Positions 1-45,520 of a DNA stretch of 45,520 nucleotides are shown here, one piece after another. This stretch comes from Melioribacteraceae bacterium. GTDB lineage: Bacteria; Bacteroidota; Ignavibacteria; Ignavibacteriales; Melioribacteraceae. The notes under the pieces are model-generated. The model did not search any database. It was not told where the DNA came from and was given only the letters and a program-made list of their open reading frames with translations. The translations under genes were made by a program, and so were the position numbers. Position 1 is the first letter of the stretch. Each line of letters begins with the position of its first letter. The stretch lies in the NCBI GenBank assembly GCA_022181065.1, contig BQMY01000126.1, positions 1 to 45,520 on the forward strand. The letters run 5' to 3'.

Positions 1-101
1 ATAATTTTTTTTGGTTTTTCGGGAATTAACTTTCTGATTACGGCGTTGCCAACAAGACCACAGCCGCCTAACACAAGTACAGTTTTGTTTAATATATCCA
101 T
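1..101 (-). CDS. NAD(P)-binding Rossmann-fold protein, N-terminal part only
   Basis: Only the first 33 codons lie in the window; the gene runs off the left edge. The start is the ATG at 101-99, with a GGAG ribosome site about 9 bases upstream. The peptide begins MDILNKTVLVLGGCGLVGNA: a beta strand followed by a glycine-rich GGCGLVG turn, the usual dinucleotide-binding signature of saccharopine dehydrogenase-like or epimerase/short-chain dehydrogenase-like enzymes. The specific family and substrate cannot be decided from this fragment. It is co-oriented with the two exported-protein genes on its right but separated from them by a terminator, so it probably has its own promoter in 102-210. Confidence 0.7.
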   Translation of the reverse strand, partial: MDILNKTVLVLGGCGLVGNAVIRKLIPEKPKKI

Positions 102-210
102 TTCATCTCCGTATCTAATTGGATTTCTGAAAGTAAGATATATCAAGCGGAAATTATTGGCAAGCTAAAGAAGATATGCAGCTACAGTTTTTGATATTAT
201 ATTTTTGTAA

Positions 211-240
211 AAACAAAAAAAGACCGCCTGATGACGGTCT
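211..240 (-). terminator. Rho-independent terminator downstream of the first sorting-tail gene
   Basis: AGACCG (221-226) and CGGTCT (235-240) form a 6-bp stem with an 8-base loop. On the minus strand the stem is followed by a T-rich run (complement of 211-220). It lies 28 bases beyond the stop of the gene at 269-2371. Confidence 0.75.
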
Positions 241-268
241 AATTGTGATGGTAAGAGTAACAATAATA

Positions 269-2371
269 CTACTTCAACAACATAATCTTTTGCGTAAAAT
301 TTTTCTCACCGGCAATCATCCTCACAAAATATACGCCGGATGAATAATCACTCATGTTGATATTTACCTCGTGCCTCCCTGCTTTGTAGTTACCGGCAGC
401 GGCAGTGAACAATTCCTCCCCCGTTACATTGTAAACGGAAATCCTCACATCACTCTCTTTCGGCAAAGTAAACTCCATCTTTGTGGATGGATTAAACGGA
501 TTGGGGTAGTTTTCCGAGAGAGAAAAATCAGTAAATTTAGTTTCCGGACAAAATCCAACAGTTGAAAAAGGAATATCTTTCCAATCCGTTTGCGCTGCAT
601 GTGGAAAAATACCGGCGGTTTTAACCACCGTCCTGTAAGAAAGGGTCATATACTCCTTCTCATTTAGATATTTTTCCAAATTGAGATAAATCTCGTAATA
701 TGCTTTGCCTGTGGCGATGGAATCGCAAATCAACATTTCCGCGTCTTTAAAGTCGAGAGAAACCTCGTTAGAAATTTCATATTCAACATAAACAGAGTCA
801 ATAAAATTGAGCGTATCAAGTTGAGCCGGTAAAATCAAATCGTGATGAACTCTACAATTAAGATGAAATATATCCGATTCCCAATGAGGTTCGCCTACAA
901 TAACGATACGCGGGTCTTTTATTTTATCATAATATTGCGTTACACCTTCATCGTCAACTATTTTTGCCTGCAAAAGTTCATGATATATTGACTTTTCATC
1001 ATAAGTTACCTCAGTGTGATATACTTTCCCGATACCACTTACAAATTCCAAATTATCGTACTCACCCGCGCAGAAATAATTCCGGATATATGATCTTCCC
1101 GCTTTTTCCGAAAGTGTGCCCGAAGGTGTGAAACTAAGGAGTGGCGCAAGCTGAAAGTGAACCAAATCGGGTAAAAAATAAGGCTGCATATAATTATCAG
1201 AATAATTAAAGGATATTTCCCTGATACCTTCATCCTCACCATTATAAATTTGCAGCACGTTTTCCGCTGATGTGTAGCTGTAATAAGGCAATCCTCCATC
1301 AATCTCCAGAGAATACCAAACTCTTTCATTAAAAATGTGCTGGGCGGTGATCTTATTTAATTCAAAAGAATACCCCTTTTGCTGACTTTCATGTATAAAA
1401 ACTTCAGAAAGATAAAGCCACTCATTTAAATCCGAGAGAGGGAAAAAATCATTCGGATACTGTGGTGTGTATTCCTCCTGCTGAACGAGGAGTTGATCCT
1501 CTTCAACACATATTATCGGTTGCTCCACATAAAAATCATCGAAACTACCCTTCCCCTTACTTTGTAATTGTTCTATTTCACCGGAAATGAGATCAACTGA
1601 AAAAAGCGCAATCTCACTCGCCGTACCATTACATAGCAGCACAGAAAAATAGAAATTATTGAGCCTGTCGGTAAAAATATCGCGGTATATTGTTACACAG
1701 TTGAGGCTATCCCAATGAGCGCCAGAACTTCGGGAATAAACGAAACGGAAATCTGATATAAGCGCGACTGCACCACCAGCCACTTTCAATGCGCTCACAG
1801 ATGATTTTGCATAGAGACTCTTCCAGGCATTCTGAGAAAAATCAAACTTCAATACTTCATCTTCTCGAGAAATATAAACTTCACCATTTTCATTTACATC
1901 AAGATCTGTAGTACCGGGAGGGACATTGATTACTGGTTTCCAGTTTTCACCAAAATCCGAACTTTTGTAAAGCATTTCCGCGGATGTACTTAATCCATAC
2001 AAATTATCAGGGGGACCACATATTTTCTCAAACGGAGCAGTTTCCTCCAGATACGCGCTATACACCTTGTCGCCCAGATCATCGGTGAATTTAAGGTTCC
2101 CTTGCCTGCAAGAAACAAATATTCTTGAATTTACTGTAGAAACAGAATAAATATCGGAGGGAAGATTACCATATACAGTTCGCCATGACGAACCGCCATC
2201 TGTTGATCTCCAACATTGCTGATTTGTGGTAGTAATAAAAATTGAATCCTGAGTTACTACTCCCCAATTTTTAACTTCACCGGGGAGCGTATGCGACGCC
2301 CAATTAAAATATTTTTGGGGAAATACCAGTGAACAGGTAAAAAGGAATATAAAGATTATATTTCCCTTCAT
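269..2371 (-). CDS. Exported Asp-box (BNR) protein with type IX secretion C-terminal sorting domain
   Basis: A 700-residue secreted or surface protein of unknown substrate. It has an N-terminal signal peptide (about residues 1-18, hydrophobic FIFLFTCSLVFP). Asp-box motifs of sialidase/sortilin-like beta-propellers follow, for example STDGGSSW at 56-63 and SSDFGENW at 137-144. The middle region (about 250-600) is not recognised. The last 85 residues (616-700) are a Por-type sorting tail with NYPNPFNPST, a VYNVTGE strand, SSGVYFVR and a basic end, so export by the type IX system and removal of the tail are expected. It is the downstream partner of a paralogue (2408-4528) after a 36-base gap, so the two are probably co-transcribed. 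Asp boxes alone do not prove enzymatic activity; adhesion or a structural role is equally possible. Confidence 0.88.
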   Translation of the reverse strand: MKGNIIFIFLFTCSLVFPQKYFNWASHTLPGEVKNWGVVTQDSIFITTTNQQCWRSTDGGSSWRTVYGNLPSDIYSVSTVNSRIFVSCRQGNLKFTDDLGDKVYSAYLEETAPFEKICGPPDNLYGLSTSAEMLYKSSDFGENWKPVINVPPGTTDLDVNENGEVYISREDEVLKFDFSQNAWKSLYAKSSVSALKVAGGAVALISDFRFVYSRSSGAHWDSLNCVTIYRDIFTDRLNNFYFSVLLCNGTASEIALFSVDLISGEIEQLQSKGKGSFDDFYVEQPIICVEEDQLLVQQEEYTPQYPNDFFPLSDLNEWLYLSEVFIHESQQKGYSFELNKITAQHIFNERVWYSLEIDGGLPYYSYTSAENVLQIYNGEDEGIREISFNYSDNYMQPYFLPDLVHFQLAPLLSFTPSGTLSEKAGRSYIRNYFCAGEYDNLEFVSGIGKVYHTEVTYDEKSIYHELLQAKIVDDEGVTQYYDKIKDPRIVIVGEPHWESDIFHLNCRVHHDLILPAQLDTLNFIDSVYVEYEISNEVSLDFKDAEMLICDSIATGKAYYEIYLNLEKYLNEKEYMTLSYRTVVKTAGIFPHAAQTDWKDIPFSTVGFCPETKFTDFSLSENYPNPFNPSTKMEFTLPKESDVRISVYNVTGEELFTAAAGNYKAGRHEVNINMSDYSSGVYFVRMIAGEKNFTQKIMLLK

Positions 2372-2407
2372 TTCCGCCTCGGGTATTAACCGTTTATTTA
2401 TGAAAAT

Positions 2408-4528
2408 CTATTTTATCAGAGTTATTTTCCTGGTTATTCGTTGCGTTTCTGTAATTAATGATACAAAATAAACACCTGTAGAATAATCCGCCATATTAAT
2501 CGTTATGGAATGTCTGCCCGGTTTAAATATTTTTTTTATAATTGTAAAAAGTCGTTCTCCGGTCACATTAAAAACCGCCATTTCCACTTCACTCTCTTTC
2601 GGCAAAGTAAACTCCATCTTTGTTGACGGGTTGAACGGATTAGGGTAGTTTGGGGAGAGCCCGCAGGTTAGTTCAGTAATATCCTCTACAGCAGTAGTAC
2701 TGCTATATTCAATTTGATTCCATCCTTCTGCAGGACTTACAGTTGCGTGCGGAATTATTCCATTAGTTACCGCATGGAATCGATACTTGAACAGTTTGTC
2801 GGGTCCACCGATATGGAGGAAATGAAGTTCAATTGTTCCATTGTAAAAGGCAGATGTTGTACCGATGGAATCAACGTCAAAATAGATTCTCTCAACATTG
2901 GTAGTTACACCGTTTTTATCATAATAGTACTCGAGATAAAAGTCTTTTATAAAATATTGATATTCATACCCATACCTGATCAGGTCGTGCTGAACTTCAA
3001 CACTAAAATCAACATCGGTTGTATATACAATCTCCGGGATTGAAAATAAAATTACCGGGTCATCGATAGTATCATAAATTAGTGTATCATTTTCGGGCGT
3101 GAGAATTCTGGACTGCAGTAAAGATTTTTTTTCTGTTTTCATAAAGTATCTGGAATATTCGGTTTCCAATAGACCATAATTTTCCAGATAAACGTTTCGT
3201 CTCCGTAAACTGTTTTGCATCGTCGCCTGACGATACTCCTTTATTGAAAGTTCGAAACCCGAATAAGTGAATGTGCTGTCATACAGAGCCTGATAATAAT
3301 ATCTCGGTACGTATCGGTCTGTTACCGGCTGCAAATAATTATCAATATAATTAAATGAAACATTTTCATCTATACCGGCAAGCTGGGTGTAAGTATAAAT
3401 TCGATTTTCACTCTCGTCAAAATGTTCAAATAATGTGTCCGCGCCGATCCAGGAATTATAATAATCTTTACCATAAAGATTGACTTTGTTGTCAATAACA
3501 AATTTTCTCAAGTTAAATGTCGTATCCTGTATAGATTCGTTAATCGTTACTTCCCCTAAAAAATATTCGTTTCCTAAAGCCAGCGGATAATAAGTGTTTT
3601 TAAACTCCGGGAAATATTCCTCTTTTTTAACATATATTTTATCTTCGGTTGGGTAGATAATTCCATCGTTATAAAAGAATATTTCAACAAACCTGCGTAC
3701 TGTAAAAGATCCGATCTGAATTTCTCTAAAGGGTGAAAATTCGAGTTTAAAGAGACCATAAGTCATTTCGCTGTTATCAAAATTATGGTAAACCATCAGA
3801 TACAGTTTATCATTCTCACCATGCATGACGTGAAGATTTCCACCACTTGTATCGCAGGAAACCCAGCTTTCAGTCATATCTGATGAATAGTATAAATGAC
3901 CATTGGCGGTAGTAACAAATACCTCGGAATTTACAGTGATATTTTCAATCGAGAAAGGTGACGTTAATTCTTTCCATTGCAACGAAAAATAATTTAATTC
4001 CAATATCTTTTCCGAAGATCTGCAGTAAATAATACCTTCAGATGTAATCTGGATATTATTGGCACCTGGTGGAAGATCGCAATAATATTCCCAGGTTTCA
4101 CCCAAATCGGTCGAGCGGAAAAATTTACCCTGTGAACCATTCGCATGCAACAAACCTTCCGGAGTATCCATAAACTTTACGGAGCGTATATTATAATTGA
4201 AATCCACCGGATGAAATGTATCTCCAAAATCATCACTGTAGTAAATTAATGTTGTATCCCACGCAACAAGTTTGGAAAGAAATACACGACCATCAACACA
4301 GCTTAATCGGGTATTATTGATCAAATCCGGGTTTGTGATATTTTCCCAGTTTATCCCGCCATCGAATGTTCTGTATATTTGATAATCTCTCGTATAGATC
4401 ATCAGGGAATCTAATGATAATGAGGTGATCGAATATATTTTTTCAGGATACGCTCTTTCCGCCCAGTTATAGTACTCCTGAGCGATACAGCTTGAAAAAA
4501 CGACTAAAAATAGTAGAAATGTTCGCAT
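2408..4528 (-). CDS. Exported Asp-box (BNR) protein with type IX sorting domain, paralogue of its neighbour
   Basis: A 706-residue paralogue of the protein at 269-2371. The signal peptide covers about residues 1-17 (LLFLVVFSSCIAQ), and the mature start EYYNWA resembles KYFNWA in the neighbour. Asp-box motifs are visible at 54-61 (TFDGGINW) and 139-146 (STDLGETW), with a degenerate one near 97-105. The C-terminal sorting tail contains NYPNPFNPSTKMEF, VFNVTGERLF and STGVYFVS. The two tails share a 35-base identical DNA block (450-484 and 2589-2623), which indicates recent duplication or gene conversion. A promoter-like TTGATA-N16-TATATT lies just upstream. The function is unknown; it is probably a surface protein. 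Confidence 0.88.
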   Translation of the reverse strand: MRTFLLFLVVFSSCIAQEYYNWAERAYPEKIYSITSLSLDSLMIYTRDYQIYRTFDGGINWENITNPDLINNTRLSCVDGRVFLSKLVAWDTTLIYYSDDFGDTFHPVDFNYNIRSVKFMDTPEGLLHANGSQGKFFRSTDLGETWEYYCDLPPGANNIQITSEGIIYCRSSEKILELNYFSLQWKELTSPFSIENITVNSEVFVTTANGHLYYSSDMTESWVSCDTSGGNLHVMHGENDKLYLMVYHNFDNSEMTYGLFKLEFSPFREIQIGSFTVRRFVEIFFYNDGIIYPTEDKIYVKKEEYFPEFKNTYYPLALGNEYFLGEVTINESIQDTTFNLRKFVIDNKVNLYGKDYYNSWIGADTLFEHFDESENRIYTYTQLAGIDENVSFNYIDNYLQPVTDRYVPRYYYQALYDSTFTYSGFELSIKEYRQATMQNSLRRRNVYLENYGLLETEYSRYFMKTEKKSLLQSRILTPENDTLIYDTIDDPVILFSIPEIVYTTDVDFSVEVQHDLIRYGYEYQYFIKDFYLEYYYDKNGVTTNVERIYFDVDSIGTTSAFYNGTIELHFLHIGGPDKLFKYRFHAVTNGIIPHATVSPAEGWNQIEYSSTTAVEDITELTCGLSPNYPNPFNPSTKMEFTLPKESEVEMAVFNVTGERLFTIIKKIFKPGRHSITINMADYSTGVYFVSLITETQRITRKITLIK

Positions 4529-4564
4529 TGCGACCTCGTTTTTAATACCTCCGCCTCTTCAAAT

Positions 4565-4592
4565 AATATAACACATTATTTCACATTATCAA
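4565..4592 (-). promoter_or_regulatory. Putative promoter for the paired sorting-tail genes
   Basis: Read on the minus strand, TTGATA (4592-4587) is followed after 16 bases by TATATT (4570-4565). This lies 37 bases upstream of the start at 4528. It is a sequence match only, in an AT-rich divergent intergenic region (4529-4723) that holds no other gene. Confidence 0.45.
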
Positions 4593-4658
4593 AGTCAGAA
4601 TGAAAGCACCTTTCCGTTTTAAGCACATGTATCACTTTTATTTATTATTTTCTCTCCG

Positions 4659-4689
4659 TTGCTATAGTTGTTTATCTTTAATATTTTTG
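4659..4689 (+). promoter_or_regulatory. Putative promoter for the EIIA-hisS operon
   Basis: TTGCTA (4659-4664), a 17-base spacer and TATTTT (4682-4687), extended to TATTTTTG, fit both a sigma-70 layout and the Bacteroidota TAnnTTTG -10 element. The ATG of the first gene is 34 bases downstream. Confidence 0.5.
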
Positions 4690-4723
4690 TTAGTTGTTAT
4701 TTAGTGAATCAGCGGGAAATTAG

Positions 4724-5197
4724 ATGAAAATATGCGAAATACTCAAGCCTGAGATGATTTTACCCGAGTTCAAAGGCAGAGATAAAGATGCCATCATAAA
4801 TGAGTTGATAGATCTCTTTAAAGAAGATAATAGAATAAAAGATATTGAGAAGGTAAGAACCGCGGTTCTCGAAAGAGAAAAGATTATGTCAACCGGCGTT
4901 GGTAATGGCTTTGCTATTCCTCACGGGAAAACACCGGGTGTTAAGGATATTGTCGCGGCTTTTGGCAAAACTTCCGATCCGATTGATTTTCAGGCTCTTG
5001 ACGGTAATCCCGTTAATCTGGTATTTCTGCTGGTCGGGAAAGATAATCTCGTAGGACCACATATTAAACTTCTGAGCCGTATCTCCCGTATGATGAATAA
5101 AGAAGAATTCCGGTCGAAACTCGCTGCCGCGGAATCTTCAAAAGAAATATTCTCGATTTTTGAAGAAGAAGAAAAAAAATATTTGGATTTGCAATAA
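4724..5197 (+). CDS. PTS EIIA-type (fructose/nitrogen PtsN-like) domain protein
   Basis: A single EIIA type-2 domain of 157 residues with normal length for PtsN-like proteins. The phosphorylatable histidine is His67 in the motif GNGFAIPHGK, preceded by the usual REKIMSTGVG segment; the C-terminal half carries LVFLLVG and HIKLLSRISRM, as in the family. Such proteins accept phosphate from HPr/EI and act either in sugar uptake or, when no EIIB/EIIC is nearby, as regulators. No permease, HPr or EI gene is in the window, so a regulatory role is more likely, but this is inference. It is the first gene of an apparent operon with hisS (15-base gap). The ribosome site before ATG is weak. Confidence 0.88.
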   Translation: MKICEILKPEMILPEFKGRDKDAIINELIDLFKEDNRIKDIEKVRTAVLEREKIMSTGVGNGFAIPHGKTPGVKDIVAAFGKTSDPIDFQALDGNPVNLVFLLVGKDNLVGPHIKLLSRISRMMNKEEFRSKLAAAESSKEIFSIFEEEEKKYLDLQ

Positions 5198-5212
5198 ACG
5201 GAATTTGACTCT

Positions 5213-6472
5213 ATGATCAAGGCTATTTACGGTACGAAAGATATTCTGCCCGAAGATATATTGAAATGGACCCATCTCGAAAATCTGGTTAGAAATGTAA
5301 TGGGAAGTTTTAACTACAAGGAAATCAGAACTCCCGTTTTCGAGGAAACCCGACTTTTCGCCCGTGGTATCGGTGAAGCAACCGATATCGTCAGCAAGGA
5401 AATGTACACATTTAACGACCGGAGCGATAATTCCGTAACTCTTAAACCGGAAATGACCGCTGCTGTTGTGCGTTCGTTTATTGAGCATAAAATGGATAAA
5501 AAACAGATGCTCAATAAAATGTTCTATATTTCCCCGATGTTTCGCCAGGAAAGACCACAGGCGGGAAGATTACGCCAGTTTCATCAGTTTGGTGCTGAAG
5601 CCCTTGGAAGTGATTCTCCTCAGCTCGACGCCGAAATGATAATTATGCCTTACGATATTATTACTTCTCTCGGACTAAAAAATATTGTCGTAAAGATAAA
5701 TTCGCTTGGCGTACCCGAATCCCGTGAAAATTATAAAAATGTACTCAAAGACTATCTCGCACCTCACCTCAATGACCTGAGTGAAGAGAGCAGGAAAAGA
5801 TTTGAGACAAATATCCTCCGAATATTCGATAGCAAGGCGGAAAACGATCAGAAAATAATGGAAGACGCTCCCCTGCTGATTGAACATCTTGATAACGCTT
5901 CTCTTGAACATTTTGAAGGAGTAAAACGTACGCTGCTTGAAGCTGGCATACCATTTGAAATTGACCCGAAACTTGTACGCGGTCTCGATTATTACACCCA
6001 TACAACATTCGAAATTGTAAGTGGCTCGGTTGGTTCGCAAAGCGCTCTATGCGGTGGTGGCAGATATAACCTTCTGGTTGAACAGCTCGGCGGTAAACCC
6101 GCTCCGGGAATTGGTTTCGCCGCAGGAATTGAACGTATTCTTCTCGCTTGCGAAAATGAAGAATCGCTTAAATTGCCTGATGATTCTCTTGACTTGTTCG
6201 TTGTTGATATCAATCGCGATAACGCAGAGCTTGTGTCGAAACTGTCACTCTTTTTCAGACGAAAAGGACTCACAGTTGAACATGATTACGCGGCAAGAAG
6301 CGTGAAAGCCCAGATGCGCGAGGCAAACAGAAGTAACGCCAAATTTACGATTATGGTCGGTGGTGATGAACTTGAACGGAATGAAATTGTTTTAAAGACT
6401 ATGGAAACAGGAGACCAGAAATCTTTTAATATAGATAACCTCCAATCCGTATTTGAAACAATGAGAGGATAA
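5213..6472 (+). CDS. hisS: Histidyl-tRNA synthetase
   Basis: A class II aminoacyl-tRNA synthetase of 419 residues that charges tRNA-His in the cytoplasm. The class II motifs are in order: TLKPEMTAAVVR near residue 76, motif 2 FRQERPQAGRLRQFHQFG at about 110-127, the histidine-specific LVRGLDYYTHTTFE at about 257-270, GGGRYNLL near 281, and motif 3 GIGFAAGIERI near 300-311. The C-terminal anticodon-binding domain (about 325-415) includes DLFVVDINRDNAELV and the GGDELERNEIVLK segment. Length and motifs are typical of bacterial enzymes. The stop codon is 1 base before the next ATG, so the downstream unknown gene is probably translationally coupled. Confidence 0.97.
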   Translation: MIKAIYGTKDILPEDILKWTHLENLVRNVMGSFNYKEIRTPVFEETRLFARGIGEATDIVSKEMYTFNDRSDNSVTLKPEMTAAVVRSFIEHKMDKKQMLNKMFYISPMFRQERPQAGRLRQFHQFGAEALGSDSPQLDAEMIIMPYDIITSLGLKNIVVKINSLGVPESRENYKNVLKDYLAPHLNDLSEESRKRFETNILRIFDSKAENDQKIMEDAPLLIEHLDNASLEHFEGVKRTLLEAGIPFEIDPKLVRGLDYYTHTTFEIVSGSVGSQSALCGGGRYNLLVEQLGGKPAPGIGFAAGIERILLACENEESLKLPDDSLDLFVVDINRDNAELVSKLSLFFRRKGLTVEHDYAARSVKAQMREANRSNAKFTIMVGGDELERNEIVLKTMETGDQKSFNIDNLQSVFETMRG

Positions 6473-6473
6473 A

Positions 6474-6986
6474 ATGCCCCTAAAACGACCTGATGAGTTA
6501 CCCAAAATACCTAAAACCCGCAAAAAGAAAATGGAAGCGGCAATTGAGGCTATTCCTGAAAAGAAGCCTGATAAGCTTGAATATGTGTGTAAAGCATTCT
6601 TCCAGTATGATGAGGTTTCCAAAACTCAGAATTATATTTTCGCGATCGAAACTGTCACCGAGTTCGTCAGTTTTGCCTATGAAGTAACCGTTGAAATTAT
6701 GCATAAAAAGCGGGAAATCTACTTTGTACTTATGGGTTTGAAAGCGCTTACCAATATGGCACCGCAGGTGCAGCCCGCAAGAACCGATATCGCTTTTGAG
6801 GATTTGATTGGCGACTATACCGTTTATGTTGTGAAACAGGATGGAAGTATAAACGCGGGTAAATACCATATCGATATATATAATAAAGAGATAAAACTTC
6901 TGGAAACATTCCTCCCGGAAAAAGAGAATAACAGACACTTTTGCGATTTCAAAGTCGCCGAAGAAGAATTCAGCTTTGGTAAGTAA
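6474..6986 (+). CDS. Hypothetical protein of the hisS operon
   Basis: A 170-residue soluble protein I do not recognise. It starts at ATG 6474, one base after the hisS stop, with GAGAGGAT as ribosome site inside the hisS end. The first 40 residues are rich in Lys, Pro and Glu and probably disordered (KKKMEAAIEAIPEKKPDK). The rest is predicted mixed alpha/beta, with a hydrophobic centre (YVCKAFFQYDEV, FVLMGLKAL) and alternating strands near the end (DYTVYVVKQDG, GKYHIDIYNKEIKLL). There is no signal peptide or membrane segment. Codon use matches the neighbours. Tight coupling to hisS suggests an expressed core gene, but no function can be assigned. Confidence 0.8.
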   Translation: MPLKRPDELPKIPKTRKKKMEAAIEAIPEKKPDKLEYVCKAFFQYDEVSKTQNYIFAIETVTEFVSFAYEVTVEIMHKKREIYFVLMGLKALTNMAPQVQPARTDIAFEDLIGDYTVYVVKQDGSINAGKYHIDIYNKEIKLLETFLPEKENNRHFCDFKVAEEEFSFGK

Positions 6987-7000
6987 ACAACGGGATTAAC

Positions 7001-7414
7001 ATGACTTCACACGATGTCAGATGGATTCAACGTTTCAGCAACTTCAAGAAAGCGCTTTTGCGCCTTAAAGAAGCCGTTGAAATTGCCAATTCGAGAGAAT
7101 TATCCCGTCTTGAAAAGGAAGGACTTGTTAAAACTTTTGAATACACCCAGGAACTTGCATGGCTCGTAATGAAAGACTATCTCTTGTATCAGGGAATCAA
7201 CAACATTACCGGTTCACGGGACGCGATTCGTGAAGCGTTTGCAAATGAGTTGATTTCAGATGGCAATAATTGGATCGATACAATCAGAAGCAGAAATTTG
7301 ACATCACACACCTATAATGAAGAGGTAGCCGAAGAGATTCTCACAAAAACTATAGATATTTATTACCCTCTCTTTCTTCAGTTCGAATCCAAAATGGAAT
7401 CCCTTCAGGGATAG
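7001..7414 (+). CDS. HepT/HI0074-like HEPN nucleotidyltransferase-substrate-binding protein (putative toxin)
   Basis: A 137-residue all-helical protein of the HI0074 (NTase substrate-binding) family. The segment SRNLTSHTYNEE contains Arg98-X4-His103-X-Tyr105, exactly the RX4HXY signature of HepT-type HEPN RNase toxins. In the described HepT/MntA systems the tyrosine of that motif is AMPylated by the partner. The gene FEYTQELAWLVMKDYL helix and length fit the family. It is followed after 8 bases by a minimal nucleotidyltransferase gene, the standard pairing. Toxicity is inferred from motif and context; some HI0074 homologues have no demonstrated toxin activity. It sits at the end of the hisS run, next to repeats, which suggests an acquired module. 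Confidence 0.9.
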   Translation: MTSHDVRWIQRFSNFKKALLRLKEAVEIANSRELSRLEKEGLVKTFEYTQELAWLVMKDYLLYQGINNITGSRDAIREAFANELISDGNNWIDTIRSRNLTSHTYNEEVAEEILTKTIDIYYPLFLQFESKMESLQG

Positions 7415-7422
7415 TTTTCCTT

Positions 7423-7722
7423 ATGAGTATTGGTTTACCTGATAATGAGATAGCTGCAATTAAAGAGTGTTTGTCGAAAATTCCGCGGATTGATCAAGCT
7501 ATTGTTTTTGGGTCACGCGCGATTGGAAAATATAAGTCTTCTTCGGATATAGATATTGTCCTGAAGGGTAAGGACCTCACTGAAAAAGATATAGCCCAAC
7601 TTGAAACTTCAATTGATGATTTACTCCTGCCTTACAAATTTGATTTTGTATTATTCAGCACCATAAGTAATGATGACCTTCTGGAACACATAAGCAGGAT
7701 CGGCAAACAAATCTATCCGTAA
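7423..7722 (+). CDS. MntA/HI0073-like minimal nucleotidyltransferase (putative antitoxin)
   Basis: A 99-residue minimal nucleotidyltransferase of the DNA polymerase-beta superfamily. Gly30-Ser31, ten residues, then Asp42-Ile-Asp44 give the GSX10DXD motif of MntA; a third acidic residue, Asp74 in YKFDFVLF, completes the metal triad. In type VII toxin-antitoxin systems this enzyme AMPylates the HEPN partner and silences it. Here the HEPN gene comes first and the transferase second, 8 bases apart. Spacing and matched signatures on both partners make a functional pair likely. No transmembrane segment is present. The ribosome site before ATG (AGTTTTCCTT) is poor, so translation may depend on coupling to the upstream gene. 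Confidence 0.9.
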   Translation: MSIGLPDNEIAAIKECLSKIPRIDQAIVFGSRAIGKYKSSSDIDIVLKGKDLTEKDIAQLETSIDDLLLPYKFDFVLFSTISNDDLLEHISRIGKQIYP

Positions 7723-7962
7723 AAAATCCAACCACCTGAATTTTATTTTTACCAATCCAAAAAAGTATCAGCACTTTAATCAGGAAACCATTGTTGCTTA
7801 AACCAATGAGCAACAGGACTCCATAATATTCCCCTCCTTTTTATAAAGTTTACGCACCTTGGGGTGGGAGGGGTCAGGCGTGGGTTCTGTTGTAAACGTT
7901 CTAACAATAAGTGCGAGACAGGTTATTCTCACTTCCTCCAATTACGAAAAATTAATGGATGT
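7723..7962 (+). other. Non-coding strip with degenerate repeats after the HepT/MntA pair
   Basis: No credible gene. CCCCTCC (7831-7837) and GGAGGGG (7867-7873) form a widely spaced inverted repeat in G-rich sequence that looks like a worn intergenic repeat. GTTGCT (7793-7798) and AGCAAC (7809-7814) can form a 6-bp hairpin that might end the operon but lacks a T-run. Confidence 0.4.
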
Positions 7963-7987
7963 GTCATTCCCGCGAAGGCGGGTATCC
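7963..7987. repeat. Left inverted-repeat end, dRS3-like palindrome
   Basis: ATTCCCGC (7966-7973), a 4-base loop GAAG and GCGGGTAT (7978-7985) make a hairpin with one mismatch. The whole follows GTC and precedes CC, as in the common VIPAKAGIQ-type dispersed repeats. Confidence 0.7.
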
Positions 7988-7995
7988 AGAATCAT

Positions 7996-8280
7996 TCAAA
8001 GCAATAAATTTAAGGATATATCATCCCAGGCAGGGTTAAACTCCTCTATTATTCGTAACTTCCACTCTCTTTTCCATTTTTTTAATTGCTTCTCCCGTGA
8101 GATGGCATCCAAAGGACTATTACTTCTTTCGTAATAAACCGGCAAATCAGTTCCATATTTTTTTGAAAATCCTTCCACCAGTCCTTCTTTGTGTTCCCAA
8201 ACACGCCGAGCAAGATTGTTAGTTATCCCGATATAGAGTGTTCCATTGTTTATAATTTGGTTTTACAAAATAAAAAACTG
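7996..8280 (-). pseudogene. GIY-YIG endonuclease-family pseudogene with in-frame stop
   Basis: Reading the minus strand from 8280 gives QFFIL, then TAA (8265-8263), then NQIINNGTLYIGITNNL and ARRVWEHKEGLVEGF, ending with a stop at 7998-7996. This matches the single-domain GIY-YIG proteins (about 85-95 residues): FFIL takes the place of VYIL, LYIG is the YIG half, and the basic RR, EH and REKQLKKWKREWKL segments are kept. The stop falls where a Thr is normally found, so a single nonsense change separates it from an intact frame. No ATG precedes it; a GTG at 8295-8293 is in frame. A shorter protein from the internal GTG at 8178 would lack the catalytic motif. The gene fills almost the entire space between the inverted repeats. 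Confidence 0.75.
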
Positions 8281-8315
8281 GATTCCTTCCGCCACCAGCG
8301 GATGCGCAGGAATGA
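8280..8315. repeat. Right inverted-repeat end with nested palindrome
   Basis: ATTCCT (8282-8287) pairs with AGGAAT (8308-8313), and inside it TCCGC (8288-8292) pairs with GCGGA (8298-8302). The outermost bases mirror the left end at 7963-7974. Translated on the minus strand it reads VIPAHPLVAEGIQ, a variant of the common VIPAKAGIQ repeat product. Confidence 0.65.
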
Positions 8316-8401
8316 CTTAATTCATTGATTATAAACTATTAATATATATGTTCTTGTAAATCCCTCTAGCCAACTTGTGGCCGACAATTCAGGATAGAGA
8401 C

Positions 8402-8430
8402 AAAAAAAGGGAGGATCACTGACCCTCCCC
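8402..8430 (-). terminator. Terminator of purA
   Basis: GGGAGG (8409-8414) and CCTCCC (8424-8429) form a GC-rich stem; on the minus strand it is followed by seven T residues (complement of 8402-8408). It lies 31 bases beyond the purA stop. Confidence 0.85.
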
Positions 8431-8460
8431 TGCATAAAATTTGGAAATGTGTGTTTAGAT

Positions 8461-9744
<1,284 letters not shown>

Positions 9745-9766
9745 TCAACTAATTTGCAGGCAAAAT

Positions 9767-9794
9767 AAAACTCCGGAGAAATATCCGGAGTTTT
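9767..9794 (-). terminator. Terminator of the STAS gene
   Basis: A perfect 11-bp stem, AAAACTCCGGA (9767-9777) with TCCGGAGTTTT (9784-9794), and a 6-base loop. The T-run on either strand makes it potentially bidirectional; in context it ends the minus-strand STAS transcript 23 bases after its stop codon. Confidence 0.88.
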
Positions 9795-9817
9795 ACAGGA
9801 AAAAATTTAAAAATTGA

Positions 9818-10159
9818 TTATTTATTGAAACTTTCAACCGCTTCATCTACTGATTTGTAATGATCAAAAATTGTAATCAATTTAGTGATCACTAAAAGGC
9901 TGTTGATTTTTTCTGTAGCGCGGGCAAGAACGAGTGTGCCACCGCCGTTTTTCATACTTGTGTAACCACTAATCAACATTCCAAGACCGGATGAGTTCAT
10001 AAATTTCACATCAGAAAGATCAACTACCACATTCTTCTTATCCTGCTCGATAAGTTCGTGAAGTTTATCATGAAATTCCTGTGCTTCAGGTCCGCCCATC
10101 ACATTACCTTTCAGTTCTATGATAACGGCAGAGTACTTTTCGCTAACTTTAATTTTCAT
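9818..10159 (-). CDS. STAS-domain anti-sigma-factor antagonist
   Basis: A 113-residue single STAS domain of the SpoIIAA/RsbV type. The signature FMNSSGLGML places the regulatory serine at residue 56 (with Ser57 next to it), where such proteins are phosphorylated by an RsbW/SpoIIAB kinase and dephosphorylated by PP2C enzymes. KNVVVDLSDVKF forms the strand before it. It is divergently transcribed from the ECF-sigma/phosphatase operon starting at 10391, sharing a 231-base intergenic region, so it is a probable second antagonist in the same partner-switching circuit. GGGAG lies 9 bases before the ATG. It stands alone, closed by the hairpin at 9767-9794. Confidence 0.9.
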   Translation of the reverse strand: MKIKVSEKYSAVIIELKGNVMGGPEAQEFHDKLHELIEQDKKNVVVDLSDVKFMNSSGLGMLISGYTSMKNGGGTLVLARATEKINSLLVITKLITIFDHYKSVDEAVESFNK

Positions 10160-10300
10160 TTACTGCTCCCGGTATAATTTCAATTAATTTCGTCTGATTT
10201 TATAGTTAAATATACTTAAAAATTTCTACTATTTTTAGATTAATACCCAATTATATTTATATTGGCATAAAGTTATAGAATCTATTTATAAAAATAAAGT

Positions 10301-10308
10301 TATATTTG
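10301..10308 (+). promoter_or_regulatory. TAnnTTTG -10 element before the ECF sigma operon
   Basis: TATATTTG fits the Bacteroidota -10 consensus, 82 bases upstream of the ATG at 10391. A convincing -33 TTG is not visible at the right distance, so this is tentative. The divergent region 10160-10390 is very AT-rich and contains no other gene. Confidence 0.35.
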
Positions 10309-10390
10309 CGTGCAATATCTATTCCGTGATTTTTTCATTTCTTATGCTTAATTTTAACGGAACAATAAATTTTAAATCTCGTCTAAAATC

Positions 10391-10993
10391 ATGAGTTTCA
10401 ACGAAAATATGAATTCATCTGAAAAACAACCGCTCAAACCCTCTGATGATGAAGCGGATAATATTCTTATCCAGCAGTTTATCGATGGCGACGAATCGGC
10501 GTTTAGTTCCCTTATGGTAAGGCATAAGGATAAGGTTCGGAATCTCGTTTACCTTACGCTTGGGGACAGCGATTTTGTTGATGATATTTCGCAGGATGTT
10601 TTCATTAGTGTCTATAAAAAACTGGGTGAGTTCAGATTTGAATCGAAATTTACAACCTGGTTATATCGTATCACTGTAAACAAGTGCCGCGATTATTTAC
10701 GCAAGAAAAAAGTTCGTTCAATATTTGTTTCAATTAAAGATACCGAAACAGAACTAAGTACAGGCGGGCAGCCCGAAAATATTGATATTCCCGCCCTTGT
10801 AAGAAAAGGTATTAAACGTCTGCCGGAAAAATTAAGAATACCCCTGATACTGAGGGATATTGACGGATTAAGTTATAAAGAGATTGCCGACCAACTGGAA
10901 TGTGAGGTCGGGACTGTTAAATCCCGGATATTTCGGGCACGTGAAAGTTTAAAAATAATTCTGGAGCCCTACCAAAAAGAACTTCAAATGTAA
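10391..10993 (+). CDS. ECF (sigma-70 group 4) RNA polymerase sigma factor
   Basis: A 200-residue sigma factor made only of region 2 (about 25-108; DDISQDVFISVYKKL and FTTWLYRITVNKCRDYLRKK, the -10 recognition helices) and region 4 (about 140-192; LPEKLRIPLILRDIDGLSYKEIA, EVGTVKSRIFRARESL, the -35 helix-turn-helix). An extra acidic N-terminal tail of about 24 residues precedes it. It directs polymerase to a dedicated set of promoters. The next gene is a membrane-anchored protein 18 bases away, in the position where an anti-sigma factor is normally encoded, and the following genes encode partner-switching proteins. The regulon and signal are unknown. The second methionine (residue 7) is an alternative start. 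Confidence 0.93.
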   Translation: MSFNENMNSSEKQPLKPSDDEADNILIQQFIDGDESAFSSLMVRHKDKVRNLVYLTLGDSDFVDDISQDVFISVYKKLGEFRFESKFTTWLYRITVNKCRDYLRKKKVRSIFVSIKDTETELSTGGQPENIDIPALVRKGIKRLPEKLRIPLILRDIDGLSYKEIADQLECEVGTVKSRIFRARESLKIILEPYQKELQM

Positions 10994-11011
10994 GGCTCGG
11001 GAGCTGATAAA

Positions 11012-12313
11012 ATGGATTCCGCAAAAAAACGAGTCAGTAAATATTATAAATATCTGCCTTTCGCAGGGCTTTTTGCGCTCACCGCAATTCTCATGATTGT
11101 CTTTAAAACTTCCGATTCAACCAACGATGCTTTCCGTCAGGGAAAAGACGCTATCATCGGCTTTTATACCAACAATCTTATCCCGATATTCGATAAAAAC
11201 GAAATTACCGATGAAGATATTTTCAATTTGGCAGTAAATAGCAGAATTCCCGTTGATAAAGAGCAGAACCGCATCCTGAAAATCGGTGAGGATCAGAATG
11301 GAAGTAAATCTTTTCAGGTTAAACCGGGTGAATATGTACCCGGAACCAATAACCTGAAAAGATTTGAAAAATTTCTTCAACTCGATGAGAAGCAGAGCGA
11401 GGAATTGAATAGTTTGCTTGAGAGTTACCGTGAGGAGCTTTATTCAATGATCCTGCAAAACGAAAATAACACATTTGCGGTCGATCCTAATATTGAAATA
11501 TTAAGAAAATCAATCGCCGCCGAGCTATATCAGTTCGCCATTAAAAACAATTCAGATAGAACCAGGTACCTCGATTATGACAGAAAAGAAGATATCACAC
11601 GGAAATTGGCGCAGTTAAAATCTACTCTTGCTGATACAGAAAAACGAAACAAAACCAATTTTATATTTTTTGGTCCCGATACTATTTTTTCTCAGGAATG
11701 TGATGTTGACAAGGATGAAATGAAAAAACTTGCCCGAGCAAATGCGGTTGCTACTGCAAAGGGGGGTTCGGCTTCGGCAACAGCCACTTCTTCCTCAAGT
11801 TCATCAAAGGGTATCAGAGTGCTAACCAAACCAGAGGTTCCGACAGTCAAACCGGCAGATAATTTTTCCGGACTCAACATGGCGGTGTTCGAGGATGACT
11901 CCAAGGTTATTATCCCCAGGGGTGTATTTGTTGATAATTTTATCGGCGAGAATAATTCACTCAACTTTTCCCTCGACTCACTTAGCAATACTATTAAAAG
12001 TTTTACATTCAGCCTTACATCCGATTCATCTAATTACATGAAGTTTGAAATTGGTGAAAATGGTGACAACTATAACTTCAAAATGGATTTTGACGCTTTT
12101 GATATCAACGAGATTGTTGAGGCAGCAAGCGAAATAGCGAATGACGCTGACGTTGAGAAATGGGAAAATTTTGGTGCGGCATTTGACTCTATGATGATAA
12201 ACATGAACATAGAAGACAACGATAGTTCGTTTTTCATCAATACCAACGGTTTCAAATTCAAGATCAACAAAAAGGAAAAGAAAGAAAAACCTGATAAGGA
12301 AAAATTGGATTAG
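11012..12313 (+). CDS. Membrane-anchored protein of unknown function, possible sigma regulator
   Basis: A 433-residue protein with a short basic N terminus, one membrane helix at about 14-31 (LPFAGLFALTAILMIVF) and a large, probably extracytoplasmic remainder. Around residues 115-185 it is strongly helical (LDEKQSEELNSLLESYREELY), vaguely like the LTxxQ-type stress proteins CpxP/ZraP, but I would not assign that family. A low-complexity Ala/Ser/Thr stretch (SASATATSSSSSS, about 254-266) separates it from a C-terminal beta-rich region, and the protein ends in a very lysine-rich tail. Its position between the ECF sigma gene (18 bases) and the phosphatase gene (stop and ATG adjacent) suggests a role in sensing or sigma control. 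No zinc-binding anti-sigma motif is visible. Confidence 0.85.
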   Translation: MDSAKKRVSKYYKYLPFAGLFALTAILMIVFKTSDSTNDAFRQGKDAIIGFYTNNLIPIFDKNEITDEDIFNLAVNSRIPVDKEQNRILKIGEDQNGSKSFQVKPGEYVPGTNNLKRFEKFLQLDEKQSEELNSLLESYREELYSMILQNENNTFAVDPNIEILRKSIAAELYQFAIKNNSDRTRYLDYDRKEDITRKLAQLKSTLADTEKRNKTNFIFFGPDTIFSQECDVDKDEMKKLARANAVATAKGGSASATATSSSSSSKGIRVLTKPEVPTVKPADNFSGLNMAVFEDDSKVIIPRGVFVDNFIGENNSLNFSLDSLSNTIKSFTFSLTSDSSNYMKFEIGENGDNYNFKMDFDAFDINEIVEAASEIANDADVEKWENFGAAFDSMMINMNIEDNDSSFFINTNGFKFKINKKEKKEKPDKEKLD

Positions 12314-14377
12314 ATGAATTTCCCATTCCAAAATTTGGCCGCAACGAGAAAACTGGAAAATTCAATTTTTCTGGGAATACTCCTCTTCATTTTTAAGGTT
12401 GTCTACCCGGAGCCCGACACCGTGCTGCTAATGTTCGTAAATGAGCTGCTGATTCTGGCTTCAGGTTATATGATGGTATTATATATTATCTCCTTCCTTG
12501 AAAAGAAAGTAGCATCACCAATAGCAGTCATACTTAACGCGGGCATTTTCAACGCTATCCTCTTTTTTATCATCACGGTATATTCCTCGGCTTATGATGA
12601 CCCTTACGATGTTGCACTCAGCAGCAATTTCATTGTTACAATAATATTCATCTTCACTTCCCTGCTTCTTCTCTTTATAATCGGATACATATTTGTTGTT
12701 TTCCGGGAGCTCTTTTTTCTTCGTCAGAAAAAAAGTCTTCGCTCTTATATGAATACAATGGTGTTTTTTCTCCTGTTTACGGCGTTGGGAGCAGCGATAA
12801 AATCGCTAAACGGATCACTTGAATTTATCTTTTTCGCGTTCCTTGTTGTTTCTATGCTACTGATATTTATAAACTCGCTCAGGGTGGCGTGGATAGCTTT
12901 CCTTACCAAAAAACAGAAATTACAACTTCTAGGGATCTCAATAGTATTATCAGTTCTTTTCGGATTGAATTTTGCTTATACACTCTTCGACACCGAATTC
13001 AATCAGCTTATGAATATTTTCTCTCCCGGATTCGGGGCGTATCTAAACCTTATAATGCTGTATGGAACGGTTTATTTCGGAGTGATATTTTTCACAACAT
13101 TATTCCATCTCCCTACAGCGGAAGCTTTTGACCGAAAATCTGAAGAAATATCAACGCTTATCGACCTTAGCAAACTGATTACTCAGGTTTTTGACTTTAA
13201 AGAACTTGCCGAAACTGTCACTACCATAACAATGAAAGTTTGTTATTCTGACGCGGCATGGCTTGTAATAGAGCATGAAGGTAAATATGAACTTTCAGCC
13301 GTTAGTAACATCGGTTATAAAGAAGCTGAAACTATTTTCAACGGTATCGGAATTGAAAATTACGCTGATTTACAGGAAGTTTTAATTATATCTGAAGAAG
13401 ATGCCACCATACGTTCCAATTTCCTGAACGGCTTTAAATCACTTGCCATTTCACCTCTGCTGATCAAAAAGGATATCACCGGATATCTTTTCGCGGTAAG
13501 GAAAGTGGAGCAGGAATTTGATGACGACGACAAAAAGAACATTGGCGCCTTCGCTGATTACGCCGCACTTGCTCTCGAAAACGCGAAACACCTTGAAGCT
13601 TCCATTGAAAATGAAAGAATGGAAAAAGAATTGGACCTGGCTCGCGAGGTTCAATATAAAATTCTTCCATCGAAAACACCCGAATATGATTTTCTAGAAA
13701 TTTCTTCTCTATTCATACCCGCATTTGAAGTTGGTGGAGATTATTATGACTTCTTCAAGATAAGCGAAAGTAAACTTGGTTTTGTTATCGCGGATGTTTC
13801 AGGTAAGGGAATTTCCGCTTCTTTTGTTATGGCTGAAGTAAAAGGAATTTTTGAATCAATTTCCGGTGTCATCTCAGAACCCGCCAAGTTATTGACCAAG
13901 GCAAACGAAGTATTATCTCAAAGTCTCGATAAAAAAACGTTTGTGACAGCTGTGTATGGTATAATTGATGTTGAGCATGGAAAAATTACATTTGCTCGCG
14001 CCGGTCATACACCCGTTTTACTGATCCGGGATAATAAAGCGGAATCATTAACACCTACCGGACTCGGATTAGGTATTGATCATGGAAATAATTTCCTTAA
14101 CACTATAAAAGAATTGGAATTTGACTTAAAGAATAACGATATTATTGTTTTATATACAGATGGTATTCCCGAATCACAAAATGCAGAACTGGAGGAGTAC
14201 GGATACAAGCGATTTGAGGAAGTGTTAATAAAAAACAGCGACAAACAGCTCGACTATATATCCAACGAAATCATACAGGGTGTGACAACTTTTTCACAAA
14301 ATAGTCATCAACACGATGACATTACTCTGGTTCTTTTTAAGTGGAATTTTAACAATAATAAATTTGGAGTAAGTTAA
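12314..14377 (+). CDS. Membrane SpoIIE/RsbU-type PP2C phosphatase with GAF-like domain
   Basis: A 687-residue protein with about eight hydrophobic segments in residues 15-265, a GAF-like domain at about 270-440, and a PP2C SpoIIE catalytic domain at about 450-685. Catalytic metal ligands appear intact: GGDYYDF (Asp476), IADVSGKG, YTDGIPES and the terminal HDDITLV. A short coiled linker (EKELDLAREVQYKILPS) typical of RsbU/RsbP enzymes connects the sensor to the catalytic domain. Expected activity is dephosphorylation of a serine-phosphorylated STAS protein. Its stop overlaps the ATG of the STAS gene by one base (TAATG), so the pair is translationally coupled. The membrane portion probably senses an envelope signal, which is inference. 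Confidence 0.92.
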   Translation: MNFPFQNLAATRKLENSIFLGILLFIFKVVYPEPDTVLLMFVNELLILASGYMMVLYIISFLEKKVASPIAVILNAGIFNAILFFIITVYSSAYDDPYDVALSSNFIVTIIFIFTSLLLLFIIGYIFVVFRELFFLRQKKSLRSYMNTMVFFLLFTALGAAIKSLNGSLEFIFFAFLVVSMLLIFINSLRVAWIAFLTKKQKLQLLGISIVLSVLFGLNFAYTLFDTEFNQLMNIFSPGFGAYLNLIMLYGTVYFGVIFFTTLFHLPTAEAFDRKSEEISTLIDLSKLITQVFDFKELAETVTTITMKVCYSDAAWLVIEHEGKYELSAVSNIGYKEAETIFNGIGIENYADLQEVLIISEEDATIRSNFLNGFKSLAISPLLIKKDITGYLFAVRKVEQEFDDDDKKNIGAFADYAALALENAKHLEASIENERMEKELDLAREVQYKILPSKTPEYDFLEISSLFIPAFEVGGDYYDFFKISESKLGFVIADVSGKGISASFVMAEVKGIFESISGVISEPAKLLTKANEVLSQSLDKKTFVTAVYGIIDVEHGKITFARAGHTPVLLIRDNKAESLTPTGLGLGIDHGNNFLNTIKELEFDLKNNDIIVLYTDGIPESQNAELEEYGYKRFEEVLIKNSDKQLDYISNEIIQGVTTFSQNSHQHDDITLVLFKWNFNNNKFGVS

Positions 14378-14736
14378 TGGCAGATTTCAGCGTCAACGTA
14401 CGCGGATCCGGATCTGTAAACATTATTGACCTGAAGGGGTATCTCGACGCACATACAGCCCCTGAACTTGAAAATGCTTTTAACAAGCTTATCAAAGACA
14501 GCAAGTTTAAGGTTGTTGTTAATTTTGATGAGCTTAAATATATAAGCAGTGCCGGTCTTGGAGTTTTTATGGCTTATGTTGAGCCGATGAGAGAAAACAG
14601 CGGTGATATCAAGTTCTCGAACATGAAAGAAAATGTTTACAATATTTTCGACCTGCTCGGTTTTCCTATGTTGTACGAATTTTTCAAAGATGAAAGTGAA
14701 GCTATTGAAAAATTTAACGCACAGGCACAACCTTGA
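14377..14736 (+). CDS. STAS-domain anti-sigma-factor antagonist (RsbV/SpoIIAA-like)
   Basis: A 119-residue STAS domain. The motif YISSAGLGVF places the probable phosphorylated serine at 58 (Ser57 adjacent), after the strand FKVVVNFDEL. In partner switching the unphosphorylated form binds the RsbW-like kinase and releases its target; the kinase phosphorylates it and PP2C enzymes reverse this. Both partners flank it: the upstream phosphatase overlaps it by one base, and the RsbW-like gene overlaps its end by four. It has a short C-terminal helix extension (ESEAIEKFNAQAQP). It is a different sequence from the STAS protein at 9818-10159, so the two may answer to different phosphatases. Confidence 0.93.
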   Translation: MADFSVNVRGSGSVNIIDLKGYLDAHTAPELENAFNKLIKDSKFKVVVNFDELKYISSAGLGVFMAYVEPMRENSGDIKFSNMKENVYNIFDLLGFPMLYEFFKDESEAIEKFNAQAQP

Positions 14737-15161
14737 GCAAACCAAATTCAAATAGCGAATTGATTGTATCAAGTTCAACCGATAATCTTTCGGTTATCCG
14801 TGATTTCATTCGAAATGCAGCGGAAAACGCGGGCTTATCAAATGAAGCGATTGGCAAAATCACGCTCGCTGTTGATGAAGCTTGTACCAATGTTATTAAA
14901 CATGCCTATAATTACTCCCCCGACGGCGAAATAAATATTGCCGCAAATGTAAAAAAATCCAAATTTATTATTTCCATAACCGATTTCGGAAAATCATTTA
15001 ATCCTGAAGCCATCCCCGATCCAAACCTCAAGGAATCCATCAAACAAAAAAGAGTGGGCGGACTCGGTATGTTCCTCATGAAAAAACTTATGGATGAAGT
15101 TGAATACCATACCTCTTCCGGCAAAAAAAATCAGGTAATTTTGGTTAAATATCTGGCGTAA
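14733..15161 (+). CDS. RsbW/SpoIIAB-like anti-sigma serine kinase (HATPase_c_2)
   Basis: A 142-residue GHKL ATPase-type kinase. The N box is DEACTNVIKHAYNY, the G1 box ITDFGKSFNP, and the GGLGMFLMKKLMDEV segment forms the ATP lid and following helix. Such proteins hold a sigma factor or other target and phosphorylate STAS antagonists. The start is a TTG at 14733, overlapping the STAS stop (TTGA), which implies translational coupling and similar amounts of both proteins. Its usual client, a sigma-B/F-type factor, is not encoded here; the only sigma factor in the operon is ECF-type. The client is therefore open: a distant sigma factor, the ECF factor, or a non-sigma effector. Confidence 0.92.
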   Translation: MSKPNSNSELIVSSSTDNLSVIRDFIRNAAENAGLSNEAIGKITLAVDEACTNVIKHAYNYSPDGEINIAANVKKSKFIISITDFGKSFNPEAIPDPNLKESIKQKRVGGLGMFLMKKLMDEVEYHTSSGKKNQVILVKYLA

Positions 15162-15165
15162 TCAC

Positions 15166-16848
15166 ATGCAAAATGCCGAGTATAATACTGCCCTGAGTAA
15201 TCTTTCGGCCCTGGTTGATTTCAGCAAACTTATTAACTCCTCTCTTGATGTAAATTTCACCTTAAATAATCTCCTTCTTACTTGTTTCGGGAAATTTCAC
15301 ACTACCAAAGGTTTCATCGCACTCGCCAATGAAGAAGGGAATCTCGTAATTAGTGCGTCGAAAGGCTTCAATCAGACGGTACTTGCAAAATTCCCCAAAA
15401 ATATAAACGCTGACAATTATTCCGATCAGCCTGCGCTATCAGAATTTCTTACCGAAATTAAAGCTGGTGTTCACAAGGAAATTATAACTTCGGAAGGCTT
15501 CAGAGGAATACTTGTCCTTGGTGAAAGATTACTAAAAAAAGACTACACCAACGAAGATATTGAATTTATCGACACCATTATTAATATCGGGGCAACAGCG
15601 ATTGAAAACTCAATTGCGGTTGACGAAATTAAAAATGTCAACAAACAGCTCGACGCCAAAGTAAATCAGCTTAGTGCCCTGTTCGATTTGAGTAAGGAAT
15701 TTAGCGGCATACTCAAAAAAGAGATGGTTGGTAAACTGCTTGTTTATTCTATTATTGGTCAGATGTTGGTATCAAAATACGCTGTTTATATTATTTCGGA
15801 TGAACAGTTTTATCCGCTCGAAAATAAATTTTCTGTTGATACACTTGAAAAATTATTATTGAAATATAATGTGAGAGAAATCTCTGAAAGCATTACTGGT
15901 AATGTTCTAAAAGATGAAATGCCCGAATTGAAAGAACTGGGTGTGGAGCTTATTATACCTATGCAGCTTCAGGGTGAGAATAAAGGTTTTGTTATTCTTG
16001 GTAAACGTATTAGCGGTCAGAAATATTCCAAAACAGATATTGAATACGTTTACTCTATCGGGAGTCTGGCGATAATATCTATCGAAAACTCACGATTATT
16101 TGAGGAAATGCTCGAAAAGCAGCGGATGGAGAAAGACCTTGAGCTGGCGAGAAATATTCAGCAGAATCTCCTTCCAAAGTCAATACCCCAAAATGAAAAG
16201 ATTCAGATAGCGGCGTTCAATAAATCAGCAAAAAAAGTGGGCGGCGATTACTATGATGTGATCAAACTTGATGAAGACCACATCCTGATAGCGATTGCTG
16301 ATGTTTCAGGAAAAGGAGTGCAGGCTTCATTACTTGTTGCGAACCTGCAGGCGTTCCTTAAATCGATCTGTAAGCAGAATCTCCCAATCGATGAAGCTAC
16401 AAACCAAATCAATGATCTGGTATCAGAAAACACCATCATGGGTAGTTTCATTACATTTTTCTGGGGAATTATAGATATGAGGGATATGTCACTCACGTAT
16501 GTTAACGCGGGGCATAATCCACCACTTCTGATCAGGAACGGTGAAATTGAGAAATTAAAAGTAGGTGGAATGATAATCGGGGTTATGGAAACGATGATTC
16601 CGTATAATTCAGATAAAATCAAACTGGAGAGTAAAGACACGCTTGTTCTCTTTACTGATGGTATCTCGGAAGCAATGAGCATCAATGGTGAGGAGTTTTC
16701 CGATGAGCGTTTGGAAAACATTTCCGCCTCCTTCAGTGATAAATCCTCCGATGAATTTATGGAGCTCCTGATGGAAGATATCAATAATTTTACCAAAGGA
16801 GCGGAACAATCTGATGACATCACGGCTCTAATAGTAAAAGTAACATAA
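15166..16848 (+). CDS. Cytosolic GAF-GAF-SpoIIE PP2C phosphatase
   Basis: A 560-residue soluble phosphatase. Two GAF-like modules (about 10-150 and 165-310; both begin with the repeated pattern LSALxDxSK) precede the coiled linker EKDLELARNIQQNLLPK and the SpoIIE catalytic domain (about 345-558). Metal ligands are present in GGDYYDV, IADVSGKG, FTDGISEA and SDDITALIV. The two GAF modules would bind a small cytosolic ligand or partner, so this enzyme probably feeds an intracellular signal into the same STAS protein as the membrane phosphatase upstream. It follows the kinase gene after 4 bases. No membrane segment is visible. Which STAS protein it acts on cannot be told from sequence. Confidence 0.92.
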   Translation: MQNAEYNTALSNLSALVDFSKLINSSLDVNFTLNNLLLTCFGKFHTTKGFIALANEEGNLVISASKGFNQTVLAKFPKNINADNYSDQPALSEFLTEIKAGVHKEIITSEGFRGILVLGERLLKKDYTNEDIEFIDTIINIGATAIENSIAVDEIKNVNKQLDAKVNQLSALFDLSKEFSGILKKEMVGKLLVYSIIGQMLVSKYAVYIISDEQFYPLENKFSVDTLEKLLLKYNVREISESITGNVLKDEMPELKELGVELIIPMQLQGENKGFVILGKRISGQKYSKTDIEYVYSIGSLAIISIENSRLFEEMLEKQRMEKDLELARNIQQNLLPKSIPQNEKIQIAAFNKSAKKVGGDYYDVIKLDEDHILIAIADVSGKGVQASLLVANLQAFLKSICKQNLPIDEATNQINDLVSENTIMGSFITFFWGIIDMRDMSLTYVNAGHNPPLLIRNGEIEKLKVGGMIIGVMETMIPYNSDKIKLESKDTLVLFTDGISEAMSINGEEFSDERLENISASFSDKSSDEFMELLMEDINNFTKGAEQSDDITALIVKVT

Positions 16849-16875
16849 ATTCTAACGACCGGCTGACAAAGCATT

Positions 16876-19437
16876 ATGGGTAAAGTTTTAAATTTATATA
16901 TCAGGTATCGGAAACAATTGTTCGTATTCTGGACGGTCGTATTCTCTGTGTTTGCGTTCCTTAATTTTTATTTCCTCTTTGAAGTTACATACAGACCCAA
17001 TGACGAATGTATCTGGTCACCTGCAAAAAACGATTCCGGTGAGATAGAATTTGTGTTTAGAGGTGTGAAATTTGAAGGTGTTACCTGGAATGCCGGAATA
17101 CGCGACGGCGATGTACTTCTTGAAATAAATGGTAAAACATTCGAAACCGCTTTTGAGGCAAATCGAATTATACTCGAAATGGATGGCAATATTGCCGAGT
17201 ATAAAGTAAAACGAAATGAAGAAATATTTACCACAAATGTTCAGATTAAACGACTTGTAAACTTTTTCGGACTCGCGTTTTCCATTTTTTCTGTAATCTG
17301 GTTGTTTGTAGCATTTGTTGTGGTGTTATCCAAACCTCAAGGTGAAACCCAAATTGTGTTCTACCGTTTAGGGGCAGCATTTGTGCTCTTTTCAGGTTTC
17401 AGCATGTTACTCTTTGATAATGGTTACAATCCTTTAACTGAGTTCCCCGCGTTATTTATTTTCTTTGATACAACCTATACACTCGGTTTTACGTTCTTGC
17501 CAATATTATTCCTCCATTTTTTCTGGCTCTTCCCTATCAGGCAGTCATTTATGAAAGGGAATAAGACAGAAAAAATACTCTATAATTCTGCCCTTGCGTT
17601 ATTCCTTTTAATCACGTTCGCGAAAGCCGCGACCGGATATGAAGACATTACAAGATATTTAAATTATTCCCTGATATTTCGTGTACTTCTTTCACTTGCG
17701 CTGATTGCAACATCTATAGTAAGTTTAATTTATCTCTTCAGAGGTTTTCTCAAGATTAAAAACCGCAAAGAGCGAGTTGCTGTCTTTATAATTCTTATTG
17801 CTTACTCCATTTCGCTTGTAGCGATAGTTTATTCAGGCTTTTTCGCAAACCTTTTCGCTTCGAACATCTATAACAACCCGGAATATTTCATGCCGGTTGT
17901 ACTTATAGGTCTGCTGCCGATAAGTTTCGGATTTTCCATTTTTCGTTATTCTCTGATGGACCTTAGTGATGTTCTCAAAAACACCATACTGTATGGTATG
18001 GCGACCATTGTTGTTGCGGGTGTTTATTTCCTGATGATATATCTTATCGGTCAGGAATTGAGCGGATTTTTCAGTCCGCAATACCAGGGAATAATCGCGG
18101 GATTTCTGTTTATATTGTTTGCCCTGATGTTCCAATCTACGAAGGATAAACTGCAGGATGTGATTACTGCAAAATTTTACCCCGAACAGTTTTCTTATCA
18201 GAAAGTCCTACTCAAGTTCAGTAATGAGGTTGGCAGTATTGTAGGATTGAATAAAATTCTTGATTATACATCCGATACTTTTATTGATTCTGTTAAAACA
18301 GATAAATTTGCTGTATTACTGAGGGGTAGTGATGACACCTTTTCCCCTAAAAAGTGCATAGGCTGCTTCAAAGAGGTTAAAAATCTTACAATTGACTTTG
18401 AAAATCTCACCAACTTCATCGAGAAAAAGCGTAAAACTTATTTACCTGTGGTTATTGAAGAAGAACATTCTATCGAAGATATCTTTCCAAATGACTGGCA
18501 AACAATTAAGAGTGAAAAGTTTTATACTATCATTCCCTTAATCATCAAAGATCGTATGATCGGAATGCTTTTCTTCGGACTGAAACGATCAGGTTCTAAA
18601 TTTGCCGGCAGTGATCTGGATTTGTTAACGGCTGTTGCGAATCAGGTTGCTGTTGCTCTCGAAAATGCCCGGTTGTACGAATCTGAAGCGGATAAACTCA
18701 AGATTTACCGTGATCTTGAAAATGCCCGTAAAATTCAGGAAAATCTACTCCCGCAGAAACTACCAGATATCCCGGGAATTGAATTTGCCGGCGAGATGAT
18801 ATCGGCAATGCAGGTTGGCGGTGATTACTACGATATCGTTAAAGTCTCGGAAGATAAATTTTTTGTTGTTATTGGTGATGTTTCCGGTAAGGGTCTTGCA
18901 GCTTCTTTCTACATGTCGAAGCTGGAAACTATGGTAAAATTGTTCTGTACGGCAGACAGGTCCCCCAAGGAGGTGCTAACAATCATCAACAAAAACCTCA
19001 CACCGGAACTAAATAAAAACTGGTTTATTACAGTTACCGTTGCCCTTTTCGATCTGAGAGATAAAACAATCAACGTTTGTCGTGCGGGTCATACTCCTCT
19101 ATTGCTTATTAAGGGTAACACTCATATATTCTATCAGCCGCGTGGTATTGGAGTTGGACTTGATGCCGGGAACGTATTTGAAGAGACACTTGAGGAACAA
19201 GTCACACATTTTGAAAAAGATGAAATCTATGCTTTCTTTTCAGATGGTATCAGCGAAGGCATGAATCTGGATAAGGATTTATATGGTGAAGAACGACTGC
19301 TTCAGGTAATTTCAGAAAACAGCACACACCACCCTGTCTTTATTAAAAATAAGGTCATCGGCGATCTGAACAGCTTCAGCGAAGGAATGCAGCAGCACGA
19401 TGATATTACACTCGTTCTTGTTAAGGTTACCGTATGA
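16876..19437 (+). CDS. PDZ-like/multi-membrane-span/GAF SpoIIE PP2C phosphatase
   Basis: An 853-residue sensor phosphatase with a complex front end. A first membrane helix (about 14-34) is followed by a PDZ-like domain (about 50-125; GVTWNAGIRDGDVLLEINGK is a typical PDZ segment), placed outside the cytoplasm by this topology. About eight to nine further hydrophobic segments (about 130-420) follow, then a GAF-like domain (about 440-595), a linker (YRDLENARKIQENLLPQ) and a SpoIIE domain (about 625-850). Catalytic motifs are GGDYYDIV, IGDVSGKG, FSDGISEG and HDDITLV. A PDZ domain on such a phosphatase suggests recognition of exposed protein C termini, possibly envelope damage (inference). It overlaps the YhhN gene by 4 bases (ATGA). 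Confidence 0.9.
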   Translation: MGKVLNLYIRYRKQLFVFWTVVFSVFAFLNFYFLFEVTYRPNDECIWSPAKNDSGEIEFVFRGVKFEGVTWNAGIRDGDVLLEINGKTFETAFEANRIILEMDGNIAEYKVKRNEEIFTTNVQIKRLVNFFGLAFSIFSVIWLFVAFVVVLSKPQGETQIVFYRLGAAFVLFSGFSMLLFDNGYNPLTEFPALFIFFDTTYTLGFTFLPILFLHFFWLFPIRQSFMKGNKTEKILYNSALALFLLITFAKAATGYEDITRYLNYSLIFRVLLSLALIATSIVSLIYLFRGFLKIKNRKERVAVFIILIAYSISLVAIVYSGFFANLFASNIYNNPEYFMPVVLIGLLPISFGFSIFRYSLMDLSDVLKNTILYGMATIVVAGVYFLMIYLIGQELSGFFSPQYQGIIAGFLFILFALMFQSTKDKLQDVITAKFYPEQFSYQKVLLKFSNEVGSIVGLNKILDYTSDTFIDSVKTDKFAVLLRGSDDTFSPKKCIGCFKEVKNLTIDFENLTNFIEKKRKTYLPVVIEEEHSIEDIFPNDWQTIKSEKFYTIIPLIIKDRMIGMLFFGLKRSGSKFAGSDLDLLTAVANQVAVALENARLYESEADKLKIYRDLENARKIQENLLPQKLPDIPGIEFAGEMISAMQVGGDYYDIVKVSEDKFFVVIGDVSGKGLAASFYMSKLETMVKLFCTADRSPKEVLTIINKNLTPELNKNWFITVTVALFDLRDKTINVCRAGHTPLLLIKGNTHIFYQPRGIGVGLDAGNVFEETLEEQVTHFEKDEIYAFFSDGISEGMNLDKDLYGEERLLQVISENSTHHPVFIKNKVIGDLNSFSEGMQQHDDITLVLVKVTV

Positions 19438-20069
19438 TAACAAGTGAACTGCTAATATTTCTGATACCACTTGCCGTAGTATTGACAACGTATTCAAAAT
19501 ATGCCGGCAAACGCAATCTTCTTCTTTTCAGCAAGCCGTTAACAATTACACTGATCATTCTATTGGCTTTTAATTTCTATCCCGAGAGCTTTGTGCAGGG
19601 AAAGGAATGGGTAATAGCTGCCCTGGTAGCATCCGCTTTTGGTGATATCTTTCTTATGTTCAAGGAAAAAATGTTCAAAGCCGGAATTTTAGCATTTCTT
19701 GCCGCGCATATTTTTTATTTACTCTTTTTTATTGATGGTATGCTTGTCTCAAAACTGATCAACTACTACTCTCTCGCTATTTATATTCTCGCCGGTGTAT
19801 TAACCTACATGATCACAGAAAAAGCGGGAAAATATAAAATATTAGTTTCTATATATGTTTTCGCGCTTGCTTCTATGGCTGCTTTTTCTATTCCCTACTT
19901 CCTTTCTACAGGTGATATCAAAGTCGTAATAGCGGCATTATTGTTTATGATATCCGATTTCGTTTTAGGATGGAATAAGTTCAACAATCAATTAAAGTAT
20001 GCTGAGTTGATAATCCTCCCAACCTATTTTGCGGCTCAATTTTTATTCGCGCTATCAATCAATATCTAA
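19434..20069 (+). CDS. YhhN/TMEM86-family membrane protein
   Basis: A 211-residue integral membrane protein with about seven to eight hydrophobic segments. The family signature is seen in ALVASAFGDIFLMFKEKMFKAG and, later, in LLFMISDFVLGWNKF, where acidic residues sit in membrane segments. Vertebrate relatives (TMEM86) are lysoplasmalogenases that cleave vinyl-ether lipids; the bacterial proteins' substrate is uncertain. It starts at ATG 19434 overlapping the stop of the phosphatase gene by 4 bases and ends 3 bases before the next gene, so it is translated as part of the signalling run even though no direct functional link is known. Confidence 0.85.
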   Translation: MITSELLIFLIPLAVVLTTYSKYAGKRNLLLFSKPLTITLIILLAFNFYPESFVQGKEWVIAALVASAFGDIFLMFKEKMFKAGILAFLAAHIFYLLFFIDGMLVSKLINYYSLAIYILAGVLTYMITEKAGKYKILVSIYVFALASMAAFSIPYFLSTGDIKVVIAALLFMISDFVLGWNKFNNQLKYAELIILPTYFAAQFLFALSINI

Positions 20070-20072
20070 GCT

Positions 20073-20825
20073 ATGTGTCTGATAACCTTTCGTTTCGACC
20101 CTGAATCCGAATTTCCTCTTTTAATGGCGGCTAACAGAGACGAATTTTATGATCGTCCTGCAAAAACGGCTCATCACTGGGATGATAATCCTTCCATTTT
20201 CGCGGGTCGCGATCTCAAAGCAGGTGGTACATGGATGGGAGTTAATAAATCAGGACGTTTTGCGGCATTAACAAATTTCCGTGACGGGAATGACAAAAGG
20301 ACGTTCAACTCATCACGTGGCAACCTGGTAACGCGTTTTCTTGAAGGCGTAGATACAGTTGCTGAATTTTCCCGATACTTGCTAAAAACCCGAAATGATT
20401 TCGCCGGATATAATATTATATTTTACGAAAATAACTCTATACGATACTTCTCAAACAAATTACCGGAAGTACTAATTCTGAAACCTGGTATTTACGGATT
20501 GAGTAACGCAACTCTTGATATCCCCTGGGAGAAGGTAAAAAAAGCAAAATCCGCAATGGGAAAATATATAAAGGGTAATTGTGGTGATGACGAAATATTA
20601 TTTAGCATATTAAAAGATGAAACGAAAGCTGAAGATCAACTTCTTCCTGAAACAGGTGTACCGTTTGAGTGGGAAAAGCTTCTCTCATCTCCATTCATTA
20701 GAAGTGAAATTTACGGTACAAGATTATCAACAATAGTAAAAATGAACAGTTCTGAATACAGAATTACAGAACTAAATTATGATTCCAACACCCCCACAAG
20801 AATAGATAATGTTATTTATTTTTAA
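20073..20825 (+). CDS. NRDE/TANGO2-family protein
   Basis: A 250-residue cytoplasmic protein of the NRDE family. It begins MCLITF and carries ANRDEFYDRP (Asn21-Arg-Asp-Glu24), GRDLKAGGTWMGVN and ALTNFRD, all characteristic. Cys2 would become N-terminal after methionine removal, as in Ntn-hydrolase-like folds, but the enzymatic reaction of the family is not settled; the eukaryotic relative TANGO2 is linked to heme and lipid handling. It follows the YhhN gene after 3 bases. The 3' end is AT-rich and the RelBE-like pair begins 37 bases later. Confidence 0.9.
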   Translation: MCLITFRFDPESEFPLLMAANRDEFYDRPAKTAHHWDDNPSIFAGRDLKAGGTWMGVNKSGRFAALTNFRDGNDKRTFNSSRGNLVTRFLEGVDTVAEFSRYLLKTRNDFAGYNIIFYENNSIRYFSNKLPEVLILKPGIYGLSNATLDIPWEKVKKAKSAMGKYIKGNCGDDEILFSILKDETKAEDQLLPETGVPFEWEKLLSSPFIRSEIYGTRLSTIVKMNSSEYRITELNYDSNTPTRIDNVIYF

Positions 20826-20862
20826 TAAAATATTTAACATATTCATTAAAAAGAGAGATAAG

Positions 20863-21063
20863 ATGTTGAAAATAAAAGAATTTAGTTATAGATACATAGT
20901 TTCACCGGATACTAAGAAAAAGGAAATTGCAATTCCGGTTGAAGAATTTGAGGGTTTCATGGAAGATTTTCAAATATTGAAAATGCTTGCTGAGCGAAAA
21001 GACGAGGAAACAATTCCACATGAAGAGTTATTAAAACAACTCAAAGAAGATGGCAAATTATAA
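20863..21063 (+). CDS. Putative antitoxin of a RelBE-like pair
   Basis: A 66-residue protein starting at ATG 20863, chosen over an in-frame ATG at 20809 because AAGAGAG lies just upstream and the earlier codons overlap the previous gene and encode an AT-rich unlikely leader. The sequence has a beta-strand start (LKIKEFSYRYIVSP), an acidic helix and a charged C-terminal tail (HEELLKQLKEDGKL) of the kind that wraps around RelE-type toxins. I do not recognise a named DNA-binding family. Its last 14 bases overlap the RelE-like gene, the normal arrangement for such pairs. Antitoxin status rests on size and context. Confidence 0.75.
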   Translation: MLKIKEFSYRYIVSPDTKKKEIAIPVEEFEGFMEDFQILKMLAERKDEETIPHEELLKQLKEDGKL

Positions 21064-21319
21064 GATTGAATGGAAAAAATCCGCAGTACGGGAATTAAAA
21101 AAACTAGATACAACTATCATCCAACGAATTCTCGACGAAATCACAAATTTGAGTATAAATCCTTTTCCATCCGGTATAAAAAAAATTACTGGCACTAAAG
21201 ATACGTACCGCCAACGCGTTGGTAATTACAGGATAATTTATGAAATTATCGGAAAACGATTGGTATTACTAATTATTCACGTTGGCCATAGAAAGGATAT
21301 TTATAAAAAACCCCTTTAG
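21050..21319 (+). CDS. RelE/ParE-family toxin
   Basis: An 89-residue protein with the RelE/ParE fold pattern: YKIEWKKSAVRELKKLD, a helix with LDEITNLSINPFPSG, then TYRQRVGNYRIIYEI and the C-terminal LLIIHVGHRKDIYK. Conserved Arg residues of RVGNYR and the HRKDIY end correspond to catalytic or RNA-contact positions in RelE-type ribosome-dependent mRNases; without comparison I cannot separate RelE from ParE activity. It overlaps the upstream antitoxin gene by 14 bases. The stop codon lies inside the 13-bp terminator stem at 21307-21337, so the gene ends the 11-gene run. Confidence 0.9.
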   Translation: MANYKIEWKKSAVRELKKLDTTIIQRILDEITNLSINPFPSGIKKITGTKDTYRQRVGNYRIIYEIIGKRLVLLIIHVGHRKDIYKKPL

Positions 21320-21337
21320 CAATACTAAAGGGGTTTT
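21307..21337. terminator. Bidirectional terminator between relE-like gene and secF
   Basis: A perfect 13-bp stem AAAACCCCTTTAG (21307-21319) with CTAAAGGGGTTTT (21325-21337) and a 5-base loop. It includes the stop codon of the toxin gene and lies 24 bases past the secF stop, serving both converging transcripts. Confidence 0.92.
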
Positions 21338-21361
21338 CATTTTAATTCTATTTATCGAAGT

Positions 21362-22501
21362 TTAGAACTTGATAGTTCTGTTGCCTCTTGTTGTGTATTC
21401 GTAAACAAATGAACTCGCCACAAAGATTGATGAATAGGTACCGATAATAATACCAAAAGTAAGAGTAAATGCAAATCCTCTTAACACCTCACCACCGAAA
21501 ATAAAGAGAATAAGAACAACAATAAATGTTGTCAAAGATGTGATGATCGTTCTTGGAATTACTTTATTGATACCACCGTTCATGATCTCCTTGAGTTCAC
21601 CAGTTTTGTGTATCTTCAAATCCTCACGGATACGGTCGAACACAACCACTGTATCGTTGATAGAATAACCAACAAGTGTAAGGAACGCCGCGACAACGTT
21701 AATAGTTATCTCAAGATTCAGGAAAGGAACAATACCATATAATAATGAGAATACACCCAGAGTAATAATAACGTCATGGAAAAGAGCAGCAACCGCGCCA
21801 ACCGCGAAAGCAAACTTAAACCTGAAACCGATATAAACAAGAATTACAACAAGAGAAAGCGCAATTGCAATTAATGCGTCGGTTTTAAGTTCATTACCAA
21901 TCTTCGGACCAACGTTATCCGATTTTTGAACAATAAAAGGATTTTCAGGCATCTTCTCACGAAGAATCTCTTCAATCCAGTCAGCAACACCAACTCTAAC
22001 AACAACGCTGTTTTCATTCTGATTATCAGAAATACTTGAAGTCTGGAAACCGGCGTCGAAGAGTTTATCAACCATCATTCCGGCAACATCCTGAGAACTG
22101 AAGCCATAAGTAATAGAATTACTTGTAGAATCAATAAGAGTAAACTGCGCGTCTGATTTTATTTTTTTGATATTCATTTCAACAGCTTCGATAACTCTTG
22201 GAAAAACATCAGAAGGTATTTCCTGAAGTTCTGTTCTAACGAGAATACCTCTTTCATCCCCAAAAGTTTTTACTTCAACATTACCAAGCCCGATATTATT
22301 AAGATCATCACGAACCTGTGTAATTGAGATTTCAGTCTCAAACTGAAGTGCAATTTCGGTACCACCTTTAAAATCGATACCAAATAACAATCCGCGGACG
22401 ACTAAACTGATTATACCAAGTAAGAGTAAAGTACTCGAAATTATATAGGCAGTTTTACGTTTCCCTAGAAAGTCAATCTTTAATTCTTGAAAAATTCGCA
22501 T
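21362..22501 (-). CDS. secF: Protein translocase subunit SecF
   Basis: A 379-residue membrane protein of the SecDF complex, which uses the proton gradient to help pull exported proteins through SecYEG. The first membrane helix is followed by GIDFKGGTEIALQF, the conserved P4-type segment, and a periplasmic domain to about residue 180. The C-terminal half has about five membrane helices with NVVAAFLTLVGYSINDTVVVFDRIRE and the TSLTTF motif. The periplasmic domain is longer than in short SecF forms. The gene follows secD after 26 bases with AAGGAG before the ATG. Convergent with the toxin gene across a shared terminator. Confidence 0.97.
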   Translation of the reverse strand: MRIFQELKIDFLGKRKTAYIISSTLLLLGIISLVVRGLLFGIDFKGGTEIALQFETEISITQVRDDLNNIGLGNVEVKTFGDERGILVRTELQEIPSDVFPRVIEAVEMNIKKIKSDAQFTLIDSTSNSITYGFSSQDVAGMMVDKLFDAGFQTSSISDNQNENSVVVRVGVADWIEEILREKMPENPFIVQKSDNVGPKIGNELKTDALIAIALSLVVILVYIGFRFKFAFAVGAVAALFHDVIITLGVFSLLYGIVPFLNLEITINVVAAFLTLVGYSINDTVVVFDRIREDLKIHKTGELKEIMNGGINKVIPRTIITSLTTFIVVLILFIFGGEVLRGFAFTLTFGIIIGTYSSIFVASSFVYEYTTRGNRTIKF

Positions 22502-22527
22502 TTGGTAAATTTCTCCTTGAAATCAAT

Positions 22528-24417
22528 TTAACCGACATTAACTTTTGTTCCTTTGGTAAGCATGATATCAAATATCAATCTGGTAACTACCAAAGCACTG
22601 AATAAACTAACAACTATACCAATCATCAGGGTAAGAGCAAAACCCTGAATAGGACCACTACCAAACTGATAAAGAATAATAGCGGTAAAGAAAGTTGTTA
22701 TGTTTGAGTCGAATATCGCAGAGTAAGAGTTTAGATATCCACTTTCAATCGCAGCTTTTGCTGTTTTGCCTGTCGCTAATTCTTCTCTGATACGCTCGAA
22801 GATAAGAACATTGGCATCCACCGCCATACCGATTGTAAGGATAATACCTGCAATACCCGGGAGAGTTAATGTGGCCTGGAATCCTGCAAGAACTCCCATT
22901 AATAGCAGTACAGTTGAAACCAGTGCAAGGTCAGCAATTGTACCGGCTTTTTTATAATAGAAAACCATAAATATAATTACCAGCAATAACCCGGCAACTG
23001 TTGAAGTAAGACCCTGATTAATAGAATCCTGACCAAGTGAAGGACCTACAGTTCTTTCTTCAATAATATCAACCGGTGCAGGAAGAGCACCCGCTTTTAG
23101 AATAATCTCAAGCAATTTTGCTTCTTCAAGATCTTCCATACCTTCGATCTGTGTGTTACCTGTAGGAATTTTACCCCTGATCACCGGAGCTGTATAAACA
23201 ACACCGTCGAGAACAACCGCAACACGTTTACCAACATTCGAGCCGGTAATTCGGGCCCATTCTATAGAACCTTCGGTGTTCATCTGCATAGTAACGATTG
23301 GGGCTGTGGTACTTTGATCAATATTCGCCTGAGCGTCGGTAATTACTTCACCCGTTAGCTCGGAAGATTTATTGATCATATATAACTTGAAGTAGTTAAT
23401 CTGATTTTCAGTATAGATAGGCTTGGCTGAGAACAAAAATTCAACGTTATCAGGTATTACGTTCTGAACTTCCGGAAGTGAAAGATAATTTTCAAGTTTC
23501 TGCATATCTTTTTCTTCTACGAAAGCGTCAGCATACTGAGCGTCTCTCGGCAAACGCGCAAGGAAGAAGAATGGATTCTGCTGGAATCTCTCCTCTTCAC
23601 TCATATTTTCATAATCAAGAGAATCAGGCTGTGTAGTATCAGCTTTAGTATCATTTGTAATGATTTTTTTCATTACGCCGTCAACGGCTGTCATTATAGG
23701 AAAAGTAAATTCAGGATCTTTAACCATTCTGAATTCCAACAACGCGCGACCCTGAAGCAGCTGTTTAGCTTCCTCTTCACGTGAAATACCGGGAAGCTCA
23801 ACAATAATCCGGCGAGAACCCTGTTTCTGAATTGAAGGTTCACTAACACCATACTGGTTAACACGATTACTGATAATTTCGATCGCTCTTGAAACCGCAT
23901 CTGATTCCTGTGTTTCAAGTTCGTCAACAATTTCGCCATCATCCTGTTTGATCGAACCAAAATAACGACTTAATCTGATTCCCTGTTCCTGAAGTTTATC
24001 AGTAAGGATCGATACAACATTTTCATCGCTTAATTTTGATTCTTGCTCAGCGGCTTTAAGAAGTGTGTGGAACCTGTCATCAGGTTCTTTGGCGATTCTT
24101 TCCAGCAGTTTTGCTGTATTCACTTCCATTACAAGATACATACCACCCTGAAGGTCGAGACCAAGCTTCATACGTTTTTCCCGGGCGTCTTTGTATGCTT
24201 CCTGAGATTGTAAAATATTCTCTTCAATATTAAGAAGAGTATTCAACTCCTGCTCTGTCATGTCAGGGTTGGCAGTTTGCAAACTGTCTTTAATAATTTC
24301 AAGTTTCTCTGAAATTTCCTTGTTATTCTGATTATCCTGATACGTAGGATATAACAGGTACAAACTGAGACCTATAAAACCTACAATAAGGAGAATCTTG
24401 AATCTGAATTGTTTCAT
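22528..24417 (-). CDS. secD: Protein translocase subunit SecD
   Basis: A 629-residue partner of SecF. It has an N-terminal membrane helix (about 7-24), GLDLQGGMYLVMEV, a large periplasmic P1 region (about 80-450; IIVELPGISREEEAKQLLQG, GRALLEF), then GPSLGQDSINQG and a five-helix membrane domain with TLPGIAGIILTIGMAVDANVLIFERIREE, where the conserved Asp of the proton path lies. An insertion of about 100 residues between the GRALLEF and TGEVITDA parts, typical of Bacteroidota/Chlorobi-type SecD, is present. It is separated from the ribosomal genes by a terminator and a 140-base gap, so it likely has its own promoter, though none is clear. The ribosome site is weak. Confidence 0.96.
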   Translation of the reverse strand: MKQFRFKILLIVGFIGLSLYLLYPTYQDNQNNKEISEKLEIIKDSLQTANPDMTEQELNTLLNIEENILQSQEAYKDAREKRMKLGLDLQGGMYLVMEVNTAKLLERIAKEPDDRFHTLLKAAEQESKLSDENVVSILTDKLQEQGIRLSRYFGSIKQDDGEIVDELETQESDAVSRAIEIISNRVNQYGVSEPSIQKQGSRRIIVELPGISREEEAKQLLQGRALLEFRMVKDPEFTFPIMTAVDGVMKKIITNDTKADTTQPDSLDYENMSEEERFQQNPFFFLARLPRDAQYADAFVEEKDMQKLENYLSLPEVQNVIPDNVEFLFSAKPIYTENQINYFKLYMINKSSELTGEVITDAQANIDQSTTAPIVTMQMNTEGSIEWARITGSNVGKRVAVVLDGVVYTAPVIRGKIPTGNTQIEGMEDLEEAKLLEIILKAGALPAPVDIIEERTVGPSLGQDSINQGLTSTVAGLLLVIIFMVFYYKKAGTIADLALVSTVLLLMGVLAGFQATLTLPGIAGIILTIGMAVDANVLIFERIREELATGKTAKAAIESGYLNSYSAIFDSNITTFFTAIILYQFGSGPIQGFALTLMIGIVVSLFSALVVTRLIFDIMLTKGTKVNVG

Positions 24418-24517
24418 TCCGGCATCTTAAAATTAGTTTATGAATGCTTAATTTTTTAGTACTACAAATGTTGAGTTTATTGCCCGATTTAATTTTAAAA
24501 CAAATCACGGCACCAAA

Positions 24518-24547
24518 CAAAATGAAATAGCCGCCTGGAAAGGCGGC
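24518..24547 (-). terminator. Terminator of the rpsF-ssb-rpsR-rplI operon
   Basis: GCCGCCT (24530-24536) pairs perfectly with AGGCGGC (24541-24547) over a 4-base loop; on the minus strand a T-rich tract (complement of 24514-24529) follows. It begins 11 bases past the rplI stop. Confidence 0.85.
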
Positions 24548-24557
24548 ATTCAATCTT

Positions 24558-25001
24558 TTATTCTCTTACAACCCAGGTTTTAAGAACAGTTTCAACTTCG
24601 CTGTGAAGTTTAACTGTAATATCATAAATACCCAAAGCTTTAATAGGTTCGGCGATTTCAATTTTTCTCTTATCAATATCAACTTCTTTAGCTTTAAGGG
24701 CATCAGCAATATCCTGAGCGGTAACAGTACCAAAAAGTTTATCTTCTTCACCAACCTTTACTGGTATTGTAACAGACAGGTTTTCAAACTGAGCCGCAAG
24801 TTCTTTAGCGCTCTCAAGTTCTTGTGCCTGGATTTTTGCTAACTGTTTTTTCTCTTCTTCCAGCACTCTTATATTACCTTCGTTTGCATGGTAAGCAATC
24901 TGGCGAGGTATTAAATAATTAAGCGCATAACCATTTTTCACATCAACTATGTCGCCAATCTGGCCTAGCTGGGAGAAATCTTTTCTAAGAATTACTTTCA
25001 T
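24558..25001 (-). CDS. rplI: 50S ribosomal protein L9
   Basis: A 147-residue L9 of normal length. The N-terminal rRNA-binding domain reads MKVILRKDFSQLGQIGDIVDV and NGYALNYLIPRQIA, followed by the long connecting helix (VLEEEKKQLAKIQAQELESAKELAAQF) and the C-terminal domain (LFGTVTAQDIADALK, IKALGIYDITVKLHSEV). Last gene of the rpsF operon; AAGGAGATG precedes the start, 14 bases after rpsR. Confidence 0.98.
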   Translation of the reverse strand: MKVILRKDFSQLGQIGDIVDVKNGYALNYLIPRQIAYHANEGNIRVLEEEKKQLAKIQAQELESAKELAAQFENLSVTIPVKVGEEDKLFGTVTAQDIADALKAKEVDIDKRKIEIAEPIKALGIYDITVKLHSEVETVLKTWVVRE

Positions 25002-25015
25002 CTACTCATCTCCTT

Positions 25016-25231
25016 CTATTTAACTGCTTCAGAAACAAATGGCATAATAGCGATTTGACGCGCTCTTTTGATTGCTCTAACCAATTCGCGGTGCTGTTTT
25101 GCGCTCAAACCTGTAATTCTTCTTGGAATTATTTTACCCTGATCGGTAACAAATTTCTGAAGTTTTTTTGCATCTTTATAATCGATGAATTCTTCAATTA
25201 CTCTTTTAACTCTTTTGTTTTTCATTTTCAC
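25016..25231 (-). CDS. rpsR: 30S ribosomal protein S18
   Basis: A 71-residue S18 with the family core [39 protein letters not shown] and [12 protein letters not shown]. It binds the small-subunit platform together with S6, whose gene is in the same operon. No zinc-binding cysteines, the usual form. GGAG precedes the start; 16 bases separate it from ssb. Confidence 0.98.
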
Positions 25232-25247
25232 TTGCTACTCCAAAATT

Positions 25248-25721
25248 TTAATCATTATCTCTCATAAGATTCGATTCTTCATCGGTAAGGAACTTATCGA
25301 AAGTATTCTCCGAAAAGTCATCATAATTATCATCATCGGAAGAATAATTGTAATCGTCCTCAGAATCGTCTTTGTTGAATTTGTTAAGGAACTGAATTCG
25401 CTTAGCTTTAATCTCCACGATGGTTCTGTTTCTACCGTCGTCAACCTTAAAAGTTCTACTCTGAAGTTCACCATCAATAAGTACCGCAGAACCTTTTTTA
25501 AGTCTGTCTTTACAACTATCAGCAAGTTTATTCCATGCAACAACACCAACGTAGCAAACATCTTCCTGCCACTGATTACTGCTGTCTTTATACCTGCGGT
25601 TAGCCGCGATATGAAAATTTACCACCGGGGTATTGTTAGAAGTTTGACGGAACACCGGATCTTTTGTCAAATTACCTGCAACCATAACACTATTTAATTC
25701 TGGCATTTTCAAATCAGCCAT
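25248..25721 (-). CDS. ssb: Single-stranded DNA-binding protein
   Basis: A 157-residue SSB with an OB-fold at about 8-112: NSVMVAGNLTKDPVFRQT, VVNFHIAANRRYKD, CYVGVVAWNKLADSC, KGSAVLIDGELQSRTF. It protects single-stranded DNA in replication and repair. The C-terminal third is acidic and disordered (DDSEDDYNYSSDDDNYDDF), but the protein ends in ESNLMRDND, lacking the usual DDIPF-type tip that recruits partner enzymes. The reading frame around the stop offers no simple frameshift that restores it. It lies between rpsF and rpsR, the ordinary arrangement, with GGAGG before the ATG. Confidence 0.96.
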   Translation of the reverse strand: MADLKMPELNSVMVAGNLTKDPVFRQTSNNTPVVNFHIAANRRYKDSSNQWQEDVCYVGVVAWNKLADSCKDRLKKGSAVLIDGELQSRTFKVDDGRNRTIVEIKAKRIQFLNKFNKDDSEDDYNYSSDDDNYDDFSENTFDKFLTDEESNLMRDND

Positions 25722-25756
25722 CTCAATCCTCCATACATGTCAAGTTCAAAATATCC

Positions 25757-26149
25757 TTAACTCTCTGCTGACTCAGTTTTTTCCGCTACTTCATTTTCGC
25801 TTTTTTCAGCTTCTTCTTCTTTTTTATTCCTTAACACTTCATAATGCGCAACAGCCTCTTTGTCCAACTGTACTGTAAGGAAACGTACAATTGTTTCATC
25901 AAGTCTGTAGGTTCTTTCCAATTTTGAGATCATGTCACTTGGAGCAGTAAAGCGCATGACAAAGTAATAACCGCTTTTTGATTTTTGGATAGGATACGCG
26001 AGGCGTTTTCTTCCCCACTTTTCTACATCCTGAAATTCACCACCATTTGCGGTAATGAATTCGTGCACTCTCTGATATGTTGAGTCTATTTGCTCATCTT
26101 CGAGCGAGGCGTTAATAACTATAACACTCTCATAATTGTTTATGGGCAT
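25757..26149 (-). CDS. rpsF: 30S ribosomal protein S6
   Basis: A 130-residue S6: YESVIVINASLEDEQIDS, GGEFQDVEKWGRKRLAYPI, KSGYYFVMRFTAPSD and the RLDETIVRFLTV strand are typical. A Glu/Lys/Ser-rich tail of about 25 residues follows, common for S6. First gene of the rpsF-ssb-rpsR-rplI operon. A strong AGGGAGG ribosome site lies at 26160-26154, just below the hairpin at 26172-26203. Confidence 0.97.
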   Translation of the reverse strand: MPINNYESVIVINASLEDEQIDSTYQRVHEFITANGGEFQDVEKWGRKRLAYPIQKSKSGYYFVMRFTAPSDMISKLERTYRLDETIVRFLTVQLDKEAVAHYEVLRNKKEEEAEKSENEVAEKTESAES

Positions 26150-26171
26150 ATAACCTCCCTTTGGACTTTTG

Positions 26172-26203
26172 GGGGCAATTCATTTTCTGAACAGAATTAC
26201 CCC
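26172..26203 (-). promoter_or_regulatory. Long 5' leader hairpin before rpsF (possible autoregulatory element)
   Basis: On the minus strand GGGGTAATTC (26203-26194) pairs with GAATTGCCCC (26181-26172): ten pairs including one G-U, with a 12-base loop. It ends 12 bases before the AGGGAGG ribosome site and 22 before the ATG. No T-run follows, so it is unlikely to be a terminator of hppA. Leaders of rpsF operons are known S6-S18 binding sites in many bacteria, but the CCG-bearing bulge of that motif is not evident here. Confidence 0.5.
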
Positions 26204-26253
26204 AGGGTTTATTTTTATGTTTATTTAAATTTTTGCTAATCTTTAATATATCA

Positions 26254-28323
26254 CTATTTTATGAGTGGCGCAATAACCAATGAAACTACCGACATTAGTT
26301 TGATAAGAATGTTCAATGACGGACCCGAGGTATCCTTAAAAGGATCACCAACAGTATCACCAACAACTGCAGCCTTGTGGGCATCAGAACCTTTGCCATA
26401 TTTCATACCATCGATGCTGATTCCACTTTCAATTAATTTTTTTGCGTTATCCCATGCACCACCGGCATTCGACTGAAAGATCGCCATCAAAACACCACTT
26501 GATGTAACACCCGCTAATAATCCTGCAAGCATATCTTTACTGAAAAAGCCAACTACAACCGGAACAGAAACTGCCAATAATCCCGGTAAAACCATTTCTC
26601 TGATAGCCGCGCGAGTTGAGATCTCCACACATTTGCTGTATTCAGCCTTTGCGGTTCCTTCACGAAGACCGGGTATCTCCCTGAACTGGCGACCAACTTC
26701 AATGATCATTTCTTTTGCCGCACGACCAACAGCACCCATTGCCATTGCCGAGAACAAAAATGGAAGCATCGCTCCGATAAATAATCCACCCATAATTATT
26801 GGTTCTGACAGGTTGATAATATCAATTTCCGCCTGTTGTTTGTATGCAGTGAACAATGCCAATGCTGTCAATGCAGCAGAACCAATCGCGAATCCTTTAC
26901 CTATAGCTGCTGTTGTGTTACCAACCGCGTCAAGTTTATCAGTTCTTTCACGAACTTCTTTCGGTAATTCTGACATTTCCGCTATACCACCAGCGTTATC
27001 AGAAATTGGACCGTATGCGTCAACCGCCAACTGGATACCTGTAGTTGAAAGCATACCCAAAGCCGCGATAGCTATTCCATACAAGCTTGAAAGATAAAAC
27101 GCGCCGATAATACTGGCTGCGATGATCAATATAGGAATTGCTGTTGACATCATTCCAACACCAAGACCGGCTATAATATTTGTAGCTGAACCGGTTACCG
27201 ACTGATTTGCGATTCCTCTTACGGGACCTTTATCTGTTCCCGTATAATATTCTGTGACAAGACCAATACTCGTACCGGCTGCAAGACCAATTATGGTAGC
27301 AAAAAATACTCCCAGTGAAGTATAATTGAAGCCATCATATGTCCACTCTGATGGAAGTACGTTGCTGATTATAAAATAAGATGCGACAACCATTAAACCA
27401 GTCGCGCCAAATTCGCCGATATTGAGGGCTCTCTGAGGATCGCCGCCTTCTTTAACTTTTACAAAAAACGTTCCGGCAATAGAAAGTATGATTCCGGCTC
27501 CCGCCAAAAATAGTGGAAGCAATACTGCTTCGAGACCCAATTCCGGTACTTCCGGACTAATAAAAATTGCGCCAAGAACCATTGTACCAATAATAGCGCC
27601 TACATATGATTCAAAAAGGTCAGCGCCCATTCCCGCAACGTCACCCACATTATCACCAACGTTGTCAGCAATAGTGGCCGGATTACGAGGATCATCTTCA
27701 GGAATACCTTCGTAAACTTTTCCCGCAAGATCAGCACCCACGTCAGCAGCCTTGGTATAAATACCTCCGCCTACACGTGCAAAAAGAGCTATGGAAGATG
27801 CGCCTAGTGAAAAACCTGATAACACGTTAATCACCATTGGGATATCCCAATCCATATAATTTCTGTAGAAAAGGAAAAGTGCGCTAAGACCTAAAATTCC
27901 CAGCCCAACAACATTCATACCCATGATGGCGCCACCTGAAAAAGCTATATTCAAAGCTTCACCAAGTCCTGTACGAGCCGCATTGGTTGTTCTCACGTTA
28001 GCCGCGGTAGCAGCGATCATACCTAAATACCCCGCAAGCGCCGAACAAAAGGCACCAACGACAAATGAAACAGCAATAAGCCAATGCGAATCGGCATTAC
28101 CTGCATTTGCGAAACCGAGTATTAAAGCAACTGCTATAACAAAAATGATTAATATTCTATATTCTGTTCTTAGAAACGCGATTGCACCTTCACGAATATA
28201 CCTGGAAATTTCCGCCATCTTGTCTGTACCGACTTCCTGCTTCATGATCCAGTTATTCTTGAGAAATGAGTATCCGAGAGCCAAAAGGCCAAGAACGGGA
28301 ATAATGTACACCATTACTTCCAT
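26254..28323 (-). CDS. hppA: Membrane-bound ion-pumping pyrophosphatase (K+-dependent type)
   Basis: A 689-residue integral membrane enzyme with about 16 helices that couples pyrophosphate hydrolysis to H+ or Na+ export. The substrate-binding segment [19 protein letters not shown], the [19 protein letters not shown] stretch and the C-terminal [28 protein letters not shown] are all intact. In [10 protein letters not shown] the residues Ala472 and Gly475 replace the Lys and Thr of potassium-independent pumps, so it should belong to the K+-dependent subfamily. H+ versus Na+ cannot be decided from this alone. AGGAGA precedes the ATG, 10 bases after pth. It may save energy by using PPi from biosynthesis. 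Confidence 0.96.
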
Positions 28324-28333
28324 AAAAAGTCTC

Positions 28334-28945
28334 CTACTTACCTTCCTTATTGGTTAATTCAGAATTAGATTTATGTTCCTGGACGGCTTTACTAAAATGA
28401 TTTAACATCCTATTTAAACCGCCGATTATAAAGTTTTCAATTAGTTTTATTGCAAATTCGAAATCATTATCGAGTAATTCAAGTTCCGGCGCGGAGTAAG
28501 GCTTCAAAACATAGTTTTTCATGTCGCCTTTTTCGAAATTGTTTCCAATCCCGAAACGTAAACGCGGAAACTGGTCAGATTCAAGATGATAAATTATTGA
28601 ATGAATGCCATTATGACCACCATCTCCTCCGGATTGCCTTATCCGTATCCGTCCGTTTTCGAGATTAAGATCATCTGTAACAACCAGAATATCTTCTGTA
28701 GCCAGGTCATAATTTTGCAAAACGTCTTTAGCGGCGATTCCACTAAGGTTTACATAAGTAACAGGTTTTATTAAATAAAACGGGGAAGCATTAATATTGC
28801 TTCCCGCGTAATAATATTCGCCTTTAGAAGGCTTGAATGTCAATTTATATTTTTCCGCGAGTTTATCCAGTAACATAAACCCAACATTATGCCGGGTTTT
28901 TTCATATTTAGTTCCAGGATTTCCTATTCCTAATACAGCCCGCAA
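28334..28945 (-). CDS. pth: Peptidyl-tRNA hydrolase
   Basis: A 203-residue enzyme that releases peptides from prematurely dropped peptidyl-tRNA. Catalytic and binding residues are visible: [18 protein letters not shown] (Asn9, His19), then [29 protein letters not shown] with the conserved Asp near residue 92. Length is slightly above average because of a polar C-terminal extension ([14 protein letters not shown]). It follows the L25 gene, a very common pairing (30-base gap), and precedes hppA by 10 bases. Confidence 0.97.
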
Positions 28946-28975
28946 AAAACTATATATTCTCCGCTTATACTAAAT

Positions 28976-29602
28976 TTATTCAGCAGCTTCGGTTGTTTCT
29001 TCTGCTTCTTCAGATGCTTCCGCTGATTCTTCCTCTTCTTCGTCAGCCGCAACACCTCTTGCGGTGGTTACACCTACAACCATTGCGTCTTGCCGATTCA
29101 TGATCGCAAGATTATCATAATTAAGATCACGAACATAAACTGAATCGTTGATCTTGAGTTCTTCAACATTGATAACAAGATGCTGAGGGATATCCTTTGG
29201 AAGACATTCAACAGCAAGTTTGTGTGTAGCCTGAACAAGGCGACCACCTTTTTTTACACCAATAGCAGTACCAACAATATTAACTGGTATTTCAACAACA
29301 ATTTTTTCACCGGCAGTAAGACCTTGAAGATCAACATGAATTACTTTATCTGTTACCGGGTCAAACTGAATATCTTTAACAATGCATAATCTTGGCTCTA
29401 AGCCTTCAACCTGAAGATTAACAACATGAGTTTCGGTTGTAAAAATAACTTTGTTCAATGCGATTTCATCAAGAATAAACGATAGCGCTTCACCACCCTT
29501 GGTATAAACAACACCCGGTACAAAACCTTCTTTTCTCAAACTGTTCAAGGCACCTTTTGTCGATTTTTCCCTTTTCTGACCTTTTAATATAATTTCAGCC
29601 AT
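28976..29602 (-). CDS. rplY: 50S ribosomal protein L25, Ctc form
   Basis: A 208-residue two-domain L25/Ctc protein that binds 5S rRNA. Domain 1 includes GQKREKSTKGALNSLRKEGFVPGVVY and the HVDLQGLTAGEKI strand; domain 2 (about 95-185) includes GTAIGVKKGGRLVQ, LAVECLPKDIPQHL and INDSVYVRDL. It ends in an acidic Glu/Ala tail. GGAGAG lies upstream of ATG. Placed between prs and pth, the classical prs-rplY-pth order. Confidence 0.97.
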   Translation of the reverse strand: MAEIILKGQKREKSTKGALNSLRKEGFVPGVVYTKGGEALSFILDEIALNKVIFTTETHVVNLQVEGLEPRLCIVKDIQFDPVTDKVIHVDLQGLTAGEKIVVEIPVNIVGTAIGVKKGGRLVQATHKLAVECLPKDIPQHLVINVEELKINDSVYVRDLNYDNLAIMNRQDAMVVGVTTARGVAADEEEEESAEASEEAEETTEAAE

Positions 29603-29636
29603 AATACTGTACTCTCCAAATAAATATTAACTCATT

Positions 29637-30584
29637 CTAACTTTTATCTATTTCAAACAGCGAGCTAATTGATTCGTTTTCATTGCATCGCTTAATCGCT
29701 TCGGCAAATAAACCCGAAGCGCTTTTAACTGTAATTTTACCATTCAAAGCTTCTTTTTTCAGCGGTATGGAATCGGTGACAAAAAGCTCTTTCAATTCTG
29801 ATTTTTCAATTCTTTCAATCGCTTCACCCGAAAGCAGCGGATGTGAAATTGCTCCATAAACTTCCAACGCGCCTTTTTTCCTTAACGCTTCCACACATGA
29901 GATAAATGTGCCACCGGTATCGATCAGGTCATCAACGATAAGCACATTTTTACCATTTACATCGCCAATAATATTCATAACTTCAGCAATATTGGCCTTG
30001 GGTCTGCGTTTGTCTATTATCGCAAGTCCGGCATCTAACCTCGAAGCATATGATCTTGCAAGTTTTACACCACCCATATCGGCGGAAACAACAACAAGAT
30101 TTTCATTCCGTTTTGAGAACAGACTCGTAAAAATACCCGAACCATAAAGGTGGTCAAGGGGTATATCAAAAAAGCCCTGAATCTGCGCGGCATGCAAATC
30201 CATAGTGATAACACGCTCGGCACCTGCGACAGTAATCAAATTAGCTACCATTTTAGCAGTAATTGATACTCTGGGTTGGTCTTTTCTATCCTGGCGGGCA
30301 TAGCCGAAATAAGGGATCACCGCGGTAACTCTTTTAGCCGATGCTCTTTTTGCAGCATCAATCATCATTAAAAGTTCCATCAGGTTTTCGGCAGGCGGTT
30401 GAGTAGGCTGTACAATATAAACATCCCTTCCACGGATATTTTCTTTGTATTTAACCCAGATTTCTCCGTCTTTGAACTTTTTTATATCTATTTCACCCTG
30501 GCTCAGACCTAAATAATTTAATATTTTTTCGGTAAAAATGGGGTTAGCACTTCCCGAAAAAATCCGCGGTTCAGTTAAATTCAT
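29637..30584 (-). CDS. prs: Ribose-phosphate pyrophosphokinase
   Basis: A 315-residue class I PRPP synthase making phosphoribosyl pyrophosphate for nucleotide, histidine and tryptophan synthesis. Motifs: FKDGEIWVKYKENIRGRDVYIVQ, the ATP-binding flexible region IPYFGYARQDRKDQPR, the metal-binding MDLHAAQIQGFFDIP, and the PRPP loop NVLIVDDLIDTGGTF. Length is normal. A strong promoter lies 42 bases upstream (30626-30654) and the transcript can run through rplY, pth, hppA and the rpsF operon. An unusual AT palindrome (30588-30603) abuts the start codon where the ribosome site should be; only AGAAG is seen. Confidence 0.98.
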   Translation of the reverse strand: MNLTEPRIFSGSANPIFTEKILNYLGLSQGEIDIKKFKDGEIWVKYKENIRGRDVYIVQPTQPPAENLMELLMMIDAAKRASAKRVTAVIPYFGYARQDRKDQPRVSITAKMVANLITVAGAERVITMDLHAAQIQGFFDIPLDHLYGSGIFTSLFSKRNENLVVVSADMGGVKLARSYASRLDAGLAIIDKRRPKANIAEVMNIIGDVNGKNVLIVDDLIDTGGTFISCVEALRKKGALEVYGAISHPLLSGEAIERIEKSELKELFVTDSIPLKKEALNGKITVKSASGLFAEAIKRCNENESISSLFEIDKS

Positions 30585-30587
30585 CTT

Positions 30588-30603
30588 CTAAAAATATTTT
30601 TAG
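30588..30603. repeat. Perfect 16-bp AT-rich palindrome at the prs start
   Basis: CTAAAAATATTTTTAG is fully self-complementary and ends three bases before the prs ATG (30584-30582, minus strand). It occupies the ribosome-binding window and could be a repressor site or a weak RNA hairpin. Confidence 0.5.
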
Positions 30604-30625
30604 CTTAATAAATAGACAGATTTCA

Positions 30626-30654
30626 AATATACATAAATTAGGCTATTCTGTCAA
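30626..30654 (-). promoter_or_regulatory. Promoter of the prs operon
   Basis: On the minus strand TTGACA (30654-30649), exactly 17 bases, then TATATT (30631-30626), continuing to TATATTTG. It fits both the sigma-70 consensus and the Bacteroidota TAnnTTTG form. It is the clearest promoter in the window. Confidence 0.75.
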
Positions 30655-30926
30655 ATATAACTTTTTGTTTTACTTAATCTTACCACGAACCCGCAAGACT
30701 TTAGTAAACCGGTAAAATTGTAATAATTCAAGCAAGATTTTAACAGAAGAACTTGATCACTTTTATTGAACTTGTATATGCCGATTTTATCGGTAATTTT
30801 TACCGATACACTAACGAACTTACATCTTGCTTTCCATGATCCTGGCCTAAAATCAATGTTTTTGACCAATGTGAGCTATGGCACATATTTTGTGTTATCT
30901 ATTCCAAACGCAAAGACGAATGCAAA
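30655..30926. other. Non-coding region between prs and the putative membrane gene
   Basis: About 270 bases with no convincing gene. It contains one perfect 9-bp inverted repeat, TATCGGTAA (30788-30796) and TTACCGATA (30800-30808), three bases apart, which looks like an operator or short hairpin. A CCGGTAA-like half-site occurs near 30708-30714. No terminator is evident. Confidence 0.4.
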
Positions 30927-31430
30927 ATGACCTTAAAACTACACATATCGAAAGACGTATACATTGCACCGGAAGACTTATACGCCCTGGCAGCTCAGCC
31001 AAAAGCATTAAAAGTCACCGGAATATTCATTACACTCGCTTCGATTGCTTCTTTCTTTGGAATTCCGGTAATTATTTCCGGATTGTTCTTCAAAGATTTT
31101 TTCCAGGACACAATCCTGAAAAATCGTCCGGAAAAACCTTCAGTAGTCACCCGTTCACAAGTTATTAACGTAATCGCCAAAGCTGTAAAAGCATTGATAT
31201 TTCCATTGATGGTTACATTACTTTATTTCTTCGGTACCGTAGCGATAATCTTCGTAAACCCGGAACTAATAATCAGTTTACTTTATTTACGAGCTATTAT
31301 CAGGTTTTCACTATTCAGTAACAACGATTTAGTTAGAATTCTTTTTTACCAGATATCTCTTTATCTTCTGTGTGGTGGTTTTTTCAAATTCTTGTTCCCT
31401 GATGTGAAACCTTTTAATGTGCTTGTATGA
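30927..31430 (+). CDS. Putative small membrane protein of unknown function
   Basis: A 167-residue frame starting at ATG 30927. The first 134 residues look like genuine coding sequence: codon use resembles the neighbours, and there are two hydrophobic stretches (VTGIFITLASIASFFGIPVI at about 30-50; LIFPLMVTLLYFFGTVAIIF near 90-110) after a polar amphipathic start (HISKDVYIAPEDLYALA). The last 33 codons overlap the 3' end of the convergent acyl-CoA synthetase gene by 102 bases and look less protein-like. The original stop may have been lost, extending the frame into the neighbour. The ribosome site is weak. I do not recognise a family. Confidence 0.5.
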   Translation: MTLKLHISKDVYIAPEDLYALAAQPKALKVTGIFITLASIASFFGIPVIISGLFFKDFFQDTILKNRPEKPSVVTRSQVINVIAKAVKALIFPLMVTLLYFFGTVAIIFVNPELIISLLYLRAIIRFSLFSNNDLVRILFYQISLYLLCGGFFKFLFPDVKPFNVLV

Positions 31431-33044
31431 TGAAAGTTGTTTATTGGTATCAGCAATTACTTCACCAATCTTTTCCATGATTAACTCGTCAGTGATTTGT
31501 ACCCCGGTACTCTCAGAAACATCAATAAACGCTTCTGCATCAACCACAATCATAGCTGAAATAATTTCATCATGTTTATCATCCGCCTCGCCGTAAACAA
31601 GACATTCAAGAACGTAAGGTGAACGATTGAGTATATCCTCAATTTCTTCCGGGAAAACGTTTTTGCCGCTTCTTGAAATAATTACATTTTTCATTCTACC
31701 ATTGATATGAAGGAAACCGTCTTCATCTATAAAGCCTATATCACCCGTCTTGAACCAACCATCCTCAAAAGTGGCTTTAGTTTGTGCTTCATTCTTATAA
31801 TATCCGGGCATGATGTTTTTACCTTTAGCCCAAACTTCTCCGCTACCATTTTCATCCGGATCATTTATTTTTAACTTTACTCCCGGTAGAGGTAAACCTG
31901 CTGCATCATCCTTAAAATTATCAAGACGGTTCAAAGCAAGTATGGGTGAACATTCCGTCAAGCCATATCCCTGTAAAAAAGTAAACCCGAATTCCCGCAA
32001 CCCTTTCGCGACCAGTGGATCAGGAGCAGCGCCACCAGCAATAAACAACCTTACAGCTCCACCGAACTTACTATGAATTTCCTTGAATATCTTTTTCTTC
32101 AAATCTTTCAAACCAATTTTGGAAGTGAAATTTGTCAGTCCAACAAGCTTGGGAACAATAAAAGCTTTCTTTTTATCATCTGATATCGCCTTGGATACCC
32201 TTTTGAACATTTTATCGTAAAGAAGTGGCACACCCAGCAGAACTGTGGCTTTAACTTTCTGCAAATCATCAACTATTGTTTTAAGTGAACGTGAATAATG
32301 TACTGATGAACCTGCCATAAGCGGGCATAACATTCCACAGGTGCATTCATATGTGTGGTGCATGGGAAGAACGGAGAGGAACCTGTCTTCGGGATACATT
32401 TTAAGATAGCTGAGCATATCAACCAGATTTGCCGCAAGGTTCGCCTGTGTCAACATCACACCTTTTGCTCTACCAAGCGATCCCGAAGTAAAAATTATCT
32501 CCGCAAGATCTTTTGGATTTATAGATGGAAGATCATCACTATCGATTGGTTCAGTATCATTAATAAGTTGCATCATTGAGAGGAATTCATCTTCCTCGCC
32601 CGCTTTATCCATACAAATGAAATGCTTAACTTTTTTAAGAGCGCTCTTGTGTTCACTGAACATATCCGCATACGCATCAGAAAAAACAACCACCTCGGTA
32701 TCCGACTCGTGGATAATGTTCAGTACCTCGTTTGCGTTAAGATTACGATCGATCGGAACCATCACAAAATCAAAACACATTCCGGTCAAAAAAGTGATAC
32801 CCCACTGCACCCTGTTTTCACCAATTAAGGCGACGTGGGTACGCTGCTCAACTCCAAGTTTTTTCAGTGCCGAACCAAACCTTAAAATGTTTTCGAGCAT
32901 TTCTTCATAAGTCACCCTTCTAAGTGGGGTTTTATTTAGATCCTCCAATGCAAGTTGATCTTTGAATACATCAGCACTTAACAGTACCATTTCCTGAACT
33001 GATTTAACCCGTGGAACATCAAATAATATTTCTTCCCTTTTCAT
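31329..33044 (-). CDS. AMP-forming acyl-CoA synthetase/ligase (long-chain fatty acid type)
   Basis: A 571-residue member of the ANL adenylating family that activates a carboxylic acid, probably a fatty acid, with ATP and joins it to CoA. The P-loop-like motif IIFTSGSLGRAKGVMLTQ (about 190-207), the core motif GYGLTECSPIL, GWFKTGDIGFIDEDGFLHI, then GRMKNVIISRSGKNVFPEEIE and the C-terminal lysine region (KTTTQKIKRYL) are intact. PMHHTYECTCG is the usual segment of the long-chain group. The exact substrate is not readable from sequence. The last 102 bases overlap the convergent putative membrane gene. Divergent from the DUF1684 lipoprotein gene. Confidence 0.93.
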   Translation of the reverse strand: MKREEILFDVPRVKSVQEMVLLSADVFKDQLALEDLNKTPLRRVTYEEMLENILRFGSALKKLGVEQRTHVALIGENRVQWGITFLTGMCFDFVMVPIDRNLNANEVLNIIHESDTEVVVFSDAYADMFSEHKSALKKVKHFICMDKAGEEDEFLSMMQLINDTEPIDSDDLPSINPKDLAEIIFTSGSLGRAKGVMLTQANLAANLVDMLSYLKMYPEDRFLSVLPMHHTYECTCGMLCPLMAGSSVHYSRSLKTIVDDLQKVKATVLLGVPLLYDKMFKRVSKAISDDKKKAFIVPKLVGLTNFTSKIGLKDLKKKIFKEIHSKFGGAVRLFIAGGAAPDPLVAKGLREFGFTFLQGYGLTECSPILALNRLDNFKDDAAGLPLPGVKLKINDPDENGSGEVWAKGKNIMPGYYKNEAQTKATFEDGWFKTGDIGFIDEDGFLHINGRMKNVIISRSGKNVFPEEIEDILNRSPYVLECLVYGEADDKHDEIISAMIVVDAEAFIDVSESTGVQITDELIMEKIGEVIADTNKQLSSYKHIKRFHIREQEFEKTTTQKIKRYLVKKNSN

Positions 33045-33130
33045 TTTCTACCGAGATTTGTTATGAGATTTTATCATCTTTTTAACATAATAAAATTTTC
33101 GCAAAAATGAATCTAATCACATTTTTTTTA

Positions 33131-33138
33131 TATATTTG
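33131..33138 (+). promoter_or_regulatory. TAnnTTTG -10 element before the DUF1684 gene
   Basis: TATATTTG, 36 bases upstream of the ATG at 33175, matches the Bacteroidota -10 consensus; a clear -33 element is not seen. Confidence 0.35.
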
Positions 33139-33174
33139 TTCTTTTATGAACATAAAGCAAAAGGGGGATACCTG

Positions 33175-34056
33175 ATGTTGAAAAAACTTTTGATTTTGAT
33201 CTTCTTCGCATACATATTCACAGCTTGTGGATCCGAGATCAAGATCGATACGGAATATAAAAGTCAAATTGAATCCTGGAAAGAAACCCGAATAAACAAT
33301 TTAACTAAACCTGATAGCTGGCTTTCGTTAACCGGACTTTTCTGGCTTGAAATGGGTGATAATTCCTTCGGTACAGATAAATCGAACGACCTGGTTTTTC
33401 CCAAAGGTTTACCTTACATGGGAACATTCACGCTAAATGATACCGCTGTTATATTCAGGCAGAAAGAAGCTGGCTTAATAACTGTGGATGAGGAGATTCG
33501 AAACGAGCAAATTCTCAAAAGCGATCTCACCGGAGAACCTACACTTTTAAAATATGCTTCACTTACTTTTTATCTTATAGAACGAGATGGAAAAATGGGA
33601 ATCAGGGTGAAGGATAGTGAATCAGAAGTTTTAAGGAATTTTGACGGATTAACTTATTTCCCAATTGATCCTTCATGGCGAATTGAGGCAAATTTCGAAC
33701 CTTACGATCCACCTAAAAAAATCATTATCCCAAATATAATTGGTACCGCAACCGAAGAAGAATCCCCGGGTAAACTTGTGTTCACCAAAAATGAGGAGAA
33801 GTATTTTCTCGATGTACTCCCTGCCGGTGAAAACTACTTCATCATTTTTGCGGATAAAACAAGCGGAGAGGAAACATACGGAGCAGGAAGATTTCTATAT
33901 GTTACAGCTGCTGATTCTTCAGGTAAAACAATCATAGATTTTAACAAGGCATACAATCCACCCTGTGCCTTTACTAAATATGCTACTTGTCCGTTACCAC
34001 CAAAAGATAATTATTTGAAACTTGCTGTCGAGGCAGGTGAAAAGAAATTTCATTAA
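33175..34056 (+). CDS. DUF1684-family lipoprotein
   Basis: A 293-residue lipoprotein. The start at ATG 33175 is preferred over the in-frame ATG at 33136 because AAGGGGG lies upstream and the first residues then form a clean lipoprotein signal (KKLLILIFFAYIFTAC, lipidated Cys at residue 17). The DUF1684 pattern is plain: SWLSLTGLFWLEMGDNSFG near 55-73, FADKTSGEETYGAGRFL, then DFNKAYNPPCAFTKYATCPL with the two conserved cysteines, and the ending LKLAVEAGEKKFH. The biochemical role of the family is unknown. It is a single gene with a poor terminator immediately after the stop. Confidence 0.92.
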   Translation: MLKKLLILIFFAYIFTACGSEIKIDTEYKSQIESWKETRINNLTKPDSWLSLTGLFWLEMGDNSFGTDKSNDLVFPKGLPYMGTFTLNDTAVIFRQKEAGLITVDEEIRNEQILKSDLTGEPTLLKYASLTFYLIERDGKMGIRVKDSESEVLRNFDGLTYFPIDPSWRIEANFEPYDPPKKIIIPNIIGTATEEESPGKLVFTKNEEKYFLDVLPAGENYFIIFADKTSGEETYGAGRFLYVTAADSSGKTIIDFNKAYNPPCAFTKYATCPLPPKDNYLKLAVEAGEKKFH

Positions 34057-34058
34057 AA

Positions 34059-34316
34059 AAGGGAGGTGTTAGCCCCCCTTCAGGTTGTTGACAAAGTCGT
34101 TTCTCTTTGAAGTCCTCCTTGGAAGGAGGTGGATTCCGACATTCGTCGGAAGACGGAGGATGATTTATTGCATTTCTTGTGACTTTTGGTCATCCCCAAT
34201 CACAAAATCCGCCCGAGGCGGAGTGATTTCCCCCTTCAAAACCTGTGCGCCTCAGGCGTAGGTGGACGTGAAAATCAACTGCCAGGTTTTTAACAATCTT
34301 AAGGGAGGTGTTAGCC
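34059..34316. repeat. Repeat islet bounded by 16-base direct repeats
   Basis: AAGGGAGGTGTTAGCC occurs at 34059-34074 and again at 34301-34316. Between them three hairpins are packed: CCTCCTT/AAGGAGG (34114-34129), TTCCGAC/GTCGGAA (34134-34151, loop ATTC) and TCCGCC/GGCGGA (34208-34222). No gene lies within. The layout is compatible with insertion of a palindromic intergenic element into a terminator, with the 16-base sequence duplicated, or with two related terminators. Confidence 0.6.
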
Positions 34317-34325
34317 TCCCTTTTT
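34303..34325 (+). terminator. Terminator at the end of the repeat islet
   Basis: GGGAGG (34303-34308), loop TGTTAG, CCTCCC (34315-34320) and five T residues. The left copy at 34061-34078 has CCCCCC in place of CCTCCC and no T-run, so only this copy looks functional. It sits between two convergent lipoprotein genes. Confidence 0.75.
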
Positions 34326-34335
34326 ACATTACCAT

Positions 34336-34902
34336 TTAATTACTGAGCATTGAGCTTTGAATACTCTGTCGAACCACATCCTTTTCAGTAACTGATTCAG
34401 GATTGAAGCTTAATGTTTCACCATTCGGCAATGAAACTTCAACCATTTCATTTTCTTCTGAAATCAGCTGAACCAGTTTGAAACTCTTGCCATCATCATT
34501 TACAAACCAAGCCTGTTCTTCATGATTGAAAACAAGTTCGGTAATCTCTCCGGATGAAAGATTTTTGATTATGAATTTGTTTTGCACCGCTGTGATCTCA
34601 AAATCACCGCTTTCGCCCTTGACAATTTTTGTTTCTGACTCACCTTCTGCCATCGTTACCGGATTTTTACCAGACCAAAATTCAATTGTATTAAATACAA
34701 CGAAATCAGCCAAAGTTGCGATTTCGTACACAGGTACTATAATCAAACCGTAAAAAACAAGTGTGTTAATAAATTTATCTCCAACAGTTCCATTCCAGTT
34801 ATACAGCTTTTTGGTAAGATTAAAAGAACCGTAACATGAAGTAAGAAGTACAATCATCATTATGATAACAGCTTTTGAGAGGTGTGATTTAAGTTTATTC
34901 AT
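34336..34902 (-). CDS. DUF3332-like lipoprotein
   Basis: A 188-residue lipoprotein starting at ATG 34902; an upstream in-frame ATG at 35007 would add 35 residues that spoil the signal peptide, whereas GGAG lies 6 bases before 34902. The signal peptide KAVIIMMIVLLTSC ends in a lipobox, followed by YGSFNLTKKLYNWNGTVGDKF, typical of DUF3332 proteins. A second hydrophobic stretch (INTLVFYGLIIVPVYEIATLADFVVF) precedes NTIEFWSGKNPV. The C-terminal 100 residues are beta-rich (ELVFNHEEQAWFVNDDG) and would lie in the periplasm. The function is unknown. Confidence 0.85.
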   Translation of the reverse strand: MNKLKSHLSKAVIIMMIVLLTSCYGSFNLTKKLYNWNGTVGDKFINTLVFYGLIIVPVYEIATLADFVVFNTIEFWSGKNPVTMAEGESETKIVKGESGDFEITAVQNKFIIKNLSSGEITELVFNHEEQAWFVNDDGKSFKLVQLISEENEMVEVSLPNGETLSFNPESVTEKDVVRQSIQSSMLSN

Positions 34903-35039
34903 ATTAACTCCATCATGGTTATTGTTTTCGGCTAAGATAAAAAAATAATCTGTATAAATGCTTAAAAAATTGAGTTTACGTTCCGATAATATAATCGTGT
35001 GTGGCAAAAGTTGATTTATAATTTTTATGGAGACTCCCT

Positions 35040-37040
35040 ATGTCAGAATATTGGAGTAAGCTTAGTATAACCTCAAAAATAATATATCCCATCCTGTTTG
35101 TTTCTGTTTTGGGAGGAATAATAAGTTTCTTTTATTTTCGTTCATCCTATAAAGAAAACGCTACAAATGCACTGGTCGAAAAAGCAAGAACCCTGGTTCT
35201 GGAAGCTGAAGCGGTAAGAGAATTCACAGCAGCCCAGCATAAAAATAATGTCTTTCGGGACAGCATAGAGAGTTTACAAGAACTATTATATACAGTTCCT
35301 ATTTTTTCCGCAATGGAAGTAGCAAAATCCAAGGCCGATGAACTCGAACTTAGTGTAAAAGTTCCTAAATTCAGCCCCAGAAATCCGGATAATGAACCGG
35401 ATGAATTCGAGTCAAGAGTTCTTAATCTCATTGAAAATGAAGGACTAAAAGAGCATTTTGAGATTGATGAAACTACCAACGCTCTCCGCTACTTCAGGGC
35501 AATAGAGCTAACTCAGGAATGTATGAAATGCCACGGCGACCCCAATAAATCATTTGAATACTGGGGTAGAACCGATGGGAAGGACATTACCGGTGTACGT
35601 ATGGAAGGCTGGAAGGTCGGTGAAGTTCATGGCGCGTTCGAAATACTAATGCCACTCGATACATTAAACGCGCAAATTGCGGCGAACACAACAATGATAG
35701 CCATATTTTTTGCCGGAATCATAGCTATCATACTATTTACACTATTCACGATGGGTAAAAAAATAGGACATCCGTTAAAAGAGCTCCAGGAAAAAGCGAA
35801 TAAATTTGCCAAAGGGGAGTCTGATGTTAAAGTTGAGGTAACTTCAGAAGATGAAATTGGTAAACTGGCTGAAAGTTTTAATAACATGGTAGAACAGGTA
35901 AACTTAGCAAATCAAAATCTTCTCGATGAAAAAGCCAGCGTTGAAAGAAAGGTAGAAGAAGCGGTTGCTGACTCCGAAAAAGCGAGAAACTACCTGAGTA
36001 GATCAACTGAAAAAATGCTGGTTGAAATGGACAAATTCGCCAATGGTGATCTTACTGTCCATCTGGAAGCGGAAAACCACAATGATGACATCGGAAAACT
36101 GTTTGAAGGGTTTAACACTTCCGTTGAAAATATCAAATATATGATAAGGAGTGTAAATAACGCTATCGAGGCCACTGCCAGCGCAAGCGCCGAGATTTCA
36201 TCGAGTACTGAAGAAATGGCAGCCGGCGCTACCCAGCAGAGTGCTCAAACCGAAGAAGTTGCCGGAGCTGTTGAACAAATGGCGCGAACTATCCTTGAGA
36301 CCAACAGAAACGCCGGCAGAGCTTCCGATACCTCAAAAGAAGCAGGTGGAATTGCGAAAGAAGGCGGTGATGTTGTAAAAGCCACAATAGAAAAGATGAA
36401 TCGAATCGCTGAAGTTGTCGCCCGCGCTTCCGAGACTGTACAGGGATTGGGTAAAAGCAGTGAACAAATTGGTGAGATTGTACAGCTAATCGAAGAAATT
36501 GCCGATCAGACAAATCTGCTTGCGCTTAATGCCGCGATTGAGGCTGCAAGAGCCGGTGAGCATGGTCGTGGTTTTGCCGTTGTTGCTGATGAGGTTCGTA
36601 AACTTGCCGAAAGAACAACAAAGGCAACCAAAGAGATATCTGATATGATCAAAAAAATCCAGACCGAAACCGTCGGTGCTGTTGAATCGATCAATGAAGG
36701 TACCGCCGAAGTAAATAGTGGAAAAGAATTGGCTAATAACGCCGGAAGTTCTCTGGAAAGGATTATTAAAGGAACTGATGATGTTGTTGATATCGTATCG
36801 ATGGTTGCAAAAGCAAGTGAAGAACAATCCAACGCCGCGGAACTGATGAGCAGAAATATTGAAGGAATTAATCAGGTAATTAGTGAATCCGCGATTGGTG
36901 TTAACGAAATAGCAAAAGCATCGGAGGACCTGAACAGATTAACTTTGAATCTTCAGGATTTAATTGGTCAGTTCAAAATGGAATATTCCAATCAATTGGA
37001 AAGAGATCAGAGTCTGAGATTGACAGAACATAATAGCTGA
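35040..37040 (+). CDS. Methyl-accepting chemotaxis protein with heme-type DUF3365 sensor
   Basis: A 666-residue receptor. The first membrane helix is at about 13-32 and a periplasmic DUF3365-type sensor at 35-212 contains a c-type heme motif, Cys161-Met-Lys-Cys164-His165 ([11 protein letters not shown]). The second helix is about 214-237, HAMP about 238-290, and a long coiled signalling domain reaches the hairpin tip [20 protein letters not shown] and [19 protein letters not shown]. There is no C-terminal CheR-tethering pentapeptide. The heme suggests sensing of redox state, O2, NO or CO (inference). GGAG precedes the start. Its signalling half is very similar to that of the Cache receptor at 43270-45231. 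A hairpin follows at 37065. Confidence 0.94.
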
Positions 37041-37064
37041 AATTAGTGCCATTTTTTATGGGAG

Positions 37065-37086
37065 ATCCGGTTGTCAGCCGGATTTT
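37065..37086 (+). terminator. Probable terminator after the heme chemoreceptor gene
   Basis: ATCCGG (37065-37070) pairs with CCGGAT (37078-37083) over a 7-base loop, followed by a short T-run. The stem lies 25 bases past the stop. Confidence 0.6.
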
Positions 37087-37151
37087 CCGTGTTTCATGAA
37101 TCACAAAATCAGAACAGGTACATAAAGGTAGAACAGATACGGGGCTATGTT

Positions 37152-37256
37152 ATGATCGGGTATATCGTATTAATAATTTTTACGGGAATCATCCTGCTGG
37201 AACGGGATAAAAAAGCAGAACCGATTCCAGTTAAAAACCGCCGTAATAGAAGATAA
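37152..37256 (+). CDS. Possible 34-residue single-span membrane micro-protein
   Basis: ATG 37152 opens a frame of 34 codons: a hydrophobic helix (MIGYIVLIIFTGIILLE) followed by a basic tail (DKKAEPIPVKNRRNRR). A GGGG lies 7 bases upstream. The stop is 3 bases before the TTG start of the hybrid kinase, so it could couple translation of the kinase. A longer version starting at TTG 37071 would begin inside the terminator hairpin and is less likely. Too short to prove by sequence. Confidence 0.4.
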   Translation: MIGYIVLIIFTGIILLERDKKAEPIPVKNRRNRR

Positions 37257-37259
37257 TTC

Positions 37260-40200
37260 TTGAGATTGCGCAAAACAAATATTGTTCTCATCCTCATTGG
37301 AGGACTGGTATTGTATGTATTGTGGCAGTACGCGACCTTTTATGAGGGTGCAACAAAAAATTACTACAACACATTACAAAATCAGGCTAGACTTTGTGGT
37401 AGAAATATCGATTCACGCCTCACTGAATTTGAAGAATATTTTGACTATTCTGTCTTCCAGTTCAGGGAGGATCAACTCTTCAAGTTGCCTCAAAATGAAG
37501 CTAAAAATAGAATAACCAAGGCTTTCAGAAGGTTCTATTCCGCATACCAGAATATGATCTCCGGAATATATTTCTCTGATGGTGAGACTACTTTCCTGTT
37601 CGAAAAAACTGTTGAAAACTATTTTGAATTGCACAGAAACCCTCAAATGTTTGGATATCCGGGAAGTGATAAAAACGGTTATTTTGAGAGCGATGGTAAG
37701 CTATATTATTCACAGTCCATTGTAACAATAACCGGTGCTCGTCCTTTCAGGGTGTACGCGCAATTAGATATAAAAGGTTTGGTTAAGGACGAGTTCAGCA
37801 AGTTTTACATTGGTAAAAACTCATACATGTATTTAATCCATTCAACCGAAATTCAGTATATTTTCCATTCCGAAAAACAGGTCAGTTTGAATTCAGTGAG
37901 GGTTGATTCTGCTGATATAATAAATAATCAAATTCAGGAAGGGCTGGAAGGAACCGCCCATCATACGATGCGTATTGGTGATGAAATAACGGAAGTAATT
38001 TCAGCTTTTTATCCTTTTCAGATTTCAGATACCAAATTCGGGCTGGTTTTCTCCATTGATGAATCTTTTTTTCTTGAGGATGTAAACTTGTCTTTTACCA
38101 AGGTATCAATTGCGTTTACTTTAATTATCTTCCTGATCGTTTACCTTTTTCTTCACATCATCAGACAAAGGGATAAAGCCCATCGCAAATTTAAAGAGAG
38201 TGAGAAAAGACAATTAAATATCATAAAATCTTTACCGGATACACTTCTTATTCAGGATGAAAAAGGTTCAATAACAGATATTTTTAATGATGATGAATGC
38301 CTCTATTCATATACAGGTAAAATCTACCTTTCTCAACCTCTGAATGAAACGTTCGAGAATATATCAATTTATTCTCAATACAGAACTATCTATAACAACT
38401 TCAAAGAAAAAGGGAAAATGGTAGTGGGAGAAATCAAATGCGATGATTCCTCTTTTTTCGAAGTTAGAGTTTCACCATACGGTATAGGGAAGTCTATTAC
38501 AATCTTCAGGAACATTTCAGAAATTAAAGTGGCTGAGTTAAATCTTAAACTTGCTCATGAAAGATTTCTCACCGTTATAAACAGTATTGACGCTGTAATT
38601 TATGTTGCTGATATGCACTCCAACGAAATTTTATTGATAAACGAATATGCAAAAGAAAAATTCGGTGAAGTAGTTGGTCAAAAGTGTTACAGCGCTTTGT
38701 GGCATAATAATAAACATGTCTGCGATAATTGTATCAATTCAAGTTTGATCGACCATAATGGTTATCCGCTTAAAACTTCAAACCGCGAATATTTCAATAC
38801 CAATACCGAAGAATGGTTTCGGTTACACGACAGAGCTATTCAGTGGTATGACGGCAGAATAGTAAAATTGCAGATTTCCTACAATATAACAGAACATAAA
38901 AATATCATAGAACAACTACGAGAAAGCGAGGAAAAATTCCGTCTTATCTATGAGTCCCTTCTTGATGTTCATTTCCGGACAGATATTGGTGGTAAAATAT
39001 TGATGGTATCCCCTTCTGTTAAAAAACTGCTCGATTTTGGACCGGAAGAAATTATTGGTAAAAACGCAACATTGCTATACTTCGATCCTAATGACAGGAA
39101 TATATTTGTATCAAGGATATTACAAGAAGGATCTATAAATGATTTTGAGACTTTCTTTAAGAAAAAGACCGGAGAAAAAATAGCTGTTTCACTTAACAGT
39201 AAAATTGTTTACAACAGTAAAAATCATCCTCTCCATATTGAAGGTACTTTGCGCGACGTTACAGACCGGAACAGAACAATTCAGGAATTGAAAGAAGCAA
39301 AAATCGCCGCGGAAGCAGCCGATAAAACCAAAAGCCAGTTTTTGGCAAGCATGAGTCATGAACTTCGTACTCCTCTTAATGGAATTCTCGGTTATACACA
39401 AATACTCATGCAGGATAAACACCTTAAAACACACCATCTTGAGGGTGTTAATGTTATCCACAAAAGTGGCGAACACCTCCTGAAACTTATAAATGATATT
39501 TTAGACCTGTCCAAAATTGATGCTGAGAAAGTTGAACTGGAATTTGCGCCCCTGGATCTAAAAGAAATGGTGGAAAACATTTATAACATCATTCTGTTGA
39601 AAGCAAATTCCAAGAACCTGGAGCTGGAAATAAATTATGAAAAAATTATTCCGGAACGCATAATTCAGGATGAAAAACGTATCCAGCAGATTTTGCTTAA
39701 TCTACTTAATAATGCTGTAAAATTTACTGAAAAAGGAAAAATTATTCTGGAAATACATTACAGAAATAATTTCATCCGGTTTGATGTGATTGACACCGGA
39801 CCAGGAATTCCAGGAGAGAAACAGGAAATTATATTTTCCCCATTTGAGCAGCTCGGTGACCATTTGAGAAAATCTGAAGGAACCGGACTCGGACTGGCAA
39901 TCAGCAGTAAGTTGGTTAAATTATTAGGGGGTAATCTTGATCTGGAAAGCGCACCCGGTAAAGGAAGTCGATTTACTTTTGAAGTACCGGTTGAAATCGA
40001 TTCTTCGAACGGCTCAATAGTTAAAAATGAAAAAGAAATGAAATCCGCCTTCCGGGGAGCCGGGAAAAAAATCCTTATAGCCGATGACAATGACCTTAAT
40101 CGTCTGGTAATAAATAAAATGCTCCAAAAGAAAGGGTTGATCATCCTCGAAGCGATCGATGGGGTTGATGCCTATAAAAAAGCCCGTGAATTCAAGCCCG

Positions 40201-40667
40201 ACCTGATCCTGATGGACAAGTTTATGCCCAATATGGATGGTATAGAATCGGCAAAAAAAATAAAATCGGAGATGAAAATTCCGATAATACTTATATCTGC
40301 GACAAAATATGATTCTAATGAATCACAGATCAAAGAAGCAGGTATTGAAACAACCGTACTTAAACCGGTAAAAAGGGAAATTCTTTATGAAATTCTTTCA
40401 CGATTTCTGGGTAACGAAGAATCCGTGAAGACGGAAATACCGGAAAGGGTGAATGAAAAGATACCGGAAAATTATGATCTCGAATTACTGATTGAGTTCA
40501 TTGAGAAAAGGAATATCAGCCGTTTCTTCAAGTATCTTGATCATTTAGAAAAAAAAGACACTGCTTTTATTCCTTTTATTGAAAAAATGAAACAAATGGC
40601 AAATGGATTCCAAATGGCTGAAATTAAATCGATTTTAGAACAGAAGAAAGAAGAAATAAATGAATGA
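37260..40667 (+). CDS. Membrane hybrid histidine kinase with PAS domains and C-terminal receiver
   Basis: An 1135-residue sensor kinase starting at TTG 37260; no ATG precedes the first membrane helix (about 7-24). An extracytoplasmic, Cache-like sensor (about 30-275) ends at a second helix (about 280-303). Three PAS-like modules follow (about 318-425, 433-550, 555-680); the second has a CysX2Cys (HVCDNC). The HisKA box QFLASMSHELRTPLNG carries His700, the ATPase domain has NLLNNAVKFTEKG and GTGLGLAIS, and the receiver has ADDN and Asp986 in LILMDKFMP. A helical tail (about 1070-1135) resembles a degenerate four-helix module without a clear phosphotransfer histidine. It overlaps the next kinase gene by 8 bases, so the two probably form one relay. 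Confidence 0.93.
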   Translation: MRLRKTNIVLILIGGLVLYVLWQYATFYEGATKNYYNTLQNQARLCGRNIDSRLTEFEEYFDYSVFQFREDQLFKLPQNEAKNRITKAFRRFYSAYQNMISGIYFSDGETTFLFEKTVENYFELHRNPQMFGYPGSDKNGYFESDGKLYYSQSIVTITGARPFRVYAQLDIKGLVKDEFSKFYIGKNSYMYLIHSTEIQYIFHSEKQVSLNSVRVDSADIINNQIQEGLEGTAHHTMRIGDEITEVISAFYPFQISDTKFGLVFSIDESFFLEDVNLSFTKVSIAFTLIIFLIVYLFLHIIRQRDKAHRKFKESEKRQLNIIKSLPDTLLIQDEKGSITDIFNDDECLYSYTGKIYLSQPLNETFENISIYSQYRTIYNNFKEKGKMVVGEIKCDDSSFFEVRVSPYGIGKSITIFRNISEIKVAELNLKLAHERFLTVINSIDAVIYVADMHSNEILLINEYAKEKFGEVVGQKCYSALWHNNKHVCDNCINSSLIDHNGYPLKTSNREYFNTNTEEWFRLHDRAIQWYDGRIVKLQISYNITEHKNIIEQLRESEEKFRLIYESLLDVHFRTDIGGKILMVSPSVKKLLDFGPEEIIGKNATLLYFDPNDRNIFVSRILQEGSINDFETFFKKKTGEKIAVSLNSKIVYNSKNHPLHIEGTLRDVTDRNRTIQELKEAKIAAEAADKTKSQFLASMSHELRTPLNGILGYTQILMQDKHLKTHHLEGVNVIHKSGEHLLKLINDILDLSKIDAEKVELEFAPLDLKEMVENIYNIILLKANSKNLELEINYEKIIPERIIQDEKRIQQILLNLLNNAVKFTEKGKIILEIHYRNNFIRFDVIDTGPGIPGEKQEIIFSPFEQLGDHLRKSEGTGLGLAISSKLVKLLGGNLDLESAPGKGSRFTFEVPVEIDSSNGSIVKNEKEMKSAFRGAGKKILIADDNDLNRLVINKMLQKKGLIILEAIDGVDAYKKAREFKPDLILMDKFMPNMDGIESAKKIKSEMKIPIILISATKYDSNESQIKEAGIETTVLKPVKREILYEILSRFLGNEESVKTEIPERVNEKIPENYDLELLIEFIEKRNISRFFKYLDHLEKKDTAFIPFIEKMKQMANGFQMAEIKSILEQKKEEINE

Positions 40668-42702
40668 CGGAATTTCCGGAAATATAAAAATTCTTATTGT
40701 TGACGATAAACCGGAAAACCTTAGTGTACTTTTCCAGTTATTATCGATGGATTATGAAGTGCTTGCCGCGGAAAATGGTAAAATAGCCATGGAAATTATT
40801 AATGAATCGCACCCCGATCTCGTTATACTCGATATAATGATGCCTGTGATGGACGGCTATCAGGTAATTAACGCCATTAGAGAAGACGGGAAGACTAAAA
40901 ATCTCCCGGTAATTTTCATGAGTGCTCTTTCTGAAACCGTCGATAAAATCAGAGGCTTAAAGCTGGGAGCGAATGACTATATTACAAAACCATTCAATGC
41001 TGAAGAGGTTATGCTCAGGGTGAACACCCAGGTTAAAATCATCAGTTATCAGAAGGAATTGGAAAAGCTTAACAATTCTCTTGAATCACTGGTGCAAGAA
41101 CGCACATCAGAATTAAATGATAACCTGCGCATACTTGAAGATGTAAATCAGGAACTTCAATTTTCGGAAAAACGATATCGGGTACTCTTTGAAGACGCCC
41201 CTGACGCGATTGTACTGCTCGATATAAATACAGGCAAAGTTGTTGATGTTAATCCGGCTGCCGCAAACCTGTTTGGAGTTAAAATATCAGAGTTAATTGG
41301 CAGGGATCAAAAGGATATATTCCAGAATACCGAGGAAAATGTTCAACGAAATATTTCCGTTGTTAACTCAACCAGGGTATTACAAAGACCAACACACCGA
41401 CTTTTTTCCAATTTAATCGTGAGACCGGATGGAATAAAAATCCCGGTTGAATCAACCGCGCGAACTATCTTCATTGAAGGCAATCTCTATCTGCAAGGAA
41501 TAATGAGAGATATATCCGAGCGAAAAATCGTTGAAGAACAACTGAAACTAGCAAAGGAAAAAGCTGAGGAAATGAGCAGAATTAAGTCAAACTTCCTCGC
41601 AAATATGAGTCATGAATTGCGCACGCCACTGATAAGTATCCTTGGTTTTTCACAGTTTCTCGTTGAAGAACTTACAGATTCCGAACTGCAAGGCATGGCT
41701 GAGATAGTGAATAAGGGCGGAAACCGCTTATTGGATACACTAAATCTATTACTGGATATTTCACAGATAGAATCCGGAAAGATCAGCATCAATGAATCAC
41801 TTGTTGATATAAATCAGACAATATTCTCTGTGATCGATTCTTATCATAAACTCGCGATTGAAAAGAATCTGATATTTACAGAAGAGCTGTCAGAAGATAT
41901 TCTTACAGTTAAGGCAGATGAGAATATGCTGCTCCAGATCATTGAAAAATTATTGGATAACGCAATCAAATTTACTAAAGAGGGCTCCGTAAAAATCAAA
42001 TCCGGAAAAAAAACAAACGGTGAGAAGCAGTATTGTTTTGTGGAGATATCTGATAGCGGAATTGGTATAAACCCGGAAAAACTGGGATTCATTTTTCAGG
42101 AGTTCAGGCAGGCAAGTGAAGGCGCAACCCGTGATTTTGAAGGTATTGGACTGGGTGTTACAATTTCAAAAAGATTTATTGAATATCTGGGTGGATATCT
42201 CGATGTATCATCGATACCTGATCAAGGTTCAACTTTTACGGTAAATCTCCCTATCGCTTCCTCAAATAAAAATTTGAAAACAAAAATTGATCACTCTCTC
42301 CATGCGGGAAACGAAAATAAAATGGGTTACAATTCGGGGAAACCCCGGCTCCTTTATCTTGAAGATGACTTCGCGACCCGTGAATTCGCAAAACTTATCC
42401 TGGAAAAGGAATTTGAACTTGATGCTTTTGAATCTACGGATGATGTATTACAATCGCTAAAAAATAATTCGTACGACTTGTTCCTGATAGATGTGAATCT
42501 GGGGAATGGGGAATCAGGTTTACAGATTCTTTCTGCTTTGAATCACGACAATCATTACAAAAATGTACCAAAGGTTGCTGTAACAGCGTTCGCTATGAAG
42601 GGAGATGAAGAAAATCTGATCCATATGGGTTTTACACATTACCTTTCCAAACCATTCGATAAGAAAGGTTTGCTACACCTTGTAAAAACAATACTGGACT
42701 AA
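40660..42702 (+). CDS. Soluble hybrid kinase: receiver-PAS-HisKA-ATPase-receiver
   Basis: A 680-residue cytoplasmic kinase bracketed by two receivers. Receiver 1 (about 8-125) has VDDK and phosphoacceptor Asp58 in LVILDIMMP with KPF near the end. A coiled linker (LEKLNNSLESLVQERTSEL), a PAS domain (about 165-290), HisKA with His318 in FLANMSHELRTPL, and a HATPase domain with EKLLDNAIKFTKEG and GIGLGVTIS follow. Receiver 2 (about 560-680) has EDD, Asp611 in LFLIDVNLG and SKPFD. Its start overlaps the upstream kinase gene by 8 bases. Receiver 1 could take phosphate from that kinase (inference); no DNA-binding output is present, so the final target lies elsewhere. Confidence 0.94.
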   Translation: MNDGISGNIKILIVDDKPENLSVLFQLLSMDYEVLAAENGKIAMEIINESHPDLVILDIMMPVMDGYQVINAIREDGKTKNLPVIFMSALSETVDKIRGLKLGANDYITKPFNAEEVMLRVNTQVKIISYQKELEKLNNSLESLVQERTSELNDNLRILEDVNQELQFSEKRYRVLFEDAPDAIVLLDINTGKVVDVNPAAANLFGVKISELIGRDQKDIFQNTEENVQRNISVVNSTRVLQRPTHRLFSNLIVRPDGIKIPVESTARTIFIEGNLYLQGIMRDISERKIVEEQLKLAKEKAEEMSRIKSNFLANMSHELRTPLISILGFSQFLVEELTDSELQGMAEIVNKGGNRLLDTLNLLLDISQIESGKISINESLVDINQTIFSVIDSYHKLAIEKNLIFTEELSEDILTVKADENMLLQIIEKLLDNAIKFTKEGSVKIKSGKKTNGEKQYCFVEISDSGIGINPEKLGFIFQEFRQASEGATRDFEGIGLGVTISKRFIEYLGGYLDVSSIPDQGSTFTVNLPIASSNKNLKTKIDHSLHAGNENKMGYNSGKPRLLYLEDDFATREFAKLILEKEFELDAFESTDDVLQSLKNNSYDLFLIDVNLGNGESGLQILSALNHDNHYKNVPKVAVTAFAMKGDEENLIHMGFTHYLSKPFDKKGLLHLVKTILD

Positions 42703-42732
42703 TTTCCCAATTTATTCAAACGATGACATAAA

Positions 42733-42771
42733 AAAAGTCCGGCACCAAAATGAAATTAGCACCGGACTTTT
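42733..42771. terminator. Bidirectional terminator between the kinase pair and cheW
   Basis: AAAAGTCCGG (42733-42742) pairs perfectly with CCGGACTTTT (42762-42771), loop 19 bases. It serves both convergent transcripts, 30 bases beyond the kinase stop and 26 beyond the cheW stop. Confidence 0.85.
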
Positions 42772-42797
42772 ATTTTACAAAATTACACTCAATCAGG

Positions 42798-43277
42798 TTA
42801 TTCAGCCACTTGTTCCAGCAAACTCTTCTCCTCAAAACTCAAAACTTTTTCAAGATCCAGCAGAATTAAAAGTCTGTCATCAAGTTTGCAAACAGCCTTG
42901 ATATAATCACGTTCCACTCCGGCAACTATACCCGGAGGGGGTTCCATAATATTTGTAGGAATGCGTAAAACTTCGTTAACCTCATCAACAATAAAGCCCG
43001 TTGTAGTTTCATTAATTTCAACCACCACAATGCGAGTGGAGTTATTATGATTTATCCTCTCCATGTTTAGTTTGATCCTGAGATCAATAACAGGAATAAC
43101 CTTCCCGCGCAGATTGATCACACCATCAACAAAAGGTGGAGTATTTGGTACTTTTGTAATTTCAAGCATCCGGTTTATTTCCTGCACTTTCAGGATATCA
43201 ACCCCGAATTCTTCGTTTCCTATTTTAAAACTTACCAGCTGCTGAATCTCATTTTGTTCTTTCATATTCTCATGCAT
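42798..43277 (-). CDS. cheW: Chemotaxis coupling protein CheW
   Basis: A 159-residue CheW that links chemoreceptors to the CheA kinase. [25 protein letters not shown], the [25 protein letters not shown] segment and the ending [14 protein letters not shown] are diagnostic. The ATG at 43277 overlaps the stop of the chemoreceptor gene by 8 bases; a second Met four codons in is an alternative start. CheA is not in the window, so the rest of the array is encoded elsewhere. Confidence 0.97.
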
Positions 43278-45231
43278 CGATATACCCCATAGAGTTGTGT
43301 TGTTTTAAGGCTTTTTTGGTTCCATTATACCTATTATCGACATTTTTTTCATCAACTTTAAAGATATCGATCAAATTTTGGAGATTTTCAGTCAGGTTAT
43401 TCAGGTCTTCCGCTGCTCTGGCAATTTGCTGAACTCCCATCGCTGATTCGTTTGTAACAGTATTTATTCCCTCAATACTCTTACTTATCTGTTCCGCGGC
43501 ACTGGATTGTTCTTCACTGGCGGTAGCAACCTGAGTGATGAGATCCTGAACTTCTTCAGACGCGGTAATAATTCTTCTTAATGAATCACCGGCTTTCTGA
43601 GCAAGAGCCTTACCATTTTCAACCTCGCTGGTTCCTTGTTCAATTGAGCGAACAGCGCCACCTGTATCATTCTGGATTTGTTTGATCATTTCCGCGATTT
43701 CTTTAGTTGCTTTTGTGGTACGCTCTGCCAATTTTCTTACTTCGTCAGCAACCACGGCAAAACCTCTACCCTGTTCACCGGCACGCGCGGCCTCAATTGC
43801 CGCGTTTAACGCGAGCAAGTTTGTCTGGTCTGCGATCTCATCAATCACCTGAATTATTTCACCAATTTCATCCGAACTTCTTCCCAGTTTTTTTACAGTT
43901 GTAGCCGCTGAATTCACAACCTCGGCAATTTTATTCATTCCATTTACTGTTTCTGATACAACATCACCACCTTCAAGAGCAATATTTTTCGCTTCTGTGG
44001 ATTTTTTTGACGCATTCATGGAATTACGGGAAGTTTCAAGTATAGTTGTTGTCATCTGCTCAACCGCGGAAGCAACTTCATTTGCCTGTGTACTTTGTTC
44101 CTGAGCACCAGCAGCCATCTGTTCTGATGATGATGATATTTCGGTACTTGCACTTGCAGCCGCTGCCACAGCTTCAGAAACCCGTCCTAACATATCTTTT
44201 ATATTACCAACTGATTTATTAAATCCTTTGAATAATTGACTTACATCGTCGTCGTCTTTTGGCGGAGTCACTTGCACAGTAAGATCACCACCCGAAAACC
44301 GATCCATCGCTGAAAGTAAGATTTTAGTATTTTCAGATAAATACTGCTCTTTTTCATCAGCTAATGATCTTGCGGTTTCAGCCTGTTCAGCAGCTATTTC
44401 TGCCTGCTTGCTTTTATTTTCAACTTCAGTGAGCATATTTTTTATATTCGAAACCATTGCATTAAATGATTGACTCAATCTACCGGTTTCATCTGTAGCA
44501 TCATTCTCAACAGTAACGTTTACATCTCCGGCGGCAACTTTACCTGCAGCCTCCTCAAGTTTTTTAATAGGATTTGAGAAAAACCGAGCGAAGAAAAATC
44601 CTACTATCAGCGTGAGAACGATAACCACTAATAATGTTGTTAAAATAGTTGATTGAACAGCATTGATACTTGCCTCAACATCATCAATATAGACTCCGGA
44701 GCCCAAAATAAGACCAAGTTCCTTATTCAACTTTACAAAGGATACTTTCGGAACAGGTTTATCAAACCCGGCTTTCGGCCAACTATAGTTAACAAAACCT
44801 TCTCCATCAGTTTTCGCCGTGTTCACAAACTCTTTAAAGAGGAATATTCCATCAGGGTCTTTTGACTCGAGCATATCCTTCCCCTCAAGCTCAGGATTGA
44901 ACGGGTGCATTACCATTTTTCCCTGAGGATCTATAATGAAGATATAATCATTCTGGTTATATCTTACACTACGCGTAATTACTTTTACTTCCTCGATTGC
45001 CTCAGCTAAAGATAAATTACCTGATAAATAGGATTTTACAACATTATCGAATCCCGAACTAACTGTTTCAACAATATTCTGAACCATATCTTCTTTTTCA
45101 TGGATTATACTTTCTTCAAGATTTGGAAGAAAAACCATGTAGAACAACATTGCAAATGCCAAAATCAGTATACCAGTAAATGCCACTATTTTACTGAATA
45201 TACTCCAGTTACTGAAGTTTAACAGCTTCAT
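43270..45231 (-). CDS. Methyl-accepting chemotaxis protein with single Cache (sCache_2-type) sensor
   Basis: A 653-residue receptor. The first membrane helix is about 13-35, a periplasmic Cache domain about 40-190 ([46 protein letters not shown]), a second helix 192-215, HAMP about 216-270 and the methyl-accepting signalling domain about 350-620 with the tip [20 protein letters not shown] and [19 protein letters not shown]. Cache domains of this type usually bind small carboxylates or similar ligands. It is translationally coupled to cheW. GAGGGG precedes the ATG. Its signalling half closely matches the heme chemoreceptor at 35040, probably by duplication with sensor exchange. Confidence 0.95.
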
Positions 45232-45420
45232 TTTAACCCCTCGAACATAAATTATTATTTGTTTAGATATCGGATGCAGAAAATTGTGAAGAATTTTGAT
45301 CGACGTCCTAACGGACCCTGAATTGTAGAAAGAAAGTAAGAACTGTATAAGTTATCTTTTAATCCGAATATCTCCAACCAATTATCGGAAGGTATTGTAA
45401 AAAGTTTAACTAAGTCATAT
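45232..45420 (-). other. Upstream region of the chemoreceptor-cheW operon
   Basis: About 190 AT-rich bases between the chemoreceptor start and the terminator at 45421. It should hold the promoter of the operon, but I find no clear TTGACA/TATAAT or TAnnTTTG match and no gene. Confidence 0.3.
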
Positions 45421-45447
45421 AAAAAAAACCTCCCGAAGCGGGAGGTT
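45421..45447 (-). terminator. Terminator of a minus-strand gene beyond the right edge
   Basis: CCTCCCG (45429-45435), loop AAG, CGGGAGG (45439-45445); on the minus strand it is followed by eight T residues. It should end a transcript arriving from the right. Confidence 0.8.
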
Positions 45448-45465
45448 GAGATTGTTGAAAAACCT

Positions 45466-45520
45466 TGTAGCGTCCTGAAATAGGTTGACTTTTTTTAATT
45501 AGTAATTATAAGCTTCCTCA
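45466..45520. mobile_element. Possible insertion-sequence end running off the window
   Basis: From 45466 the sequence reads TGTAGCGTCCTGAAATAGG followed by TTGAC and a T-run. It begins with TG and looks like the terminal inverted repeat of an IS3/IS481-type element, by general resemblance only. No transposase codons are inside the window. Confidence 0.25.

Follow-up and report, generated by a model that had tools for sequence, protein, structure and literature searches.

Among the dispersed repeats described in bacteria, the CGTC-type REPs are the closest to the palindromes of the present study. They are defined by a tag (CGTC, TGTC or CCTC), a stem starting with AT, a loop of 4-5 nt and a CCA tail (Di Nocera 2013, PMC3733652). 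These REPs, which include dRS3 of Neisseria and RPE-6 of Rickettsia, are known from five phyla, and no dedicated transposase has been reported for them (PMC3733652). The palindromes described here have the same tag, AT stem, loop and CCA tail, but they frame a nuclease gene and some of their stems differ from the four published families (PMC3733652). In REPtrons, which combine REPs with a RAYT (TnpA-REP) gene, a small gene is likewise flanked by a dispersed repeat with a tag beside the hairpin; their enzyme, however, is of the HUH type and their tag is GTAG, whereas our unit has an unrelated GIY-YIG enzyme and a GTCAT tag (PMC8266576). Free-standing GIY-YIG homing endonucleases also have a nuclease gene beside a presumed target and spread via repair at that target. 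The unit differs from them in having no separate DNA-binding domain, in its palindromic ends and in a presumed target that is dispersed as a repeat and not a single allele. With IS elements and MITEs it shares inverted ends around one gene and the occurrence of gene-less copies, but it has no known transposase fold and no demonstrated target-site duplication. The nearest solved structures belong to UPF0213 and bacterial Slx1-like proteins. According to a 2006 survey, the bacterial Slx1 family is strongly conserved and vertically inherited, whereas the clade of our gene is patchy, multi-copy and framed by repeats (PMC1564403). Among the published papers listed by a literature search, none links GIY-YIG proteins with palindromic repeats or with tandem duplication of tRNA genes.

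In the present study, the window was a stretch of 45,520 nucleotides from a Melioribacteraceae bacterium (contig BQMY01000126.1). It contains, at 7963-8316 (354 bp, no strand assigned), a decayed single-domain GIY-YIG gene between two inverted palindromes. We consider it likely that a very small selfish element has left a decayed copy here; its ends would be two inverted CGTC-type REP palindromes, and its nuclease would act on the palindrome. The left palindrome (7963-7989, plus strand) reads GTC-ATTCCCGC-GAAG-GCGGGTAT-CCAG; it has an 8-bp stem with one mismatch, the loop GAAG and a CCA tail, which agrees with the 8-9-bp stem of CGTC REPs. The right palindrome (8278-8316, minus strand) has the same tag and tail, but its stem and loop are longer than the CGTC-REP shape and imperfect. 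Both have GTC-AT at the outer end, with TGTC on the left, so that the GTCAT tags face away from the gene and the CCA tails towards it. The two ends are identical over the octamer GTCATTCC (7963-7970 on the plus and 8309-8316 on the minus strand). By itself the octamer is unremarkable in the window (3 copies against 1.49 expected), whereas this genome has 130 copies of the whole palindrome with at most 3 mismatches and none of its reversed pattern; hence the whole palindrome is not due to chance. As DNA hairpins, the left palindrome (calculated on a 31-mer whose first base differs) gave -6.4 kcal/mol with a z score of -2.8, and the right one -8.5 kcal/mol with a z score of -2.5. An Rfam scan of 7700-8500 gave nothing above the gathering score.

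The gene occupies 7996-8280 on the minus strand and matches PF01541 with 46.2 bits. Its frame comes out of the right-hand palindrome and ends with a TGA stop (7998-7996) 6 bp from the left one. Over 8280-8002 it is 76% identical to residues 2-94 of the query protein of its clade (clade A). Decay is confined to the 5' part: the start region and the first GIY-YIG motif are lost, and an in-frame TAA (8263-8265, minus strand) interrupts the N-terminal part, which is the one internal stop, whereas the C-terminal part is intact and reads through. Hence, the initial annotation was right about a GIY-YIG gene framed by inverted palindromes, with a frame that starts inside one repeat and stops just before the other, and the palindromes proved to be of the published CGTC-REP type. 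Its left limit of the unit also held; its right limit (8315, 353 bp) fell one base short, and its description of a decayed frame applies to the start of the gene but not to the C-terminal part. Adjoining the unit, at 7001-7722, are two small genes (137 and 99 aa), which by eye resemble a HepT/MNT toxin-antitoxin pair.

This genome has 15 GIY-YIG matches, 13 of which were treated as single-domain genes. For six of the 13, the window copy included, the match to one query protein is much stronger than for the others; these six were taken as clade A. The clade-A protein has the Tyr, Tyr-Gly, Arg and Glu of the GIY-YIG superfamily and matches PF01541 with 62.5 bits. In an alignment of 43 clade-A proteins Y6, Y17, G19 and R27 never vary, and at least 90% have E64; these positions are the established catalytic residues of GIY-YIG enzymes. 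The predicted structure has a mean pLDDT of 94.9, and the nearest structures to it are the UPF0213 protein 1zg2 (E 7e-4) and 1ywl, followed by Slx1, entries of which are titled as nucleases of branched DNA. Searches of family libraries gave GIY-YIG and T5orf172 families and weak homing-endonuclease matches (PHROG, NCBIfam), the score for TIGR01453 being 28 bits against a cut-off of 56.

For the surroundings of the gene, 80 clade-A loci from named genomes were picked by protein similarity alone; they are the 80 of 335 that most resemble the query, so that the sample favours close homologues. Within 250 bp of the gene, 66 of these best 80 of 335 loci had a strict GTCAT-tagged hairpin upstream and 63 had one downstream; 55 had one on both sides and 74 on either side. 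The corresponding counts (upstream, downstream, both, either) were 47, 51, 4 and 94 of 4611 same-contig control windows, which overlap one another and are not independent. The general motif was found on either side of 78 and on both sides of 54 of the same best 80 of 335 (177 and 11 of the 4611 controls), and with the two motifs pooled 79 of these 80 had at least one hairpin. Such loci come from many phyla (Bacteroidota 37/37, Pseudomonadota 11/12, Ignavibacteriota 4/4, Chloroflexota 2/2, Planctomycetota 2/2 and others); one hairpin-bearing contig is labelled as a Halobacteria archaeon and may be mis-binned. A second, independent sample, in which 30 clade-A genes were drawn from the phylum and this genome supplied one, gave a strict hairpin at 15 of 30 and on both sides at 9 of 30, and a general hairpin at 26 of 30 and on both sides at 21 of 30. 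Lineage-specific forms such as GTCATTCTGAACGAAGTGAAGAATC escape the strict motif; as a single strand this stem form folds no better than shuffled sequences (-0.8 kcal/mol, z +0.76). In a plasmid collection, where 15 loci were chosen from 32 records, the strict hairpin was found at 10 and the general one at 11, and four loci (L280, L285, L286 and L288) had neither; other inverted repeats are visible by eye at L285, L286 and L288. On a quick tree of 166 proteins built from few columns, the no-hairpin label is clustered, with 9 changes against a shuffled mean of 35.2. A 6.3-kb stretch of Neisseria gonorrhoeae (NZ_CP119140.1, L281) has 16 strict CGTC-type hairpins and, among them, a clade-A frame of 94 aa that is not annotated.

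Among the 55 two-sided loci the nearest hairpins follow the order plus, gene, minus, with the tags outward, in 46, whereas 9 break the rule. In 51 hairpin pairs the median length from end to end is 370 bp. Left and right stems agree at all six variable bases in 27 of 51 pairs, compared with a mean of 12.7 and a maximum of 21 in 5000 shuffles. In the same 51 pairs the base before GTC is commonly T or C, two T's are common just outside the tag (0.71 and 0.81), and beyond them there is no preference. It is thus well supported that the clade-A gene and its two palindromes form one unit of about 350-370 bp. Taken together, the data suggest that this widespread clade, usually found between two copies of a palindromic repeat, is with these repeats one small mobile unit.

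If repeat-rich intergenic DNA simply duplicated itself, any small dispensable gene could end up between repeats. Such neutral growth would account for the tandem REP arrays of this genome that hold no recognisable conserved gene, and for the direct duplications around GIY-YIG genes of other clades: a direct repeat between the 400-bp flanks (score at least 25) was found at 9 of the 13 GIY-YIG genes of this genome and at 19 of 29 in relatives. We regard this explanation as highly improbable, as the same duplications were few at PIN genes (3/30) and S23 genes (2/30; p about 1e-5 and 2e-6 for the GIY-YIG genes of relatives), neither family had a tagged hairpin, and random same-contig windows were two-sided in only the 4 cases given above. 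Moreover, 22 of the 55 two-sided loci have no strict hairpin other than these two in the stretch analysed (median 16 kb). The REP-bearing tandem units of this genome (L028-L047) are about 220-430 bp long, for example at C79:44282-45396, C112:4311-5023 and C142:6995-7889. They were considered as carriers of other small genes, and this was rejected: by eye, no recognisable conserved ORF was seen in the 20 regions besides GIY-YIG copies.

The tagged hairpin is specific to clade A. In relatives it was absent from the other GIY-YIG clades (0/28) as well as from PIN, S23 (PF05635) and RAYT-type Y1 transposase genes (0/30 each); the zeros for PIN, S23 and Y1 are partly due to scarcity of the repeat, since most genomes of the relatives have 0-2 copies of the counted form. 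The fairer controls are the same-contig windows and 26 Y1 genes from clade-A genomes, of which one had a hairpin, with an implausible loop. Among the seven genes outside clade A in this repeat-rich genome, a strict hairpin lies on one side in two and on both sides in none, and two more have a chance-like match to the general motif. Two further candidates were rejected: inverted repeats as a feature of GIY-YIG genes at large, which in relatives were present at 1 of 29 at a score of at least 20, and S23 genes as a parallel case, although short inverted repeats flank 8 of 30. Accordingly, the enrichment of palindromes at GIY-YIG genes that the initial annotation had proposed to look for is large in the clade of the window gene and does not extend to the other clades in relatives. 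The counter-case it had named, the gene without repeats in relatives, was found at 1 of the 80 named loci under either motif and at the 4 of 15 plasmid-collection loci. Its interpretation is therefore partly supported, as a rule valid for one GIY-YIG clade, and the mobilisation of the repeats that it had suggested is something that we still infer.

At the level of genomes, clade A was detected (E 1e-15 or less) in 82 of 198 genomes of the phylum, with up to 8 matches per genome. One stem form was present in at least 4 copies in 28 genomes, 25 of which have clade A, compared with 57 of the 170 others (Fisher p 2e-8); with at least 10 copies it was present in 22 genomes, 20 of them with clade A (Fisher p 5e-7). 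In these tables genomes are counted without regard to kinship, and many rows come from one family. Three repeat-rich genomes (G220, G084 and G129) are without clade A, and in 57 genomes with clade A the counted stem form occurs fewer than 4 times. RAYT/Y1 or other transposases might also move the CGTC REPs, in which case the GIY-YIG gene would be a passenger between two REPs that had landed close together. This explanation draws on the Y1 transposases present in 74 of the 80 clade-A genomes tested (of 82) and in 53 of 58 relatives, and on the gene-less tandem arrays described above. We think it unlikely, as the gene between the REPs is GIY-YIG and not HUH (Y1), and Y1 genes themselves are not framed by hairpins, either in relatives or in the genomes that carry clade A. 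Furthermore, fixed orientation, close spacing and matched stems are not expected of random landings, and one genome (G223) has clade A and 11 palindromes but no Y1 match.

A host function was also weighed, in which the protein would serve the host as a resident nuclease of repair and the palindromes would act as regulatory hairpins for translation control before the start and termination after the stop. The spacing is in keeping with it, as the median distance is 15 bp from the tail of the first hairpin to the start codon and 7 bp from the stop codon to the second hairpin in the 51 pairs. The gene is under purifying selection, with a mean dN/dS near 0.13 in genus g92 and 0.07-0.15 in rhizobial copies (pairs not independent), and the bacterial Slx1 family has been described as conserved and inherited vertically (PMC1564403). 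Nevertheless we judge this role very improbable, because the clade is patchy in the phylum and reaches several matches in one genome, its copies stand at unrelated loci and relatives lack the copy at the same site. In addition, hairpins with a regulatory role would not call for conserved GTCAT tags that point outward, or for hundreds of copies standing alone.

The preferred reading as a selfish element is consistent with several signs of mobility. In rhizobial copies lying in different contexts, the common sequence extends from one hairpin edge to the other: in five pairs the homologous stretch starts one or two bases ahead of the tag, and in several it stops close to the edge of the far hairpin. 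Shinella and S. meliloti, for example, match over 2951-3330 and 2951-3325, and the Shinella hairpins are at 2952-2977 and 3304-3329. In Azospirillum lipoferum (L278) the unit lies between sufB and sufC with a hairpin pair on each side, while among the matches listed eleven other Azospirillum records show sufB and sufC as two pieces and lack the unit, and the four Azospirillum sufB-sufC sites that were examined contain no gene and no hairpin. Different clade-A genes were seen between sufB and sufC in A. lipoferum and in Shinella sp. PSBB067 (L291); these copies in two genera are apparently independent insertions in the same place. Sinorhizobium C101 and S. meliloti Ak57 each have a copy where the other lacks one; Ak57 is without the C101 copy, and K101, a near relative of C101, is without the Ak57 copy. 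These gene-less Sinorhizobium sites contain a single palindrome tagged at both ends, which is clean in K101 and imperfect in Ak57. Such a lone double-tagged palindrome is the expected leftover of a deletion between the end palindromes, and it could also be a target; it fits copying in the manner of a homing endonuclease but does not by itself show it. In genus g92, units of about 480-554 bp that are 93-96% identical are present at four distinct loci. These units (L308-L318, L321) lie inside a second repeat, which is bounded by TTGTAGATGT...ACATCTACAA and of which gene-less copies occur elsewhere in the genus. As a clean unit-free site g92 was rejected, as the orthologous site in G081 is a TTGTAGATGT...ACATCTACAA repeat with another insert. 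No base-exact unit-free site was found among the Azospirillum, Sinorhizobium and g92 comparisons, because the intergenic DNA of Azospirillum has diverged and the g92 unit is nested in the second repeat.

We read the unit as a REPtron-like element of about 350-370 bp that consists of one single-domain GIY-YIG nuclease gene of about 95-105 aa, closely framed by its end palindromes, with a nuclease of Slx1/UPF0213-like fold and a putative action on the palindrome. In the simplest account, the nuclease would most likely nick or cut the palindrome with the GTCAT tag in its extruded or single-stranded state, so that the end palindrome of the element itself would be recognised as a hairpin and broken. 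Host recombination with another copy of the palindrome could then copy the gene to new palindromes, duplicate it in tandem, or delete it and leave a solo palindrome. The numerous solo and paired CGTC REPs would thus be gene-less derivatives or targets, and the element would behave as a REPtron with an unrelated enzyme or as a homing endonuclease aimed at a dispersed hairpin. The unit itself is shown by the comparisons above; that the nuclease cleaves the palindrome, and how the unit moves, we infer. The clade-A protein is therefore a candidate enzyme, and the palindrome a candidate substrate, for the CGTC REPs such as dRS3 and RPE-6, a class reported without a dedicated transposase (PMC3733652).

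More tentatively, these units could represent a class of minimal mobile elements that is new and occurs across bacteria, with a single GIY-YIG domain serving as transposase on hairpin ends. Clade A would then be the parent of the CGTC REP superfamily, and sister clades would act likewise on tRNA genes and other hairpin-forming DNA and give target-specific tandem units; this is a possibility to which we give somewhat less than even weight. If the reading of the clade-A unit as a selfish element is right, many genes annotated only as 'GIY-YIG nuclease family protein' would shift from presumed housekeeping genes to selfish elements, and the tandem arrays of GIY-YIG genes would be explained in part.

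The GIY-YIG genes of the other clades are located in other direct duplications, often near tRNA genes. In relatives (L128-L156), a tRNA gene was observed within 300 bp of 13 of 29 and within 700 bp of 16 of 29 genes outside clade A, compared with 0/30 and 1/30 for PIN genes, and in this genome L010 and L005/L006 are also near tRNA genes. Partial tRNA copies were seen 3' of some of these genes. The recurrent tRNA types (Pro-CGG, Lys-TTT, Ser and Arg-CCG) suggest GIY-YIG clades that are specific for their targets. A second GIY-YIG clade of this genome (L001, L002), with a GANYTK motif, lies among dispersed repeats that contain CTCGAAGGGCC. In addition, many genes in the 58 relatives, one-contig genomes included, stand in tandem GIY-YIG arrays among the matches listed, for example five copies with a 450-bp period at G046:C1:120132-122135 and five with a 315-bp period at G048:C1:2945594-2947066. 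A further array was seen in a one-contig genome at G035:C1:1733881-1734727, and all these arrays have 3-5 copies with periods of 315-450 bp.
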